Shown here piece after piece: positions 1 through 64,000 of a DNA stretch of 64,000 nt; position 1 is the stretch's first letter, and each line of letters begins with the position of its first letter. A program made the translations under genes and the position numbers. A model generated the notes under the pieces. That model worked only from the letters and a program-made list of their open reading frames with translations. It did not search any database and was not told where the DNA came from. The stretch comes from Streptomyces sp. SCUT-3 (lineage in GTDB: Bacteria; Actinomycetota; Actinomycetes; Streptomycetales; Streptomycetaceae), in contig NZ_CP046907.1 of the NCBI RefSeq assembly GCF_014083985.1, forward strand, positions 4,564,501-4,628,500, given 5' to 3'.

Positions 1-474
1 GGACTCGGTCAGCAGCCGGATGCTGTCCGCCGAGCGCTCCCCGCCCTCGAGCTTCACCGCGCCCGCACCGGTCTCCTTGACCATCCGGGTGGCGCTGCGC
101 AGGGCCTGCACCGGGCCCTCCTGGTAGGTGCCGAAGGGCAGGTCGGCGACGACCAGGGACCGCTTGGTGCCGCGTACGACGGCGGCGGTGAGCATCACCA
201 TCTCGTCGAGGGTGACCGGGACGGTGGTGTCGTAGCCGAGGTGGCAGTTGGCGGCGGAGTCGCCGACCAGCAGCACCGGGATGCCGGCCTCGTCGAACGC
301 GGAGGCGGTCAGGGCGTCGTAGGCCGTGAGCATGGGCCAGGCCTCGCCGCGCTGCTTGGCGGCGGCGATGTCCCGGACGGTGACGCGGCGGCTCGAGGTG
401 CCGCCGTAGAGGGCCTTGTCGTTCGCAGCGGGCTTCGGACCCTGCTCCGATCCCTGGTTCAGGGCGTGCGTCAT
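1..474 (-). CDS. panB: 3-methyl-2-oxobutanoate hydroxymethyltransferase PanB (C-terminus off the window)
   Basis: PanB transfers a hydroxymethyl group from 5,10-methylene-tetrahydrofolate to 3-methyl-2-oxobutanoate, the first committed step of pantothenate (CoA) synthesis in the cytoplasm. About 158 N-terminal residues are visible. After a poorly conserved leader ([12 protein letters not shown]) the protein reads into the PanB barrel: [19 protein letters not shown], then [17 protein letters not shown] with the metal-binding Asp, then [10 protein letters not shown] and the KLEGG region. The ATG at 472-474 is chosen because the family signature starts about 30 codons later, as usual in Streptomyces. 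The gene is cut by the left edge. It is divergent from the MFS exporter gene, and the roughly 190 bp between them hold a candidate TetR operator. Confidence 0.93.
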
Positions 475-618
475 CGCAACGTCTCCTCTGTGTCGTCTCG
501 AGGCGCCCTGGCGGCGTCCCCGGACCTCCCCCCATGCTGGCACGGACCGCGGCTGCTTCAAAGCCCCCGTCCGGACTCCCCGCGTTCCGCCTCCCGGGCG
601 TATTTCCGCCCGCCCCTG

Positions 619-641
619 CGATACGAGACGGTGCCGTATCG
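619..641. promoter_or_regulatory. Palindromic candidate operator for the MFS/TetR pair
   Basis: Seven-base arms CGATACG and CGTATCG are separated by nine bases, 23 bases upstream of the MFS start codon. Size and symmetry fit a TetR-family operator. The obvious ligand is the TetR protein encoded by the second gene of the same transcript, which would give autoregulation. The operator role is inferred; only the palindrome is seen. Confidence 0.55.
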
Positions 642-663
642 AAACCTGACCTAGCGTGAGCCC

Positions 664-2304
664 ATGACGAGACCGACACCGGAGCCCGCAGCGCCGTCCC
701 GCGGCGTCCCCGAGGCCGTCCACCGCAGGCGCTGGGCGGTCCTGGCCGTCCTGCTGTCCAGCCTGCTGGTGGTCGTGCTGGACAACTCGATCCTCAACGT
801 CGCGCTGAAGACCCTGGCCATGCCCCCGCCCACCGGCCTGGGGGCCAGCCAGAGCGCACTGGAGTGGGCGGTCAACTCCTACACCCTGGTCTTCGCAGCC
901 CTGCTGTTCACCGGCGGCCTGCTGGGCGACCGCCTGGGTCGCAAGAAGACCCTGACGGCCGGCATGGCGGTGTTCGGCCTGGGCTCGCTGCTGTCGGCGT
1001 TCGCCGGCTCCACCGGCGAGCTGATCGCCTTCCGCGCGGTGATGGGCCTGGGCGGCGCCCTCGTCCTGCCCGCCACGCTGGCGATCATCGTGAACGTCTT
1101 CGAGCGCGACGAGCAGCCCAAGGCGATCGGCATCTGGTCCGGGGCCGTGGGCGTGGCCATCGCCCTGGGGCCGGTCACCGGGGGCTTCCTGCTGGAGCAC
1201 TTCTGGTGGGGCTCGGTCTTCCTGGTGAACGTGCCCGTCGTGGCACTCGCCCTCATCGGCATGGCGGTCCTCGTCCCCGACTCCCGCGACCCCCGGCCGG
1301 GCCGCACGGACCCCGTCGGGGTGGCGCTGTCCGTCGTCGGGCTGGTCCTGCTGGTCTACGGCATCATCGAGGGGGGCCGGCTGGCCGACGCCACCGCCCC
1401 CCTGGCGTGGGGGCCGGCCCTGGGCGGCCTGGCCGTCCTCGTCCTCTTCGTGCTCCACGAGCGGCGCACCGCCCACCCCGCGCTGGACGTCGGGTACTTC
1501 CGCGACCCGCGGTTCGCCGTCGCCGTCGGCGCCGTCGCCCTGGTGTTCTTCTCCATGATGGGCGTGACCTTCTTCATGGTCTTCTACACCCAGAGCGTGC
1601 GCGGCTGCACCCCGCTGGAGTCCGGGCTGCTGATCCTGCCGCTCGCCGTGTCGCAGCTGCTCTTCTCCTCGCGGGCCAGACTGGCCGTCGACCGCTTCGG
1701 CGCCCGCGCGGTGTGCACCACGGCCATGGTGTTCGTCGCGGCCGCCTTCCTGGGCTGCCTGCTGCTGGACCGCGACACCCCGCTGTGGGTGCTGGAGGTC
1801 CTGCTCTTCGTCCAGGGCACGGCGACGGCCCACGTCATCCCGCCCGCCACCGTCTCCATCATGTCCTCCCTGCCGCGCGAGAAGGCGGGCTCGGGCTCGG
1901 CGGTCAACAACGTCTTCCGCCAGGTCGGCGCCCTGCTCGGCGTCGCGGTCCTCGGCTCGCTGCTGTCGGCCGTCTACCGCGGCGGCGTCGAGGACGACCT
2001 GGCCGCGCTCCCGCCGGGGGAGAGGCACGCCGCGGGCGAGTCCGTCGAGGCCACCCTGGCGGCCGCCGGCCGGATCGGGGAGGCGGGGCAGGCGCTGGCC
2101 GGGCACGCCGAGGAGGCGTTCGTGCACGCCATGCACGTCACCTCCTCGGTCGCGGCCGCGGTTGCGCTCGCCGGCGCCGCCGTGGTGCTGTTCTTCCTGC
2201 CCGGGAAGTCCGCGGGGGCACCCGGCCGGCCCGGGGGCGGCCGGCCGGCCGGCGTGGTCGCCGTGAGCCGGGAGCCGCAGGGGCGGACCGAACAGACGGG
2301 GTGA
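664..2304 (+). CDS. MFS drug exporter, DHA2 (EmrB/QacA) family
   Basis: A 546-residue integral membrane proton antiporter of the DHA2 drug:H+ class, likely exporting a toxic or secondary-metabolite-like compound. The MFS loop 2-3 motif [10 protein letters not shown] lies near residue 87 and is preceded by [14 protein letters not shown], typical of DHA2 proteins. The motif C-like stretch [15 protein letters not shown] and [19 protein letters not shown] follow. Hydrophobic segments fit about 14 helices, and the C-terminus is a Gly/Pro/Arg-rich tail. The stop overlaps the GTG of the following TetR gene (GTGA), so the two are translationally coupled. The palindrome at 619-641 suggests local repression. 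The substrate cannot be read from sequence. The Shine-Dalgarno is weak. Confidence 0.9.
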
Positions 2305-3062
2305 GGGGTGAGGGGCGCGTGCGGGAAGCGGCGGACCGGGCCGGCGGTACGGACCGGGCCGGCGGCGCGGGCGGCGCGGGCGGTGCGGCCGGGGCGGACG
2401 GGGCCGGGGACCGCGACGTCACCGGGGGCGGCCCCGGGAACGGAAGCGGGGGCGGGGGCGGCCCCGGGGGCGGGGCCGAGGTCCGCCGGGGGCGGCCGCG
2501 GGACGCGTCCGTGGAACGGACGGTCGTCGAGGCGGTGCTGCGCCTGATCGAGGAGGGCGTCTCGGTCGACGGGCTGTCGATCGAACGGATCGCGCGCACG
2601 GCCGGCGTCGGCAAGGCGACGATCTACCGCCGCTGGTCCGGCCGCGACCCGCTGCTGCTGGACGTGATGCGCTCCCTGGACGACCCGCCCCCGCCCCCGG
2701 CCGGCCACTCGGTCCGCGACGACCTGGTGGCGCTGCTGGAGTTCATCCGCCGCCGGGGCCTCGCCAAACGCGGATCCGCGGTCATGCGCACCGCTGCGGC
2801 CCAGTTCCAGAGCCGGCCGGACCTGTGGGACCAGTACCACGAGGTGATGGTGCGCAACCGCCGCGAAGCCCTGCAGCGGATCCTCAGGCGCGGCACGGAG
2901 ACCGGCGAGGTCCGCAGCGACCTCGACCTCGACCTGCTCACCGACCTGTTCGCCGGCCCCATGCTCAGCCGGACCATGCTCCACCGCTGGACGCCGCTGG
3001 AGGAAGGCCTGTCGGAACGCATCGTCGACACCGTGCTCGAAGGCGTCCGCCCCCGGGAGTGA
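2301..3062 (+). CDS. TetR-family transcriptional regulator, probable repressor of the coupled exporter
   Basis: A 253-residue DNA-binding regulator. The first ~75 residues are a low-complexity Gly/Ala/Arg-rich extension. The HTH region follows ([19 protein letters not shown], then [17 protein letters not shown] near residues 93-112). The C-terminal half resembles the TetR_C_11 type ligand domain (RKAL-like helices, [17 protein letters not shown]). The start is taken as the GTG at 2301, which overlaps the exporter stop as GTGA; a GTG six codons later (2319) is also possible. Position and coupling suggest it controls the exporter through the palindrome at 619-641. The long disordered N-terminus could instead mean the true start lies further downstream. 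Confidence 0.88.
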
Positions 3063-3090
3063 CAGTCCGTCAATGTCCTTGTTCTGTCAC
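3059..3090. promoter_or_regulatory. Inverted repeat over the tetR stop codon
   Basis: Arms GTGACAG (3059-3065) and CTGTCAC (3084-3090) are perfect complements with an 18-base spacer. The left arm overlaps the tetR stop. It could be a weak terminator or an operator for the downstream hydrolase gene. There is no U-tract. Confidence 0.3.
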
Positions 3091-3298
3091 AGTGACCACC
3101 CTCCCGACACGCCGAGGAACCTGACGGGCGGCCGGATTCGTCCTGCTGGTGTGGCCCGGGCACCGGTCCGTGGGGCAGGCTCTTCCCGGGCGGCACCCAC
3201 CCGGCGCGGTCCGCCCCCTCCGGGGGCCGGCCGTTCCGCTCCGGGGCCCGGCACCACGGGCGGCACACGCACGGCGAGCAAGGCACGAAGGGCACCTC

Positions 3299-4327
3299 AT
3301 GGCGCAGGCGAGCACGACGGAAGCGGCGACGGACGGACACGGGTCCGGCCTCCCCTCCCCGGGACCGTCCGGCCGTCCCCGGTGGCGGGACGGGCGGACG
3401 TGGCGGCGCGGCCGGGTGGTCGCGGCCCTGGCGCTCCTGGTATCGCTGGTCATGGCCTTCCACTCCGGCATCCCCAACGACATCGGCAACCTCGGCAGCC
3501 TGACCGAGACCTTCCTGCCCTGGCTGGGGCTGGCCGTGCCGATCCTGCTCCTGGCGGCCCTGCTGCGCCGCTCCGCGACCGCGCTGGTCGCGCTCGTGCT
3601 GCCGGCCTACGCGTGGGTCCACCTCTTCGGCGGCCTCACCCTGGACAAGGCGGAGGCCCGCGGCAGCGGCGACCTGACGGTCCTCACCCACAACGTCGAC
3701 GCCGCCAACACCGACTACGACCGCACCGTGCGCGAGGTGATCGCCTCCGGCGCCGACGTGGTGGCCCTGCAGGAGCTCACCGAGGCGGCCGTCCCGGAGT
3801 ACGGGAACGGGCTGGCCGCCTCCTACCCGTACCGGGCGGTCGAGGGGACCGTCGGGCTGTGGAGCAAGTACCCGCTCGACGACACCGACGAGGTCGACAT
3901 CGGCCTGGGCTGGACCCGGGCGCTGCGCTCCACCGCGGCCACCCCCGAGGGCCCGGTCGCCTTCTACGTGGCCCACCTGCCCTCGGTGCGGGTCAAGGTC
4001 GACGCCGGCTTCACCGCCGACCGGCGGGACCGCAGCGCCGAGTTGCTGGGCGAGGCCATCGTGGACGACCCGGTGGGGCAGGTCGTCCTGCTCGGCGACC
4101 TCAACGGCACGATGAACGACCGCAGTCTGGCCCCGGTGACCTCCCAGATGCGCTCGGCCCAGGGCGCCGCGGGCGACGGGTTCGGCTTCAGCTGGCCGTC
4201 CTCGTTCCCGGTGACCAGGATCGACCAGATCATGACCAAGGGGATCGACCCGGTCTCCTCGTGGGTGCTGGAGGACTCCGGCAGCGACCACCTCCCCCTC
4301 GCCGCCGAGCTGCGGTTCCGGCAGTAG
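3299..4327 (+). CDS. Membrane-anchored endonuclease/exonuclease/phosphatase (EEP) family protein
   Basis: 342 residues. A polar N-terminus is followed by three hydrophobic segments (about residues 40-120, e.g. VVAALALLVSLVMAF and LVALVLPAYAWVHLFGG). An EEP-fold catalytic domain comes next, probably facing outward. Active-site signatures are present: LTVLTHNVDAAN (catalytic Asn), ALQEL (metal-binding Glu), VVLLGDLNGTMND (Asp/Asn) and SGSDHLPLAAEL (catalytic Asp-His). The fold covers DNases, phosphoinositide phosphatases and sphingomyelinase-like enzymes; the membrane anchor favours a phosphodiester or lipid substrate, which is inference. The ATG is chosen over an upstream frame extension because GAAGG sits 7 bases before it. 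Confidence 0.85.
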   Translation: MAQASTTEAATDGHGSGLPSPGPSGRPRWRDGRTWRRGRVVAALALLVSLVMAFHSGIPNDIGNLGSLTETFLPWLGLAVPILLLAALLRRSATALVALVLPAYAWVHLFGGLTLDKAEARGSGDLTVLTHNVDAANTDYDRTVREVIASGADVVALQELTEAAVPEYGNGLAASYPYRAVEGTVGLWSKYPLDDTDEVDIGLGWTRALRSTAATPEGPVAFYVAHLPSVRVKVDAGFTADRRDRSAELLGEAIVDDPVGQVVLLGDLNGTMNDRSLAPVTSQMRSAQGAAGDGFGFSWPSSFPVTRIDQIMTKGIDPVSSWVLEDSGSDHLPLAAELRFRQ

Positions 4328-4414
4328 GGGCCCCGCGGTCCCGGCCCGGGGGGCCCGCGGTCCCGGCCCGGGCGGCCGCCGGGGTTCCGGCCCGGGGGGC
4401 CGCCGGGCGGGCGC

Positions 4415-5788
4415 TCAGCCCGGGACGAGTGCGTCCCACCGGGCCCGGGTCGGGCCGTCGTGCTCCGGGGAGAAGTCCGGGTGGGCGGCCAGCCAGGCGG
4501 TGACGTGCCGGTCCACCTCGTCGGTGCCGTAGGCGTCCTGGGCCTGTCGCAGGAGGTGGCGTACCTGGGCCCGGGCCCTCATGACCACGGGGTCCTCGAA
4601 GGCGCAGACGGCCAGGGCGGCGGCCCGCCGGTCCGGGGGCGGCGGGTCCTCGGCGAGGCGCTCTCCGTTGGCGCGGTCGGCCGTCACCTGCGCGTCGAAC
4701 CACGGGCGGAGGGTGCGTACCGCCCAGGTGTGGTGGACGACGGGGTCCGCGGCGATCCGGTCGGCACTGGCGGCGAGGTGCTGGGCGGCGAGCAGGCCGA
4801 GGGCCGCGCCGTGGCCGAAGGTGGGATTGGTGTGGATGAGGCTGTCCCCGGCGTTGACCAGGCCGGTGACGACGGGCCCGTCGTCGTCGACGAGGGCGGT
4901 CCAGCGGTTGTCCAGGCCGGCCATCGCCAGGACGGCCGACTGCGGTTCGGGGTCCAGGCCGAGCCAGGCGGCGGTGGCGGGGAAGAGGCGGGCGGCGGCC
5001 TCGAACACGGCGGGGTCGGTGAGCGCGCCGCGGGTCGGGTCGCCCGTGGAGAGCACCAGGCTCACCGCGAAGGTGTCGTTGTCGGAGGGGAAGACGCCGG
5101 CGAACGCGAACGACGAGGTCGAGCCGGTCTTCACCCGCCCGGGGTCGCGCGGGCCGTCGGCACGCAGGCGGTACCAGCGGCACAGGTAGGCGATCCCGGC
5201 GCGGTGGCTGTCGACCACGGGCGGGCGGCAGCCGGCCGCGGCCAGCCAGCCGGGAACCGGCGAGCGACGACCGGACGCGTCGACGACGAGGTCCGCCCGG
5301 TGCACCTCCTCGCCCACCCGCACGCCGGTGACCCGGGCAGGGTCGCCCTCCTCGACGGTGAGGCCGTGCACCCGGCGGCCCAGCCGCACGTCGACGGTGC
5401 GTTCCCGCCGCACGGCCGCGGCCAGGGCGGCCTCCAGCACGATGCGGCGGGTCCGCAGGGTCACCAGGTCCTCGTCGCCGGCCCGGTGCGGCGGGTGTTC
5501 GTCGAACCAGTCGAACTCGTGGTACTCCCGCGCTCCGCGGGCCAGCAGGTCCGCGTGGACGTCGGGGGCCTCGGCGAGCAGTACGGTGCGCACGGGCGCC
5601 AGGAACGAGTGGGGGTGGACGGCCTGCGGGGTCCGGGGCCTGTCCCAGTGGAAGAAGTCCCGGTCCGGGTCCTCCCCGGCCTGCCGCGCGTCCTGCTCGA
5701 ACAACGTGACCGTGTGGCCCCGCCGCCCGAGCATGAGCGCCGTCCCCAGCCCGCTGACACCCCCGCCGATCACCGCAACCCGCACCAC
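4415..5788 (-). CDS. FAD-dependent oxidoreductase (monooxygenase/halogenase-like fold)
   Basis: 457 residues. The N-terminus is a Rossmann dinucleotide-binding motif (VAVIGGGVSGLGTALMLGRRG) followed by an acidic beta-2 end. LVVDASGRRSPVPGWL is the mid-protein FAD contact. The second GD motif region reads GDSLIHTNPTFGHGAALGL and matches flavin monooxygenases related to geranylgeranyl reductase and tryptophan halogenases. The diagnostic halogenase WxWxIP motif is not seen, so a halogenase call is not supported. It starts with tandem GTG codons behind GGGGAG. It converges on the EEP gene and is a single gene with no pathway partners nearby. The substrate is unknown. Confidence 0.82.
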   Translation of the reverse strand: MVRVAVIGGGVSGLGTALMLGRRGHTVTLFEQDARQAGEDPDRDFFHWDRPRTPQAVHPHSFLAPVRTVLLAEAPDVHADLLARGAREYHEFDWFDEHPPHRAGDEDLVTLRTRRIVLEAALAAAVRRERTVDVRLGRRVHGLTVEEGDPARVTGVRVGEEVHRADLVVDASGRRSPVPGWLAAAGCRPPVVDSHRAGIAYLCRWYRLRADGPRDPGRVKTGSTSSFAFAGVFPSDNDTFAVSLVLSTGDPTRGALTDPAVFEAAARLFPATAAWLGLDPEPQSAVLAMAGLDNRWTALVDDDGPVVTGLVNAGDSLIHTNPTFGHGAALGLLAAQHLAASADRIAADPVVHHTWAVRTLRPWFDAQVTADRANGERLAEDPPPPDRRAAALAVCAFEDPVVMRARAQVRHLLRQAQDAYGTDEVDRHVTAWLAAHPDFSPEHDGPTRARWDALVPG

Positions 5789-6059
5789 TGAAGCTCCCCT
5801 TCGCGTCGTGTTGCGGAACGACCCTACTGTTCGGCGGTCTCCGGTCGGGAACCCGCGTCGTCCACCGCATGCGACGCGTTCGCAAAGGGGTGTTCACCGG
5901 GGACGGGCATCGGCATGACACTGGGCGCGCCGGCTGCCGGCCCGCTCACCGGCCGCGCCCTGCGCCCGACCCCGTACGGCTCGCCGGCCGCTCTCGCCGC
6001 CGTCCTGCTGCGGGGACGACGGCCGGGGCCGCCGGGGGGGGCCGGCAGCCCCGGGGAGG

Positions 6060-9000
6060 TCAGCCCGTCTGCAGGCAGGAGGGGCCCAGGAGGGCCTTGA
6101 GGTCGCCGAACAGCGCCGGGTCGGCGCTCACCCGGTGCCGGTCCAGCCTCAGTACGGTGGTCGAGCGGACCCCTTCCAGCCTGACCCGCACCTCGGTGTT
6201 GCCGCGGTGCTGGCTGAGGACGTCGCCGAGCCGGGCCACCAGCGGCGGGGTGACCTTCAGCGAGGGGATGGTGATCGTCACCGGCGCGTCCACCCCGGCG
6301 TCGGACAGGTCCGGGACGGCCAGTTCCATCGCCACCAGCCGGGGCACGTCCTCGCGCTTGTCCAGCCGCCCCTTGACGAAGACGACCGCGTCCTCGACCA
6401 GCTGGGTGGAGACCAGCTGGTAGGTGGCGGGGAAGAACATGCAGTCGATGGAGCCGGCCAGGTCCTCCACGGTGGCGATGGCCCAGGCGTTGCCCTGCTT
6501 GGTCATCTTGCGCTGCAGGCCGGTGATGAGGCCGCCGACGGTGACGATCGCGCCGTCGGCGTGCTCGCCGCCGGTCAGCTGCGAGATCGCCGCGTCGGAC
6601 CGGTCGTTGAGGACGTGCTCGATGCCGAACAGCGGGTGGTCGGAGACGTACAGGCCGAGCATCTCGCGCTCCTGGGAGAGCAGGAACCGCTTGTCCCACT
6701 CGTCCTCGCCGATCGGGGTGTCGAGACCGAAGCTGGGACCGGAGGCGTCTTCGTCCCCGCCGAGGTCGCCGAAGAGGTCGAACTGCCCCTCGGCCTCCTT
6801 GCGCTTGACCTGCACGACGTTGTCGACCATCGACTCGAAGACCGCGGACAGGCCCTTGCGGGTGTGGCCGAGGCCGTCGAAGCCGCCCGCCTTGATCATC
6901 GATTCGATGGTGCGCTTGTTGCAGACCACGGCCTCGACCTTGTCGAGGAAGTCGGGGAAGTCGGAGTACTTCCCCTTCTCCTTGCGGCACTTGACGATGG
7001 AGTCGACGACGTTGGCGCCGACGTTGCGCACCGCGGTCAGGCCGAAGACGATCGTGTCGTCGCCGCGCGGCGTGAAGTTGGCCTCGGACTCGTTGACGTC
7101 CGGGGGGAGGACCTTGATGCCCATGCGGCGGCACTCGTTGAGGTAGAGCGCCATCTTGTCCTTGTCGTCCTTGACGGATGTCAGGAGCGCGGCCATGTAC
7201 TCGGCCGGGTAGTTGGCCTTGAGGTAGGCGGTCCAGTACGACACCAGGCCGTACGCGGCCGAGTGGGCCTTGTTGAAGGCGTAGCCGGCGAAGGGCACCA
7301 GCACGTCCCACACGGCCTGGATCGCCTCGTCGGAGTAGCCCCGTTCGCGGCAGCCCGCCCGGAAGGGCACGAACTCCTTGTCGAGGACCTCCTTCTTCTT
7401 CTTGCCCATCGCGCGGCGCAGCAGGTCGGCCTGGCCGAGGGTGTAGCCGGCCAGCACCTGCGCGGCTTTTTGCACCTGCTCCTGGTAGACGATCAGGCCG
7501 TAGGTGACGTCGAGGACCTCGCGCAGCGGTTCCTCGAGTTCGGGGTGGATCGGGGTGATCTCCTGCTGGCCGTTCTTGCGCAGGGCGTAGTTGATGTGGG
7601 AGTTCATGCCCATCGGCCCGGGCCGGTACAGGGCCGAGACGGCGGAGATGTCCTCGAAGTTGTCGGGCTTCATCATGCGCAGCAGTGAGCGCATCGGGCC
7701 GCCGTCGAACTGGAAGACGCCCAGGGTGTCGCCGCGGGCGAGGAGGGCGTAGGTGGCCGGGTCGTCCAGGGGCAGGGAGAGCAGTTCGAGGTCGATGCCC
7801 TTGTTGGCCTTGATGGCCTTCTGGGCGTCGTCCATGATCGTCAGGTTGCGCAGGCCGAGGAAGTCCATCTTCAGCAGGCCCAGCGACTCGCAGCTGGGGT
7901 AGTCCCACTGGGTGACGACGGCGCCGTCGTTCTTGGGGGAGAAGATCGGCACGTGGTCGACCAGCGGCTCGCTGGACATGATGACGCCGGCCGCGTGCAC
8001 GCCCATCTGCCGCACCAGGCCCTCGATGCCGCGCGCCGAGTCGATCACCTTGGTGACGTCCGGCTCGTTCTCGTACATCGCCCGGACCTCGGCGGCCTCG
8101 CTGTAGCGCGGGTGCTCGGGGTCGGTGATGCCGGAGAGCGGGATGCCCTTGCCCATCACGTCCGCGGGCATGGCCTTGGTGATCCGGTCGCCCATGGCGA
8201 ACGGGTAGCCCAGCACCCGCGCGGAGTCCTTGATCGCGGCCTTGGCCTTGATGGTGCCGTAGGTGGCGATCTGCGCCACCTTGTCGGAGCCGTACTTCTC
8301 GGTGACGTACCGGATGACCTCGCCGCGCCTGCGCTCGTCGAAGTCGATGTCGACATCGGGCATGGACACGCGCTCGGGGTTGAGGAACCGCTCGAAGATC
8401 AGGCCGTGCGGAACGGGGTCCAGGTCGGTGATGCCCATGGCGTAGGCGACGATCGAACCGGCCGCCGAGCCGCGGCCCGGACCGACGGCGATGCCGTTGT
8501 TCTTCGCCCACATGATGAAGTCGGCGACCACGAGGAAGTAGCCGGGGAACCCCATCTGGATGATGGTGTCCATCTCGTACTCGGCGAGCTTCTGCCGGTC
8601 CTCGGGGATCCCGCCGGGGAAGCGGCGGGCCATGCCGCGCGCCACCTCCTCGCGGAACCAGGTGACCTCGGTGTACCCCTCGGGCACGTCGAAGCGGGGC
8701 ATCAGGTTCTTCGGCTCGAACATGCCCGAGATGTCGACCCGGTCGGCGATCAGCAGCTGGCTGTTGCGGCAGCCCTCCTGCCAGGCGTCGGAGGAGTCGA
8801 TCGCGTACATCTCGGCGGCCGACTTCAGGTAGTAGCCGGAGCCGTCGAACTTGAACCGGTCCGGGTCGGAGAGGTTGGAGCCGGTCTGGATGCACAGCAG
8901 AGTGTCGTGTGCCGCCGACTCGTGCTCGTAGGTGTAGTGCGAGTCGTTGGTGACGACGAACGGCGCGCCGATCTTCTTGGAGATCTCCATCAGGCCGTCG

Positions 9001-9605
9001 CGGGCGCGGCGGTCGATGTCGATGCCGTGGTCCATGATCTCGACGAAGAAGTTCTCCTTGCCGAAGATGTCCTGGTACTCCCCGGCCGCCTTGATCGCCT
9101 CGTCCATCTGGCCCAGGCGGATCCTGGTGGAGATCTCCCCCGAGGGGCAGCCGGTGGTGGCCATCAGGCCCTCGGCGTACTCCGAGAGCAGCTCGCGGTC
9201 CATGCGGGGCTTGCGGAAGAAGCCCTCCAGGCTGGCCCGGGACTGCGCGCGGAAGAGGTTGTGCAGGCCGGTGTTGTTCCGCGCCCACATCGTCATGTGG
9301 GTGTAGGCGCCCGCACCGGAGACGTCGTCCCCCTTCTGATGAGGGGCGCCCCACTTGACCGGCTTGTTGTGGTAGCGCGACTCCGGTGCCAGGTAGGCCT
9401 CGATGCCCATGACGGGGGTGACCCCGGCGTCCTTGGCCTGGTGGAAGAAGTCGTAGGCGCCGTGCAGGTTGCCGTGGTCGGTGATCGCCACGTGCGTCAT
9501 GCCCATCTCGTTGCACGCCTTGAACATGTCCTTCAACCGCGCCGCACCGTCCAGGAGCGAGTACTGGGTGTGGACGTGCAGGTGCGTGAACGGCTGGTTG
9601 GTCAC
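6060..9605 (-). CDS. dnaE: DNA polymerase III alpha subunit DnaE1 (replicative polymerase)
   Basis: 1,181 residues, the usual length for actinobacterial DnaE1. It is the catalytic core of the replicative polymerase III holoenzyme. Domains in order: N-terminal PHP domain (HLHVHTQYSLLDG, then MTHVAITDHGNLHGAYDF with metal ligands); polymerase palm with GPGRGSAAGSIVAYA and the catalytic Asp motif PDVDIDFDERRR; fingers and thumb (MKPDNFEDISAVSALYRPGP); helix-hairpin-helix region; C-terminal OB-fold (VGGLITGLQRKMTKQG) and tau-binding end. An upstream ATG extends the frame by 23 codons, but the family start is MTNQPFTHLHVHTQYS, here GTG at 9603-9605, with GGAAGG eight bases upstream. It appears monocistronic, with long non-coding DNA on both sides. 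Confidence 0.97.
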   Translation of the reverse strand: MTNQPFTHLHVHTQYSLLDGAARLKDMFKACNEMGMTHVAITDHGNLHGAYDFFHQAKDAGVTPVMGIEAYLAPESRYHNKPVKWGAPHQKGDDVSGAGAYTHMTMWARNNTGLHNLFRAQSRASLEGFFRKPRMDRELLSEYAEGLMATTGCPSGEISTRIRLGQMDEAIKAAGEYQDIFGKENFFVEIMDHGIDIDRRARDGLMEISKKIGAPFVVTNDSHYTYEHESAAHDTLLCIQTGSNLSDPDRFKFDGSGYYLKSAAEMYAIDSSDAWQEGCRNSQLLIADRVDISGMFEPKNLMPRFDVPEGYTEVTWFREEVARGMARRFPGGIPEDRQKLAEYEMDTIIQMGFPGYFLVVADFIMWAKNNGIAVGPGRGSAAGSIVAYAMGITDLDPVPHGLIFERFLNPERVSMPDVDIDFDERRRGEVIRYVTEKYGSDKVAQIATYGTIKAKAAIKDSARVLGYPFAMGDRITKAMPADVMGKGIPLSGITDPEHPRYSEAAEVRAMYENEPDVTKVIDSARGIEGLVRQMGVHAAGVIMSSEPLVDHVPIFSPKNDGAVVTQWDYPSCESLGLLKMDFLGLRNLTIMDDAQKAIKANKGIDLELLSLPLDDPATYALLARGDTLGVFQFDGGPMRSLLRMMKPDNFEDISAVSALYRPGPMGMNSHINYALRKNGQQEITPIHPELEEPLREVLDVTYGLIVYQEQVQKAAQVLAGYTLGQADLLRRAMGKKKKEVLDKEFVPFRAGCRERGYSDEAIQAVWDVLVPFAGYAFNKAHSAAYGLVSYWTAYLKANYPAEYMAALLTSVKDDKDKMALYLNECRRMGIKVLPPDVNESEANFTPRGDDTIVFGLTAVRNVGANVVDSIVKCRKEKGKYSDFPDFLDKVEAVVCNKRTIESMIKAGGFDGLGHTRKGLSAVFESMVDNVVQVKRKEAEGQFDLFGDLGGDEDASGPSFGLDTPIGEDEWDKRFLLSQEREMLGLYVSDHPLFGIEHVLNDRSDAAISQLTGGEHADGAIVTVGGLITGLQRKMTKQGNAWAIATVEDLAGSIDCMFFPATYQLVSTQLVEDAVVFVKGRLDKREDVPRLVAMELAVPDLSDAGVDAPVTITIPSLKVTPPLVARLGDVLSQHRGNTEVRVRLEGVRSTTVLRLDRHRVSADPALFGDLKALLGPSCLQTG

Positions 9606-9986
9606 CGAACGGGCCTTCCGAAGGAGGGTCGGACTGGGACAGCGTTCCGACAGGGCCGTCCCGGGGGGACGCACACAGTGTCGGAAGCATCGACCCTATA
9701 CCGCTCCAGCCCCGGCGGAGCCTCCCCCCGCACGCCCCTCACGCTTCCTCCGCGCCGGTCGTTTCCGCAGGTCAGCACGGTTTTCCGGGGAAGAGGCCAA
9801 GGTCAGCGGAGTGCGGAATCCGACACGGAACGGCGACGCGTTCCCGCTGCAGCCCGGACGTGCGGGGTGGTGGTGCGGTGAGGCGGGGGTGCTCGGTTCC
9901 TTGTGCCCGGTGCCCGGTGCCCGGTGCCCGGTGCTCGGTTCCTGGTTCCCGGTATTGCGGTGGCTGGTGGTTCGGTGGTGCGGGTC
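9606..9986. other. Non-coding stretch upstream of dnaE
   Basis: This is the dnaE promoter side of a 1.6-kb gene-free region. I see no convincing ORF. The stretch includes a heptamer tandem array at 9904-9938 and then G/T-rich text leading to the left arm of a large inverted repeat. The dnaE promoter should lie within about 150 bases of 9605, but I cannot assign -35/-10 boxes with confidence. Confidence 0.5.
9904..9938 (+). repeat. Heptamer tandem repeat (TGCCCGG)x4 plus one degenerate copy
   Basis: Four exact copies of TGCCCGG are followed by TGCTCGG, head to tail, just outside the left arm of the large inverted repeat. Such arrays mutate by slippage and mark non-coding DNA. Confidence 0.85.
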
Positions 9987-10330
9987 ACGGCCGGGGTCGG
10001 TTCGGTGGGGCAGTTCGCTTTCGTTGCCGGGTGCGGGCCGTCGTCGCGGCCTCCGGCCGCAAAGAAGGGCGGGCTGCGAGGGGGAGGGGTGCGGGCGGGG
10101 CTTGTTCGCTGGGTGGCGGCTGGTCCTCGGTGGCGGTCACCGCGCCGGGAACGCTGCGCGCCCCCGGGTGGGCGGTCGGCGCCGCCTCGTCACCGTGCGG
10201 GCCGTTCCCGATGCCCGTCACTACTCGGCTGGTGCTTCGCACCCGTGGCGGGCCCGACCGGTCAAGCGCCGGCCCGGTGGGGCGGGGATCCGGCCCGGTG
10301 GGGCGGCCCGGCCCGGACGGGCGGCGGCCC
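9987..10330 (+). repeat. Left arm of the large inverted repeat
   Basis: About 344 bases that reappear in reverse complement at 10723-11067 with only a handful of substitutions, clustered at both ends of the arm. Identity runs unbroken from the CAGTTCGCTTTCG stretch through the TCAAGCG stretch. Both arms therefore give the same spurious peptide text when translated outward-in. No start codon with a Shine-Dalgarno or codon bias supports a real gene. See the matching arm and core entries. Confidence 0.92.
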
Positions 10331-10722
10331 GGCGCGGTCGGGCGGCCCGGCCCGGTGGGTCGGCCCGGCGAGGTCGGGCGGCCCGGCCCGGTGGGTCGGC
10401 CCGGCGAGGTGGCGCAGGGCTGTGGTCTCCCCGTTCGCGGGGCTGTGGCCTCCCGCCCGTAGGAGTGGGGGAGGGGCGAGCTCGGCGGTTGGGCCATTGG
10501 GGTGGTCCGATTACGGTTTGCCGCCGCACTTTTGGCAGGCGTCCCCCATGTGGCCCAATTTCTTGCTCCATGTGAGGGACGAAAGCAGCCCGTGTGGAAG
10601 CGGCTGCGAAAAGTGCGGGGCCAAACCGTAGAAACGGCCGGGAAGCGCGGTGGCAAACCGTCGATTCCCCTGTCGCATCCGCCTTCCTGCGCAATCTCGG
10701 TGCGAGCGGAGTGGGGCCTACT
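10331..10722. other. Core of the inverted-repeat element: tandem G/C repeats and an inner hairpin
   Basis: The first ~80 bases are imperfect ~36-base tandem repeats of GGCCCGGCCCGGTGGGTCGG text. The rest is noticeably less GC-rich and holds a second, inner inverted repeat (10512-10539 against 10601-10630) around a ~61-base loop. Three copies of an (A/G)CAAACCG-type motif occur. In the right frames the inner arms encode short C-x2-C-G-x-K-P termini on both strands: GDACQKCGGKP ends at 10511 on the minus strand, and SGCEKCGAKP ends at 10631 on the plus strand. I cannot show that either is translated; a structured RNA or a transposition substrate is as likely. Confidence 0.6.
10512..10630. repeat. 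Inner inverted repeat of the element
   Basis: The left arm at 10512-10539 begins TACGGTTTG and contains CGCACTTTT. The right arm at 10601-10630 is its complement with scattered mismatches (TGCGAAAAGTGCGGGGCC, ending CAAACCGTA). The hairpin would have a stem of about 28 bp and a 61-base loop. A third partial copy of the right-arm end, GGCAAACCG, lies at 10652-10660. Confidence 0.75.
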
Positions 10723-11067
10723 GGGCCACCGCCCGACCGGGCCGGGCCGCCCCACCGGGCCGGCTCCCCGCCCCACCGGGCCGTCGCTTGACCGGTCGGG
10801 CCCGCCACGGGTGCGAAGCACCAGCCGAGTAGTGACGGGCATCGGGAACGGCCCGCACGGTGACGAGGCGGCGCCGACCGCCCACCCGGGGGCGCGCAGC
10901 GTTCCCGGCGCGGTGACCGCCACCGAGGACCAGCCGCCACCCAGCGAACAAGCCCCGCCCGCACCCCTCCCCCTCGCAGCCCGCCCTTCTTTGCGGCCGG
11001 AGGCCGCGACGACGGCCCGCACCCGGCAACGAAAGCGAACTGCCCCACCGAACCGGCCCCGCACCGT
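10723..11067 (-). repeat. Right arm of the large inverted repeat
   Basis: Reverse complement of 9987-10330, near-identical. Substitutions I can place include one in the TCAAGCG(C/A)CGG stretch, one in GGGGA(T/G)CCGG, two near the inner end and a few at the outer end. The arm stops 26 bases before the perfect stem-loop downstream of nadE, so the element sits exactly between the nadE 3' end and the dnaE 5' side. Confidence 0.92.
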
Positions 11068-11092
11068 TGTCCCTGGGCTCACGAAGGTCCTG

Positions 11093-11146
11093 GCGGCGGC
11101 CCGGCCTGGCGGTGGGCACGGGCCCACCGCCAGGCCGGGCCGCCGC
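11093..11146. terminator. Perfect 25-bp stem-loop downstream of nadE
   Basis: Arms 11093-11117 and 11122-11146 are exact complements around a four-base loop (ACGG), about 80 bases past the nadE stop. There is no U-tract, as is usual for Streptomyces 3' hairpins. It is followed by further self-complementary GGGCCCACCG text up to about 11200. It probably ends nadE transcripts and may insulate the repeat element. Confidence 0.75.
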
Positions 11147-11225
11147 TGGCACGGGCCCACCGCTGGGCCCGGCCCACCGCCGGGCCGGGCCCGCAGCCAA
11201 CCCCCGGCCTGGCGGCCCAGGTGGC

Positions 11226-12977
11226 TCAGGTGTGTTCGCGCCAGCGGTTGGTGATGGGCAGGCGGCGGTCCTTGCCGAAGCCCTTCGGTGAGATCTTGGT
11301 GCCCGGCGGGTACTGGCGCCGCTTGTACTCGGCGGTGTCCACCATCCGCAGGACCCGGCTGACCAGCTCCGGCTCGAAGCCGGCGGCCACGATGGCGTCC
11401 CGGCCCCGGTCGCGGTCCACGTACAGCTCCAGGACCTGGTCCAGCAGCTCGTAGTCGGGCAGCGAGTCGGTGTCCAGCTGGCCCGGGCGCAGTTCGGCGC
11501 TGGGCGGCTTGGAGATGGAGTTCTCCGGGATCGGCGGGGTCAGCCCGCGGTCGGCAGCGGCCTTGTTGCGCCAGCGGCACAGCCGCCACACTGCCGTCTT
11601 CCACACGTCCTTGATGGGGGCGAAGCCGCCGACCGCGTCGCCGTAGAGGGTGGAGTAGCCGCAGGCCAGCTCGGACTTGTTGCCGGTGGCCAGGACCAGG
11701 TGGCCCTCCTGGTTGGACAGGGCCATCAGTGTGGTGCCGCGCAGCCGCGCCTGGAGGTTCTCCTCGGCCAGACCGGTCAGCGACAGCTGCCCCATGTAGG
11801 CGTCGAACATCTGGCCGATGGGGACGGTGCGGTAGTTCAGCCCGGTGCGGCGGGCCAGGTCCGCGGCGTCGTCCATCGAGTGGTCGGAGGAGTAGCGCGA
11901 GGGCATGGAGACGCCGTGGACGTTCTCCGCGCCGATCGCGTCGCAGGCGATGGCGGCGACGAGGGCGGAGTCGATGCCGCCGGACAGGCCCAGGAGCACC
12001 GAGCGGAAGCCGTTCTTGGCCAGGTAGGCGCGCAGGCCGACGACCAGGGCCGTGTAGACCTCCTCGTCGTCGTCCAGCCGCTCGGCCTGACCGGGCACCA
12101 CCGCGGCGGCGGCCGGCTCGTCCGGGGCGGCGGAGATCGTGCGGTGGTCGACGGTGAGCCCGTCCCGCAGGGGCCCGGAGGGCACCTCGCCCGCGGCGGG
12201 CAGGTCCAGGTCCACCAGGACGCAGCCCTCCTCGAACTGCGGGGCGCGCGTGATCACCTCCCCGTCGGCGTCCACGACGATCGAGTCGCCGTCGAAGACC
12301 AGCTCGTCCTGGCCGCCGATCATCGCCAGGTAGGCGATGGGGCAGCCGGCCTCCCGGGCGCGGCGGCTCACCAGCTCCAGCCGGACGTCGTCCTTGCACT
12401 GCTCGTAGGGGGAGGCGTTGATCGACAGCAGCAGGCCCGCGCCGGCCTCGCGCGCGGCGGGCACCCGCCCGCCGTCCTGCCACAGGTCCTCGCAGATGGC
12501 CAGGGCCACGTCCACTCCGCGCACCCGCACCACCGGCAGGGTGTCGCCGGGCACGAAGTAGCGGAACTCGTCGAAGACGCCGTAGTTCGGCAGGTGGTGC
12601 TTGGCGAAGGACAGCACCACCTCGCCGCCGTGGAGCACCGCCGCCGCGTTCTGCGGCGCGCCGGCCGGCTGCCCGTACCGGGGCTGTGCCCTCTCGCTGC
12701 GGTCGAGGTAGCCGACGACCACCGGGACCTCGCCCAGGCCCTCGGCGGCGAGCTGCCCGGCGAGGGCGGTCAGCGCGGCGCGCGAGGCCTCCACGAAGGA
12801 GGAGCGCAGGGCCAGGTCCTCGACGGGGTAGCCGGTCAGCACCATCTCGGGGAACGCGACGAGGTGGGCTCCTTGCTCGACCGCGTGCCGGGTCCAGCGG
12901 AGCACCGATGCGCCGTTCCCGGCGAGGTCGCCGACGCAGGAATCGATCTGGTTCAGGGCGAGACGAAGTTGAGGCAC
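11226..12977 (-). CDS. nadE: Glutamine-dependent NAD+ synthetase NadE
   Basis: 583 residues, a two-domain enzyme converting deamido-NAD+ to NAD+ with ATP and glutamine. The N-terminal ~280 residues form a nitrilase-fold glutaminase: catalytic Glu in VAFPEMVLTGYP, Lys in FAKHHLPNYGVFDE, and Cys in VALAICEDLW. The C-terminal synthetase has the ATP P-loop LGLSGGIDSALVAAIACDA, followed by MPSRYSSDHS, GNKSELACGYSTLYGD and the KDVWKT region. The start is GTG at 12975-12977 (MPQLRLALNQID); longer in-frame extension upstream has no family similarity. It sits between a repeat-rich block and a divergently oriented metabolic cluster. Length and motifs are complete. Confidence 0.96.
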   Translation of the reverse strand: MPQLRLALNQIDSCVGDLAGNGASVLRWTRHAVEQGAHLVAFPEMVLTGYPVEDLALRSSFVEASRAALTALAGQLAAEGLGEVPVVVGYLDRSERAQPRYGQPAGAPQNAAAVLHGGEVVLSFAKHHLPNYGVFDEFRYFVPGDTLPVVRVRGVDVALAICEDLWQDGGRVPAAREAGAGLLLSINASPYEQCKDDVRLELVSRRAREAGCPIAYLAMIGGQDELVFDGDSIVVDADGEVITRAPQFEEGCVLVDLDLPAAGEVPSGPLRDGLTVDHRTISAAPDEPAAAAVVPGQAERLDDDEEVYTALVVGLRAYLAKNGFRSVLLGLSGGIDSALVAAIACDAIGAENVHGVSMPSRYSSDHSMDDAADLARRTGLNYRTVPIGQMFDAYMGQLSLTGLAEENLQARLRGTTLMALSNQEGHLVLATGNKSELACGYSTLYGDAVGGFAPIKDVWKTAVWRLCRWRNKAAADRGLTPPIPENSISKPPSAELRPGQLDTDSLPDYELLDQVLELYVDRDRGRDAIVAAGFEPELVSRVLRMVDTAEYKRRQYPPGTKISPKGFGKDRRLPITNRWREHT

Positions 12978-13161
12978 GGCTCCCAGCCTAATCGTCTCTT
13001 CGACGCGATCTTCCGCAGGCGGGTGCCGACGGATCCCGGCGATTCCGGTCCTTCCCGTTCCATACCGGCTCCGGCCTGCCGGTTCCCCGTGATCCCGGAC
13101 GCCCCGGTCGTCCACGCCCCGGATGTCCGCGCCCGAGCCGTCCCGGCCGCCCGGGCCAGGG

Positions 13162-14376
13162 TTACAACAGGCCGGCCTCGCGGGCCCGTACGGTCGCCTC
13201 CATCCGGTTGCGGGCGCCGAGCTTGTGCATGGCGGCCTGCAGATAGGTCTTGACCGTGTTGCGGGCCAGGTCCAGTTCCTCGGCGATCTCGGGATTGGTG
13301 CGGCCGACGGAGACCAGCCGCAGTACTTCGTACTCGCGCCGGGTCAGGCCCGCCTCGCGCAGCCGCACCCGCAGCCCCTCGTCCGCCACGGTCCCGCGGC
13401 GCACGCCGGTCCCGCTCCGCATGACGGGGGAGCCGTGGGCCTTCGAGGACCGCAGCAGCGCCCGCGCCTCCGCCAGCCGGTGCTCCAGGTGCTCCAGCCG
13501 CTCCCGGCACCCGTCGCGCTCCGGCCCGCCCCTCCAGCTCTCCCCGCCCCTCCAGCTCTCCCGGCTCTCCCCGGCCCCGGCCCCGGCCCCGGCCCCGGGC
13601 CGGGTCCCGCGGGGCGGGAAGCCCCCGGTCCGGGGCGTCCCGTCGGGGCGGCCCGAGGGGCCGCGGCGCCCGGCCCGCAGCCCCCGCACCTGCTCGTCGA
13701 GGGTGTCCAGCAGCAGGCCGACCGAGTCGTGGAGCGCGTCCAGCCGCCGCCGTTCGGCCGCGAGTTCCGCCTCGCGCCTGGCCCGGGCCCGGTCGGCGAC
13801 CGTCAGGGCCAGCGCCGTCGCGTCCGCGAGCCGGCGCAGCTCGTCGAGTGCGGTGTCGGCGAACCCGGACGCCTCCCGCCGGGCGGCGTACAGGGTGCCG
13901 ATCACCCGGCCCTCCACGGACACCGGCACGCCCGCCATTGCCCGGATGCCCTCCGCGCGGATCGGCTCGTCGAAGTGGTGGGTGATGCTCCGCGAACGCG
14001 GGTAGTCGCGCACCCAGTAGGGCCTGCTGGTCTGCAGGACCTTCCCGCCCAGGCCGAAACCGGCGGGCACGACGAGGTCGTGCAGCCCGTCGCGGCGGGT
14101 ACCCGCCCAGGTGCGCAGTACGGCCGCGCCGCCTGCCTCCACCTGGCCGGCCAGGCCGATGTCCGCGCCCGTCAGCTCCCGGGCCCGCCGGGCGGCCTCG
14201 AGCAGCGCGGCGCGGCGGTCCAGCAGGCCCACCAGGTCCGTGTGGGCGGAGGCGGAAACAGAGGCGGAAACAGCGGAAACCGCGGGAACGGAGGCGGAGG
14301 CGGGGGCGGAACGGGAGACCGGCCGGGGGGCGGGGACGACGGCCGGAACGGAGGCCGGGACGGCGGAGGTGTCCAT
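13162..14376 (-). CDS. GAF-domain / LuxR-type helix-turn-helix regulator
   Basis: 404 residues. A low-complexity Ala/Val/Ser/Pro leader (about 45 residues) precedes a GAF sensor domain (LLDRRAALLEAARRARELTG through GVPVSVEGRVIGTLYAARR). A coiled linker (ARARREAELAAERRRLDALH), a Gly/Pro/Arg-rich spacer and a C-terminal LuxR HTH follow (GLTRREYEVLRLVSVGRTNP, EIAEELDLARNTVKTYLQ). Starts are possible at 14457 or 14376; the latter is preferred because GAGG lies just before it and the upstream 27 residues look non-coding. It is divergent from prpE and separated from it by a region with palindromes, so prpE and the CoA-transferase are likely targets. A GAF domain could bind a small molecule, but none is identified. 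Confidence 0.85.
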   Translation of the reverse strand: MDTSAVPASVPAVVPAPRPVSRSAPASASVPAVSAVSASVSASAHTDLVGLLDRRAALLEAARRARELTGADIGLAGQVEAGGAAVLRTWAGTRRDGLHDLVVPAGFGLGGKVLQTSRPYWVRDYPRSRSITHHFDEPIRAEGIRAMAGVPVSVEGRVIGTLYAARREASGFADTALDELRRLADATALALTVADRARARREAELAAERRRLDALHDSVGLLLDTLDEQVRGLRAGRRGPSGRPDGTPRTGGFPPRGTRPGAGAGAGAGESRESWRGGESWRGGPERDGCRERLEHLEHRLAEARALLRSSKAHGSPVMRSGTGVRRGTVADEGLRVRLREAGLTRREYEVLRLVSVGRTNPEIAEELDLARNTVKTYLQAAMHKLGARNRMEATVRAREAGLL

Positions 14377-14759
14377 GCCCTCAACTGTGCCACCGCGGTC
14401 CCGTGGGCGTCTCCGGGGCTGCGGCAGGGTTTCCGGCAGGTTTCCAAGGGTCTCCATATGGAGGTGGTGCGGGGTGGGTACCCGTCCGATGATGTCGTCC
14501 GCCCGGACTGCGTTCCTCGGACGGCTGTACCGGGAACGTCCTGCTCATGGGCCGGACGGCCGGCCGCCCACCCCCGCGGCCGGCCGGACCGCTCCGCCCG
14601 CGGGACCGCGGTCCCCCTCCCTCCCGCCCTCCCGACGCCGGTACGGGCGACGGGCCCGGGGGAAGAGTCGCACCGTCGGACGGCCGTCGGCAGGGGACGA
14701 CGGCGAACGGCCCGCCCGGTCCGGCGGGCCGGGAGAACGAGAAGGGAGTGCACGCCACG
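14377..14759. promoter_or_regulatory. Divergent control region between the GAF-LuxR regulator and prpE
   Basis: 383 bases with no ORF of its own. It contains the perfect 12-base palindrome CTCCATATGGAG at 14452-14463 and GGGTACCC at 14476-14483, both fitting as binding sites for a dimeric regulator of one or both genes. The prpE side ends in GAAGGGAG 11 bases before the ATG. An in-frame GTG at 14748 is an alternative prpE start. Confidence 0.5.
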
Positions 14760-16646
14760 ATGGACGCGTACCGCAGGGCCTACGAGCAGAGCATCACCGA
14801 CCCCGAGGCATTCTGGGGCGAGGCGGCCGAGGCCGTGGAATGGGTCCGGAAGCCCTCCCGGGTGCTGGACTCGAGCCGGCCGCCGTTCCACCGCTGGTTC
14901 CCCGACGGGGAGCTGAACACCTGCCACAACGCACTCGACCGGCACGTCGCGGCCGGCCACGGCGACCGGGTCGCGCTGCACTACGACAGCCCCGTCACCG
15001 ACACCCGCCGCTCCCTCACCTACGCGGAGCTGCTGGAGCAGACCGCCCGCTTCGCCGGGGTCCTGCGCGGCCTGGGCGTGGAGCGCGGCGACCGCGTGGT
15101 GATCTACATGCCGATGGTGCCGCAGGCCGTGGTCGCCATGCTGGCCTGCGCCCGCATCGGCGCCGTGCACTCCGTGGTCTTCGGCGGCTTCGCCCCCAAG
15201 GAGCTCGCGGTGCGCATCGACGACGCCCGGCCCAAGGTCGTCGTCTCCGCCTCCTGCGGCATCGAGCCCGGCCGGACCGTGCACTACAAGCCGATGCTCG
15301 ACGAGGCCCTGCGCCTGGCGGAGCACACCCCCGACCGCTGCGTGATCCTGCAGCGCCCCCAGGCCCGCGCCGACATGGGGGAGCTGGACCTGGACTGGGA
15401 CGAGGCCGCGGCCGCGGCCGAGCCCGCCGACTGCGTGCCCGTCGCCGCCACCGACCCGCTCTACGTCCTCTACACCTCGGGCACCACCGGCCGCCCCAAG
15501 GGCGTGGTCCGCGACAACGGCGGCCACGCCGTCGCGCTGGCCTGGACCATGGCCAACACCTACGACGTCGGCCCCGGCGACGTGTGGTGGACCGCCTCCG
15601 ACGTCGGCTGGGTCGTCGGCCACTCCTACATCGTCTACGCGCCGCTGCTGGTCGGCGCCACCACCGTGCTGTACGAGGGCAAGCCGGTGGGCACCCCGGA
15701 CGCCGGCGCGTTCTGGCGGGTGATCTCCGACTACCGCGTCAAGGCGCTGTTCACCGCGCCCACCGCGCTGCGGGCCGTGCGCAAGCAGGACCCGGAGGGC
15801 GAGCACACCACCCGCTACGACCTGTCCTCGCTGCGCTGCCTGTTCATGGCGGGGGAGCGGCTCGACCCCGACACCTACGCCTGGGCGTCGAAGGTCCTGG
15901 GCGTGCCGGTGATCGACAACTGGTGGCAGACCGAGACCGGCTGGCCGATCGCCTCCAACCACCGCGGCCTGGAGCCGATGCCCGTCAAGCCGGGCTCGCC
16001 CACCGTCCCCTCGCCCGGCTACGACCTGCACGTCCTCGACGCGGACGGCAACGAGTGCGCCCCCGGCGAGGAGGGCTCGATCGTGCTGCGGCTGCCCCTG
16101 CCGCCCGGCACCCTGCCCACCCTGTGGAACGACGACGAGCGCTACGTCGACTCCTACCTGTCGCGCTTCCCCGGCCACTACCTGACCGGGGACAGCGGCT
16201 ACGTCGACGAGGACGGCTACGTCTTCGTCATGGGGCGCACCGACGACGTCATCAACGTCGCCGGGCACCGCCTGTCCACCGGCTCGATGGAGGCGGTCGT
16301 CGCCTCGCACCCGGCGGTGGCCGAGTGCGCCGTCATCGGCGTGCACGACCCCCTCAAGGGCCAGGTGCCGCGGGCACTGGTGGTCCTCAAGGCCGGGGTG
16401 ACGGCCGACCCGGACGACCTCCAGGGCGAACTGGTGCGGATGGTGCGCGAGCAGATCGGCCCGGTGGCGGCCCTGAAGGAGGTGGCGGTGGTGCCGGCGC
16501 TCCCCAAGACCCGCTCGGGGAAGATCCTGCGCCGCTCCATGCGCCTGATGGCCGACGGCAAGGAGGCCGCCGTCCCCTCCACCATCGAGGACCCCGACGT
16601 CCTCGAGGCCCTGCGACCGGTCCTGCGCCGCGAACCCGGACAGTGA
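14760..16646 (+). CDS. prpE: Propionyl-CoA synthetase (acyl-adenylate-forming), PrpE-like
   Basis: 628 residues, ANL superfamily. It activates a short-chain carboxylate (propionate most likely) to its CoA thioester via an acyl-AMP. The N-terminal ACAS-N region is FWGEAAEAVEWVRKPSRVLD. The A3 P-loop YTSGTTGRPKGVVRDNGGHA near residue 237 is worded as in PrpE and not as in acetyl-CoA synthetase. Then come NWWQTETGWPI (A5), TGDSGYVDEDGYVFVMGRTD (A7), VINVAGHRLSTGSMEAVV (A8) and the C-terminal catalytic Lys in PKTRSGKILRRSM, which is also the usual site of reversible acetylation. It is followed by three hairpin repeats and a CoA-transferase gene in the same direction. An acetoacetate or acetate preference cannot be excluded. 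Confidence 0.9.
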   Translation: MDAYRRAYEQSITDPEAFWGEAAEAVEWVRKPSRVLDSSRPPFHRWFPDGELNTCHNALDRHVAAGHGDRVALHYDSPVTDTRRSLTYAELLEQTARFAGVLRGLGVERGDRVVIYMPMVPQAVVAMLACARIGAVHSVVFGGFAPKELAVRIDDARPKVVVSASCGIEPGRTVHYKPMLDEALRLAEHTPDRCVILQRPQARADMGELDLDWDEAAAAAEPADCVPVAATDPLYVLYTSGTTGRPKGVVRDNGGHAVALAWTMANTYDVGPGDVWWTASDVGWVVGHSYIVYAPLLVGATTVLYEGKPVGTPDAGAFWRVISDYRVKALFTAPTALRAVRKQDPEGEHTTRYDLSSLRCLFMAGERLDPDTYAWASKVLGVPVIDNWWQTETGWPIASNHRGLEPMPVKPGSPTVPSPGYDLHVLDADGNECAPGEEGSIVLRLPLPPGTLPTLWNDDERYVDSYLSRFPGHYLTGDSGYVDEDGYVFVMGRTDDVINVAGHRLSTGSMEAVVASHPAVAECAVIGVHDPLKGQVPRALVVLKAGVTADPDDLQGELVRMVREQIGPVAALKEVAVVPALPKTRSGKILRRSMRLMADGKEAAVPSTIEDPDVLEALRPVLRREPGQ

Positions 16647-16653
16647 CCCCGTC

Positions 16654-16731
16654 GGCACCGTGAGGGCGGTGCCGCAGCCGGCACCGTGAGGGCGGTGCCG
16701 CAGCCGGCACCGTGAGGGCGGTGCCGCGCCG
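16654..16731 (+). repeat. Three 26-base tandem hairpin repeats between prpE and the CoA-transferase
   Basis: Units start at 16654, 16680 and 16706. Each contains GGCACCG-TGAGGG-CGGTGCC, a small perfect stem, so the mRNA would form three consecutive hairpins right after the prpE stop. They could attenuate read-through or protect the upstream message from 3' exonucleases. Unit number probably varies between strains. Confidence 0.8.
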
Positions 16732-16796
16732 GGGCCGGCCCCGCCTCCGGGCGGAGCCGGCCCGCCGACCGTGCACAACAGGAACAGGACAGAACA

Positions 16797-18329
16797 GTGA
16801 CCCACACCCCCGGACCCGGCGGCAGGATCCACGACCCCGCATTCGCCCGCAGGGTCGTGTCCGCCGAGGAGGCGGCCGCGATGATCCCCGGCGGGGCGAC
16901 GGTCGGCATGAGCGGCTTCACCGGGGCCGGCCACCCCAAGGTCGTGCCCGGCGCCCTGGCCCGCCGCATCAGCGCGGCCAACGCGGCGGGCGAGCGCGTG
17001 AGGGTCAACGTGTGGACCGGGGCCTCCACGGCCCCCGAGCTCGACGGCGTCCTCGCCGAGGCCGACGGGATCAACCTGCGCCTGCCCTACCAGTCGGACC
17101 CGGTCACCCGCTCCCGGATCAACGACGGGTCGATGGAGTACACCGACATCCACCTCTCGCACGTCGCGCAGATGGCCTGGGAGGGCTTCCTCGGCCCCCT
17201 GGACGTGGCGGTCGTCGAGGTCTCCGGGATCACCGAGGACGGACTGCTGATCCCCTCCTCCTCGGTCGGCAACAACAAGACGTGGCTGGACCGGGCCGAG
17301 AAGGTGATCCTGGAGGTCAACTCCTGGCAGCCCCCGGAGCTGGAGGGCATGCACGACGTCTACTACGGCACCGCCCTGCCGCCGAACCGCAAACCCGTGC
17401 GCATCCTCCACCCGGGCGACCGGATCGGCTCGCCCTACCTGAGCTGCCCGGTGGACAAGGTCGTCGCCGTGGTCGAGACCCACGCACCCGACCGCAACGC
17501 CCCGTTCAAGGAGCCCGACGACGTCTCCGCGCGCATCGCGGGCCACGTCCTGGACTTCCTCGCCGCCGAGGTGCGGCACGGCCGCCTCCCGCAGAACCTG
17601 CTGCCGCTGCAATCCGGCGTCGGGAACATCGCCAACGCGGTGCTGGCCGGCCTGGAGGACGGCCCCTTCGAGGGCATGACCGCCTACACCGAGGTCATCC
17701 AGGACGGCATGCTCCGCCTCGTCGACTCCGGCCGGCTGGAGACCGTCTCGGCCACCGCCTTCTCCCTCAGCCCCGACGCCGCCGAGCGGTTCAACGCCCG
17801 CGCCGGCGAGTACCGGGACCGGATCGTGCTGCGCCCCCAGGAGATCAGCAACCACCCCGAGGTCGTGCGCCGCCTGGGCTGCCTGGCGATGAACGGCATG
17901 ATCGAGGCCGACATCCACGGCAACATCAACTCCACCCACGTCATGGGCAGCCGCATCCAGAACGGCATCGGCGGCTCCGGGGACTTCGCTCGCAACGGCT
18001 ACATCTCCTTCTTCCTCAGCCCCTCCACGGCCAAGGGCGGCGCGATCTCCTCGATCGTGCCGATGGTCTCCCACGTCGACCACACCGAGCACGACGTCGA
18101 CGTGATCGTCACCGAGTACGGCCTGGCCGACCTGCGGGGCCTGTCGCCCAAGCAGCGCGTCCGCCGGATCATCGACAACTGCGCCCACCCCGACTTCCGC
18201 CCCGCCCTGGAGGACTACCACCGGCGGGCCATGGCCTCCTCGTACGGACTGCACACCCCGCACCTGCTCGGCGAGGCCCTGTCCTGGCACACCCGCTACC
18301 TGGAGACCGGCACCATGCGCACCGACTGA
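16797..18329 (+). CDS. Acetyl-CoA hydrolase / succinate:acyl-CoA CoA-transferase family
   Basis: 510 residues, class I CoA-transferase related to acetyl-CoA hydrolase (Ach1) and succinyl-CoA:acetate CoA-transferase. It would exchange CoA between acetyl-, propionyl- and succinyl-CoA. Visible signatures: the N-terminal GGATVGMSGFTGAGHPKVVP, LQSGVGNIANAVLAGLEDG near residue 272, the likely catalytic Glu in YTEVIQDGMLRLVDSG near residue 299, and the C-terminal STHVMGSRIQNGIGGSGDF and VTEYGLADLRG. The start is GTG at 16797. With prpE it suggests a short-chain acyl-CoA balancing pair under the divergent GAF regulator. True hydrolysis versus transfer cannot be decided here. Confidence 0.9.
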   Translation: MTHTPGPGGRIHDPAFARRVVSAEEAAAMIPGGATVGMSGFTGAGHPKVVPGALARRISAANAAGERVRVNVWTGASTAPELDGVLAEADGINLRLPYQSDPVTRSRINDGSMEYTDIHLSHVAQMAWEGFLGPLDVAVVEVSGITEDGLLIPSSSVGNNKTWLDRAEKVILEVNSWQPPELEGMHDVYYGTALPPNRKPVRILHPGDRIGSPYLSCPVDKVVAVVETHAPDRNAPFKEPDDVSARIAGHVLDFLAAEVRHGRLPQNLLPLQSGVGNIANAVLAGLEDGPFEGMTAYTEVIQDGMLRLVDSGRLETVSATAFSLSPDAAERFNARAGEYRDRIVLRPQEISNHPEVVRRLGCLAMNGMIEADIHGNINSTHVMGSRIQNGIGGSGDFARNGYISFFLSPSTAKGGAISSIVPMVSHVDHTEHDVDVIVTEYGLADLRGLSPKQRVRRIIDNCAHPDFRPALEDYHRRAMASSYGLHTPHLLGEALSWHTRYLETGTMRTD

Positions 18330-18461
18330 ACCGGCCGGGACGGGGCAGGTCGGTGGGGAGCGGCGACGTGCCCCACAATGGCGGTGACCGACGCGTGGAC
18401 CACAGGGACGCGGGAGGTGCCGGGAGCCCGCGCACTCAAGGCGGGGGACCGGGGCGCGGGC

Positions 18462-18477
18462 GTAACGCACCGGTAAC
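18462..18477 (+). promoter_or_regulatory. GTAAC-n6-GTAAC direct repeat upstream of glnA2
   Basis: Two GTAAC pentamers are separated by exactly six bases, about 70-85 bases before the glnA2 start. The spacing matches half-boxes of the GlnR consensus (gTnAc-n6-GaAAc), but the second box is not the expected GaAAc. It is a weak candidate for a nitrogen or polyamine regulator site. Confidence 0.3.
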
Positions 18478-18546
18478 CGCGCGGCGTGATACTGATGTGT
18501 TCCGGCACCGGTGAACAGGCCGTCTGACCTGCAAGGGTAGGAAAAA

Positions 18547-19908
18547 ATGGGCAAGCAGCAGGAGTTCGTGCTTCGCACGTTGGAGGAGCGGGACATCCGT
18601 TTCGTGCGGCTGTGGTTCACCGACGTCCTCGGCTTCCTGAAGTCGGTCGCGGTGGCCCCCGCCGAACTCGAGCAGGCCTTCGACGAGGGCATCGGCTTCG
18701 ACGGGTCCGCGATCGAGGGCTTCGCCCGCGTCTACGAGTCCGACATGCTCGTCAAGCCGGACCCGGGGACCTTCCAGATCCTGCCCTGGCGGGCGGAGGC
18801 GCCCGGCACCGCCCGGATGTTCTGCGACATCCTCATGCCCGACGGCTCCCCGTCCTACGCCGACCCGCGCTTCGTGCTCAAGCGCAGCCTGGAGAAGGCC
18901 TCCGACCTGGGGTTCACCTTCTACACCCACCCCGAGATCGAGTTCTTCCTCCTCAAGGACAAGCCGCTCGACGGCCGCCCCCCGGTCCCCGCCGACACCT
19001 CCGGCTACTTCGACCACACCCCGCAGAACGTCGGCCAGGACTTCCGCCGCCAGGCCATCACCATGCTGGAGTCGATGGGCATCTCCGTGGAGTTCTCCCA
19101 CCACGAGGGCGCCCCCGGCCAGCAGGAGATCGACCTGCGCTACGCCGACGCCCTGTCCACCGCCGACAACATCATGACGTTCCGCCTGATCATGAAGCAG
19201 GTGGCGCTGGAGCAGGGCGTCCAGGCGACCTTCATGCCCAAGCCGTTCTCGGAGTACCCCGGCTCGGGCATGCACACCCACCTGTCCCTCTTCGAGGGCG
19301 ACCGCAACGCCTTCTACGAGTCCGGCGCCGAGTTCCAGCTCTCCAAGGTGGGCCGCTCCTTCATCGCCGGCCTGCTCAAGCACGCCGCGGAGATCTCCGC
19401 CGTCACCAACCAGTGGGTCAACTCCTACAAGCGGATCTGGGGCGGCTCCCAGCGCACCGCCGGGGCCGGCGGCGAGGCGCCGTCCTACATCTGCTGGGGC
19501 CACAACAACCGCTCGGCCCTCATCCGGGTGCCCATGTACAAGCCGGGCAAGACCGGCTCCACCCGCGTCGAGGTCCGCTCCATCGACTCCGGCTGCAACC
19601 CCTACCTGACCTACGCGGTGCTGCTCAGCGCCGGCCTCAAGGGCATCGAAGAAGGGCTGGAGCTGCCCCCGGGCGCCGACGACGACGTGTGGGCGCTGAC
19701 CGACGCCGAGCGCCGCGCGCTGGGCATTGAGCCCCTGCCGCAGAACCTCGGCGAGGCCATCGACCTGATGGACCGCAGCGAGCTGGTCGCCGAGACCCTC
19801 GGCGAGCACGTCTACGACTTCTTCCTGCGCAACAAGCGGCAGGAGTGGGAGGAGTACCGCTCCGAGGTCACCCCCTTCGAGCTCCGCAAGAACCTCCCGG
19901 CGCTGTAG
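18547..19908 (+). CDS. glnA2: Glutamine synthetase-like gamma-glutamylpolyamine synthetase GlnA2
   Basis: 453 residues, type I glutamine synthetase fold. It is very close, by my recall of the sequence, to S. coelicolor GlnA2 (SCO2241), which glutamylates polyamines such as putrescine in place of ammonia. Seen: MGKQQEFVLRTLEERDIRF, IGFDGSAIEGFARVYESDM, metal/glutamate residues in THPEIEFFLLKD, ATP loop NVGQDFRRQAITMLE, and GSGMHTHLSLFEGDRNAFYE. The adenylylation loop (KxLY-type Tyr, present in glnA of this window) is replaced by IEPLPQNLGEAIDLMD, so GlnE should not modify it. The ATG follows a weak AGGGTAGG signal. A strong stem-loop follows the stop. The gene lies next to glnE, as in Streptomyces. 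Confidence 0.94.
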   Translation: MGKQQEFVLRTLEERDIRFVRLWFTDVLGFLKSVAVAPAELEQAFDEGIGFDGSAIEGFARVYESDMLVKPDPGTFQILPWRAEAPGTARMFCDILMPDGSPSYADPRFVLKRSLEKASDLGFTFYTHPEIEFFLLKDKPLDGRPPVPADTSGYFDHTPQNVGQDFRRQAITMLESMGISVEFSHHEGAPGQQEIDLRYADALSTADNIMTFRLIMKQVALEQGVQATFMPKPFSEYPGSGMHTHLSLFEGDRNAFYESGAEFQLSKVGRSFIAGLLKHAAEISAVTNQWVNSYKRIWGGSQRTAGAGGEAPSYICWGHNNRSALIRVPMYKPGKTGSTRVEVRSIDSGCNPYLTYAVLLSAGLKGIEEGLELPPGADDDVWALTDAERRALGIEPLPQNLGEAIDLMDRSELVAETLGEHVYDFFLRNKRQEWEEYRSEVTPFELRKNLPAL

Positions 19909-19942
19909 CCGCGGGCCGGAGCAGGTTCAGTACGCCCACTGC

Positions 19943-19979
19943 CTTCCGGGCCGGCGGTCTCAAACCACCGGCCCGGAAG
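19943..19979. terminator. Terminator hairpin after glnA2
   Basis: Twelve-base arms CTTCCGGGCCGG and CCGGCCCGGAAG are perfect complements around a 13-base loop that itself has GGT/ACC pairing. It lies 35 bases past the glnA2 stop. Confidence 0.8.
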
Positions 19980-20167
19980 CGTCCCGCCCGCCCCGGGCCG
20001 TCGAGCGCCGGAGAGCACGCATGCCGTGCTCGCAGGCGCCTCGCAGCGTCCACGGCGAAGTCGGCGGACAAAGATGCCCGTGAGTGAGTCCCCGTCGAAT
20101 CCACCGTCCTCCGGAATGCGCTTTTCCTGGGGGTTGAGGAGAGCTTCGTGTGGCGAATTGAGGAGCC

Positions 20168-20356
20168 GTGGTGAACAAGTCGCGAAATAATTCGGGTGCG
20201 TTTTTTGCCTTGGGTTCGGTCGCTTTCGTGGCAGGTGTCGCCTTCTGGGCCGTTTTGGGGAGGGGTGAATCGGAACCTTTCTTTGCCTGTTCGGCTGTCA
20301 TGTTTGCGGCTGCATGGGGTTTCGAACGCATCTCGCAACGAGGGGGAGACGGCTGA
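20168..20356 (+). CDS. Small two-helix membrane protein, unknown
   Basis: 62 residues (or 61 from the second of two tandem GTG codons). The GTG at 20171 has the better spacing from GAGGAG. A short polar start (NKSRNNSG) is followed by two hydrophobic segments (AFFALGSVAFVAGVAFWAVL and FFACSAVMFAAAWGF) joined by the turn GRGESEP, ending in RISQRGGDG. Base composition falls well below its neighbours here, with T-rich codons such as TTT and TTG that are rare elsewhere in the window, hinting at a different history. No family is recognised. It could be a membrane stress peptide or a subunit of something larger. Confidence 0.6.
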   Translation: MVNKSRNNSGAFFALGSVAFVAGVAFWAVLGRGESEPFFACSAVMFAAAWGFERISQRGGDG

Positions 20357-20666
20357 AGGGTTTGTTTGACCGATCCCTTCCGGGCGTGCCCGGGGCGAGC
20401 GGCGGCGTCGTGTGTGTTCCAGCCGAATTCCCTGGGGACAGGGGTCGAAATGACTGCGGGAAGCAGGTCGGTGCCGAATTTTCCCGGTTCCGTCGCCCGG
20501 CCGGCTGGCCCTTTCGCGGAACTTGAGCGGTGACGGATCCAGGAGTGCGTAGCCGTCAACCCGAACCGCACCACTGTACTGTCGTGCATGGTCCTCGTCA
20601 TCCATTGCGTGGCATTCACTCGCCCGGGCGTGGACCGGAATTACTCACAAATAAAAAGAAGGTCGC
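20357..20666. other. Lower-GC intergenic stretch between two small membrane-protein genes
   Basis: 310 bases with no ORF of good codon bias. The AT-rich end (20640-20662) carries AATAAAAAGAAGG immediately before the next gene, the most A-rich run in the region, and probably holds its ribosome-binding site and promoter. Confidence 0.5.
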
Positions 20667-20855
20667 ATGTACAGGTACAGGTTGACGTTCCTGCTCTTCT
20701 TCGCCCCTTTCATGCTGGTGAGCGGAGTCGGGAACCTGCAGGAGGCGGGCTGGTCGCGCCTGTGGGGGGTGTGCGAGGTCGCTCTGGCTCTCGCCGTCTC
20801 GATCGGCGCGGCCAAGGAGATCAGGGACGGCCGGAAGCGTCGGGACCGGGCATGA
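20667..20855 (+). CDS. Small membrane protein, unknown
   Basis: 62 residues. A hydrophobic helix starts almost at the N-terminus (LTFLLFFAPFMLVSGVGNL). After EAGWSRLWG a second helix follows (VCEVALALAVSIGAA), and the C-terminus is very basic (KEIRDGRKRRDRA), so it should face the cytoplasm. AAGAAGG lies four bases before the ATG. It is similar in size and topology to the gene 300 bases upstream, but I see no sequence match between them. It precedes glnE by about 210 bases on the same strand. Function unknown. Confidence 0.6.
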   Translation: MYRYRLTFLLFFAPFMLVSGVGNLQEAGWSRLWGVCEVALALAVSIGAAKEIRDGRKRRDRA

Positions 20856-21064
20856 CCGCTGGGAGGTGTTCCACCCCGGGCGGCCCGAACGAACGGGCCC
20901 CCGCCCCTCGCCACGACCACCGGCCTCGGCGTCCCCGGTTCCCGGTCGCGGCGGCCGGGGGTCCGGAGCGGGCCGGTCGCGGGCCCGTCCGCGCCGGACG
21001 GGCGGGGCGGTACTAGGCTCGGGAAGGCCCGCCGACGGGCGGGCCCGGACCGCGGGAGGGACGC

Positions 21065-24000
21065 ATGACAGTACCGGCGGGACGCAGGAGCAGCATGTAC
21101 AGCCGGCTGCTCCGGCACGGTTTCACCGACGCCCGCGCGGCCGAGCGCCTGCTGGACGCCCCGGAGCTGTCCGCCCTGCGCGCCGACCCGGTCCTGCTGG
21201 ACTCCCTCGGCGCCACCGCCGACCCGGACCTGGCGCTGCTGGGCCTGGTGCGCCTGGTCGAGGCGCTCGACGACGCCCCGGGCGGGTCCCGGCGCAGGCT
21301 CCTGGACACCCTGATCGCCTCGAAGCCGCTGCGCGACCGCCTCCTGGGGGTCCTGGGGGCGTCGGCGGCCCTGGGCGACCACCTCGCCCGCCACCCCCAC
21401 CACTGGGAGGTCCTGGCGACCTTCGAGGTCACCGACATGAACCCGGGGGCGGAGGACTTCGAGCGGGCCCTGCGCGAGGGCATGCGGGAGGCGGGCACCG
21501 AGGACCGCCGCGACGCCCTGCGGATCGCCTACCGCCGCTGCCTGCTGGCCGTCGCGGCCCGCGACGTGTGCGGCACCACCGACGTCGCCCGGTGCTCCGC
21601 GGAGCTGGCCGACCTGGCCGCGGCCACCCTGCGCGCCGCCCTGGACATCGCCGCGGACGAGGCGCCCGAGGACGCCGCGGCCTGCCGGCTCGCCGTCATC
21701 GGCATGGGCAAGTGCGGCGGGCGCGAGCTGAACTACGTCTCCGACGTCGACGTCATCTTCGTCGCCGAACCGGCCGGCGGGCCCGGTTCCGGCGGGCCCG
21801 GGGCCGGCGGGGCCGGGGCCGGCGGGGCCGGGGCCGACGAGACCGGGGCCCTGCAGGCGGCCGGGCGGCTCGCGGCCCGCATGATGCGGGTCTGCTCCGA
21901 GACGACCGCCGAGGGCACCATCTGGCCGGTGGACCCCAACCTGCGGCCCGAGGGGAAGAACGGCCCCCTGGTGCGCACCCTGTCCAGCCACGTCGCCTAC
22001 TACGAGCGGTGGGCCAAGACCTGGGAGTTCCAGGCCCTGCTCAAGGCCCGGCCGCTGGCCGGCGACGAGGCGCTGGGGAAGGCGTACGCCGAGGCGCTGG
22101 CCCCCATGGTGTGGAAGGCCGCCGAGCGGGAGAACTTCGTCACCGACGTGCAGGGGATGCGCCGCCGGGTGGTCAGCTCCATCCCCGTGGCCGAGCTGGA
22201 CCGCGAGCTCAAGCTCGGCCCGGGCGGCCTGCGCGACGTCGAGTTCGCGGTGCAGATGCTGCAACTGGTGCACGGCCGCGCCGACGCCTCGCTGCGCAGC
22301 GGCAACACGTTGGAGGCGCTGCGCCGGCTGTCCGAGGGCGGCTACGTCGGCCGCGCCGACGCGGCGTCGCTGGACGCCGCCTACCGCTTCCTGCGCACCC
22401 TGGAGCACCGCATCCAGCTGTACCGGATGCGCCGCACCCACCTGATGCCGCAGGCGGAGGAGGACCGGCGCCGCCTCGGCCGCTCCCTGGGGTTCCGCAC
22501 CGACCCGCCGGCCGAGCTGGCCCGGGAGTGGCGCAGGCACGCCGTCGAGGTCCGCCGGCTGCACGAGAAGCTGTTCTACCGTCCGCTGCTAGACGCCGTC
22601 GCCCAGCTCGGCCCGGGAGAGACCCGGCTGACCTCCGACGCGGCCCGCGCCCGCCTGGAGGCCCTCGGCTACGCCGACCCGGGCGCCGCCCTGCGCCACC
22701 TGGAGGCGCTCGCCTCCGGAGTCAGCCGCAAGGCGGCCATCCAGCGCACCCTGCTGCCCGTGCTGCTGGGCTGGTTCGCCGACTCCGCCGACCCCGACGC
22801 CGGGCTGCTGAACTTCCGCAAGGTCTCCGACGCGCTCGGCCGCACCCCCTGGTACCTGCGGCTGCTGCGCGACGAGGGCGCGGCGGCGGAGAACCTCGCC
22901 CGGGTGCTCTCCGCGGGAAGGCTCGCCCCCGACCTGCTGATGCGCGCGCCCGAGGCGGTGGCGCTGCTCGGCGACCCCGACGGGCTGCGCCCGCGCCCGG
23001 GGGCCGCCCTGGAGCAGGAGGCGATGGCGGCCGTCGGGCGCGCCGACTCCCCGGAGGCGGCGGTCGCCGCGGCCCGGGGGGTGCGCCGCCGGGAGCTGTT
23101 CCGCACCTCGGCCGCCGACGTGCTCGGCGCCCTCGCGCCCGAGGACGACCCGGGCGCGGCGGTCGACGCCGTGGGCCTGGCGCTGACCGACATCAACGCG
23201 GTGACCGTCGCGGCCGCCCTGCGCGCGGCCGTCCGCGCCGTGGAGTCGGCGTCGGGCAGCCCGCTGCCCACCCGCATGGCCGTCATCGGCATGGGCCGGT
23301 TCGGCGGGCGGGAGCTCGCCTACGGCTCCGACGCCGACGTGTTGTTCGTCCACGAGCCGCTCGACGGTGCCGACGAGGCGGACGCGGCGAAGGCGGCCGG
23401 GCAGGTCGCCAACGAGCTGCGCAGGCTCCTGCAGGTGCCCACCAGCGACCCGCCGCTGCTGATCGACGCCGACCTGCGCCCGGAGGGCCGCAGCGGCCCG
23501 CTGGTGCGCACCCTGGCCTCGTACGCCGCCTACTACCGGCGCTGGTCGCTGGCGTGGGAGAGCCACGCACTGCTGCGGGCCGCCCCGGTGGCCGGCGACG
23601 CGGACCTGGGGCGCCGGTTCGTCGAACTGGTCGACCCGCTGCGGTACCCGGCGGGCGGTCTGACGGAGGAGGCAGTGCGCGAGATCCGCCGGCTCAAGGC
23701 CCGGATGGAGTCCGAGCGGCTGCCGCGCGGCGCCGACCCGGCCACTCACACCAAGCTGGGCCGCGGCGGGCTGTCCGACGTCGAGTGGGTGGTGCAGCTG
23801 ACCCAGTTGCGGCACGCCGCGGAGGTCCCCGGCCTGCGCACCACCCGCACCCGGCAGGCCCTGGCCGCGGCGCGGGAGGCGGGGCTGGTGGACGGCGAGG
23901 ACGCCGCCGTGCTGGACGAGGCGTGGGTGCTGGCGACCCGGGTGCGCAACGCGGTGATGCTGGTGCGCGGCCGGCCCGGCGACACCTTCCCCGCCGACTC

Positions 24001-24130
24001 CCGCGAGCTGGCCGGTGTGGGCCGCTACCTGGGCTACGGCCCGGGCCGGGCCGGGGAGATGCTCGACGACTACCGCCGCACCACCCGGCACGCGCGGGCG
24101 GTGGTCGAGCGCCTCTTCTACGGCGGGTGA
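21065..24130 (+). CDS. glnE: Glutamine synthetase adenylyltransferase / adenylyl-removing enzyme GlnE
   Basis: 1,021 residues, bifunctional nucleotidyltransferase that adds AMP to, and removes it from, the regulatory Tyr of GlnA according to nitrogen status. Two nucleotidyltransferase domains are seen, each with the G-x-GG-E-x3-SD-x-D core: GMGKCGGRELNYVSDVDVIF near residue 220 (deadenylylating half) and GMGRFGGRELAYGSDADVLF near residue 745 (adenylylating half). The domains include the paired stretches NLRPEGKNGPLVRTL and DLRPEGRSGPLVRTL. A Gly-rich insert ([14 protein letters not shown]) follows the first active site. The ATG has GGAGGG four bases upstream. The likely target, GlnA with an intact DLYEL loop, is encoded at 55.6-57.0 kb of this window. 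Confidence 0.96.
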   Translation: MTVPAGRRSSMYSRLLRHGFTDARAAERLLDAPELSALRADPVLLDSLGATADPDLALLGLVRLVEALDDAPGGSRRRLLDTLIASKPLRDRLLGVLGASAALGDHLARHPHHWEVLATFEVTDMNPGAEDFERALREGMREAGTEDRRDALRIAYRRCLLAVAARDVCGTTDVARCSAELADLAAATLRAALDIAADEAPEDAAACRLAVIGMGKCGGRELNYVSDVDVIFVAEPAGGPGSGGPGAGGAGAGGAGADETGALQAAGRLAARMMRVCSETTAEGTIWPVDPNLRPEGKNGPLVRTLSSHVAYYERWAKTWEFQALLKARPLAGDEALGKAYAEALAPMVWKAAERENFVTDVQGMRRRVVSSIPVAELDRELKLGPGGLRDVEFAVQMLQLVHGRADASLRSGNTLEALRRLSEGGYVGRADAASLDAAYRFLRTLEHRIQLYRMRRTHLMPQAEEDRRRLGRSLGFRTDPPAELAREWRRHAVEVRRLHEKLFYRPLLDAVAQLGPGETRLTSDAARARLEALGYADPGAALRHLEALASGVSRKAAIQRTLLPVLLGWFADSADPDAGLLNFRKVSDALGRTPWYLRLLRDEGAAAENLARVLSAGRLAPDLLMRAPEAVALLGDPDGLRPRPGAALEQEAMAAVGRADSPEAAVAAARGVRRRELFRTSAADVLGALAPEDDPGAAVDAVGLALTDINAVTVAAALRAAVRAVESASGSPLPTRMAVIGMGRFGGRELAYGSDADVLFVHEPLDGADEADAAKAAGQVANELRRLLQVPTSDPPLLIDADLRPEGRSGPLVRTLASYAAYYRRWSLAWESHALLRAAPVAGDADLGRRFVELVDPLRYPAGGLTEEAVREIRRLKARMESERLPRGADPATHTKLGRGGLSDVEWVVQLTQLRHAAEVPGLRTTRTRQALAAAREAGLVDGEDAAVLDEAWVLATRVRNAVMLVRGRPGDTFPADSRELAGVGRYLGYGPGRAGEMLDDYRRTTRHARAVVERLFYGG

Positions 24131-24230
24131 GACGCCTCCTCCGACGGGAGGGGCCGCCCGCCCGTGCCGGAGGCGGTGCGCCGCCCGGTGCGGCCCGAAG
24201 CCGCCCGGCGCCGTCGTCCGGCGCGGCGGG

Positions 24231-25271
24231 TCACCGGTCGTGCCGGCCGGCGGGGGCCGGCACCCGGCCCGTCGCCGGCAGCTCCGGCAGGCGGGGCAGG
24301 TGCCACGGCGGGGTGCGGTAGACGAGGTGGCCGGTGGTGAAGCCGAACGCCAGGCACAGCAGGCCGCCGACCGCGTCCAGCCAGAAGTGGTTGGCGGTGC
24401 AGACGATCACCAGCAGGGTCGTCGCGGGGTAGAGGACGGCGAGGACCCGCACCCACCGCCGCCGGACGATCAGTGCGACGACCACGCCGCACCACACCGA
24501 CCAGCCGACGTGCATGGACGGCATCGCCGCGTACTGGTTGGAGACGTTCGCCAGGTCGCCCGAGGCCATCGACCCCCAGGTGTGGTGCACCACGACGGTG
24601 TCGACGAAGCGGCCGCCCTCCATCAGCCGGGGCGGGGCCAGGGGGAAGAAGTAGTAGCCCACCAGCGCGACCGCGGTGGTGGAGAACAGCACCAGGCGGG
24701 CGGCGGCGTAGCGCCCGGAGTGGGCGCGGAACAGCCAGACCAGCACCCCCAGGGTCACCACGAAGTGCAGGGTCGCGTAGTAGTAGTTCATGCCGACGAT
24801 CAGCCAGGTGACGGAGTTCGCGGCGCGGTTGACCGCGTCCTCGACGGCGATGCCCAGGCTCTGCTCCAGGGACCAGATCCGGTGCGCGTTGGCCATCGCC
24901 GCGTCCCGCTGCTCGGGGACGGCGTTGCGGATCAGCGAGTACACCCAGTAGCTCAGGGCGATCAGCACGATCTCGATCCACAGGCGCGGCGCCCGCGGGA
25001 CCCACGGGCCGGGGAACCCAGTGCCGGCCGCGGCCCGGCCCGCCGGGGCGTGCGGGCCGCCGGGGGAGGTGACGGCCCGTTCGCCGTCCCGGTCCGCCGC
25101 GGCGTCCCCGCCTGTCGCGGCGTCCCGGTCCGTCGCGGCGTCCCGGTCCGTCACGGCGGTCACGGTCCGGCCGGCAGGCGGCTCGGCCCCGCCCGGGGGG
25201 ACGGGGCCGACGGCGTCGGCCGGACGGTGTTGCGGCCGGCTTTCCGGGAAGTTCGTCGTCGGTTCCCCCAT
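24231..25271 (-). CDS. PAP2-superfamily membrane phosphatase/phosphotransferase (Aur1/inositolphosphotransferase-like)
   Basis: 346 residues from ATG at 25269-25271; a GTG 20 codons upstream (25331) has a good GGAGG and is a real alternative. A long disordered N-terminus is rich in Ala/Thr/Asp and contains repeated ATDRDAAT text. About six membrane helices follow. PAP2 motifs are seen as NQYAAMPSMHVGWSVW (PSMH) and VCTANHFWLDAVGG (catalytic His and Asp). This spelling is that of the Aur1/phosphoinositol transferase branch, so the protein probably acts on a lipid phosphate or transfers a phospho-alcohol headgroup in the membrane. It converges on glnE. Confidence 0.85.
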   Translation of the reverse strand: MGEPTTNFPESRPQHRPADAVGPVPPGGAEPPAGRTVTAVTDRDAATDRDAATGGDAAADRDGERAVTSPGGPHAPAGRAAAGTGFPGPWVPRAPRLWIEIVLIALSYWVYSLIRNAVPEQRDAAMANAHRIWSLEQSLGIAVEDAVNRAANSVTWLIVGMNYYYATLHFVVTLGVLVWLFRAHSGRYAAARLVLFSTTAVALVGYYFFPLAPPRLMEGGRFVDTVVVHHTWGSMASGDLANVSNQYAAMPSMHVGWSVWCGVVVALIVRRRWVRVLAVLYPATTLLVIVCTANHFWLDAVGGLLCLAFGFTTGHLVYRTPPWHLPRLPELPATGRVPAPAGRHDR

Positions 25272-25370
25272 GGGGCGACAGTCTGCCAGAGAGAGCCTCC
25301 TCGGCCGATCATCCTCCGGACGGGTTTTCACCGCCCTCCGCCCCGCCCTCCGGCGTACGTCCCGGAGCGA

Positions 25371-26414
25371 CTACCCCTGGTCCTGCCCCTGACTCCTCGG
25401 GCCCGAGGCGGTCGAGCCCCGGACCACCAGCTCGGGCATGAAGACGAACTCGCTGTGCGGGGCCGGGGTGCCCCCGACCTCCTCCAGCAGGGCCCGCACC
25501 GCCGCCTGGCCCATGGCCGTGACCGGCTGGCGGATGGTGGTCAGGGGCGGGTCGGTGAAGGCGATCAGCGGCGAGTCGTCGAAGCCGACGACCGAGACGT
25601 CCCCGGGCACGGACAGGCCCGCCTGGCGGGCGGCCCGGATCGCGCCGAGCGCCATCATGTCGCTGGCGCACACCACGGCCGTGCAGCCCCGCCGGATCAG
25701 CTCCGAGGCGGCGGCCTGGCCGCCCTCCAGGGAGTAGAGGGAGTGCTGGATCAGCTGCTCGGCCTCCGCCCCGGGCATGCCCAGCACCTCGTGCACCGAC
25801 TCGGTGAACCCCTGGATCTTCCGCTGCACGGGGACGTACCGCTTGGGCCCGACGGCCAGCCCGATCCGCTCGTGCCCCAGGGACGCCAGGTGGGTGACGG
25901 CCAGCCGCATCGCGCCCCGGTCGTCGGGGGAGACGAACGGCGCCCGCACCTTCTCGGAGAAGCCGTTGATCAGGACGAACGGCACCCCCTGCCCGCGCAG
26001 CCGGTCGTACCGGCCCATGTCGGCGGTGGAGTCGGCGTGCAGCCCGGATATGAAGATGATCCCGGCGACGCCGCGCTCCACCAGCAGCTCGGTCAGCTCG
26101 TCCTCGGTGGAGCCGCCGGGCGTCTGGGTGCACAGCACCGGGGTGTACCCCTCGCGGGCCAGCGCCTGGCTGATCACCTGGGCGAAGGCCGGGAAGATGG
26201 GGTTCTCCAGCTCGGGGGTGATCAGCCCGACCAGGCCCGCGCTGCGCTGCCGCAGCCGCACCGGACGCTCGTAGCCGAGCAGGTCCAGTGCGGCCAGCAC
26301 CGACTGGCGGGTGGCGGCGGAGACCCCGGGCTTGCCGTTGAGGACCCGGCTGACCGTGGCCTCGCTGACTCCTGCCTGGGCCGCGATGTCGGCAAGCCGT
26401 GGGGTCGTACTCAC
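25371..26414 (-). CDS. malR: LacI-family repressor of the maltose/maltodextrin system, MalR
   Basis: 347 residues. The N-terminal LacI HTH and hinge helix is TPRLADIAAQAGVSEATVSR then VLNGKPGVSAATRQSVL. A periplasmic-binding-like sensor follows, with LVGLITPELENPIFPAFAQ, CASDMMALGAIRAA and VVGFDDSPLIAFTDPPLTT. MalR represses malEFG until maltose or maltodextrin is present. The start is GTG at 26412-26414 (MSTTPRLADIA), preferred over an ATG eight codons upstream. It lies 25 bases downstream of aglA on the same strand, so it may be co-transcribed with the operon it controls. Candidate operators lie upstream of malE at 31.7 kb. In S. coelicolor, as I recall, malR is instead next to malE. Confidence 0.9.
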   Translation of the reverse strand: MSTTPRLADIAAQAGVSEATVSRVLNGKPGVSAATRQSVLAALDLLGYERPVRLRQRSAGLVGLITPELENPIFPAFAQVISQALAREGYTPVLCTQTPGGSTEDELTELLVERGVAGIIFISGLHADSTADMGRYDRLRGQGVPFVLINGFSEKVRAPFVSPDDRGAMRLAVTHLASLGHERIGLAVGPKRYVPVQRKIQGFTESVHEVLGMPGAEAEQLIQHSLYSLEGGQAAASELIRRGCTAVVCASDMMALGAIRAARQAGLSVPGDVSVVGFDDSPLIAFTDPPLTTIRQPVTAMGQAAVRALLEEVGGTPAPHSEFVFMPELVVRGSTASGPRSQGQDQG

Positions 26415-26439
26415 ACCACGGGACTGTACCGCTCGCACG

Positions 26440-28080
26440 TCAGAGAGCCCACCAGACGCAGGAGTCGGCCGGCAGCCGCACGCTCCCGCCGGTGAAGGAG
26501 ACCGGCTCGCTGCTGAGCACCGGGCGCCCCGGGACGGGCAGTTCGGCCTCCGCGTCCGAGGTGTTCACGGTGCACACGAACCCCGGGCGGGAGAAGGCCA
26601 GCACGCCCTCGGGGGCCTGGAGCCACTCCATCGGGCCGTCGCCCAGGCCGGGCAGCTCGCGCCGCAGCCGCAGCGCCGAGCGGTACAGCTCCAGGGTGGA
26701 GCGCGGGTCCCCGGTCTGGGACTCCACCGACAGGTCCCGCCAGGAGTCGGGCTGGGGCAGCCAGCTGCCGCCGGGGCCGAACCCGTAGGGGGCCTGGTCG
26801 CCGGACCACGGCAGCGGCACGCGGCAGCCGTCGCGGAAGCCGTCCTGGCCGTTGTCGCGGAAGAACGACGGGTCCTGGCGCACCTCGTCGGGCAGGTCCA
26901 CGACCTCCGGCAGGCCGAGCTCCTCGCCCTGGTAGACGTAGGTCGAGCCGGGCAGGGCCAGCATCAGCAGCGCGGCCGCCCGGGCCCGCCGCAGGCCCTG
27001 CTCGCCGCCGCCGTAGCGGGTCACGTGCCGCACCACGTCGTGGTTGGAGAGCACCCAGGTGGTGGGGGCGCCCACCGAGCCGGCGGAGGCCAGGGACTCG
27101 TCGATGACCGACCGCATCGTCCGCGCCTCCCACTCGCAGCCGAGGAAGTGGAAGTTGAAGGCCTGGTGCAGCTCGTCGGGGCGCACGTACATCGACAGCC
27201 GGGCCGGGGTCGGCGCCCACGCCTCGGCGACGCCGATCCGCTCGCCCGGGTAGGAGTCCAGCAGGGTGCGCCAGGAGCGGTGGATCTCGTGGACCCCGTC
27301 CTGGTCGAAGAACGGCAGCACCTGGGCGCCGATCATCTTCACCTGCTCGGTGTGCCCGATGTCGGGCAGTCCCTCGGCCTTGACCATGCCGTGCGCGACG
27401 TCGATCCGGAAGCCGTCCACGCCCAGGTCGAGCCAGAACCGCAGGACCGACTCGAACTCCTCGCGGACCTCGGGGTTCTCCCAGTTGAGGTCCGGCTGTT
27501 CGGGGGCGAACAGGTGCAGGTACCACTCGCCGGGCGTCCCGTCCTGGTTCCGCGTGCGGGTCCAGGCCGGGCCGCCGAAGACCGACTCCCAGTCGTTGGG
27601 AGGCAGTTCGCCGTCCTTCCCCTTGCCGGGGCGGAAGTGGTAGCGCGCGCGGGCCGGCGAGCCGGGCTCCGAGGCCAGCGCCTCGGCGAACCAGGCGTGC
27701 CGGTCGGAGGTGTGGTTGGGGACGATGTCCACGATCACCCGCAGGCCGCGGGCGTGCGCCTCGCGCACCAGGGCGTCGGCGTCCGACAGGTCGCCGAACA
27801 GGGGGTCCACGGCCCGGTAGTCGGCCACGTCGTAGCCGCCGTCCGCCTGGGGGGAGGCGTAGAACGGCGTCAGCCACAGCGCGTCCACGCCGAGCTGCTC
27901 CAGGTAGGGCAGCTTGGCGCGGACGCCGGCCAGGTCGCCGACGCCGTCGCCGTCGCTGTCGGCGAACGAGCGCACGTACACCTGGTAGATGACGGCGCTG
28001 CGCCACCAGTCCGGCCGGACGTCCTCGTCGGAGCGGTGGGAAGCCTGGTCGGGGACGTGGGGGGCGAGGTCCTGGGTCAT
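26440..28080 (-). CDS. aglA: GH13 alpha-glucosidase AglA
   Basis: 546 residues, cytoplasmic (no signal peptide). It hydrolyses imported maltose and maltodextrins to glucose. GH13 motifs: WWRSAVIYQVYVRSFADSDG, region I DIVPNHTSDRHAWF, region II VDGFRIDVAHGMVKAEG with the nucleophile Asp, region III IGVAEAWAP with the acid Glu, and region IV WVLSNHDVVRHVTRYGG. ELGLPEV is near the C-terminal side. It follows malG by 95 bases and precedes malR, forming a malE-malF-malG-aglA-malR array. Oligo-1,6-glucosidase activity is also possible in this family. Confidence 0.92.
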   Translation of the reverse strand: MTQDLAPHVPDQASHRSDEDVRPDWWRSAVIYQVYVRSFADSDGDGVGDLAGVRAKLPYLEQLGVDALWLTPFYASPQADGGYDVADYRAVDPLFGDLSDADALVREAHARGLRVIVDIVPNHTSDRHAWFAEALASEPGSPARARYHFRPGKGKDGELPPNDWESVFGGPAWTRTRNQDGTPGEWYLHLFAPEQPDLNWENPEVREEFESVLRFWLDLGVDGFRIDVAHGMVKAEGLPDIGHTEQVKMIGAQVLPFFDQDGVHEIHRSWRTLLDSYPGERIGVAEAWAPTPARLSMYVRPDELHQAFNFHFLGCEWEARTMRSVIDESLASAGSVGAPTTWVLSNHDVVRHVTRYGGGEQGLRRARAAALLMLALPGSTYVYQGEELGLPEVVDLPDEVRQDPSFFRDNGQDGFRDGCRVPLPWSGDQAPYGFGPGGSWLPQPDSWRDLSVESQTGDPRSTLELYRSALRLRRELPGLGDGPMEWLQAPEGVLAFSRPGFVCTVNTSDAEAELPVPGRPVLSSEPVSFTGGSVRLPADSCVWWAL

Positions 28081-28175
28081 TCGGTGTCCCTATCGGGTAG
28101 GCCCATGGGTTGGCAGGGCACGTGGAGCGGCCGGGGAGCCGGCGCGCCGGGCGCGTGGGGGTGTCGGGGCGGGGG

Positions 28176-29081
28176 CTAGCCCTTGGTGCCTCCCGCGGTC
28201 AGGCCGGCCACCAGGTGCTTCTGGGCGAAGAAGAAGACCAGCCCGGCGGGGACGGTGATCAGCACCGCGGAGGCGGTCAGCAGGCCCCACTCGGCCTTCT
28301 GCTGGCTGATGAAGGTCTGCAGGCCGACGGAGAGCGTGTACATCTCCTCGCTGCTGAGGAACTGGGTGGCGAAGGCCACCTCGGCCCAGGCGGTGAGGAA
28401 GGTGTAGAAGGCGGTGACGGCCAGGCCGGGGCGGGCCAGCGGCAGGATCAGCCGCCAGAAGGTGCCGAACGGGGTGAGCCCGTCGACCCGGCCGGCCTCG
28501 TCGATGTCGACCGGGATGGTGTCGAAGTAGCCCTTGAGCATCCAGGCGCAGAAGGGCACCGACACCGAGCAGTAGGTGATGATCAGGCCGGCGTAGGAGT
28601 CCAGCAGCCGCATCGAGCCGAGGATGTTGTACAGCGGCACGATCAGCACCGCGACGGGGAACATCTGGACGATCAGGAAGACCCACATCAGCGGCCGGTG
28701 GCCGGGGAAGCGCATCCGGGAGACGGCGTACCCGGCGCTCGCCGCGATCGCCACGCCCAGCACCGTGGTGCCGGCGGCCAGGACCAGCGAGTTGACGAAC
28801 CAGGTCGTGAACGAGGTCTCGGTGAGGACCTGGGTGTAGTTGGTCAGGCTGAAGCCGGAGAACTCGGTGGGGTGGGTCCAGCCGCTGCGCCCGCGCAGCG
28901 AGACGAAGACCAGGAAGACCACGGGGAAGACGGCGACCAGGGCGGCGAGGACCAGCGTGCCGTGCAGGGCGGCCGACGCGGCGCGCGAGCGCTCGCCGCG
29001 CAGGCGGCGGCGGGGCCCGGGGACCGGCGCGGGGAGGGGCGCCGCGGGGGTCGTCGCGGGCTGTTCCAGGGTGGTGCTCAT
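28176..29081 (-). CDS. malG: Maltose/maltodextrin ABC transporter permease MalG
   Basis: 301 residues, six-helix inner-membrane permease. The binding-protein-dependent transport signature (EAA loop) reads IDEAGRVDGLTPFGTFWRLI near residue 190. The N-terminal ~50 residues are a cytoplasmic Pro/Ala/Arg-rich tail before the first helix (LVLAALVAVFPVVFLVFVSL). The ATG overlaps the malF stop by four bases (ATGA), so it is translationally coupled. It pairs with MalF. No ATPase gene is present, and the system probably uses a shared ATPase such as MsiK, as in Streptomyces. Confidence 0.95.
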   Translation of the reverse strand: MSTTLEQPATTPAAPLPAPVPGPRRRLRGERSRAASAALHGTLVLAALVAVFPVVFLVFVSLRGRSGWTHPTEFSGFSLTNYTQVLTETSFTTWFVNSLVLAAGTTVLGVAIAASAGYAVSRMRFPGHRPLMWVFLIVQMFPVAVLIVPLYNILGSMRLLDSYAGLIITYCSVSVPFCAWMLKGYFDTIPVDIDEAGRVDGLTPFGTFWRLILPLARPGLAVTAFYTFLTAWAEVAFATQFLSSEEMYTLSVGLQTFISQQKAEWGLLTASAVLITVPAGLVFFFAQKHLVAGLTAGGTKG

Positions 29082-30064
29082 CGGGTGGCCTCCTGACGGT
29101 CGAGCATCCGCCGGTAGAAGACGGAGAAGACCAGGAGCAGGGAGAGGATGAGGATGCCGTAGGTGGCCGAGCCCGCGTAGTCGCGCACGCCCTGGAAGGC
29201 CAGCCGGTAGGCATAGGTCACCAGGATCTCGCTCTCGCTGCTCGCTCCTTGGCCGATCACCAGGTAGATGATCGGGAACATGTTGAACGTCCAGATGGTG
29301 CCCAGCAGGATCACCGTGCTGGAGACCGGCCGCAGGCCCGGCAGGATGACGTTCCTGAACCGCTGCCAGGGGCTCGCGCCGTCCATCTCGGCGGCCTCGT
29401 GCAGCTCGGCCGGGATGGACTGCAGGCCGCCGAGGATCGCGACCATCATGAACGGCACGCCCAGCCAGACGTTGACGGCGACGACCGCGACCTTCTGCAT
29501 GAGGGGGTCGCCCAGCCAGTCGACGGGGGAGACGCCGACGCCGGCGAGCAGGGCGTTGAAGACGCCGTACTCGCTGTTGAACATCAGCCTCCAGGCGAAG
29601 GCGGCGACGAACGCGGGGACCGCCCACGGCAGGATCAGCAGCACCCGGTACAGGGCGCGGAAGCGCATGGGCCGGTTGAGGAGCAGGGCCAGGCCCAGAC
29701 CGACGGTGTAGTGCAGCAGCACGCAGGAGGCGGTCCACACCACGGTCCACAGCAGCCGCGGGTAGAAGTTGCCCTCCTGGCCGGAGAGGACGTTCCAGTA
29801 GTTGTCCAGGCCCACGAACTCGTAGGTGGCCGGGATGTGGTTGACGCCGATGGTGCGGCCGATGTTGGCCTCGTTGGCGTCGGTGAACGACAGGAGGATG
29901 CCGCGGCCCAGCGGGTAGCCGACCAGCACGCCGATGACCACGACCACCGGGAGCACCATCGCCCAGGCGTACCAGTGCGTGTCGAAGGAGCGCCGGATCC
30001 TGCTGAGCAGTCCGGTGCGCGGGCGCTCCGGGGCGCTGCCGGACTTCGTGACGGCTGTGGTCAT
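29078..30064 (-). CDS. malF: Maltose/maltodextrin ABC transporter permease MalF
   Basis: 328 residues with about six helices. First helix: WAMVLPVVVVIGVLVGYPLG. The EAA loop ELHEAAEMDGASPWQRFRNV lies near residue 220, followed by ILPGLRPVSS. This is the short Gram-positive form without the large periplasmic loop of E. coli MalF. The start is ATG at 30062-30064. It is separated from malE by about 250 bases holding a strong hairpin, and overlaps malG. Confidence 0.95.
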   Translation of the reverse strand: MTTAVTKSGSAPERPRTGLLSRIRRSFDTHWYAWAMVLPVVVVIGVLVGYPLGRGILLSFTDANEANIGRTIGVNHIPATYEFVGLDNYWNVLSGQEGNFYPRLLWTVVWTASCVLLHYTVGLGLALLLNRPMRFRALYRVLLILPWAVPAFVAAFAWRLMFNSEYGVFNALLAGVGVSPVDWLGDPLMQKVAVVAVNVWLGVPFMMVAILGGLQSIPAELHEAAEMDGASPWQRFRNVILPGLRPVSSTVILLGTIWTFNMFPIIYLVIGQGASSESEILVTYAYRLAFQGVRDYAGSATYGILILSLLLVFSVFYRRMLDRQEATR

Positions 30065-30138
30065 CGCTCCACGGCTCTCTCTTCTTCGGGGCAGGTCTGT
30101 GAAGGTGCGGCGGTCCGGCGCGGGCGGTGCACGGCGGT

Positions 30139-30167
30139 GGACCGCCCGGCCTGTCGCCGGGCGGTCC
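30139..30167. terminator. Intra-operon hairpin between malE and malF
   Basis: Twelve-base perfect arms GGACCGCCCGGC and GCCGGGCGGTCC enclose the five-base loop CTGTC, about 150 bases past malE. It is probably a partial terminator or an mRNA 3' stabiliser that keeps the binding protein more abundant than the permeases. Confidence 0.65.
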
Positions 30168-30318
30168 GGGCCGGCCCGGTCGGCCGGGCGCGTGGGGCCT
30201 TCCGCGGGGAGGTGGTCCGCCGGCCGTCAGTGCGGACGGCGTACCGGCCCGTCCCTGAGCCGGTCCTGCGGCGGACCTCCCGCGGCGGGCCCCCGGCCGG
30301 CCGGGCCGGGGCTCGCCG

Positions 30319-31608
30319 TCACTTCTCGACGGTGTAGTCCTTCAGCAGCTGCTTCTTCCAGGCGTCGGCGGTGGCGGTCAGGCCCTCCTCCGGGGTCTCG
30401 GTGCCCTGCAGGATCTTGACGTAGTGCGGCAGGAAGTCGGTGAACAGGTCACCGCCCTCGGCGATCGCCGGACGCGGGTGCGCCTTGCCGAGCGCGTCGT
30501 AGAACGCCTTGCGGACCGGGTCGGAGAGCACCTTGTCGGTGTAGGCGTCCTCGCGGGTCGGCAGCACGCCGATCTCGGCGGACACCTGCTCCTGGGCCTT
30601 CGCCGAGGTCATGTGCTTGATGAACAGGTAGGAGGCGTCCAGGTTGCCCGAGCCCGCGTAGGCGACCAGGTTGTGGCCGCCGACCGGGGCGCCGGCCTCG
30701 CCGGTGCTGCCGGCCGGGACCGGGGCGATGCCCAGGTTCTCCTTGTTTTTGAAGGACTTGCCGCTGAAGATGTCGGCGGTCGCCCACGGACCGTTGACGA
30801 TCATCGCGACCTTGCCGTCCTTGAAGGACGTCTGCATGTTGTTGTAGCCGTCGGTGGTGTCGGGCTTGGGGGCCGCACCGGACTTGATCAGGTCGACCGC
30901 GGTGCTGACGCCCTTGACGGCGGCGTCGTTCGCGATGGTGATCTTCTTGCCCTCGACGTCGACCATGTCGCCGCCCTCGCCGTACACGAACGGCAGGGCG
31001 AAGTAGGAGTCGGGGTTGAGGTAGATGCCGTCGGCGCCGGTCTTCTTCTCGATCTTCTTCGCGGCGTCCTTGACCTCGGTCCAGGTGGCCGGGGCCTCCT
31101 TCACGCCGGCCTTCTCGAGGAGCTCCTTGTTGTAGAGGAGGCCGAGGGTGTCGGTGACCTGGGGGACGCCGTAGGTCTTGCCCTCGTAGCCGCCGCTGGC
31201 GGCCGGGCCGTCGAGGAACTTGTCCTTGTCGTCCAGGGCCGGGGTGCCGTCGAGGGCGGCCAGGTAGCCCAGCTTGGCGAAGCCCGGGGTCCAGCCGACG
31301 TCGGAGCGCAGCACGTCGGGGGCGCCCTTGCCGGACTGCGCGGCGGTCTTGAACTTCTGCTGCGCCTGGGCGAAGGGGACGTTGACGTACTTGACCTTGA
31401 CCTTCGGGTACTTCTTCTCGAAGTCCGCGATCAGCTTCTTGAAGGCCGGGGCCTCGCTGGTGTTGTCGGAGGTGTCCCACCAGGTGACGGTGCCGGAAAC
31501 CTCGCCCGGCTCCTTGGCCGCCTTGTCCTCGCTGTCGCTGCCGCCACAGGCCGTCGCCGTCAGCGCCACCACGGTGGCCAGGGCGGCGACAGATATGCCT
31601 CGTCGCAT
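30319..31608 (-). CDS. malE: Maltose/maltodextrin-binding lipoprotein MalE
   Basis: 429 residues. A lipoprotein signal peptide MRRGISVAALATVVALTATA is followed by the lipobox Cys (TACGGS), so it is tethered to the outer face of the membrane. The mature region is an extracellular solute-binding family 1 protein (VTWWDTSDNTSEAPAFKKLI, DGIYLNPDSYFALPFVYGEG, MIVNGPWATADIF). It delivers maltose and maltodextrins to MalFG. It is first gene of the mal operon. A region rich in CTTGCAG-type boxes lies immediately upstream, shared with the divergent pullulanase gene. Confidence 0.95.
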   Translation of the reverse strand: MRRGISVAALATVVALTATACGGSDSEDKAAKEPGEVSGTVTWWDTSDNTSEAPAFKKLIADFEKKYPKVKVKYVNVPFAQAQQKFKTAAQSGKGAPDVLRSDVGWTPGFAKLGYLAALDGTPALDDKDKFLDGPAASGGYEGKTYGVPQVTDTLGLLYNKELLEKAGVKEAPATWTEVKDAAKKIEKKTGADGIYLNPDSYFALPFVYGEGGDMVDVEGKKITIANDAAVKGVSTAVDLIKSGAAPKPDTTDGYNNMQTSFKDGKVAMIVNGPWATADIFSGKSFKNKENLGIAPVPAGSTGEAGAPVGGHNLVAYAGSGNLDASYLFIKHMTSAKAQEQVSAEIGVLPTREDAYTDKVLSDPVRKAFYDALGKAHPRPAIAEGGDLFTDFLPHYVKILQGTETPEEGLTATADAWKKQLLKDYTVEK

Positions 31609-31695
31609 GTGGATCTCCTAGAAGAAGCGCCCGGCCGACTCTCCGGTGCCGTCCGTCCCTGGGCGGCAGCCGGGCTGTGGAGGAACGTAACAGGG

Positions 31696-31755
31696 CTGCA
31701 AGAGATTACGAAAGAGTTTGCAAGCAAGTTTCTGCAAGATGTTGAACTCTTGCTG
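31696..31755. promoter_or_regulatory. MalR operator cluster between malE and the pullulanase gene
   Basis: Four related heptamers lie within 60 bases: CTGCAAG at 31696-31702 and 31732-31738 (CTTGCAG on the malE strand), TTTGCAAG at 31717-31724, and the inverted CTTGCTG at 31749-31755. S. coelicolor MalR is known to act through CTTGCAG repeats in the malE promoter. The cluster starts about 90 bases from the malE start and 120 from the pullulanase start, so one regulator could control both directions. Confidence 0.75.
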
Positions 31756-31872
31756 AAATGGGGGTACGGAGGGTAGCGTCCGCGCCACCGGCAGTGCGGC
31801 CGGCTGTACCACGTGGACGGGCGCGTACCACGGGGCGTTCTTTTCCGTTCGGTGACTCACCCGAGGAGAACC

Positions 31873-34800
31873 GTGTCCGTGTCCTCCCGCGCGCCCTCGC
31901 GCACGCGCACCGCGGCGGCCGCCCTGGCCGCGGCCGTGCTGCTGGGCGCAGCCCCGGCCGCGACCCCGGCGGCCGCCGCCGCGCAGCCCCCGCCCCCGCC
32001 GTCCGACAAGGCACTGGCGGCCGCCCCGGACCGCCACGACCTGACCCGGGAGCAGTTCTACTTCGTCCTGCCGGACCGCTTCGCCGACGGCGACCGGGGC
32101 AACAACACCGGCGGGCTGTCCGGCGGGCGCACCACCACCGGCTACGACCCCGCCGACAAGGGCTTCTACCACGGCGGCGACCTCAAGGGCCTGACCGAGA
32201 GGCTCGACTACATCAAGGGCCTGGGCACCACGGCCCTGTGGATGGCCCCGATCTTCAAGAACCGGCCCGTGCAGGGCGAGGGCAAGGACGCCTCGGCCGG
32301 CTACCACGGCTACTGGATCACCGACTTCACCCGGGTGGACCCGCACTTCGGGACCGACGCCGACCTGGAGAAGCTGATCGACACCGCCCACGCCAAGGGC
32401 ATGAAGGTCTTCTTCGACGTCATCACCAACCACACCGCGGACGTCGTCGGCAACGAGGAGAAGGCCCACGGATACCTGTCCAAGGGCGCCTTCCCCTACC
32501 TGGCGAAGGACGGCCGGCCCTTCGACGACTCCGACGGGGTGAAGGCCTCCGACGTCGACGCCGACTCCTTCCCCTACACCCCCGCCGTCGACCCGGCCGA
32601 GAAGGACGTCAAGGTCCCCGCCTGGCTCAACGACCCGGAGATGTACCACAACCGGGGCGACTCCACCTTCGCCGGGGAGAGCGCCGGGCACGGCGACTTC
32701 TCCGGCCTGGACGACCTGTGGACCGAGCGCCCCGAGGTCGTCGAGGGCATGGAGCGGATCTACGAGCGCTGGGTGAAGGACTTCGACGTCGACGGGTTCC
32801 GCATCGACACCGTCAAGCACGTCGACATGGCCTTCTGGACGCAGTGGGCCACCGCCCTGGACGCCTACGCCGCCAAGCAGGGCCGGGACGACTTCTTCAT
32901 GTTCGGCGAGGTCTACTCCGCCGACCCCGCCGTCACCGCGCCCTACGTCACCCGCGGACGCCTCGACTCCACCCTGGACTTCCCCCTCCAGGACGCCACC
33001 CGCGCCTACGTCTCGCAGGGCGGGTCCGCGCAGCGGCTGTCGAAGGTCTTCGCCGAGGACCACCGGTACACCACGGACCGGGCCAACGCCTACGAGCAGG
33101 TGACCTTCCTCGGCAACCACGACATGGGCCGCATCGGCGCCTTCCTGAAGCAGGACAACCCGGGGGCGTCCGACGCCGAACTGCTGCGCCGCTCCCGCCT
33201 CGCCGACGAGGTGATGTTCCTCGGCCGCGGCAACCCGGTCGTCTACTACGGCGACGAGCAGGGCTTCACCGGCGCCGGCGGCGACAAGGACGCCCGCCAG
33301 ACCATGTTCGCCTCCCGCACCGCCGACTACCTCGACGACGACCGCATCGGCACCGGCGACGGCCACGACACCGACGCCTACGACACCTCCCACCCCTTGT
33401 ACCGCACCATCGCCGGGCTGTCCGCGCTGACGAGGAAGCACCCGGCGCTGCGCGACGGCGTCCAGACCGAGCGGTACGCGGACGACGGCGCGGGCGTGTA
33501 CGCCTTCTCCCGCACCGACGCCCGGCAGCAGGTCGAGTACGTCGTCGCCGTCAACAACGCGACGGAGCCGAAGAAGGCCCGGATACCCACCTTCTCGGCG
33601 GAGACCGGGTTCACCGCCCTGTGGCCGAAGGCCGCCGCCGAGGCCGGGAGGAAGGCCGTCACCGACGCCGACGCGGCCCTGTCCGTCGAGGTGCCCGCGC
33701 TGTCCGCCGTCGTGTACCGGGCCGACGGGCGCCTGCCCGCGCCGGACGCCGCACCGAGGATCACCCTGCGGGCCCCGGAGGCCGGCGCCACCGGCACCGC
33801 CGCCGTCACCGCGACCGTGCCCGGGGACGGCCTGAACCGCGTCGTCCTCGCCGCCCAGGCCGGCAACGGCAAGTGGAAGGTCCTCGGCAGCGCCGACCAC
33901 GCCCCCTACCGGGCCGGCCACGACCTGACCGGGGTCGCGCCCGGGACCGTCCTGCGCTACAAGGCCGTCGTGATCGACTCCGCGGGCCGCACCGCGAGCG
34001 CCACCGCCACCGGCACCGCCGGCGCCCCCGAGCCGGAGGCGCCGCCCACCGCCGTCTCCCGCGACCACGCGGTCGTCCACTACAAGCGCCCCGACGGCGA
34101 CTACGACGGCTGGCAGCTGTACGCCTGGGGCGACCTGGCCGACGGCGAGGCCACGCAGTGGCCGGCCGGCCACGCCTTCACCGGCCGCGACGCCTACGGC
34201 GCCTTCGCCTGGGTGAAGCTGAGGAAGGGCGCCTCGAACGTCGGCTTCGTCGTCGTCAAGGACGGCGTCAAGGACGGCGACGCCGACCGCTCGATCGACC
34301 TGTCGAAGACCGGCGAGGTGTGGATCGAGCAGGGCGAGGAGAAGGTCCTCGACCGGGCGCCCGAGGGCGCGTACCCCGAGCCGGACCGCTCGAAGGCCGT
34401 CCTGCACTACCACCGCGCCGACGGCGACTACGCCGGCTGGGGCCTGCACACCTGGACCGGCGCCGCCGAGCCCACCGACTGGGCGAAGCCGCTGGAACCG
34501 GTGCGCACCGACGCCTACGGCGCCGTCTTCGAGGTGCCCCTCGTCGAGGGGGCGACCGGCCTGAGCTACATCGTCCACAAGGGCGACACCAAGGACCTGC
34601 CCACCGACCAGTCCCTGGACCTGGCCGGCACCGGGCACGAGGCCTGGCTGATCGCCGGGCAGGAGAAGTACCTGCTGCCGCAGACCTCCGGCTCCGCCGC
34701 CGACCTGGACCTGGGCGAGGCCCGGGCCCAGTGGGTCGACCGGGACACCGTCGCCTGGAAGGCGTCCTCGCCCGACGCCGCGAGCACCCAGCTGGTGTAC

Positions 34801-37350
34801 GCCCCCGACGGCGGCATCGAGGTGGCCGGCGGCCGGCTCACCGACGAGGGCCACTGGCTGCGACTGAAGCCCGCGCGCGGAGGCCTGACCGAGGAGCAAG
34901 AGGAGAAGTACCCGCACCTGAAGGACTGGGCGGCCTTCACCGTCGACCCGCGCGACCGCGACCGGGTGCGCACCGCGCTGACCGGCCAGGTGATCGCCAC
35001 CCAGCGCACCGCCGACGGCGCCCTGCTGACCGCCACCGGCGTGCAGACCGCCGGCGTCCTGGACGACCTGTACGCGAAGAGGGCCGCCGGCGCGGAACTC
35101 GGCCCGGTCTTCACCGGCAGGGGGGTGGCGAAGCGGCCCGTCCTGTCGGTGTGGGCGCCCACCGCGAAGAAGGTCGCCCTCGAACTGGACGGCAGGACCG
35201 TCGCGATGCGGCGGGACGCCGGCAGCGGCGTGTGGAGCGTGACCGGCAGCCCGGGATGGCGGAACAAGCCCTACCGCTACCTGGTCACCGTCTGGGCCCC
35301 GCAGGCGGGGAAGGTCGTCACCAACAAGGTCACCGACCCGTACTCCACCGCCCTGACCGCCGACTCCGCCCGCAGCCTCGTCGTCGACCTGGCCGACCCC
35401 AGGCTCGCGCCGAAGGGCTGGAAGGGCCTGGACAAGCCGCGGGCCGCGCCCCTGACCGACGCCCGCATCCAGGAACTGCACATCCGGGACTTCTCGGTGG
35501 AGGACCCCACCGTCCCGGCCGCCGAGAAGGGCACCTACACCGCCTTCACCCGCACCGGCAGCGACGGCATGCGGCACCTGCGGAAGCTGGCCGACGCCGG
35601 CACCACTCACGTGCACCTGCTGCCCGCCTTCGACTTCGCCACCGTGCCGGAGCGCAGGGAGGACCAGAAGTCGCCCGACTGCGACCTGGCCGCCCTGCCC
35701 GCCGACTCCGCGAAGCAGCAGGAGTGCGTGTCCGCCGTCGCCGCCGACGACGCCTACAACTGGGGGTACGACCCGTACCACTACACCGTCCCCGAGGGCT
35801 CGTACGCCACCGACCCCGACGGCACCGCCCGCACCGTGCAGTTCCGCGAGATGGTGCGCGGCCTCAACGACGCCGGCCTGCGCGTGGTGATGGACGTGGT
35901 CTACAACCACACCGCCGCCTCCGGGCAGGACGCGAAGTCCGTCCTGGACCGCATCGTGCCCGGGTACTACCACCGGCTCCAGGAGGACGGCTCCGTGGCC
36001 ACCTCCACCTGCTGCGCCAACACCGCGCCGGAGAACGCGATGATGGGCAAGCTGGTCGTGGACTCCGTCGTCACCTGGGCGAAGGAGTACAAGGTCGACG
36101 GGTTCCGCTTCGACCTGATGGGCCACCACCCCAAGGCCAACATCCTCGCCGTCCGCAAGGCGCTCGACGGACTGACCGTGGAGAAGGACGGCGTCGACGG
36201 CAGGTCCGTGATCCTCTACGGCGAGGGCTGGAACTTCGGCGAGGTCGCCGACGACGCCCGCTTCGAGCAGGCCACCCAGAAGAACATGGCCGGCACCGGG
36301 ATCGCCACCTTCAGCGACCGGGCCCGCGACGCGGTGCGCGGCGGCGGCCCGTTCGACTCCGACCCCGGCGTGCAGGGCTTCGCCTCCGGCCTGTTCACCG
36401 ACCCCAACGGCTCGAAGGCCAACGGCACCGCGGCCGAGCAGAAGGCGCGGCTGCTGCACTACCAGGACCTGCTCAAGGTCGGCCTGTCCGGCAACCTGGC
36501 CGACTACACCTTCACCGACACCGGCGGCAGGCGGGTCAAGGGCTCCCAGGTGGACTACAACGGGGCGCCGGCCGGGTACGCCGACGCCCCCGGCGACGCC
36601 CTCGCCTACGCCGACGCCCACGACAACGAGACCCTCTACGACGCGCTGGCGTTCAAGCTGCCGAAGGACACCCCGGCCGCGGACCGCGCCCGCATGCAGG
36701 TCCTGGCCATGGCCACCGCGGCCCTCTCCCAGGGCCCGGTGCTCTCCCAGGCCGGCAGCGACCTGCTGCGCTCGAAGTCCCTGGACCGCAACTCCTACGA
36801 CAGCGGCGACTGGTTCAACGCGATCCAGTGGCCGTCCTCCTCCGGGTCCTCCGGCGGGTCCTCCGGCGGGTCCGGGAAGGGGTGCCCGGCCGGCAACGGC
36901 TTCGGCCGCGGCCTGCCGCCCGCCGCGGACAACGAGGACAAGTGGCCGTACGCCGGGCCGCTGCTGCGCGGCGCCTCCGTGCAGCCGGACTGCGGGCGGA
37001 TCACCGGGGCGTCCGCCGCCTACCGGGACCTGCTGCGCATCCGCTCCACCGAGGACGGCTTCGGCCTGACCACGGCGGGGCAGGTCCAGGAGCGGCTGTC
37101 CTTCCCCCTGTCGGGGCCGGACGAGACCCCGGGCGTGGTCACCATGCGCCTCGGCGACCTGGTCGTGGTCTTCAACGCCACGCCCGAGGCGCAGGAGCAG
37201 GAGGTGGCCTCCCTGGCCGGCGAGGAGTACGCCCTGCACCCGGTGCAGGCGTCCGGCTCGGACGCCGTGGTGAAGAGGTCCGGCTACGAGGCCGGCAGCG
37301 GGACGTTCACCGTCCCCGCCCGCACCGTCGCCGTCTTCACCGCGGACTGA
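31873..37350 (+). CDS. pulA: Secreted bifunctional alpha-amylase/pullulanase
   Basis: 1,825 residues, extracellular, degrading alpha-1,4 and alpha-1,6 links of starch/pullulan. The signal peptide spans roughly residues 1-37 (AAALAAAVLLGAAPAATPAA). First GH13 domain, about 45-610: FYFVLPDRFADGD, VDGFRIDTVKHVDMAF (Asp ~310), FMFGEVYS (Glu ~345), FLGNHDMGRIG (Asp ~415). Then an Ig-like segment, two CBM41/PUD modules (about 730-830 and 840-935, each with HYxRxDGDYxGW), a CBM48-like module (~1080) and a pullulanase-type GH13: VVMDVVYNHTAASGQ, VDGFRFDLMGHHPKANIL, LYGEGWNFGEV, DAHDNETLYDAL. A Ser/Gly-rich insert lies near 1655. The GTG at 31873 is chosen because GAGGAG sits four bases upstream; longer in-frame ATG has none. 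Matches the S. coelicolor SCO2226 type. Confidence 0.95.
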   Translation: MSVSSRAPSRTRTAAAALAAAVLLGAAPAATPAAAAAQPPPPPSDKALAAAPDRHDLTREQFYFVLPDRFADGDRGNNTGGLSGGRTTTGYDPADKGFYHGGDLKGLTERLDYIKGLGTTALWMAPIFKNRPVQGEGKDASAGYHGYWITDFTRVDPHFGTDADLEKLIDTAHAKGMKVFFDVITNHTADVVGNEEKAHGYLSKGAFPYLAKDGRPFDDSDGVKASDVDADSFPYTPAVDPAEKDVKVPAWLNDPEMYHNRGDSTFAGESAGHGDFSGLDDLWTERPEVVEGMERIYERWVKDFDVDGFRIDTVKHVDMAFWTQWATALDAYAAKQGRDDFFMFGEVYSADPAVTAPYVTRGRLDSTLDFPLQDATRAYVSQGGSAQRLSKVFAEDHRYTTDRANAYEQVTFLGNHDMGRIGAFLKQDNPGASDAELLRRSRLADEVMFLGRGNPVVYYGDEQGFTGAGGDKDARQTMFASRTADYLDDDRIGTGDGHDTDAYDTSHPLYRTIAGLSALTRKHPALRDGVQTERYADDGAGVYAFSRTDARQQVEYVVAVNNATEPKKARIPTFSAETGFTALWPKAAAEAGRKAVTDADAALSVEVPALSAVVYRADGRLPAPDAAPRITLRAPEAGATGTAAVTATVPGDGLNRVVLAAQAGNGKWKVLGSADHAPYRAGHDLTGVAPGTVLRYKAVVIDSAGRTASATATGTAGAPEPEAPPTAVSRDHAVVHYKRPDGDYDGWQLYAWGDLADGEATQWPAGHAFTGRDAYGAFAWVKLRKGASNVGFVVVKDGVKDGDADRSIDLSKTGEVWIEQGEEKVLDRAPEGAYPEPDRSKAVLHYHRADGDYAGWGLHTWTGAAEPTDWAKPLEPVRTDAYGAVFEVPLVEGATGLSYIVHKGDTKDLPTDQSLDLAGTGHEAWLIAGQEKYLLPQTSGSAADLDLGEARAQWVDRDTVAWKASSPDAASTQLVYAPDGGIEVAGGRLTDEGHWLRLKPARGGLTEEQEEKYPHLKDWAAFTVDPRDRDRVRTALTGQVIATQRTADGALLTATGVQTAGVLDDLYAKRAAGAELGPVFTGRGVAKRPVLSVWAPTAKKVALELDGRTVAMRRDAGSGVWSVTGSPGWRNKPYRYLVTVWAPQAGKVVTNKVTDPYSTALTADSARSLVVDLADPRLAPKGWKGLDKPRAAPLTDARIQELHIRDFSVEDPTVPAAEKGTYTAFTRTGSDGMRHLRKLADAGTTHVHLLPAFDFATVPERREDQKSPDCDLAALPADSAKQQECVSAVAADDAYNWGYDPYHYTVPEGSYATDPDGTARTVQFREMVRGLNDAGLRVVMDVVYNHTAASGQDAKSVLDRIVPGYYHRLQEDGSVATSTCCANTAPENAMMGKLVVDSVVTWAKEYKVDGFRFDLMGHHPKANILAVRKALDGLTVEKDGVDGRSVILYGEGWNFGEVADDARFEQATQKNMAGTGIATFSDRARDAVRGGGPFDSDPGVQGFASGLFTDPNGSKANGTAAEQKARLLHYQDLLKVGLSGNLADYTFTDTGGRRVKGSQVDYNGAPAGYADAPGDALAYADAHDNETLYDALAFKLPKDTPAADRARMQVLAMATAALSQGPVLSQAGSDLLRSKSLDRNSYDSGDWFNAIQWPSSSGSSGGSSGGSGKGCPAGNGFGRGLPPAADNEDKWPYAGPLLRGASVQPDCGRITGASAAYRDLLRIRSTEDGFGLTTAGQVQERLSFPLSGPDETPGVVTMRLGDLVVVFNATPEAQEQEVASLAGEEYALHPVQASGSDAVVKRSGYEAGSGTFTVPARTVAVFTAD

Positions 37351-37357
37351 CGGCGCG

Positions 37358-37438
37358 CCGGCCCCCGGCGGTACGTCCGCCGTGGGGGCCGGCCCGGCGC
37401 CCCGGGCCCGTCCGCACGAGCGGGCGGGCCCCGGGGCG
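37358..37438. terminator. Two consecutive terminator hairpins after the pullulanase gene
   Basis: The first (37358-37392) pairs CCGGCCCCC-GGCGG with CCGCC-GT-GGGGGCCGG. The second (37398-37438) pairs CGCCCCGGGCCCG with its near-perfect complement at 37425-37438. Both begin within 50 bases of the stop and lack U-tracts. Confidence 0.8.
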
Positions 37439-37562
37439 TTCGTGTGGCGGTCGTGTGGGGGTGGTGTCACGCGTCTTGTGCGACGGGCGCGCCATGCACG
37501 ACCCTGAGGGGCGAGTCCCGCATACCGTCGGTAACACCTCCGTGAGGATCTGACCCGTCCTG

Positions 37563-38447
37563 ATGCTTGCCGCCTCCACGTACACCGCCCACTCCGCCCC
37601 CGAGGCCGCGGCACCCGTGCGCACGGTCACCGCCGGCGTCCGCGCCGCGTACCTGTGGCCCCTGTTCCTGCTCTGCACGGGGCTCGCCCTGGCCCTGCTG
37701 CTCTTCTCCGGGGACACCGGGAAGTTCTTCGTCTGGACCGTGCGCTCGCCGCTCACCGCGGCGACCATCGGCGCCTACTACGCCAGCGCCGCGGCGCTGT
37801 TCGCGGAGAGCCTGCGGCAGCGGCGCTGGGTGGACGCCAGGATGGGCGTCCACCTGTCGCTCCTGCAACTGCTGATCATGCTGACCGTCACCCTGTTCAA
37901 CTACGACAAGATCCACCTGATCGACACCAACAGCACCAGCTTCGTCGGAGCCTGGCTGTGGCTGGTCGTGCACATCGTCTTCCCGGTGATCGCCCTCACC
38001 CTGCTGGGGGCGCAGGCGCAGACGCCCGGCGTCAACCCGCCGCGCCGCGAGGCGATGCCCGTCCCCCTCGTCGTCCCCCTGGCGGCGGTCTGCCTGGCCG
38101 CCACCGCCCTCGGCCTGGCCATGCTGGTCGTCCCCGAGCGGCTGGTGGACCTGTGGCCGTGGCAGGCCAGCCCGCTGGACCTGCGGGCGATGGGCGCCTG
38201 GACCCTCGTCTACGGACTCGGCACCGGCTGGGTGATCCGCGAGGGCGAACCCGAGCGGATGCGCGCCGGCGCCACCGCGGTGTGCGCGCTCGGGGTGGTC
38301 GCCCTGGTCACCGTGGTGGGCTTCTTCGAGGAGATCGACTGGAGCCGCGAGAGCGTGTGGGTGTACGTCTCGGTGATGATGCTCCTGGTGCTCGTCGGCC
38401 TCTTCGGCCGGTTCCTGGCCAACCAGCCCCCGCAGGACGACGCCTGA
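37563..38447 (+). CDS. Integral membrane protein of unknown function
   Basis: 294 residues with about seven or eight hydrophobic segments (e.g. YLWPLFLLCTGLALALLLF, SLLQLLIMLTVTLFNYDKIH, VVHIVFPVIALTLLGA, VPLAAVCLAATALGLAMLV, GVVALVTVVGFFEEIDW). The repeated gap between charged loops (RQRRWVDARMG, IREGEPERMRAG) fits a multi-spanning protein with short cytoplasmic loops. No catalytic motif is recognised. It stands alone between two terminators, with a weak GAGGA site upstream of the ATG. Confidence 0.75.
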   Translation: MLAASTYTAHSAPEAAAPVRTVTAGVRAAYLWPLFLLCTGLALALLLFSGDTGKFFVWTVRSPLTAATIGAYYASAAALFAESLRQRRWVDARMGVHLSLLQLLIMLTVTLFNYDKIHLIDTNSTSFVGAWLWLVVHIVFPVIALTLLGAQAQTPGVNPPRREAMPVPLVVPLAAVCLAATALGLAMLVVPERLVDLWPWQASPLDLRAMGAWTLVYGLGTGWVIREGEPERMRAGATAVCALGVVALVTVVGFFEEIDWSRESVWVYVSVMMLLVLVGLFGRFLANQPPQDDA

Positions 38448-38573
38448 CCCCGGCGGCGCTCCGGCCCCGGGAGTGCTCCGGTTCCGGCGGTGCTCCGGTC
38501 CCGGCGGTGCTCCGGGCCCGGGCCGACGGCAGCTCCCGCCGCCGGGCCGGGCCCCTCACGGCACCCGTGCCCT

Positions 38574-39689
38574 TCAGAGGACCCGCATCCTCACCGCGCC
38601 GGCGTCCTCGCAGTCCCGCAGCCTCCGCTCCACCACGAACTCGGCCAGGGCGTCGATCTCCTCCGCCGCGGGCCCCGCCAGGGCCAGGCCGTCCAGCGCG
38701 TCCCGCGCCGACTCCAGCGCCCGCCGCGCCTCGCGCACCGCGAACTCCCGCCCGCCGGCCTCCTCCACCAGCTGCGCCGCGTACGCCGCCCGCGCCCGCG
38801 TCAGCGGCTCCCCGCCGCCCAGCAGCTTCTCCAGCCGCCCCGCCACCACCTGGTCCAGCGCGGCGGCCGCCACGACCGGCATCGTGCGCGCGCCCCTGAG
38901 CAGGCTCCCGTGGTCGGGCCTCCGGCCCGCCGTCGGGGGCCCCCAGATCCCCGTCACCTCCCGGGCGAGCTGCAGTGCCAGCCCCAGCCTGCGCCCCGCC
39001 GTGCCGAACGCCTCCACGCTGCCCGCCGAGCCACCCGCCAGCAGCGCGCCCAGCGCCGCCGCGCAGCCCAGCAGCGTGCCGGTCCGGCGCAGTGCGGCCT
39101 CCCGGTACTCGGCCGGCCGCACCGCATCGGGCCCCGCCCAGGGCCGGGACCCGAAGAGCGCCTCCTCGGAGCGGCCGTGGACGAGCCCGGCCAGCGCCCC
39201 CGAGACCAGCCGCACCGCCTGCGCGGAACGCTCCCCGCCGACCCGCGAGACCACGTCCACGGCCAGGGCCAGCAGCGCGTCGCCGGAGAGCACGGCCGGG
39301 CCCGTGCCGAACTCCTTCCAGGCGGCGGGCCGTCCGCGGCGCTGCTCCCCGCGGTCCGCCACGTCGTCGTGCACCAGCGTGGAGGCGTGCACCAGCTCCA
39401 CCGCGACCGCTCCGGGCACCGCCGACCCGCACGCGCCCCCGACGGCCTCCGCCGCCAGTACCGCCAGCGCGGGGCGGACCCCCTGGCCGGTCCCGCCGCC
39501 GCTCCCGGGGGCGGCGCGTTCCGAGCCGTCCGCGGCCACCCAGCCGAAGGAGTACGAGACCACCCGCCGCGGCCACGGATGGAGCCGGTCGACGGCGGTC
39601 CGCAGGGCGGGACGCACCAGCTCGCGGCAGCGGAGGAGGGTCTCCTCGGCAGCCGGAGCGTGGTCGACGTACGGGGTGGACAGCAACAA
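38574..39689 (-). CDS. Polyprenyl synthetase-family protein lacking the second Asp-rich motif
   Basis: 371 residues, all-alpha isoprenyl diphosphate synthase fold. The first Asp-rich motif is present (VELVHASTLVHDDVADRGEQ, DDVAD near residue 110) and GQGVRPALAVLAAEA aligns to the usual GKRLRPAL, with Gln for Lys. The second motif, normally QxxDDxxD, reads LQLAREVTGIWG, so both aspartates are missing, and the following DLRxxKxTLPV block appears as PDHGSLLRGARTMPVV. Loss of the motif that binds Mg-isopentenyl diphosphate suggests altered chemistry or a non-catalytic role. The ~55-residue N-terminal extension (RLHPWPRRVVSYSFGWV) resembles, in my recall, polyprenyl synthetase relatives found beside family 2 encapsulins. 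No encapsulin or terpene gene is nearby. Confidence 0.78.
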   Translation of the reverse strand: MLLSTPYVDHAPAAEETLLRCRELVRPALRTAVDRLHPWPRRVVSYSFGWVAADGSERAAPGSGGGTGQGVRPALAVLAAEAVGGACGSAVPGAVAVELVHASTLVHDDVADRGEQRRGRPAAWKEFGTGPAVLSGDALLALAVDVVSRVGGERSAQAVRLVSGALAGLVHGRSEEALFGSRPWAGPDAVRPAEYREAALRRTGTLLGCAAALGALLAGGSAGSVEAFGTAGRRLGLALQLAREVTGIWGPPTAGRRPDHGSLLRGARTMPVVAAAALDQVVAGRLEKLLGGGEPLTRARAAYAAQLVEEAGGREFAVREARRALESARDALDGLALAGPAAEEIDALAEFVVERRLRDCEDAGAVRMRVL

Positions 39690-39994
39690 CGGTGTTCTCC
39701 CCTCGACGCGGCGCCCGGCGCGGCGCCGACGGTCGGACCGATTCGGTGATCACGGTATCGACGGCCGCTCCGATCCCCGCCGATCACTCGAACGGCGTCG
39801 TGTCGTGACCGTTGATCATCCGATCGTCATCACGGCACGGTGCGTGCGGCACGGCACGGCACGGCACGGCGCGGGGGAGGGGGAGGGGGAGGGGGAGGGG
39901 GGCGGGGACGACGGGGGCCGGGGGACGGCAGGCGGCTTGCCGTCCCCCGGCCGGCCGGGGAGGTGGTGCGTGGTGGGGCGGGCGCCCCGGGTGG
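39690..39994. other. Intergenic stretch with CGGCA and GGGGGA microsatellites
   Basis: 305 bases between the polyprenyl synthetase start and the chitinase stop. The first ~140 bases include AT-richer text around the synthetase promoter (GATCATCCGATCGTCATC). Then come (CGGCA)n at 39847-39871 and (GGGGGA)n at 39873-39902. No ORF is supported. Confidence 0.6.
39847..39902 (+). repeat. Paired short tandem repeats, G-quadruplex-prone
   Basis: About five CGGCA units are followed at once by five (GGGGGA) units, giving at least four G-runs of four or more within 30 bases on the plus strand. This is the template strand for the flanking genes, so a G4 could form in single-stranded DNA but not in their mRNAs. 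Confidence 0.8.
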
Positions 39995-41860
39995 TCAGCC
40001 CAGGCCGCGGTGGATGGCGGTCATCAGTTCGCCGTCGGCGGTGTCGCCGCTGAACTCCCAGAAGAACGCGCCGCCCAGGCCCTTGGACTTGGCGTAGTCC
40101 ATCTTGCCGGTGACGGTGGCGGGGGTGTCGTAGCTCCACCACTGGTCGCCGCAGTGGGCGTAGGCGGTGCCGGCGACGGTGCCGTTGGCCGGGCACTTGC
40201 CCTTGAGGACCTTGTAGTCCTCGATTCCGGCCTCGTAGGTGCCCGGCGCGGCGCCGGTGGCGGTGCCGCCGGGCTCCTTCTGGGTGACGCCGGTCCAGCC
40301 GCGGCCGTAGAAGCCGATGCCCAGCAGGAGCTTCTTCGCCGGGACGCCCTTGGCGCGCAGCTTGGTCAGGGCGGCGTCGGTGTCGAACCCGGCCTGCGGG
40401 ATGCCGGGGTAGGAGGTGAGCGGGGAGTGCGGGGCGGTCGGGCCCTTGGCCGCCCAGGCGCCGAAGAAGTCGTAGGTCATGACGTTGTACCAGTCGGCGT
40501 ACTGCGAGGCGCCGGCGTAGTCGGCGGAGTCGATCTTCCCGCCGTCGGAGGCGTCTGCGGTGATGGCGGCGGTCACCAGGGCGTTCGTGCCGAACTCGGC
40601 GCGCATCGCCCTCATCATGTCGGTGAAGGCGCCGGGACCGCTGGTGTCGCAGGTCAGGCCGCAGGCGTTGGGGTACTCCCAGTCCAGGTCGATGCCGTCG
40701 AAGACGTCGGCCCAGCGGGGGTCCTCGACCAGGTCGTGGCAGGACTTCGCGAAGGCGGCGGGGTTCTTGACCGCGTCGCCGAAGCCGCCGGACCAGGTCC
40801 AGCCGCCGAAGGACCACAGCACCTTGATGTGCGGGTACTGCGCCTTGAGCTTGCGCAGCTGGTTGAAGTTGCCGCGCAGCGGCTGGTCCCAGGTGTCGGC
40901 CTTGCCGTCGACGCTCTGGTCGGCGGTGTAGGCCTTGTCGTAGTCGGCGTAGGCGTCGCCGATCGTGCACTTGCCGCCGGTGACGTTGCCGAAGGCGTAG
41001 TTGATGTGCGTGATCTTGTTCGCGGAGCCGGAGGTGACGATGTTCTTCACGTGGTAGTTGCGCCCGTAGACGCCCCAGTTGGTGAAGTAGCCGAGCTTGA
41101 CGTGCTGGCCGGGGGGCTGCTCGCCGCCCCCGCCGCCGGTGGTGCGCACGGCGACCGAGCCGCTCGCCGGGCCGGTCTGGCCGGCGGTGTCGCGGGCCCG
41201 CACCGCGTAGGAGTAGTCGGTGCCGGCGGTCAGGCCGCTGTCGGACCAGCTGGTGGTGGTGACGGTGGCGACCTTGGCGCCGTCGCGCAGCACCTCGTAG
41301 TCCTTGACGCCCTTGTCGTCGGTGGCCGCGCTCCAGGACAGCTTCACCGAGGTGTCGGTGATGCTGCTCGCGGACGGCGTGCCGGGCGCGGACGGGGGCT
41401 CGTCACCGGGGACGGACGTGCCGTCGCAGGAACCGCCGTTGAGCCTGCAGCCGGTGGGGCTGCCGCTCCCGGTGCCGTTGAAGCCGAAGCTCACGCTCGC
41501 GCCGGGGGCCAGCGAGCCGTTCCAGGACAGGTTCTTGGCCGTGTAGTGGTTGCCCGAGGCGGTGACGGTCGCGTCCCAGGAGGAGGTGACCTTCGTGCCC
41601 TCGGGGAAGTCCCACTCGACGGTCCAGCTGCTGATCGTGGTGGTCCCGGTGTTCTTGACCGTCCACTTGCCCTCGAAGCCGCTGCCCCAGTCGGAGGCCT
41701 TGGCGTAGGTGGCGGTGGCGCCGATGTCGGCGGCGCGGGCCGGGGTGGTCAGGCCGACGAGGCCGGCCACGGGGAGCAGCAGCGCCACGAGCCCGGGCAG
41801 GGCGCGGCGCCGGATGCTTCTGAAGCGGCGGGTGGTGCGTTCGGAAGTGCCTGTTCTCAA
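39995..41860 (-). CDS. Secreted GH18 chitinase with CBM2 and fibronectin III domains
   Basis: 621 residues. Twin-Arg-like basic N-terminus and signal peptide end near residue 43 (LVGLTTPARA). Modules: CBM2 (about 44-150, IGATATYAKASDWGSGFEGK to a CRLNGGSC end), fibronectin III (about 157-240, PGTPSASSITDTSVKLSWS), a Gly/Pro linker, and the GH18 barrel (about 255-620). The catalytic signature is VFDGIDLDWEYP near residue 390, with IKVLWSFGGWTWSGGF before it and YDFFGAW and GGAFFWEFSGD after it. The start is a TTG (41858-41860) with AGGAG five bases upstream. It cleaves chitin outside the cell. Two DasR-type boxes lie 100-132 bases upstream, matching known control of Streptomyces chitinases by N-acetylglucosamine signals. 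Confidence 0.94.
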   Translation of the reverse strand: MRTGTSERTTRRFRSIRRRALPGLVALLLPVAGLVGLTTPARAADIGATATYAKASDWGSGFEGKWTVKNTGTTTISSWTVEWDFPEGTKVTSSWDATVTASGNHYTAKNLSWNGSLAPGASVSFGFNGTGSGSPTGCRLNGGSCDGTSVPGDEPPSAPGTPSASSITDTSVKLSWSAATDDKGVKDYEVLRDGAKVATVTTTSWSDSGLTAGTDYSYAVRARDTAGQTGPASGSVAVRTTGGGGGEQPPGQHVKLGYFTNWGVYGRNYHVKNIVTSGSANKITHINYAFGNVTGGKCTIGDAYADYDKAYTADQSVDGKADTWDQPLRGNFNQLRKLKAQYPHIKVLWSFGGWTWSGGFGDAVKNPAAFAKSCHDLVEDPRWADVFDGIDLDWEYPNACGLTCDTSGPGAFTDMMRAMRAEFGTNALVTAAITADASDGGKIDSADYAGASQYADWYNVMTYDFFGAWAAKGPTAPHSPLTSYPGIPQAGFDTDAALTKLRAKGVPAKKLLLGIGFYGRGWTGVTQKEPGGTATGAAPGTYEAGIEDYKVLKGKCPANGTVAGTAYAHCGDQWWSYDTPATVTGKMDYAKSKGLGGAFFWEFSGDTADGELMTAIHRGLG

Positions 41861-41959
41861 GGGTGCTCCTCGAGCTGGGTCCGGACAGTGGGGGAACCTG
41901 TGCCGCCGGACGGGCCCGTACGAAATGGCATGCCCATCACAGTTGCGAGGAGAATAGAA

Positions 41960-41992
41960 AGGTCTGGACCACCGGTCAATAGGTCTGGACCA
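41960..41992. promoter_or_regulatory. Two direct repeats AGGTCTGGACCA: DasR-type operators of the chitinase gene
   Basis: Exact 12-base copies lie at 41960-41971 and 41981-41992, 21 bases apart. They match the 12-bp direct repeats of Streptomyces chitinase promoters and the DasR consensus centred on TGGTCTAGACCA, differing at the central bases. The second copy nearly touches the stop codon of the upstream kinase gene at 41996. Confidence 0.8.
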
Positions 41993-41995
41993 ATT

Positions 41996-42922
41996 TCAAC
42001 CGCCGGTGCTCCCTCCGCACCACTCCAACAGGAAGCGCGTCGCGGGATCGTCGCGCCCGGCCGCCGCCCGGGGCACCGCCACCAGTGGAGCCAGGGACCG
42101 GCACCACCCGAGGATCCGCCCGGACGACGAGCCGGGCACCAACGCGGCCAGCTCCCCGGCCCGCCGGACCGCCTCCGCCGCGTCCGCCACGCCCTCCAGC
42201 ACCCAGTCCGCGGCGTCGAAGTCCGGGACCCCCACGCAGGGACGGGGGTCGACAGCCACGAAGCCCCGCCCGGAGCCGCCGTCCAGCACGTTGCCCGGGT
42301 GGAGGTCGCCGTGCACCAGCCCCGCCGGGCCGGAACCGGCCAGGGCCGCCGCCTCCTTCCGCCCCCGCTCCAGCAGGCGCCGCAGGGACGGCTCCTCCGC
42401 CCCGCACCGCCCGGCCAGGCGGCGCCCGGCCAGGTCGAACAGGAACTCCACCCGCTCCGCCAGTGTCGGCAGCACCGACCCCGGCCCTCCCGCCGGCGCG
42501 TGCCCGCGCAGCGCCCCCAGCAGCCCGGCGGCCCGCTCCGGCCGCCACGGACCGCCGGGCAGCTCCCGCAGCGGGGTGCCCGGATCGACGCCCTCCAGCA
42601 GCAGCGCCCCGGCCTCCGGGTCCTGCGCCACCAACCCGACCACCGCCGGGATGCCGGCCCAGGCCCGCAGCGCCTCGGCCTCCTGAGCCGCGATCAGCGG
42701 ATCCGGCGTCAGCTTCATCCACACCACCGCGCCGTCGCCCCGTCGGACGCACCGGAACACCCGCGAGGTGCCGCCCCCGCCGGCCTCCAGCACCTCCAGA
42801 CCCCAACGCCCGGCCAACTCCCCGACCAGCGCGGGCAGCCGGTCGCACCACTCCCGGGCCTTGGGCCCGAACCGCACCGCGAGCCGCTCCCGCGCCTCCC
42901 GCCCCACCTCGGCGATCCCCAC
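41996..42922 (-). CDS. Aminoglycoside/hydroxyurea phosphotransferase-family kinase
   Basis: 308 residues, protein-kinase-like small-molecule kinase fold. LVHGDLHPGNVLDGG (catalytic loop, Brenner motif) near residue 205 and FVAVDPRPCVGVPDFDAADW (metal-binding DFG-like Asp) near 225 are intact. The N-lobe has WMKLTPDPLIAAQEAEAL with the ATP Lys. The spelling fits the APH(6)/hur group that inactivates streptomycin or hydroxyurea, but chromosomal homologues of unknown substrate are common, so resistance is not claimed. The start is GTG at 42920-42922. It lies about 110 bases downstream of the DUF1295 gene on the same strand. The stop is immediately before the chitinase operator region. Confidence 0.85.
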   Translation of the reverse strand: MGIAEVGREARERLAVRFGPKAREWCDRLPALVGELAGRWGLEVLEAGGGGTSRVFRCVRRGDGAVVWMKLTPDPLIAAQEAEALRAWAGIPAVVGLVAQDPEAGALLLEGVDPGTPLRELPGGPWRPERAAGLLGALRGHAPAGGPGSVLPTLAERVEFLFDLAGRRLAGRCGAEEPSLRRLLERGRKEAAALAGSGPAGLVHGDLHPGNVLDGGSGRGFVAVDPRPCVGVPDFDAADWVLEGVADAAEAVRRAGELAALVPGSSSGRILGWCRSLAPLVAVPRAAAGRDDPATRFLLEWCGGSTGG

Positions 42923-43029
42923 CGTCCGTCACCCTCCCGCCCGGCCCCTGCGCGGTGGGGCCTCCGCCCCCAGTCTGAACGCCCGGTCCCGCCCCGCCGG
43001 GCTGTGGCAGGGCGGGAACCGGCGCAGCG

Positions 43030-43845
43030 TCAGCCGGTGGGGGAGCGGCGGGGCGGGCGGGGGACGAAGCCGCTGGTGCGGGCGGCGTACTCGGCCCAGC
43101 CGGGGCGGCCGGCCATGTGCCGCTCCAGCAGCCGCTTCCCGCTGCCGACGGTCAGCAGCGCGGTCATCACCAGCGGCGAGACGACGGTCGGCAGCCCGGC
43201 CCAGTGGCCGCAGGCCAGCAGGAACAGCCCCCACCACACCAGGAAGTCCCCGAAGTAGTTGGGGTGCCGGGTCCAGCTCCACAGGCCGCGGTCCATGATC
43301 CGGCCCCGGTTGGCCGGATCGGCCTTGAACCGGGCCAGCTGCCGGTCGCCGACCGCCTCGAAGAACAGCCCAGCCGCCCACAGCGCGACCCCCGCCGCGC
43401 CGAGCGCGCCCAGCGGCGCGGCCTGGTACATCGCAGCCTGGACCGGCAGCGACACCAGCACCACCAGGGCGCCCTGGAGGAGGTAGACCTTGCGGAAGGC
43501 GTAGGCGGTGCGGCTGCCCGGGGCGCGGGAGAGCATCTGCTCGTACCGCGGGTCCTCGCCGTGACCGCGGCCGCGCGCGGCGATGTGGGCGGCCAGCCGC
43601 AGCCCCCACACCGCCGTGAGCGCGGCCACCACCGCGCGCCGCGCCCCGTCCCCGCCGTCCCCGGCGGAGACGGCGTACGACACCAGGGCCACGGCGGCGA
43701 ACGCGGCGCCCCACGCCACGTCCACCACCCGGTGCACCCCCTTGGCCGCGCCCACGGCGAAGGCCACCAGCATCACCGCCAGGGCCGCGCCCGCCGCCGC
43801 GAGCACCCCTTGGGCGAACTGCTCCCACGGGAAGGGCCCGGTCAC
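43030..43845 (-). CDS. DUF1295 membrane protein (steroid 5-alpha-reductase/isoprenylcysteine methyltransferase-like)
   Basis: 271 residues, about seven hydrophobic helices. The C-terminal signature is GLWSWTRHPNYFGDFLVWWG near residue 195, typical of DUF1295 and the 5-alpha-reductase superfamily, suggesting NADPH-dependent reduction or methylation of a lipid. The ~SGKRLLERHMAGRPGWAEYA tail is also typical. The start is GTG at 43843-43845, overlapping the stop of the upstream 53-residue micro-ORF (GTGA). Last member of the lipid-modification chain that begins at 47437. Confidence 0.88.
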   Translation of the reverse strand: MTGPFPWEQFAQGVLAAAGAALAVMLVAFAVGAAKGVHRVVDVAWGAAFAAVALVSYAVSAGDGGDGARRAVVAALTAVWGLRLAAHIAARGRGHGEDPRYEQMLSRAPGSRTAYAFRKVYLLQGALVVLVSLPVQAAMYQAAPLGALGAAGVALWAAGLFFEAVGDRQLARFKADPANRGRIMDRGLWSWTRHPNYFGDFLVWWGLFLLACGHWAGLPTVVSPLVMTALLTVGSGKRLLERHMAGRPGWAEYAARTSGFVPRPPRRSPTG

Positions 43846-44003
43846 CGCGCCGCCCCCGCCGGGGCCGCAGGGGCGCCTGGCTCCGCCGGGGCGCCGGCCG
43901 GGCCGGCCCCGCTGCCGTCCCGGGCGCGCAGCCGCACCGGCAGCCCGCCCCCGCCCAGTGCCCTCTCCGCCGGCCGGGCCGGCCGCTGCGCGATCCCGGT
44001 CAC
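43842..44003 (-). CDS. 53-residue micro-ORF coupled on both sides in the lipid cluster
   Basis: Starts GTG at 44001-44003, sharing GTGA with the stop of the cyclopropane synthase gene, and ends so that its own TGA overlaps the GTG of the DUF1295 gene. Text is MTGIAQRPARPAERALGGGG, then a basic stretch and an Ala/Gly/Pro-rich tail. No domain is recognised, and the composition is low complexity. The exact double four-base overlap would make translation continuous through the cluster, so it may be a real peptide or only a coupling device. Confidence 0.45.
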   Translation of the reverse strand: MTGIAQRPARPAERALGGGGLPVRLRARDGSGAGPAGAPAEPGAPAAPAGAAR

Positions 44004-45361
44004 CGGGCACCGCCCCCGTTCCGCGTGAGCAGCAGCTGCTGCACGTCCAGGTAGCCGGACCGGAACCCGGCCTCTGAGTAGGCCAGGTAGAAGTCCCACA
44101 TCCGGCGGAAAGTGGCGTCCAGGCCGAGGGCCCCGACCTCCTCGGCGCGCCCGGCGAACCGCTCCCGCCACAGCCGCAGCGTCTCGGCGTAGTGCGGGCC
44201 GAACGCCTCCCTGCGAACGATCCTCAGCCCGGTGTGCCGGCGGGTCGCCGACTCCAGGGCCTCCACGGAGGGGATCAGCCCGCCGGGGAAGACGTACTTC
44301 TGGATCCAGGTCCAGGTCGACCGGGAGGCCTCCATCCGGTCGTGCGGCATGGTGATCGCCTGCAGGGCGATCCGCCCGCCGGGCGCCAGCACCCGCTCCA
44401 GGACGCCGAAGTACACCGGCCAGAACTCCGCCCCCACTGCCTCGATCATCTCCACGCTGACGACCGCGTCGTAGACGCCCCCCACCTGCCGGTAGTCGCG
44501 CAGCAGCAGCGTGACGCGGTCCTCGTACCCGGCCTCGGCCACCCGCCGGGACGCCAGCCGCAGCTGCTCCTGCGACAGGGTCACCGTGGTCACCCGCGCG
44601 CCGCGGGCGGCGGCGCGCAGCGCCAGCTCGCCCCAGCCGGTGCCTATCTCCAGCAGCCGGGTGCCCGCACCGACCCCGGCCGCGTCCAGCAGCCGGTCGA
44701 CCTTCGCCCGCTGCGCGGCGGCCAGGCCGTCCCAGGAGGCGTCCGGCCGCCCGTCCGGGCCCTCGGGGAAGACGGCCGAGGAGTACGTCATGGTCTCGTC
44801 GAGGAAGAGCGCGAACAGGTCGTTGGACAGGTCGTAGTGGCGGTGGATGTTGCCGCGGGTGTTCGCCACGGTGTTGCGCTGCGCGGCCGGCTGCCGGCGC
44901 GCCCACGCCCCGCGCAGCCGCTGCAGCGGCGCGGGCACGAGCTCCGCGGCCCCGGACGCCAGCACGGTGAGCACCCCCACCGGGTCCTGCGCGTCCCACT
45001 CGCGGGCCGTCCAGGACTCGCCGAACCCGATCAGGCCGTCGGCCCCCAGCCGCCGGAAGAACGCCTCCGGCCGGAGCACCTCCAGCACAGGGGACCCGGG
45101 GTCCCCGGCGCCCAGCACGGTGCCGTCCGGCAGGACCGCCCGCAGCGGCAGCCGGGCCAGGGCCCGCTCCACCAGCAGCCGTGCCGCCCGGCCGCGCAGG
45201 ACGGCCCGCGGCACCCGGGCCACGTCCGGCCACCGGGCCGGGTCCACGGCGCCGGGGCCGGCGGGCCCCGCGGCGGCCGGGGGGCCGTCGGCCGGGGCGG
45301 CCGGGGCGGCCGGGGTGCCGTCGGCAGGGCGGACGGTTTCCTCGAAAGAACCGGTCGTCAC
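44000..45361 (-). CDS. cfa: Cyclopropane-fatty-acyl-phospholipid synthase family methyltransferase
   Basis: 453 residues. A ~50-residue Ala/Pro/Gly leader and an N-terminal lipid-binding domain precede the SAM-dependent fold. The SAM-binding motif is TRLLEIGTGWGELALRAAAR near residue 240, followed by VTTVTLSQEQLRLASRRVAE. FDAVVSVEMIEAVG-like text (VYDAVVSVEMIEAVGAEFW) and HNTVANTRGNIHRHYDLSND near residue 160 are family hallmarks. It methylates a double bond in phospholipid acyl chains, giving a cyclopropane or a methyl branch. The GTG start at 45361 is one base after the DUF1365 stop. Confidence 0.92.
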   Translation of the reverse strand: MTTGSFEETVRPADGTPAAPAAPADGPPAAAGPAGPGAVDPARWPDVARVPRAVLRGRAARLLVERALARLPLRAVLPDGTVLGAGDPGSPVLEVLRPEAFFRRLGADGLIGFGESWTAREWDAQDPVGVLTVLASGAAELVPAPLQRLRGAWARRQPAAQRNTVANTRGNIHRHYDLSNDLFALFLDETMTYSSAVFPEGPDGRPDASWDGLAAAQRAKVDRLLDAAGVGAGTRLLEIGTGWGELALRAAARGARVTTVTLSQEQLRLASRRVAEAGYEDRVTLLLRDYRQVGGVYDAVVSVEMIEAVGAEFWPVYFGVLERVLAPGGRIALQAITMPHDRMEASRSTWTWIQKYVFPGGLIPSVEALESATRRHTGLRIVRREAFGPHYAETLRLWRERFAGRAEEVGALGLDATFRRMWDFYLAYSEAGFRSGYLDVQQLLLTRNGGGAR

Positions 45362-45362
45362 A

Positions 45363-46151
45363 TCACACCTTCTCGAACTCGGTACCGGTGGCCGCCCCCG
45401 TGCCGGGGCGGTCCGGGCGCGGGAAGACCTTCAGCCCGCGCAGGAACAGGGCGGTGCCCCGCAGCCGGATGTGGGCCGACACCCAGGCGGTGGCCAGCGG
45501 CCTGCGCACGGCCAGCCGCAGCAGCTGCCCGGCCGTGCCGGGCCTGCGGACCCCGCGCACGGTGGCGGAGAACGGGCGCCCGCCCCCGCGCTCCAGGCGG
45601 ACCGCGACGTCCAGCCGGCCGTCCGGCTCCGGCAGCCGCATCCGGTAGCGGCCGTCGACCGGGAAGAACGGGGAGACGTAGAACTCCTTGTCCGCCTCCG
45701 CGACCTGCCGCCCGTCCGGGCGCAGGAGGTAGCAGTGCCGGCCGCCGTACGTGTTGTGCACCTCGGCCACCACGCACACCGGCGCGCCGGCCGCGTCGCG
45801 GCACCAGTAGAGGGTCACCGGGTTGAACACGTGCCCCAGCACCCGGGCGGCGGTGAGCATCAGCACCCGCAGCCCCGAGGGGTCCACGCCGTTCGCCGCC
45901 AGGAAACGGTCCAGGCCGGCCCGGACCGTCGGCGCGGACCCGTCGAAGTGGTCCCGGGCGTCGAAGCCGGCCAGCGGGCGCGCCCAGCGGGGCAGCACGG
46001 GCAGGGCGTCGGGGTCGACCAGCCACAGGTAGGTGCGGTGCCGGAAGGCGTCGCGCAGCGGCGAGGTGCGCACGTGGACGACCGTGCACGGGTACAGGGC
46101 GGGAGCCGGCCCCGGGACACCGCCCGGGGCCGGGTGCGCGCGGCCGCTCAC
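45363..46151 (-). CDS. DUF1365 family protein
   Basis: 262 residues, soluble-looking. Signature stretches: PCTVVHVRTSPLRDAFRHRT, YLWLVDPDALPVLPRW, GHVFNPVTLYWCRD, EVHNTYGGRHCYLL and KEFYVSPFFPVDGRYRM. DUF1365 proteins are almost always next to a cyclopropane synthase-like methyltransferase and a FAD oxidoreductase (e.g. Rv0447c-Rv0449c in M. tuberculosis), and are presumed to act on the same fatty acid. The GTG at 46149-46151 overlaps the stop of the FAD gene (GTGA). The in-frame region upstream is not family-like. Confidence 0.9.
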   Translation of the reverse strand: MSGRAHPAPGGVPGPAPALYPCTVVHVRTSPLRDAFRHRTYLWLVDPDALPVLPRWARPLAGFDARDHFDGSAPTVRAGLDRFLAANGVDPSGLRVLMLTAARVLGHVFNPVTLYWCRDAAGAPVCVVAEVHNTYGGRHCYLLRPDGRQVAEADKEFYVSPFFPVDGRYRMRLPEPDGRLDVAVRLERGGGRPFSATVRGVRRPGTAGQLLRLAVRRPLATAWVSAHIRLRGTALFLRGLKVFPRPDRPGTGAATGTEFEKV

Positions 46152-47437
46152 CACTCGGCGCCCAGGGACCGCGCCGCCGCCACCCCGGAGCGGCAGCCGT
46201 CCTCGTGGAACCCCCAGCCGTGGTAGGCCCCGGCGAACGCGGTCACCCCGGTGTTCAGGCCCGGCAGCAGGGACTGGGCGGCCACCGACTCGGCCGTGTA
46301 CACCGGGTGCTCGTAGACGGTGCGGGCCAGCACCTTCTCCGGCGCCACCCGGTCGGCGCCGTTGAGGGTGACCACGTGCGGCTGCGGCGAGCGCAGCCGC
46401 TGCAGCCGGTTCATGTCGTAGCTGACCCGGACCGCGTCCGCCGGGCCGTCGCAGGACGGCATCAGGTAGTTCCACGAGGCGCGGGCGCCCGCGGCGCGGG
46501 GCAGGAGTCCGTCGTCGGTGTGCAGCAGGGTCTCGTTGCGGGAGTAGCGGAACGCCCCCAGCGCGGCCCGCTCCTGCCCGGTCGGCCGGTGCAGCAGCCG
46601 CAGCGCCTGGTCAGGATGGGTGGCGACCACCACCGCGTCCACCGCGTGCACGGCGCCGTCCTCGGTGACCACGTCCGCGGACGAGGCGTGCCGCACCACG
46701 GTCCGCACGGGGGCGCCGGTGCGCACGGCCGTCAGCTGCTTCGCCACCCGCTCCACGTACTCGCGCGAACCGCCGCTGACCGTGCGCCACTGCGGCGAGC
46801 CGGTCACCGACAGCATCCCGTGGTGCTCCAGGAAGCGGAACAGGTAGCGGGCCGGGTACTCCGCGGCGGTGTGCGGCGCGCACGACCACACGGCCGAGAC
46901 CAGGGGGGTCATGAAGTGCGAGACGAAGTAGGGGGAGAAGCCGCCGCGCCGCAGGAACAGGCCCAGCGACGGCCCGGCGCCCCCGCCGGCGCCGTCCCCG
47001 GTGCCGCTCTCCGCGAGCAGCCGGCGGGCGGCCCGGTGGAAGCGCGGCACCTCGGCGAGCATCCGCAGGTACCGCGGGCGCAGCGCGTGGCGCGGGGAGG
47101 CCAGCAGGCCCGCGGGCCCCCTCGCCCCCGCGTACTCCAGGCCGCAGCCCTCGCACCGCACCGACATCGACATCTCGGCGTCCTGCGTGGCCACCTCCAG
47201 CTCGCGGAACAGCCGCAGCAGGTTCGGGTAGGTGCGCTCGTTGTGCACGATGAACCCGCTGTCCACGGCCAGCACCCGCCCGTCCGGGGAGGCCACGTCG
47301 TGGGTGTGCGCGTGGCCCCCCAGCCGCCGGTCCGCCTCGAACAGCACCACGTCGTACCGGCGCTGCAGCAGGTACGCCGCAGTCAGCCCGGACACCCCGC
47401 CGCCGACCACCGCGACCCGCCGCCGTGACGACCCCAT
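46148..47437 (-). CDS. FAD-dependent amine oxidase/desaturase-like protein of the lipid cluster
   Basis: 429 residues. N-terminal FAD Rossmann motif VAVVGGGVSGLTAAYLLQRR, followed by FEADRRLGGHAHTHDV and AVDSGFIVHNERTYPNLLRL. The mid region PLVSAVWSCAPHTAAEYPARY and the C-terminal FAD contact AFAGAYHGWGFHEDGCRSG place it with the NAD/FAD proteins that accompany DUF1365 and cyclopropane synthase. Probable role: oxidation or desaturation of the methyl-branched or cyclopropane acyl chain. A cysteine pair, CEGCGLE, near residue 93 could be structural. First gene of the cluster: GAGGAGGAG lies four bases before the ATG. It faces the SDR gene across 170 bases. Confidence 0.88.
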   Translation of the reverse strand: MGSSRRRVAVVGGGVSGLTAAYLLQRRYDVVLFEADRRLGGHAHTHDVASPDGRVLAVDSGFIVHNERTYPNLLRLFRELEVATQDAEMSMSVRCEGCGLEYAGARGPAGLLASPRHALRPRYLRMLAEVPRFHRAARRLLAESGTGDGAGGGAGPSLGLFLRRGGFSPYFVSHFMTPLVSAVWSCAPHTAAEYPARYLFRFLEHHGMLSVTGSPQWRTVSGGSREYVERVAKQLTAVRTGAPVRTVVRHASSADVVTEDGAVHAVDAVVVATHPDQALRLLHRPTGQERAALGAFRYSRNETLLHTDDGLLPRAAGARASWNYLMPSCDGPADAVRVSYDMNRLQRLRSPQPHVVTLNGADRVAPEKVLARTVYEHPVYTAESVAAQSLLPGLNTGVTAFAGAYHGWGFHEDGCRSGVAAARSLGAEW

Positions 47438-47609
47438 CCGCTCCTCCTCCGCCCCGCCCGGAGCCCTTGCTCCGGACCCTTCCGGATCCGCCCGCCCCCG
47501 TACGCGCGCTCCGCCGTCCGGCCGGTATTCGGTGCCCCCCGGACGGCGGATTGGTCCGACTGCTGGCGAAGAGGTGAGGACCGCGCCGAAGCGAGGTAGA
47601 GATCGGGTC

Positions 47610-49166
47610 ATGACCCCGCCGCACCGACCCCTGCGCTGCCTCGTCACCGGAGCCACCGGCTACATCGGCGGACGCCTCGTCCCCGAGCTGCTGGCGGCCG
47701 GGCACAGCGTCCGCTGCCTCGCCCGCACCCCCGCCAAGCTGCGGGACCTGCCCTGGGCCGACGACGTCGAGACCGTCGAGGGCGACGTCACCCGACCGGA
47801 GACCCTGCCCGCGGCGCTGGAGGGAATCGACACCGCCTACTACCTGGTGCACGCCCTCGGCGCGGGGAAGGACTTCGAACTCACCGACCGCGAGGCGGCC
47901 CGCGCCTTCGGCCGGGCGGCCCGCGAGGCCGGGGTGGGCCGCATCGTCTACCTCGGCGGCCTCACCCCCGCCGGGGTGCCCGAGAGCAGGCTCTCCGCGC
48001 ACCTGCGCTCGCGCGCCGAGGTCGGCCGCATCCTCATGGACTCCGGGGTGCCCACCGCGGTCCTGCGCGCCGCCGTCGTCATCGGCTCCGGCTCCGCCTC
48101 GTTCGAGATGCTGCGCTACCTCACCGAGCGGCTCCCGGTCATGGTCACCCCCTCGTGGGTGCGCACCCGCCTCCAGCCGATCGCGGTCCGCGACGCCCTG
48201 TACTACCTGGTGGGCTGCGCCGACCTGCCCGCGGACGTCAACCGCACCTTCGACATCGGCGGCCCGGACGTGCTGACCTACCGCGACATGATGCAGTGCT
48301 ACGCCGGCGTCGCCGGGCTGCCCGCGCGCGTCATCGTCCCCGTGCCCGTCCTGACCCCCCGCCTGTCCAGCCACTGGATCGGCCTGGTCACCCCCGTGCC
48401 CGCCTCGGTGGCCCGGCCTCTGACCGAGTCGCTGCGCCACGAGGTGGTCTGCACCGAGCACGACATCCGCGGTTACGTCCCCGACCCGCCCGAGGGGCTG
48501 ACCTGGCTCAACGACGCCCTGCGGCTGGCGCTGAAGAAGATCCGCGAGGCCGACGTGGCCACCCGCTGGACCTCCGCCGCCACCCCCGGCGCCCCCAGCG
48601 ACCCGCTGCCCACCGACCCCGACTGGGCCGGCGGCAGCCTCTACACCGACGACCGCACCCTCACCACCGTCGCCTCCCCCGAGTCCCTGTGGAAGGTCGT
48701 CGAGGGCATCGGCGGGGACAACGGCTGGTACTCCTTCCCGCTGGGCTGGGCCGCCCGCGGCGGCTTCGACCGGCTGGTCGGCGGAGTCGGCCTGCGCCGC
48801 GGCCGCCGCGACCCGCAGCGGCTGCGCGTCGGCGACAGCCTGGACTTCTGGCGGGTCGAGGAGATCGAACGCGGCCGGCTGCTGCGGCTGCGCGCCGAGA
48901 TGCGGCTGCCCGGCCTGGCCTGGCTGGAGTTCACCCTCGGGCAGGAGGAGGAGACCGGCTACACCACGTTCCGGCAGCGGGCGGTGTTCCACCCGCGGGG
49001 GCTGGGCGGCCACGCCTACTGGTGGGGGATCAGCCCCTTCCACGCCCTGGTCTTCGGCAGCATGGCCCGCAACATCACGGCCGCGGCCGCCCGGCTCGAC
49101 GGATGGGACCCGGCCGCTCCGTCGCCGCGGACCGTTGACGCCCCCGACGCACGCTCGACACGATGA
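47610..49166 (+). CDS. SDR-family oxidoreductase with C-terminal DUF2867
   Basis: 518 residues. The N-terminal atypical/extended SDR domain has CLVTGATGYIGGRLVPELL (NAD(P) loop), DTAYYLVHALGAGKDF and RIVYLGGL. The DUF2867 domain starts near residue 330 (LYTDDRTLTTVASPESLWKV, GWYSFPLGWAARGGFDRLVG) and ends with HAYWWGISPFHALVFGSMAR. The combination is typical of SDRs beside carotenoid, photolyase or cyclopropane-lipid genes. Divergent from the FAD gene with which it probably shares regulation. The ATG at 47610 is weakly preceded by GAGGTAGAGA. The substrate is unknown. Confidence 0.88.
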   Translation: MTPPHRPLRCLVTGATGYIGGRLVPELLAAGHSVRCLARTPAKLRDLPWADDVETVEGDVTRPETLPAALEGIDTAYYLVHALGAGKDFELTDREAARAFGRAAREAGVGRIVYLGGLTPAGVPESRLSAHLRSRAEVGRILMDSGVPTAVLRAAVVIGSGSASFEMLRYLTERLPVMVTPSWVRTRLQPIAVRDALYYLVGCADLPADVNRTFDIGGPDVLTYRDMMQCYAGVAGLPARVIVPVPVLTPRLSSHWIGLVTPVPASVARPLTESLRHEVVCTEHDIRGYVPDPPEGLTWLNDALRLALKKIREADVATRWTSAATPGAPSDPLPTDPDWAGGSLYTDDRTLTTVASPESLWKVVEGIGGDNGWYSFPLGWAARGGFDRLVGGVGLRRGRRDPQRLRVGDSLDFWRVEEIERGRLLRLRAEMRLPGLAWLEFTLGQEEETGYTTFRQRAVFHPRGLGGHAYWWGISPFHALVFGSMARNITAAAARLDGWDPAAPSPRTVDAPDARSTR

Positions 49167-49170
49167 CCGC

Positions 49171-50088
49171 ATGCGCATCGGACTGCTGGGCACGGGCCCC
49201 TGGGCGGAACGCGTGCACGCCCCCTCCCTGAGCGAGCACCCCGGGGTGGAACTGGTGGGGGTGTGGGGCCGCCGGGCGGAGGCGGCCCGGGAACTGGCGG
49301 AGCGGCACGGGGCCCGCGCGTACGACGACCCCGACGCGCTCGTCGCCGACGTGGACGCGGTCGCACTCGCCCTGCCGCCCGGCGTCCAGGCCGAGCTGGC
49401 GGCGCGGGCCGCCGGGGCGGGGCGGCACCTGCTGCTGGAGAAGCCGCTCGCCGACACCGTGCCCGCCGCCCGCCGGGTCGCGGAGGCGGTCCGGCGCACC
49501 GGCGCGGCGTCGGTGGTCTTCTTCACGCTGCGCTTCGGCACCCCGGAGCAGCAGGCGTGGATCAGCGAGCAGGCCGCGCACGGGGGCTGGTTCACCGCCC
49601 GCGCCGAATGGCTCGCCCCCGTCTTCGGGGACCGGCCGGCCCCGGGGCCCGGCTCCCCGTGGCGCCGGGAGCGGGGTGCCCTGTGGGACGTCGGGCCCCA
49701 CGCCCTGTCCGTCCTGCTCCCGGTGCTCGGCGACGTCACCGACGTCACCGCGGCCCGCGGCCCCCTGGACACCGTGCACCTGGTCACGCACCACGAGGGA
49801 GGGGCGTCCGCCACCCTGACCCTCAGCCTGAGCGCGCCGCCCGCCGCCGCGGGGACCGCCGTGGAACTGCGCGGGAGGGCGGGGACCGCCGCACTGCCCG
49901 TGCACGGCGACGGCCCGCAGGCCGCCCACGGCCGGGCGGTCGACGCCCTGCTCGCGACGGCCCGCAGCGGCGGGCCGCACCCGTGCGGCGCCGGGTTCGG
50001 CCTGCGCGTCGTGGAGGTGCTCGACGCCGCCGAACGGTCCCTGCGCGACGGCGGCTCCGTGCAGCGGCCCCCGGCCCCGCACTCCTGA
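49171..50088 (+). CDS. Gfo/Idh/MocA-family oxidoreductase
   Basis: 305 residues, NAD(P)-dependent dehydrogenase of sugars or polyols. The Rossmann loop is MRIGLLGTGPWAERVHAPSL. The family EKP motif appears as HLLLEKPLADTVPAARR near residue 93, and the C-terminal domain includes ALWDVGPHALSVLLPVLG with the active-site Asp/His. The start is four bases beyond the SDR stop, so it is likely co-transcribed. The C-terminus is followed by a 14-base tandem repeat. Confidence 0.88.
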   Translation: MRIGLLGTGPWAERVHAPSLSEHPGVELVGVWGRRAEAARELAERHGARAYDDPDALVADVDAVALALPPGVQAELAARAAGAGRHLLLEKPLADTVPAARRVAEAVRRTGAASVVFFTLRFGTPEQQAWISEQAAHGGWFTARAEWLAPVFGDRPAPGPGSPWRRERGALWDVGPHALSVLLPVLGDVTDVTAARGPLDTVHLVTHHEGGASATLTLSLSAPPAAAGTAVELRGRAGTAALPVHGDGPQAAHGRAVDALLATARSGGPHPCGAGFGLRVVEVLDAAERSLRDGGSVQRPPAPHS

Positions 50089-50110
50089 GCGGCCGGCTTC
50101 CCGCCGCCAC

Positions 50111-50162
50111 GACCCTGCCGCCGCGACCCTGCCGCCGCGACCCTGCCGCCGCGACCCTGCCG
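50111..50162 (+). repeat. 14-base tandem repeat, four copies
   Basis: GACCCTGCCGCCGC repeats with starts at 50111, 50125, 50139 and 50153, the last diverging after GACCCTGCCGC. It follows the oxidoreductase stop and leads into an AT-richer promoter-like stretch (50195-50250) for the SPW gene. Confidence 0.85.
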
Positions 50163-50305
50163 CGACTGCCCTGCTTCCGACACCTGCGGCAGGTAATCAT
50201 CGCCTCAAAAACATGCTCATAACGGGTGAAAAGGAGCACAATGAAGTGTGCGGTACATGCCGCATCGTGTGATCGCCCAGCGTGGAACCTAAGGAGGCGA
50301 GTCGG

Positions 50306-50752
50306 ATGGCCGACGTGTCACGCCACAGGGGCGACATGGCCACCCACCCCGACGTGCGCGAGATGAGGGAGCGGTTCGCGCGCACCGCGGACGAGAGGGA
50401 CGTGGCGCTCGTCGATGCGTCGGTGCTCCTGACCGGCCTGTACTGCGCCGTCTCTCCCTGGGTGGTCAACTTCTCGCTCACCCGCCCGGACCTCGCGGCC
50501 AACAACCTGATCATGGGAATCGCCATCGGCCTGACGGGCCTCGTCCTCTCCGTGGCACCGGCCAGGGCGTACGGGCTGAGCTGGGCGATGATCGTGATCG
50601 GCGTCTGGCTGATCGTGTCCCCGTGGATCGTCACCAGCGGCCCCACCGCCGGGATGATCTGGAACAACATCGTCGTCGGCGTCCTCACCTGCCTGTTCGG
50701 CCTGCTGGCCGCGAGCAGGCTGATGAAGATGAAGAAGGGACCTGCCGTCTGA
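50306..50752 (+). CDS. SPW-repeat membrane protein
   Basis: 148 residues with four hydrophobic helices in two halves, each carrying the SPW signature: YCAVSPWVVNFSLTRPDLAANN and WLIVSPWIVTSG, followed by similar NN-containing turns (NNLIMGIAIGLTGLVLSV and NNIVVGVLTCLFGLLAA). An N-terminal cytoplasmic region of about 40 residues is charged (HPDVREMRERFARTADERD). AAGGAGG lies eight bases before the ATG, an ideal site. Function of the family is unknown; it is often a small stress-related membrane protein. The AT-rich region upstream (50195-50250) suggests its own promoter. Confidence 0.85.
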   Translation: MADVSRHRGDMATHPDVREMRERFARTADERDVALVDASVLLTGLYCAVSPWVVNFSLTRPDLAANNLIMGIAIGLTGLVLSVAPARAYGLSWAMIVIGVWLIVSPWIVTSGPTAGMIWNNIVVGVLTCLFGLLAASRLMKMKKGPAV

Positions 50753-50945
50753 GGCGGAGCACGGCCGCGCCGCCCCCCGCCACCCCCGCCACCCCGGCCC
50801 GCTCCGGTCACCGGCCGTCCGCGTCGGTGACGGTGACGGGCGGGGGCGGCGGTCCGTTCCCCGCCCCGTGAATCCCCGCACCGGGAGCCCCGCTCCCGGA
50901 GCCCCACTCCCGGAGTCCCCGCCCCGGAGGCCGGGCGCCGCCCGG

Positions 50946-51737
50946 TCACCGGGCCGGTGTACTCCGGCGGCGGCCGGCCGGGGCGGCGTAGTACGGCACC
51001 AGGTACCGGTCCTGCCCGCGCCGGCCCGCTGGCACCGTCACCAGGGCGGGCAGCACCTCCGGTGCCAGCCCGGCGGAGATCGCCCGGCGGCACCGGGCGC
51101 AGGCCGGGCGCCGCTCCGCGGCCACGTCCCGGGCGCGGACCCGGCGCCGTTTCGCGGCCTTCCGGGAGCCGGACGCCGAAGCGCCACCGCCCTCGTGGGC
51201 GGCGCCGTGCAGGGGGTTGTAGAAGCACCGCACCACCGGTGGCCGCGGCCTGCGCCCGGCGTGCAGGTCGTGCGCGGCGGCGAACAGCTCCAGCGCCCGG
51301 TCGGCGAGCACGACGGCGAACGCCGCGTCGGTCGCGTCCACCGGCCCCGGGCCGTCACCGCCGCCGCGGCCGCCGTTGTGGTCGCCGTCGCCGTCGCCGT
51401 CGCCGTCAAGCAGCCGGCCGGCGGCGTGGTAGGCGTCCAGGGACGCGGTGTAGGCGGCCCGCGCCTCCGACTCCTCGGCGTCCAGGTCGAGTTCGGCGGT
51501 CCGCAGCACCTCGCCCACCTCGGCGACCCGCTCCGACGCCGCGGCCGAGAGCCGCTCGCACAGGTCCTGCCACACCCGGGCCACCAGTTCCTGCTGCGCC
51601 CTCCTCGCCCGGGGGTCGGCGGGCGGCCGCGCCGCCCCGGTCCCGGCGACCGCCCAACCGCGCCACCGGCCGGGCGAGAGGGACCACCGCACCCACTCCG
51701 CCCGTCCCGCGAGCCACTGCCCGAAACCCTCGCCCAT
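50946..51737 (-). CDS. Hypothetical protein with C-terminal Cys-rich, basic region
   Basis: 263 residues, no family recognised. The N-terminus is Trp/Arg-rich (MGEGFGQWLAGRAEWVRWSL), followed by a helical middle (ELVARVWQDLCERLSAAASE) and an Asp-Gly run (DGDGDGDGD) encoded by a GTCGCC-type microsatellite near 51385. After CFYNPLHG and a basic segment (KAAKRRRVRARD), a CARCRR pair with an upstream Cys could bind zinc. The ATG at 51737 is preferred over an in-frame ATG 12 codons upstream. It lies 144 bases downstream of fahA on the same strand, possibly the tail of the homogentisate operon. Confidence 0.6.
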   Translation of the reverse strand: MGEGFGQWLAGRAEWVRWSLSPGRWRGWAVAGTGAARPPADPRARRAQQELVARVWQDLCERLSAAASERVAEVGEVLRTAELDLDAEESEARAAYTASLDAYHAAGRLLDGDGDGDGDHNGGRGGGDGPGPVDATDAAFAVVLADRALELFAAAHDLHAGRRPRPPVVRCFYNPLHGAAHEGGGASASGSRKAAKRRRVRARDVAAERRPACARCRRAISAGLAPEVLPALVTVPAGRRGQDRYLVPYYAAPAGRRRSTPAR

Positions 51738-51881
51738 GCGCACCCTCCCTGCCGCCCGTGCACTCTCCCGCACCCGCCGCGTCCGGGCAAAGCACCGCCG
51801 CCCCCCGCGACCCGGGTCGCGAGGGGCGGCGGCGGGAGGGCCGCCCGGCCGGGAAGGCTGCCCGGCAGGGCGGGTTCCGCG

Positions 51882-53093
51882 TCAGGCCCGACCGGTCCTC
51901 GCGGGGGCGACGGTGCCGGCGACCTCGCCGAAGCCGATGCGCACCCCGTCCGCGCCCGGCGCGCCGGCCCGGATCACCACGGTGTCGCCGTCCTCCAGGA
52001 AGGAGCGGGTGCTGCCGTCGGCCAGCTTCACCGGCTCCTTGCCGCCCCAGGACAGCTCGAGGAACGAGCCGCGCTGCCCGGGCTCGGGGCCGGAGACGGT
52101 GCCCGAGGCGTACAGGTCGCCGGTGCGCAGGTGCGCGCCGTTGACCGTCATGTGCGCCAGCTGCTGCGCCGCCGTCCAGTACATCTGCCCGAAGGGCGGC
52201 CGGGAGACCACCTCGCCGTTGAGCTCCACCTCCAGCTGCAGGTCCAGCCCCCACGGCTCGTCCTCGCGCAGGTAGGGCAGCGGCTGCGGGTCCGGGGCGG
52301 GCGGGGCGGTGCGCGCGTGCTCCAGCGCGTCCAGCGGCACCACCCAGGGGGAGACGGAGGTGGCGAAGGACTTGCCGAGGAACGGGCCCAGCGGCACGTA
52401 CTCCCAGGCCTGGACGTCGCGGGCGGACCAGTCGTTGACCAGGACCGCGCCGAAGACGTGCTCGGCGAAGTCCGACACCGGCACCGGGGTGCCCGGCTCC
52501 GAGGGGACGCCGACGACGAAGCCGACCTCCGCCTCGATGTCCAGCCGCGCCGACGGGCCGAAGACCGGGGCGGGCGCGTCCGGGGCCTTGCGCTGCCCGC
52601 ACGGGCGCACCACCGGCGTGCCGGAGACCACGACGGTCCCGGCCCGGCCGTGGTAGCCGATCGGCAGGTGCTTCCAGTTGGGGGTCAGCGGGTCCTGCCC
52701 GGGGCGGAAGATGCGGCCCACGTTGGAGGCGTGGTGCTCCGAGGCGTAGAAGTCGACGTAGTCGGCGACCTCGAACGGCAGGTGCAGCCGCACCCGGTCG
52801 CGCAGGATCAGGTGCGGCTCCACCGCGGAGCGGTGGGCCTCGTCGGTGAGGAGCCGGACCAGCGTCTCGCGCACCTCCCGCCAGGCGGTCCGCCCGCGGG
52901 CCATGAACGGGTTGAGGGTGCGGGCGGCGAGGTCGGAGGCGTACGGCAGCCCGACGCGGGAGACGTCGAGGACGAAGTCGCCGATCGCCACGCCGACCCG
53001 GGGCTCCTGCCCGGGCAGGGAGAACACCCCGTAGGGCAGGTTCTGGACGGGGAAGTCGGAGTCTGCGGGTACGGGAACCCACGAGCGGGTCAT
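51882..53093 (-). CDS. fahA: Fumarylacetoacetase FahA
   Basis: 403 residues. It hydrolyses fumarylacetoacetate to fumarate and acetoacetate, the last step of tyrosine catabolism. Motifs: YVDFYASEHHASNVGRIFR (catalytic His), LDIEAEVGFVVG with metal-binding Glu, VLVNDWSARDVQAWEYVPLG (metal Asp), and LASGTVSGPEPGQRGSFLE-like text (YASGTVSGPEPGQRGSFLEL). Full length. The ATG overlaps the stop of the preceding unknown gene (ATGA), so it is coupled. Confidence 0.95.
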   Translation of the reverse strand: MTRSWVPVPADSDFPVQNLPYGVFSLPGQEPRVGVAIGDFVLDVSRVGLPYASDLAARTLNPFMARGRTAWREVRETLVRLLTDEAHRSAVEPHLILRDRVRLHLPFEVADYVDFYASEHHASNVGRIFRPGQDPLTPNWKHLPIGYHGRAGTVVVSGTPVVRPCGQRKAPDAPAPVFGPSARLDIEAEVGFVVGVPSEPGTPVPVSDFAEHVFGAVLVNDWSARDVQAWEYVPLGPFLGKSFATSVSPWVVPLDALEHARTAPPAPDPQPLPYLREDEPWGLDLQLEVELNGEVVSRPPFGQMYWTAAQQLAHMTVNGAHLRTGDLYASGTVSGPEPGQRGSFLELSWGGKEPVKLADGSTRSFLEDGDTVVIRAGAPGADGVRIGFGEVAGTVAPARTGRA

Positions 53094-54097
53094 GCGTCGT
53101 TCTCCTTGCGGGCCGGGGGTTCGGTCACGGGCTCCGCCGTGCCGCCGGCCGGGTCGTCGTCGGTCAGGCCCAGGGCCCGGAGGTCTTCCAGCGGCTCGGC
53201 GGTGCTGCACGAGCCGTAGGCGGTGAACAGGGTGCGGGCGGTGCGGGCGAGGGCGTCCGGGACCGCGCGGGCCTCGGCGGCCAGCGCCGCGGTGTCGCCG
53301 GACTCCAGCACGGCCACCACGTCGGCGGCGCTGCCGCCGTCCACCGCGCGGCACACCGCGAGCAGCAGGTTGAGGAACCCGTGGTGGGTGAAGCCGGTCC
53401 GCCCGTCGCGGTACCGCACCGCACGGTGCAGTCCCGCGGTGGCCTTGAAGGGCAGCCGCAGCCCGGCGCAGGCGTGCACGAAGGCGCCCAGCGACCCGGT
53501 GGACGGGAACAGCTCGGGCCGCACCCCGCCGCAGCGCACCTTCGCGCCGAGCCCGGCGGCGGCCAGTTCGGGCAGCACCTCGCGCCACGGCCCGGTGAGC
53601 GGCACCTCCACGTGGCACGGCAGGTCCCGCCGCGCCCCCGGCTCCAGCACGTCGAGGGCGGCGCGGGCCCGCCGCGCCGCGTCCGCGGGGTCCGCGGCCT
53701 GCGGCAGCGGGCCCTCCGCGGCGACGAGCCGCAGCCCGGCCCCGGCGCCGTCCAGGTTTTTCAGCGCCGCCCGTGCGGCGTCCGGCTCCAGGGGCGTGAT
53801 CAGCCCCAGGAGGACGGGCTCCCGTCCGTCCGGCGCGCTGCCCGGTGAGCCGTCCGGTGGGCCGTCCGGCGAACCGGCCCGTTCGCCGGAGAGGGCCTCG
53901 GACAGCTCGGGGAGACGGCCGGCCGGGCACAGGAACCGGTGGGTGAGCACCGGGTGCGCGGCGGCGGAGTCCGCACGGTGGCGGGCCAGCGCCGCGGCCA
54001 TGGGCAGCTCCTCCGGGGGGAAGATCCCGGCGTCGTCGACCAGGCGGGCCAGCAGGGCGGCCGGGGGACGCGGGCCCGCCGCGGGGGCGGCCGTCAC
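53090..54097 (-). CDS. Unknown protein inside the homogentisate operon
   Basis: 335 residues, coupled on both sides: its GTG at 54095-54097 overlaps the hmgA stop, and its own stop overlaps the fahA ATG. Alternating strands and helices without membrane segments (LARLVDDAGIFPPEELPM, VLTHRFLCPAGRLPELSEAL, LGAKVRCGGVRPELFPS, GLRLPFKATAGLHRAVRY, FTHHGFLNLLLAVCRAVDGG) suggest a barrel-like fold. KATAGLHRAV with the His pairs resembles a phosphate or metal site, but I cannot name the family. By position it should act on maleylacetoacetate, an isomerisation step for which no gene is seen. Confidence 0.75.
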   Translation of the reverse strand: MTAAPAAGPRPPAALLARLVDDAGIFPPEELPMAAALARHRADSAAAHPVLTHRFLCPAGRLPELSEALSGERAGSPDGPPDGSPGSAPDGREPVLLGLITPLEPDAARAALKNLDGAGAGLRLVAAEGPLPQAADPADAARRARAALDVLEPGARRDLPCHVEVPLTGPWREVLPELAAAGLGAKVRCGGVRPELFPSTGSLGAFVHACAGLRLPFKATAGLHRAVRYRDGRTGFTHHGFLNLLLAVCRAVDGGSAADVVAVLESGDTAALAAEARAVPDALARTARTLFTAYGSCSTAEPLEDLRALGLTDDDPAGGTAEPVTEPPARKENDA

Positions 54098-55305
54098 GAC
54101 CGCCCCTCCGGGCCGCGTCCGCTCCACGTCCAGGGGTAGGCGGGGTCCTCGCAGGCCCGGCCGCCCTCGCCGAGCTCCAGGGGGCGGAAGGTGTCGACCA
54201 TGACGGCCAGCTCGTCGAAGAACTCCACCCCGATGCTGCGCTCGTAGGCGCCGGGCTGGGGGCCGTGCGGGTGGCCGCCGGGGTGCAGGGAGACCGAGCC
54301 CTGGCCGATCCCCGAGCCCTTGCGGGCCTCGTAGTCCCCGCCGCAGTAGAACATCACCTCGTCGCTGTCGACGTTGGAGTGGTAGTAGGGGACCGGGATC
54401 GACAGCGGGTGGTAGTCCACCTTGCGCGGCACGAAGTTGCAGACCACGAAGTTGTGGCCCTCGAAGACCTGGTGCACGGGCGGCGGCTGGTGGACGCGGC
54501 CGGTGACCGGCTCGAAGTCGCGGACGTTGAAGGCGTAGGGGTACAGGCAGCCGTCCCAGCCGACCACGTCGAACGGGTGGGTCGGGCAGACCAGGACGGT
54601 GCCGGCGATGCCGTGGGCGCCGGGCCCGCGGTGCTTGACGTACACCTCGACGTCCTCGCCCTCGGCCAGCAGCGGCCCCTGGGGCCCGCGCAGGTCCCGC
54701 TCGCAGTACGGGGCGTGCTCCAGCAGCTGGCCGAACCGGGACAGGTAGCGCTTCGGCGGGGCGATGTGGCTGTTGGCCTCGATCGCGTAGAGCCGCAGCG
54801 GGTCCTCGCCGAGCGGCACCCAGCGGTGGGTGGTGGCCCGCGGCACGACCACGTAGTCGCCCTCGCCGGCCTCCAGGGTGCCGAACACCGTCTCCACCAG
54901 GCCGCTGCCGCTCTCGACGTACACGCACTCGTCGCCCAGCCCGTTGCGGTACAGCGGCGAGACGGCCCCGACGACGGCGTAGGAGATGCGCACGTCGTCG
55001 TTGGCCAGCACCAGCCGCCGCCCGGTCACCGCGTCCAGCCCCCTCCAGCCGTCGGCGGGGAAGAGCCCGTGCAGGCGCAGGTGGCGCGGCTTGAGGGGGT
55101 GGTTGGGGACGGTGGACAGGTCCGGCAGTTCCCAGGGGCGGCTGTCGACGATCGCCGAGGGGATCTCCCGGTGGTACAGCAGCGAGGAGTCGGAGGAGAA
55201 CCCCTCCTCCCCGATCAGCTCCTCGTAGTACAGGCCGCCGTCCGGACGGCGGTGCTGGGTGTGCCGCTTCGGGGGCACGTCCCCGATGCTGCGGTAGAAG
55301 GCCAT
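54094..55305 (-). CDS. hmgA: Homogentisate 1,2-dioxygenase HmgA
   Basis: 403 residues. A cupin-fold Fe(II) enzyme that opens homogentisate to maleylacetoacetate. Motifs: RRPDGGLYYEELIGEEGF, RATTHRWVPL, CPTHPFDVVGWDGCLYPYAF, FNVRDFEPVTGRVHQPPPVH, and the iron-binding PPVHQVFEGHNFVVCNFVPR and DEVMFYCGGDYEAR, ending HPGGHPHGPQPGAYE. The ATG is at 55303-55305. First gene of the operon, with a near-palindrome 80 bases upstream. Confidence 0.95.
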   Translation of the reverse strand: MAFYRSIGDVPPKRHTQHRRPDGGLYYEELIGEEGFSSDSSLLYHREIPSAIVDSRPWELPDLSTVPNHPLKPRHLRLHGLFPADGWRGLDAVTGRRLVLANDDVRISYAVVGAVSPLYRNGLGDECVYVESGSGLVETVFGTLEAGEGDYVVVPRATTHRWVPLGEDPLRLYAIEANSHIAPPKRYLSRFGQLLEHAPYCERDLRGPQGPLLAEGEDVEVYVKHRGPGAHGIAGTVLVCPTHPFDVVGWDGCLYPYAFNVRDFEPVTGRVHQPPPVHQVFEGHNFVVCNFVPRKVDYHPLSIPVPYYHSNVDSDEVMFYCGGDYEARKGSGIGQGSVSLHPGGHPHGPQPGAYERSIGVEFFDELAVMVDTFRPLELGEGGRACEDPAYPWTWSGRGPEGRS

Positions 55306-55384
55306 GGCGTTTCCTCGCGGTGCGCTTTCCCGGGCGTTCGGACGGGGCGGAGGGACCGCCGCGGGGTGCACCCCGCCTCCTCCG

Positions 55385-55401
55385 TGTTCGGATATCGGAC
55401 A
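55385..55401. promoter_or_regulatory. Candidate operator upstream of hmgA
   Basis: TGTTCGGATATCGGACA is a near-perfect palindrome (one extra G and one mismatch) 80 bases upstream of the hmgA start. An IclR or TetR-type regulator of tyrosine catabolism would fit, but no regulator gene is present beside it. Confidence 0.45.
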
Positions 55402-55528
55402 CTTGGATCCGTTATCGGGCAACACCTTCGGACCTGCGGTCCGTGACTGTCAATACCCGCTCCGGCCCGCCCGCCGAACGGGGTGCCGCCGGCCGGGCGC
55501 ACCGCAGGACCGGCCGGGCACGCGGAAC

Positions 55529-55570
55529 GGCCGCGGGCCGGCACCCGTGGAGGGGTGCCGGCCCGCGGCC
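55529..55570. terminator. Perfect 18-bp terminator hairpin after glnA
   Basis: Arms 55529-55546 and 55553-55570 are exact complements (GGCCGCGGGCCGGCACCC) around the loop GTGGAG, 34 bases past the glnA stop. No U-tract. Confidence 0.9.
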
Positions 55571-55603
55571 GTGTCCTGTGCGCGGTCTCCCGCGCGGCCC
55601 GGA

Positions 55604-57013
55604 TCAGAGGTCGAAGTACATCTCGAACTCGTGCGGGTGCGGGCGCAGCTGGATCGGGGCGATCTCGTTGGTCCGCTTGTAGTCGATCCAGGTCTCGATC
55701 AGGTCGGAGGTGAAGACGCCGCCGGCCTGCAGGTACTCGTTGTCCTCCTCGAGGGCCTCCAGGACCGCCGGCAGGGAGGTCGGGACCTGCGGGACGCTCG
55801 CGTGCTCCTCGGGAGCCAGCTCGTACAGGTCCTTGTCGATCGGCTCGGCCGGCTCGATCTTGTTCTTCACGCCGTCCAGGCCGGCCATCAGCAGCGCCGC
55901 GAAGGCCAGGTACGGGTTGCTGGACGGGTCCGGGGCGCGGAACTCGACGCGCTTGGCCTTCGGGTTCGAGCCGGTGATCGGGATGCGCATCGCGGCGGAG
56001 CGGTTGCGCTGCGAGTACACCAGGTTCACCGGCGCCTCGAAGCCCGGCACCAGGCGGTGGTAGGAGTTCACCGTCGGGTTGGTGAAGGCCAGCAGCGACG
56101 GGGCGTGCTTGAGGATGCCGCCGATGTAGTAGCGGGCGGTGTCCGACAGGCCGGCGTAGCCCTGCTCGTCGTAGAAGAGCGGGGAGCCGCCCTGCCACAG
56201 CGACTGGTGCACGTGCATGCCCGAGCCGTTGTCGCCGAAGATCGGCTTCGGCATGAAGGTCGCGGTCTTGCCGTTGCGCCAGGCGACGTTCTTGATGATG
56301 TACTTGAACAGCATCAGGTCGTCGGCGGCGGCGAGCAGCGTGTTGAACTTGTAGTTGATCTCGGCCTGGCCGGCGGTGCCGACCTCGTGGTGCTGGCGCT
56401 CGATCTGCAGGCCGGACTTCTCCAGCTCCAGCGACATCTCCGCGCGCAGGTCGGCGAAGTGGTCGACGGGCGCGGTCGGGAAGTAGCCGCCCTTGTAACG
56501 GACCTTGTAACCGCGGTTGTTCTCCACCGCACCGGTGTTCCAGGCGCCGGCCTCGGAGTCGATGTGGTAGAAGGACTGGTTCGCGCTGGTCTCGAAACGC
56601 ACGCTGTCGAACACGTAGAACTCGGCCTCGGGGCCGAAGTACGCGGTGTCGGCGATTCCGCTGGAGGTCAGGTACGCCTCCGCCTTCTTCGCAACGTTCC
56701 GCGGGTCGCGGCTGTACTGCTCGCCGGTGATCGGGTCGTGGATGAAGAAGTTGATGTTGAGCGTCTTGTCCCGGCGGAACGGGTCCACGCGGGCGGTCGA
56801 CAGGTCCGGCAGCAGCGCCATGTCGGACTCGTGGATCGCCTGGAAGCCGCGGATCGAGGACCCGTCGAAGGCCTGCATCTCGGACGGGTCGAACGTCGCG
56901 GCCGGGATCGTGAAGTGCTGCATCACACCGGGCAGGTCGCAGAACCGGACGTCCACGAACTTGACGTCCTGGTCCGAGATGAACTTCTTCACCTCGTCGG
57001 CGTTTTGGAACAT
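55604..57013 (-). CDS. glnA: Glutamine synthetase, type I beta, GlnA
   Basis: 469 residues, the main dodecameric ammonia-assimilating glutamine synthetase. Motifs: [39 protein letters not shown] (metal Glu), [55 protein letters not shown], and [18 protein letters not shown]. The adenylylation Tyr lies in [11 protein letters not shown] near residue 397, so it is a substrate of GlnE (encoded 32 kb away in this window). The start is ATG at 57011-57013 with AGGAGG six bases upstream; an in-frame extension upstream is non-coding. A four-box GlnR operator lies 100-136 bases upstream of the start. Confidence 0.97.
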
Positions 57014-57111
57014 CCAAATCCTCCTAGGCCCGGCCCGTGCGGCACGGAAATTGCTTTGCGGTGCGCCCGGGTGCGGGTGCGCAACGTCGTGGTCGACCAT
57101 AAGGACCCGGG

Positions 57112-57149
57112 ATTTCCCGGGCGTGACCCGTTTGTTTCGCAGGCGTTAA
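57112..57149 (-). promoter_or_regulatory. Four-box GlnR operator of glnA
   Basis: On the glnA strand the sequence reads TTAAC-n6-GAAAC-n6-GTCAC-n6-GAAAT, every spacer exactly six bases, matching the GlnR consensus gTnAc-n6-GaAAc repeated twice. The boxes lie at 57145-57149, 57134-57138, 57123-57127 and 57112-57116 (plus-strand coordinates), upstream of glnA. GlnR activates glnA when nitrogen is scarce. Confidence 0.92.
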
Positions 57150-57282
57150 CCGCCCCGGTGGCGTGTTCCTGCCCGCCACGGTACTCGCGGCGGGAGCCGG
57201 ACGCCGTCCGGAGGAACCGCCGGGGGAACCCCCGGAGGACGGGCCCGCGGCCTCCGCGGAGGGCCGCGCTACCGTTGGGGAC

Positions 57283-57753
57283 GTGGACAACAGGGACGTT
57301 CTCGGATCGTGGATCTCGGGCCCGCGGGCCGCCGCCGAGGAGATGGGCGCGGACTTCGGCTACCGGGGCGAGAGGCTCGGACTGCCTCAGGAGGGGCCGG
57401 GGTCGATCGCCTCCATGGGCCGGCGCCTGGCGGCGCTGTTCATCGACTGGACGCTGTGCGTGGTGATCGCCTACGGGCTCCTGGCGGGCGGCGACGCCCA
57501 GCGGGCGAACCCCTGGACCACCGTGGTCTTCCTGGTCATGAGCGTGGCGCTGGTGGGCACCGTGGGCACCACCCCGGGCAAGCGCCTGCTGGGCCTGCGG
57601 GTGATCGGCGAGGACGGCCGGCGGCTCGGCTTCGGCCGGGTCCTGCTGCGGACCGTGCTGCTGCTCCTGGTGATCCCCGCGGTGGTGTGGGACCGGGACG
57701 GCCGCGGACTCCACGACAAGGCCGCGCGGGCCGTCCAGGTGCGCACTTCCTGA
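57283..57753 (+). CDS. RDD-family membrane protein
   Basis: 156 residues. The N-terminal motif MDNRDVLGSWISGPRAAAEE and GYRGERLGLPQEGPGSIASM match the Streptomyces protein next to glnA (SCO2197 type). RDD helices: GRRLAALFIDWTLCVVIAYG with Arg-Asp, TTVVFLVMSVALVGTVGTTP and VLLRTVLLLLVIPAVVW. GKRLLGLRVIGEDGRRLGFG lies between helices. The GTG at 57283 is used; upstream text is not conserved. Unknown role, possibly transport or stress; consistently adjacent to glnA. Divergent from glnA, so the GlnR boxes sit between the two genes. Confidence 0.85.
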   Translation: MDNRDVLGSWISGPRAAAEEMGADFGYRGERLGLPQEGPGSIASMGRRLAALFIDWTLCVVIAYGLLAGGDAQRANPWTTVVFLVMSVALVGTVGTTPGKRLLGLRVIGEDGRRLGFGRVLLRTVLLLLVIPAVVWDRDGRGLHDKAARAVQVRTS

Positions 57754-57791
57754 ACCACGCCGGGCCCCGCCGGCGAAAGGCCGGCGAAAAG

Positions 57792-57827
57792 GAGCGGCGG
57801 CCCCGGGAAGTACCGGGACCGCCGCTC
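57792..57827. terminator. Bidirectional terminator between RDD and DUF4191 genes
   Basis: Fifteen-base stem GAGCGGCGGcCCCGG with its complement around the loop GAAGTA, one mismatched position. Convergent genes end on each side, so it probably stops both. Confidence 0.85.
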
Positions 57828-57889
57828 TCGGCGTCTGCTGTCGTGTGCGCTCCGCTGCTGCCCGTTGTATGCGATCCGGGTCCGGGCCG

Positions 57890-58576
57890 TCAGCGCATCT
57901 TCCCGCGCGGCATGCGCAGGTTCTTGGGCATCGGGCCCTTCGGGATCGGCATGTTGCTCATCAGGTCGCCCAGGGCGCGCAGCCGGTCGTTGACCGTCGT
58001 CACCTGGGAGCCGGGGAGCACCCGCGGCATCTTCATCAGGGTGGTCTGCAGCTTCTTCAGCGGCACCTGGCCCTCGCCGTTGCCCACGACCAGGTCGGTG
58101 ACGGGCACGTCGGAGACGATCCTCGCCATCCGCTTCTTCTCCGCGGCCAGCAGGGCGCGCACCCGGTTGGGGTTGCCCTCGCCGACCAGCACGATGCCGG
58201 GGCGGCCCACCGCGCGGTGCACCACGTCCTGGTTGCGGTTGGCGGCCACGGCCGGGGTGACCGTCCAGCCGCGCCGCATGTTCTGCATGACGGCGGCCGC
58301 GGCACCGGGCTGGCCCTCCATCTGCCCGAAGGCCGCCTTCTCCGCGCGCCGCCCGAAGACGACCGCCATGGCCAGGACGGCGAGCAGGAAGCCCAGGATC
58401 CCGGCGTAGACGGGGTGATCGATGATGAAGCCGACGGCGAGGGCGACACCGAAGGTGACGACTCCCACGGCCGCGACAATGAGCCCGACCTTGCGGTCGA
58501 CCCGCTTCGTCATCTGGTAAGCCAGGCGGATCTGCTTCAGCCGCCCGGGGTTCTCGGATTCTTCCTGCCTCGCCAT
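57890..58576 (-). CDS. DUF4191 membrane protein
   Basis: 228 residues. A charged start (MARQEESENPGRLKQIRLAY) precedes two adjacent transmembrane helices (LIVAAVGVVTFGVALAVGFI and AGILGFLLAVLAMAVVFGRR). The cytoplasmic C-terminal domain includes AAAVMQNMRRGWTVTPAVAA, VVHRAVGRPGIVLVGEGNPN and VGNGEGQVPLKKLQTTLMKM. It is the conserved Streptomyces neighbour of glnA and lipA (SCO2196 type). Function unknown. Confidence 0.88.
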   Translation of the reverse strand: MARQEESENPGRLKQIRLAYQMTKRVDRKVGLIVAAVGVVTFGVALAVGFIIDHPVYAGILGFLLAVLAMAVVFGRRAEKAAFGQMEGQPGAAAAVMQNMRRGWTVTPAVAANRNQDVVHRAVGRPGIVLVGEGNPNRVRALLAAEKKRMARIVSDVPVTDLVVGNGEGQVPLKKLQTTLMKMPRVLPGSQVTTVNDRLRALGDLMSNMPIPKGPMPKNLRMPRGKMR

Positions 58577-58669
58577 GCGGCCCAGGATACGTGGCGGGAG
58601 GCGGCCGGGAGCAAGCGCCCCGGGCCGCCCCCGGCGGTGCCGCGGCGGTTCGGGAAGGGGGTGCGGGGG

Positions 58670-58909
58670 TCAGCCCGCCCAGGGGCCGGAGCCGCGGGAG
58701 CCGGCCAGCGACTCCAGCACGCTCTGCGCCTCGTGGCGGTCCCTGGCCCGGCGGCGGTCCTCGCAGACCGCCGCCCAGGCGTTGCGGCGGGCGGTCTGCT
58801 GCCCGCCGCGCATGAGGAAGGACTCGACGGCGCGCAGTGCGCCGGCGACGTACACGGTGGTACCCGGAGTGCCCTGGCGGTTCTGCTCCCGTACGGCATC
58901 GGGCAGCAT
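58670..58909 (-). CDS. Small conserved protein downstream of lipA (SCO2195 type)
   Basis: 79 residues from ATG at 58907-58909, with AAGGAGG six bases upstream, an excellent site that decides the start over a longer frame. Text: MLPDAVREQNRQGTPGTTVY, VAGALRAVESFLMRGGQQTA, then a basic helical middle and SRGSGPWAG. A short soluble helix-rich protein of unknown function in the lipB-lipA-DUF4191 neighbourhood. Confidence 0.78.
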   Translation of the reverse strand: MLPDAVREQNRQGTPGTTVYVAGALRAVESFLMRGGQQTARRNAWAAVCEDRRRARDRHEAQSVLESLAGSRGSGPWAG

Positions 58910-59165
58910 CGGCGTCCTCCTTCGGAGGGGTGCGGAGAGGAAGGGAAGGCGGCGGCGCGACCCCGAGGGGCCGGAGGCCGCGTGTCCCAGGATCACCACA
59001 CAGTGTTACCGCGCGGTGACGGTCCGGTCAAACGTGCGCGAAAGGAACACCTCTCCTTTCACCCCCGACCGGTGGAAAGGCTGCTCCCTCCGGGCGGGAA
59101 CGCCCCGCCACGCGCAGGGGCCCGCACGCCCTCCCCGGGCGTGCGGGCCCCTGTACGGGCGACCC
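58910..59165. other. Intergenic stretch downstream of lipA
   Basis: 256 bases. It holds the lipA terminator hairpin (59115-59153) and, to the left, promoter-like text for the small gene (ACCACACAGTGTTACCGCGCGGTGACGG). No other ORF is supported. Confidence 0.5.
59115..59153. terminator. Perfect 17-bp terminator hairpin after lipA
   Basis: CAGGGGCCCGCACGCCC and its exact complement around the loop TCCCC, 12 bases past the lipA stop. Confidence 0.9.
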
Positions 59166-60119
59166 TCAGACGGTCTCCGGCGCGGCGAGCGCCTCGCCGC
59201 GCCTCTCGACGGCCTGCTGGTACAGGCGGCCGGCGCGGTAGGAGGAGCGGACCAGCGGACCGGACATCACGCCGGCGTAGCCGATCTCCTCGGCCTCCTC
59301 CTTCATCTCCACGAACTCGTGCGGCTTGACCCACCGCTCCACCGGGTGGTGCCGGGGGGTCGGCCGCAGGTACTGGGTGATGGTGATGAGCTCGCAGCCC
59401 GCGTCGTACAGGTCCTGCAGCGCCCGGCTGACCTCCTCGCGGGTCTCGCCCATGCCCAGGATCAGGTTGGACTTGGTGACCAGCCCGGCCTCGCGGGCGC
59501 GGGTGATCACCTCCAGCGAGCGCTCGTAGCGGAACCCGGGACGGATCCGCTTGAAGATCCGCGGCACGGTCTCCACGTTGTGCGCCAGCACCTCCGGGCG
59601 CGAGGAGAACACCTCGGCCAGCTGCTCGGGCACCGCGTTGAAGTCGGGGATGAGCAGCTCGACGCCCGTGCCCGGGTTCAGCGCGTGGATCTGGCGGACC
59701 GTCTCCGCGTACAGCCAGGCGCCGCCGTCCTCGAGGTCGTCGCGGGCGACGCCGGTGATCGTGGCGTAGCGCAGCTCCATCGCCTGGACGGACTCCGCCA
59801 CGCGGCGCGGCTCGTCGAGGTCGAGCGCCTGCGGCTTGCCGGTGTCGATCTGGCAGAAGTCGCAGCGCCGGGTGCACTGGTCACCGCCGATGAGGAACGT
59901 CGCCTCGCGGTCCTCCCAGCACTCGTAGATGTTGGGACAGCCGGCCTCCTGGCAGACGGTGTGCAGGCCCTCGCGCTTCACCAGGCCCTGCAGTTCGGTG
60001 TACTCGGGGCCCATTTTCGCCCGGGTCTTGATCCACTCGGGCTTGCGCTCGATGGGGGTCTGGCTGTTCCGGACCTCCAGGCGCAGCATCTTGCGACCGT
60101 CGGGTGCGACAGCGGACAC
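59166..60119 (-). CDS. lipA: Lipoyl synthase LipA
   Basis: 317 residues, radical-SAM enzyme that inserts two sulfurs into octanoylated lipoyl domains. Auxiliary cluster Cys: [16 protein letters not shown]. Radical-SAM CX3CX2[18 protein letters not shown]. Then [19 protein letters not shown], and the C-terminal Ser ligand in [11 protein letters not shown]. The start is GTG at 60117-60119 ([16 protein letters not shown]). Upstream lipB is 63 bases away on the same strand, so the pair is an operon that makes lipoate de novo. Confidence 0.97.
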
Positions 60120-60181
60120 GTCCGGCTCCCTACGACTTCGATTCTTCGGTGCACCCAAGGGTACGCCCGTACTTTGCGAGC

Positions 60182-60973
60182 TCAGACGGCGCGGGGCAGC
60201 GGCTCTGCGGAGGTGAGGACGTCCCGCAGGTGCTTCTCGACCACCGGCAGCACCTCGGCGACGGTGACCCGCCGGCCCAGCTCGTCGGAGAGCGAGGCCA
60301 CCCCGGCGTCGCGGATGCCGCAGGGCACGATCCGGTCGAACCAGGTGTTGTCCGGGTCGCAGTTGAGCGAGAAGCCGTGCATGGTGACGCCCTTGGCGAC
60401 CCGGATGCCGATGGCGGCCAGCTTGCGGTCCTCGCCGCGCTGCCCGGCGTTGGACGGCGCGTACTCCGGCCCGCTCAGCCGCAGGTCGAACTCCTCGTCC
60501 TGCCGCGGGTCCGACCCCGCGTCGAAGTGCAGCTCCAGGCCGCCCGGAGCGGGCCGCCGCTCCACCGGGTCGCCCAGCACCCACACCCCGCTGCGGCCCT
60601 CGATCCTGGTGGTGGCCAGGCCGAACTCGGCGCAGGTGCGGATCAGCGCCTCCTCCAGGCGGCGCACGTGGGCGATCACGTCCACCGGGCGGGGCAGCTT
60701 CAGGATCGGGTAGCCCACCAGCTGGCCGGGGCCGTGCCAGGTGATCTTCCCGCCGCGGTCGACGTCCACCACCGGGGTGCCGTCGAGCGGCCGCTCGCTC
60801 TCCTCGGTCCGCCGGCCCGCCGTGTACACCGGGGGGTGCTCCAGCATCAGGCATGTGTCGGGGATCTCGTCGGCGAAGCGGGCGGCGTGCACCCGCCGCT
60901 GCTCCTGCCACGCCTCCTGGTACTCCACGGCCTCCGGGCCGAAGCCCAGATGGACGAAGCGCAGCTCACTCAC
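60182..60973 (-). CDS. lipB: Octanoyl-[ACP]:protein N-octanoyltransferase LipB
   Basis: 263 residues. It moves octanoate from ACP to lipoyl domains, supplying LipA. Motifs: [53 protein letters not shown], and the catalytic Lys/Cys region [19 protein letters not shown] then [14 protein letters not shown]. The start is GTG at 60971-60973 ([20 protein letters not shown]). An in-frame extension upstream is non-coding. Confidence 0.96.
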
Positions 60974-61294
60974 GGCGGCTCCCGGTTCCTCTTCGCGTCC
61001 TCGCGTCGGTTGCGGCGCCCGTGTGCCGGTTGCCCGCTGCACTGCCGGCGCCTCCGCCACTCTACGGCCGACCCGGCCCGGCGACGAAGGGGGACGAAGG
61101 GGAAACCCTCTACCACGCCCGCGCCGCGGAGGCGACCGCTCCGCCCTCCCGCAGCAGGAGGTGTCACCCGTTATGGGGAATGCCTGGCCAAACGGCGGAT
61201 TCCGGGGGGCGCCCGCGCATACATTCGCGCCGTTGAACGAGGAACGAACAGGGCGCCAGGATCCCGCCCCGGAAGCCAGGAGACCGGAAGCCAG
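60974..61294. other. Divergent intergenic region between lipB and the HTH-TPR regulator
   Basis: 321 bases with no ORF. The right half contains AT-richer text (GTTATGGGGAATGCCTGGCCAA, and CATACATTCGCGCCGTTGAACG) that may hold the regulator's promoter. I see no strong palindrome. Confidence 0.45.
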
Positions 61295-62797
61295 ATGACC
61301 GACCGCACCTCCCACCGGCCCGTCAACCACCAGCTCGCCTCCCTCATCGCCGAGGCGGGCTTCTCCAACGCCGGACTGGCCCGCCGGGTCGACCAGCTCG
61401 GCATCGAGCACGGGCTGGACCTGCGGTACGACAAGACCTCGGTGACCCGCTGGCTGCGAGGCCAGCAGCCGCGCGGCACCACCCCCGCGCTGATCGCCGA
61501 GGTCTTCACCCGGCGGCTGGGCCGCCGCCTGACCGCGCAGGACCTCGGACTGGACGCCTGCGCCCCCGTCTACGCCGGACTGGAGTTCGCGGCCACCCCC
61601 CGCGAGGCGGTGGAGATCGTCAGCGGGCTGTGGCGCAAGGACACCGGCACCCAGCAGGACCTGGCCAGGATCGCCTTCACCCCGGCCGGGCTGGTGGTGC
61701 CCAGCCGGGACTGGCTGATCGGCCGCAGCGACGACTGCGTCGCCCACGACCCCGAGCAGCCGCCCCAGGCGGCCCCCGCCCCCCGCATCCCCGCGCAGAA
61801 CAGGGGCGTCCAGCCGCCCTCCGGCGGCCCCGGCCGGCAGGCGCGCCCCGCCCGGTCCCCCCATCCGCAGCGGCTGCACGGGAACCGGGTCAGCGCCGGG
61901 GACATCGCCGCGCTCCGCTCGGTCGGGGAGATGTTCCGCTCCCTGGACAACACCTACGGCGGCGGCCACGCCCGCCAGGCCCTCGTCCGCTACCTGGAGC
62001 ACCAGGCCGAGCCGATGCTGCGCGGCAGCTACGGCGAGGAGACCGGCCGCAGGCTGTTCGCCGCCGTCGCCGACCTGACCCGGCTGGCCGGCTGGACCTC
62101 CTACGACATGGGCGCGCACGGCCTCGCCCAGCGGTACTTCGTGCAGGCGCTGCGCCTGTCCCAGGCCGCCGGCGACCGGGTCTTCGGGGCGTACGTGCTG
62201 GTGACGATGAGCCGGCAGGCCGTCTACCTCGGCCACGGCAGGGAGGCCGTGCAACTGGCCCGCGTCGCGCAGCAGGGCGTGGGCACCACCGTGCCCCCCG
62301 TGGTGCGCGCCCTGCTGCACGCGGCCGAGGCCCGCGGCCACGGGCTGCTGGCCGACGCCCGGTCCTGCACGGCCGCCCTGCTGCGGGCGGAGCGGGCGCT
62401 GGAGGAGTCCGGCCCCGGCGACGAGGTGCCCGCCTGGGCCCGGTTCTTCGACGAGGCGCAGCTCGCCGACGAGTTCGGCCACTGCCACCGCGACCTGGAG
62501 CAGTACCGGGCCGCCGCGCAGCACGCCGAGCGCTCCCTGCAACTGCGCGACCCCGGCTACGCCCGCAGCCGGGTCTTCTGCCGCACCGTGCTGGCCTCGG
62601 CCCGCCTGGGGCTGGGCGAGGTCGACCGGGCCTGCGCCCTCGCCTCGGAGGCGATGCAGCAGGCGTGCGAGATGCGCTCCACCCGCGCCCTGGAGTACGT
62701 CCGCGGCTTCGCCCAGCGCCTGGAGCCGCACCGCGGCGTCCCCGCCGTCCGCGCCTTCCACGAACGCGCCGCCGCCCTGGGCGTCCCGGTGGGGTGA
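61295..62797 (+). CDS. HTH regulator with TPR-like C-terminal domain (SCO2192/NsdA-like)
   Basis: 500 residues. The N-terminal XRE-like segment is [20 protein letters not shown] followed by [21 protein letters not shown] Pro-rich linker near residues 155-190 leads to a helical repeat region ([77 protein letters not shown]-like helices) with TPR character. Such proteins in Streptomyces regulate development and antibiotic output; NsdA is a named example and this protein is similar in layout, not necessarily in role. ATG at 61295, GGAAGCC just upstream is a weak ribosome site. Confidence 0.85.
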
Positions 62798-62852
62798 GGC
62801 CGCGGGCCGCGGGCCGTGGGTGCGGTGTACGGGGTGCGGGGCGCGGGGCCCG

Positions 62853-63719
62853 CTATTCGGCGGGCTCGGCGATCAGGGCGGTGGCCGCGCGTCGGAAGCC
62901 GAGCCGGGCGTAGATCCGGGCGACGTCGTCGTCGCCGGCGGACAGGAGCACGGTCCCGGCGCCCCGTGACCGGGCGTCGGCGGCCAGGGCCGCGGTGACC
63001 GCGAGCCCGAGGCCGCGGCGGCGCGCGGCCGGCAGGGTCCCCACCCCGACGATCTCGCTGACCCCGTCCACGGGCTGGTGCTGGCCCGCACACAGCGCGA
63101 CCCCGCCCTCCACCGCGGCGGCGACCCGGCTCAGACCGGCGCGGATGCGCTGCGCCACCGCCTCCACCGACCCGTCGCCGGCACTGTTCCGCACGGCTTC
63201 GTCCAGCTCCGCCCTTCCGGCCGCGCCCACCCGGGTCCCGGCGTCGGCGAAGGCCAGGTGGGGGACGGCCAGCGCGCTCGGCAGCACCGGGTCGTCCGGG
63301 CCGACGATCCGCACCGCCACGCCGTCGGCCCGCCCGGTCGCCCCGGGCAGCGGCACGTCGGGGAGCGGTGCGTCCGGACCGAGCACCATCAGGGGGTGCT
63401 CGTGCACCACGAGTCCCGCCCGCTCGGCCGCGTCCCTCAGCGCGGGCGCGTTCTCGGCCACCCACTCGAAGCTCTCCGGAACGCCGAGTTCCCGCTGCCG
63501 TGCGCGCACCCGGGCCACGTCGTCGGCGCTCACCGCGCCGGAGTGCCCCAGGGTCGGGCGCGCGTAGTAGGGCCACCCCTCTCCCTCGCGGACGAACAGG
63601 GTCAGCGGCCCGAAGTCCTCGGCCCGGGCCCCGGAGCGGGGCACCGCGTCGTAGTACCGCTCGAGCCGGTCCAGCAGGTCGCGGGAGTCGCTGTGATGAG
63701 TAGGAGTCACGCCGCGCAT
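62853..63719 (-). CDS. GNAT-family N-acetyltransferase
   Basis: 288 residues. The N-terminal half ([20 protein letters not shown]) has no clear domain. The C-terminal GNAT fold lies about residues 195-285: [40 protein letters not shown] (motif A, acetyl-CoA loop), and [15 protein letters not shown] (motif B). It acetylates an unknown amine substrate. ATG at 63719 is used; a GTG three codons later is also possible. Confidence 0.85.
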
Positions 63720-63814
63720 CCAAGCAGCGGGTCGCCGGCCACCGCCACCGAATTGAACCCGGGCGCGGGCGGGCCCGGCGCGGCGTGCGGGGCGGGGGGA
63801 GCGTCTCCGGAGCG

Positions 63815-63852
63815 GTTAAAGAACGCTCGTTCTTGACTGATTGTTCTTTAAC
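63815..63852. promoter_or_regulatory. Operator and promoter of the right-edge TetR gene
   Basis: Ten-base perfect arms GTTAAAGAAC and GTTCTTTAAC with an 18-base spacer, and an internal AAGAAC/GTTCTT repeat. TTGACT at 63833-63838 and TACGGT at 63857-63862 (18 bases apart) fit -35/-10 boxes, so the repeat overlaps the promoter of the downstream TetR gene and probably mediates autorepression. Confidence 0.75.
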
Positions 63853-63863
63853 TCTGTACGGTC

Positions 63864-64000
63864 ATGGACATGGGACGACCACGCGCCTTCGACACCGATC
63901 GGGCCGTCAGTGCCGCGGCTGCCCTCTTCGCCGACCGCGGCTACGAGGGCACTTCGGTGGACGACCTGGTCACCGCCACCGGTGTCCACCGGGGCAGCCT
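63864..64000 (+). CDS. TetR-family regulator (N-terminus only)
   Basis: 46 residues visible: MDMGRPRAFDTDRAVSAAAA, LFADRGYEGTSVDDLVTATG, VHRGSL. This is the full TetR N-terminal helix 1 through recognition helix (ATGVHRGSL). Cut by the window end. Starts with two in-frame ATGs (63864 and 63870). The palindrome 12-50 bases upstream is a natural autoregulatory site; the gene controlled besides itself lies outside the window or is the divergent GNAT gene. Confidence 0.92.
   Translation, partial: MDMGRPRAFDTDRAVSAAAALFADRGYEGTSVDDLVTATGVHRGS

Follow-up and report, generated by a model that had tools for sequence, protein, structure and literature searches.

An arm-core-arm repeat with near-identical inverted arms between nadE and a second dnaE gene of Streptomyces sp. 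SCUT-3

Within the window, i.e., the whole stretch of 64,000 nucleotides analyzed here (positions 4564501–4628500 of the Streptomyces sp. SCUT-3 genome, one contig of 6,075,149 bases), an element with long inverted arms lies between two minus-strand genes: dnaE (6060–9605), which encodes DNA polymerase III alpha and is the second copy in the genome, and nadE (11226–13115), which encodes NAD synthase. The left arm (9992–10330, plus strand) is G-rich on the plus strand (45.7% G, 6.2% A), and the right arm (10723–11061, minus strand) is its inverted copy. The arms comprise 339 nt each, are 392 nt apart, and are alike as inverted repeats at 334 of the 339 positions. The mismatches are located at 9997, 10269, 10289, 10317, and 10325, and the 271 nt from 9998 to 10268 contain no difference. 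The first-pass annotation had described near-identical opposed arms of approximately 344 bases around a centre of approximately 390 bases with its own 28-bp inverted repeat. Both descriptions are borne out, with 335/344 positions in agreement between 9987–10330 and 10723–11066 and with a 30-nt inner repeat (10512–10541 and 10601–10630, 87%) in the 392-nt centre. An inverted-repeat scan of the window (exact seed of 14, minimum of 60 nt) reported only this element and a 95-nt pair at 73%, and chance is therefore no serious explanation for the arms.

The centre contains a core module of 188 nt (10478–10665, plus strand), which is present in four copies in the genome and in which a conserved imperfect hairpin (10511–10631, plus strand) has the outer stem TACGGTTTG / CAAACCGTA. 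G+C-rich repeats, mostly with an 18-base period, extend over the inner end of the left arm into the left spacer (10286–10414, plus strand). A G-quadruplex-like run is located at 10067–10100 on the G-rich strand of the left arm and recurs in all four arms of the two loci described below. The outer flank, referred to as flank F (9958–9991, plus strand), is also found to the right of the second copy of the element. Outside the element and downstream of nadE, a perfect inverted repeat of 25 nt, with 4 nt in its loop, occupies 11093–11146 and is followed by a degenerate second copy; our guess is that it is the nadE terminator, though it is absent from the list of the terminator scan.

The nadE region was compared in 12 of 25 relatives with a nadE locus. 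An exonuclease/endonuclease-family gene (3302–4327 in the window) lies within approximately 2.3 kb of nadE in 10 of the 12; in nine of these it faces the 3′ side of nadE, matching the arrangement in the window, and in L076 it is on the other side. In L072 the gene is at the edge of the locus, approximately 10 kb from nadE, and no such gene was found in L079. None of the 12 relatives has dnaE at the nadE region; a search of 1.5-kb nadE flanks found no dnaE, but such flanks are too short to reveal even the dnaE of the window itself and are not counted as evidence. In the window, a gene for an FAD-dependent enzyme, dnaE, and the element separate the exonuclease/endonuclease-family gene from nadE (3302–13115).

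Copies of the element were sought throughout the genome, and the locus is not single-copy: two full copies and two further cores are present. The second full copy (copy 2) is located at approximately 559.7–561.1 kb, with a gene for an IS30-family transposase on one side and a TetR gene on the other. Its arms (3229–3518 and 4282–4571 of region L021) comprise 290 nt, of which 279 are alike, and the arms and core of this copy are 95–96% and 91–93% alike, respectively, to those of the window. The IS30-family element nearby (L021 1479–2960) has 28-nt terminal repeats (86%), lies approximately 0.27 kb from copy 2, and has terminal repeats that, judged by eye, are unlike the arm ends. Core-only copies are located at 5457108–5457294 (79%) and 542097–542213 (75%), and the genes on either side of the fourth core encode a flavohaemoglobin-like protein and a PLP enzyme. 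The arm yielded 16 matches in the genome, the long ones being the four arms only; among the short ones is a 75-base match of 76% at 533 kb. Core models R1 and R2 were each built from four sequences. The covariance model matched the four cores and their opposite strands, because the hairpin is nearly symmetric, and gave two more matches at E > 3.

The earlier statement that no transposase is present holds for the window element, as tested with Pfam in six frames across it. Furthermore, protein coding in general was considered and rejected: eight frames (six in the window and two in L021) have no Pfam match above the cutoff, the sole hit being a sub-threshold collagen match (E of 0.003), and the core copies differ by single-base indels and have no clear codon periodicity. 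Spurious hypothetical proteins could be annotated in repeats such as these, whose G+C-rich DNA is open in several frames. Beyond the genome, the core was not found in 199 other genomes of the family, in 393 other genomes of the class (overlapping sets), or in plasmids, and the arm was not found in the 199 family genomes or in plasmids. Between two and four candidates were scored per genome in these family and class searches, and weak relatives could be missed, because just two of the four cores of the genome itself came up in the class search and three of its four arms in the family arm search. The genus of G006, searched through 35 genomes without a positive control, yielded no copy of the whole element, nor did G006 itself, and the genus-level comparison took in the genome of the window alone. 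The earlier suggestion of a dispersed family stands within this genome, with two full and two core-only copies; no sign of the family was found in the other family and class genomes searched at this limited sensitivity.

A phage or plasmid origin was likewise rejected: 9900–11300 has no match in phages, the patterns of one core and one arm have none in viral contigs, core and arm have none in plasmids, and peptide readings of arm and core retrieved nothing from the plasmid collection. The first-pass suggestion of similar peptides among hypothetical proteins of Streptomyces thus found no confirmation among the plasmid sequences. Two pattern-scan matches, in MAGs named Tepidisphaera sp. and Bacteroidetes bacterium, were taken as chance. 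Against 30 other genomes, the core model gave one match (E of 0.006), which is a different hairpin repeat with GCAGTTCCCCGCGCCCC stems. This repeat is abundant in Streptomyces, is dispersed in the related genomes (L042 1520–1610; also L050, L075, and L111), and resembles the core loosely in its outer stem; kinship of the core to it was rejected, as the likeness seen by eye is too short. Among the records listed by a literature search, no title or abstract opening describes the element, which does not prove that no description exists. On the best reading, the element is a dispersed noncoding repeat that, as far as the searches reach, is confined to this lineage.

Comparison of the four arms is informative regarding their history. 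Among 282 gap-free columns, which leave out those where spacers and flanks diverge, 268 are invariant, six group the arms by locus, none groups them by position, and eight are singletons or other patterns. If each site were free among three splits, six of six in the locus split would have a probability of 0.0014, a value that ignores the linkage of neighbouring sites. Arms that had already been evolving separately when the element was copied would be expected to group by position, so that grouping by locus suggests that sequence has passed between the arms of a locus. Such exchange is thus supported by the sequence comparison. The two window arms differ at one of the 282 columns, the two arms of copy 2 at eight, and arms of different loci at 8–12. 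Exchange therefore appears recent in the window copy, with its 271 nt devoid of difference, and longer ago in copy 2. Strong homogenization is limited to the window copy, because the arms of copy 2 differ from each other approximately as much as arms of different loci do, and conversion at copy 2 would accordingly be old or rare, given eight differences in 282 columns within the locus. If the second arm had arisen independently at each locus, the same grouping by locus would be expected, yet the layout is common to both loci. The gene conversion proposed in the first-pass annotation is thus supported by six sites against none, strongly for the window arms (1/282) and weakly for those of copy 2 (8/282).

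The centre has probably been inverted. The left outer flank of the window element recurs next to the right arm of copy 2, on its outer side, in one exact run (9958–10024); 34 bases of this run are external to the window arm, and 44 (9958–10001) are external to the edge corresponding to the left arm of copy 2. At the left arm of copy 2 itself, the match to flank F extends zero bases outward. The core and left spacer have the same orientation in both full copies. Flank F on opposite sides, together with cores facing the same way, suggests that one core has probably been inverted, through a single inversion between the arms at one locus that flipped the centre, as judged from one comparison beside simple-sequence DNA. 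Between the full copies, arms and core are well conserved and spacers poorly; this pattern could reflect selection for a function outside the conversion reading.

We favour, with moderate confidence that the result for copy 2 lowers slightly, the interpretation that the element is a noncoding composite dispersed repeat whose arms exchange sequence and whose centre inverts, host recombination being the driver. The signs of ectopic conversion between the two dnaE genes of this genome, described below, speak for it. Briefly, a hairpin-forming core of approximately 190 nt would have become enclosed by a long inverted duplication, giving the arm-core-arm unit at two loci. Recombination or replication template switching would bring about pairing between the arms; some pairing events would copy one arm onto the other, accounting for the near-identity and, in the window copy, for its recency, and a crossover or a switch in the spacer between the arms would invert the centre. 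Rather than having an enzyme of its own, the element is probably acted on passively by the recombination of the cell. A more ambitious version would make it an enzyme-less bacterial "flip" element, in which host recombination homogenizes the arms and inverts the hairpin core while arms and core, including the G-quadruplex-like run, are both selected as DNA or RNA structure; this version is considered speculative and unlikely.

Parallels exist for both processes. In the human Y palindrome P6, arm conversion with occasional spacer inversion was reported from 378 chromosomes (PMC3723533). The favoured interpretation resembles the reported behaviour of P6 in that inverted arms are kept alike by conversion and the spacer is occasionally inverted; it differs in that the arms are 339 nt long, the host is a bacterium, and the behaviour is deduced from two loci rather than from 378 chromosomes (PMC3723533). 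If the interpretation is correct, the element is a small bacterial case of primate-palindrome behaviour, with converted arms and an inverting centre, in which two loci are directly comparable. Template switching has been reported between short inverted repeats in yeast genes (PMC8604942). As outlined there, it predicts both arm homogenization and spacer inversion, and both signs are found here, although the account given in that report concerns short inverted repeats of yeast genes, unlike the present element (PMC8604942). Like the REPINs and REP sequences associated with RAYT transposases (PMC3116915), the element consists of dispersed extragenic hairpins in a bacterial genome. By contrast, REPs are presented in that report as short, over-represented, and tied to RAYT (PMC3116915), whereas the core here is approximately 190 nt long and, with four copies, falls short of the high copy number of short palindromes by which REPINs are recognized.

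Several other explanations must be weighed. The element could be a non-autonomous MITE-like or foldback-like unit moved in trans by a transposase, with the arms as long terminal inverted repeats and the core as cargo, and it shares with MITEs inverted ends, the lack of a transposase frame, and the presence of more than one copy. Terminal inverted repeats, by which MITEs are recognized, are present in both full copies, and these copies occupy unrelated intergenic sites. Furthermore, the window copy lies in a dnaE-bearing stretch between genes that are neighbours in most of the relatives examined, and an IS30 copy lies near the second element. However, the ends of the two full copies are not alike, flank F being present on one side only, and this difference between copies, together with the lack of a clear target-site duplication and of a parent transposon among the sequences found, sets the element apart from MITEs. 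In the 30 bases outside both ends, whose true positions are uncertain, the longest shared exact word in either copy is 5–6 nt and does not occur at matching positions that could be called a duplication. The nadE loci of the 12 relatives lack dnaE and hence offer no one-to-one junction to be read as an empty site. No arm-length match exists in the genome beyond the four arms, in a search that a short shared end would escape, and the core is found without arms. Mobilization of this kind is therefore rated as rather unlikely. An assembly artefact, in which a collapsed or mirrored join made the second arm, is very improbable: long near-identical inverted repeats are a classical assembly trap, but the genome is one 6.08-Mb contig, and the layout recurs at the second locus, whose arms have diverged by approximately 5%, which makes misassembly unlikely.

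A reading of a different kind sees in the core a structured noncoding RNA or a cis-regulatory hairpin, and in the arms an additional long double-stranded stem or an insulator. The core of the window folds better than all 200 shuffles (z of −4.9), that of the third copy has a z of −3.8, and across the four cores 92.6% of hairpin cells pair, compared with 44–49% when the pairing is slid. Four of the 44 pairs change on both sides, the unpaired stretches are conserved too, and the four cores appear to sit outside coding-like frames. On the other hand, covariation among four sequences is weak: among 500 shuffles, the paired percentage is attained by 27, the covariation score by 44, the count of pairs changed on both sides by 164, and the count of further pair types by 391, and RNAalifold gave an unfavourable covariation term (+1.94). 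The genes next to the core copies differ, and the model of this near-symmetric core matches on both strands. Rfam gave no match to 9700–11300 up to an E of 1, and no promoter-like or terminator-like site was found with a sigma-70 consensus, which is ill suited to actinomycetes. A hairpin in the core is likely and selection on RNA is a putative reading of these folding results; as an explanation of the whole element, this reading is judged improbable.

The composite repeat is a real but modest genomic curiosity, and the duplicated dnaE next door may be the larger surprise. The other full-length dnaE of the genome (L112 9728–13357; N-terminal part at 4777733–4779331) is in the usual place, because its flanks match the dnaE flanks of 7/7 relatives compared. 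Over the N-terminal 535 residues, the dnaE of the window is 93% alike to that of G006 and at most 80% alike to all other matches listed, which suggests, on sequence likeness, that it was transferred from the lineage of G006. The second dnaE could be a putative resistance determinant against a DnaE-binding antibiotic such as nargenicin, which is reported to bind DnaE (PMC12671133). The two dnaE genes of the genome form a patchwork that ranges from 65% to 100% by 150-column block and includes identical runs of 275, 234, and 169 nt, and ectopic conversion between them has probably occurred.
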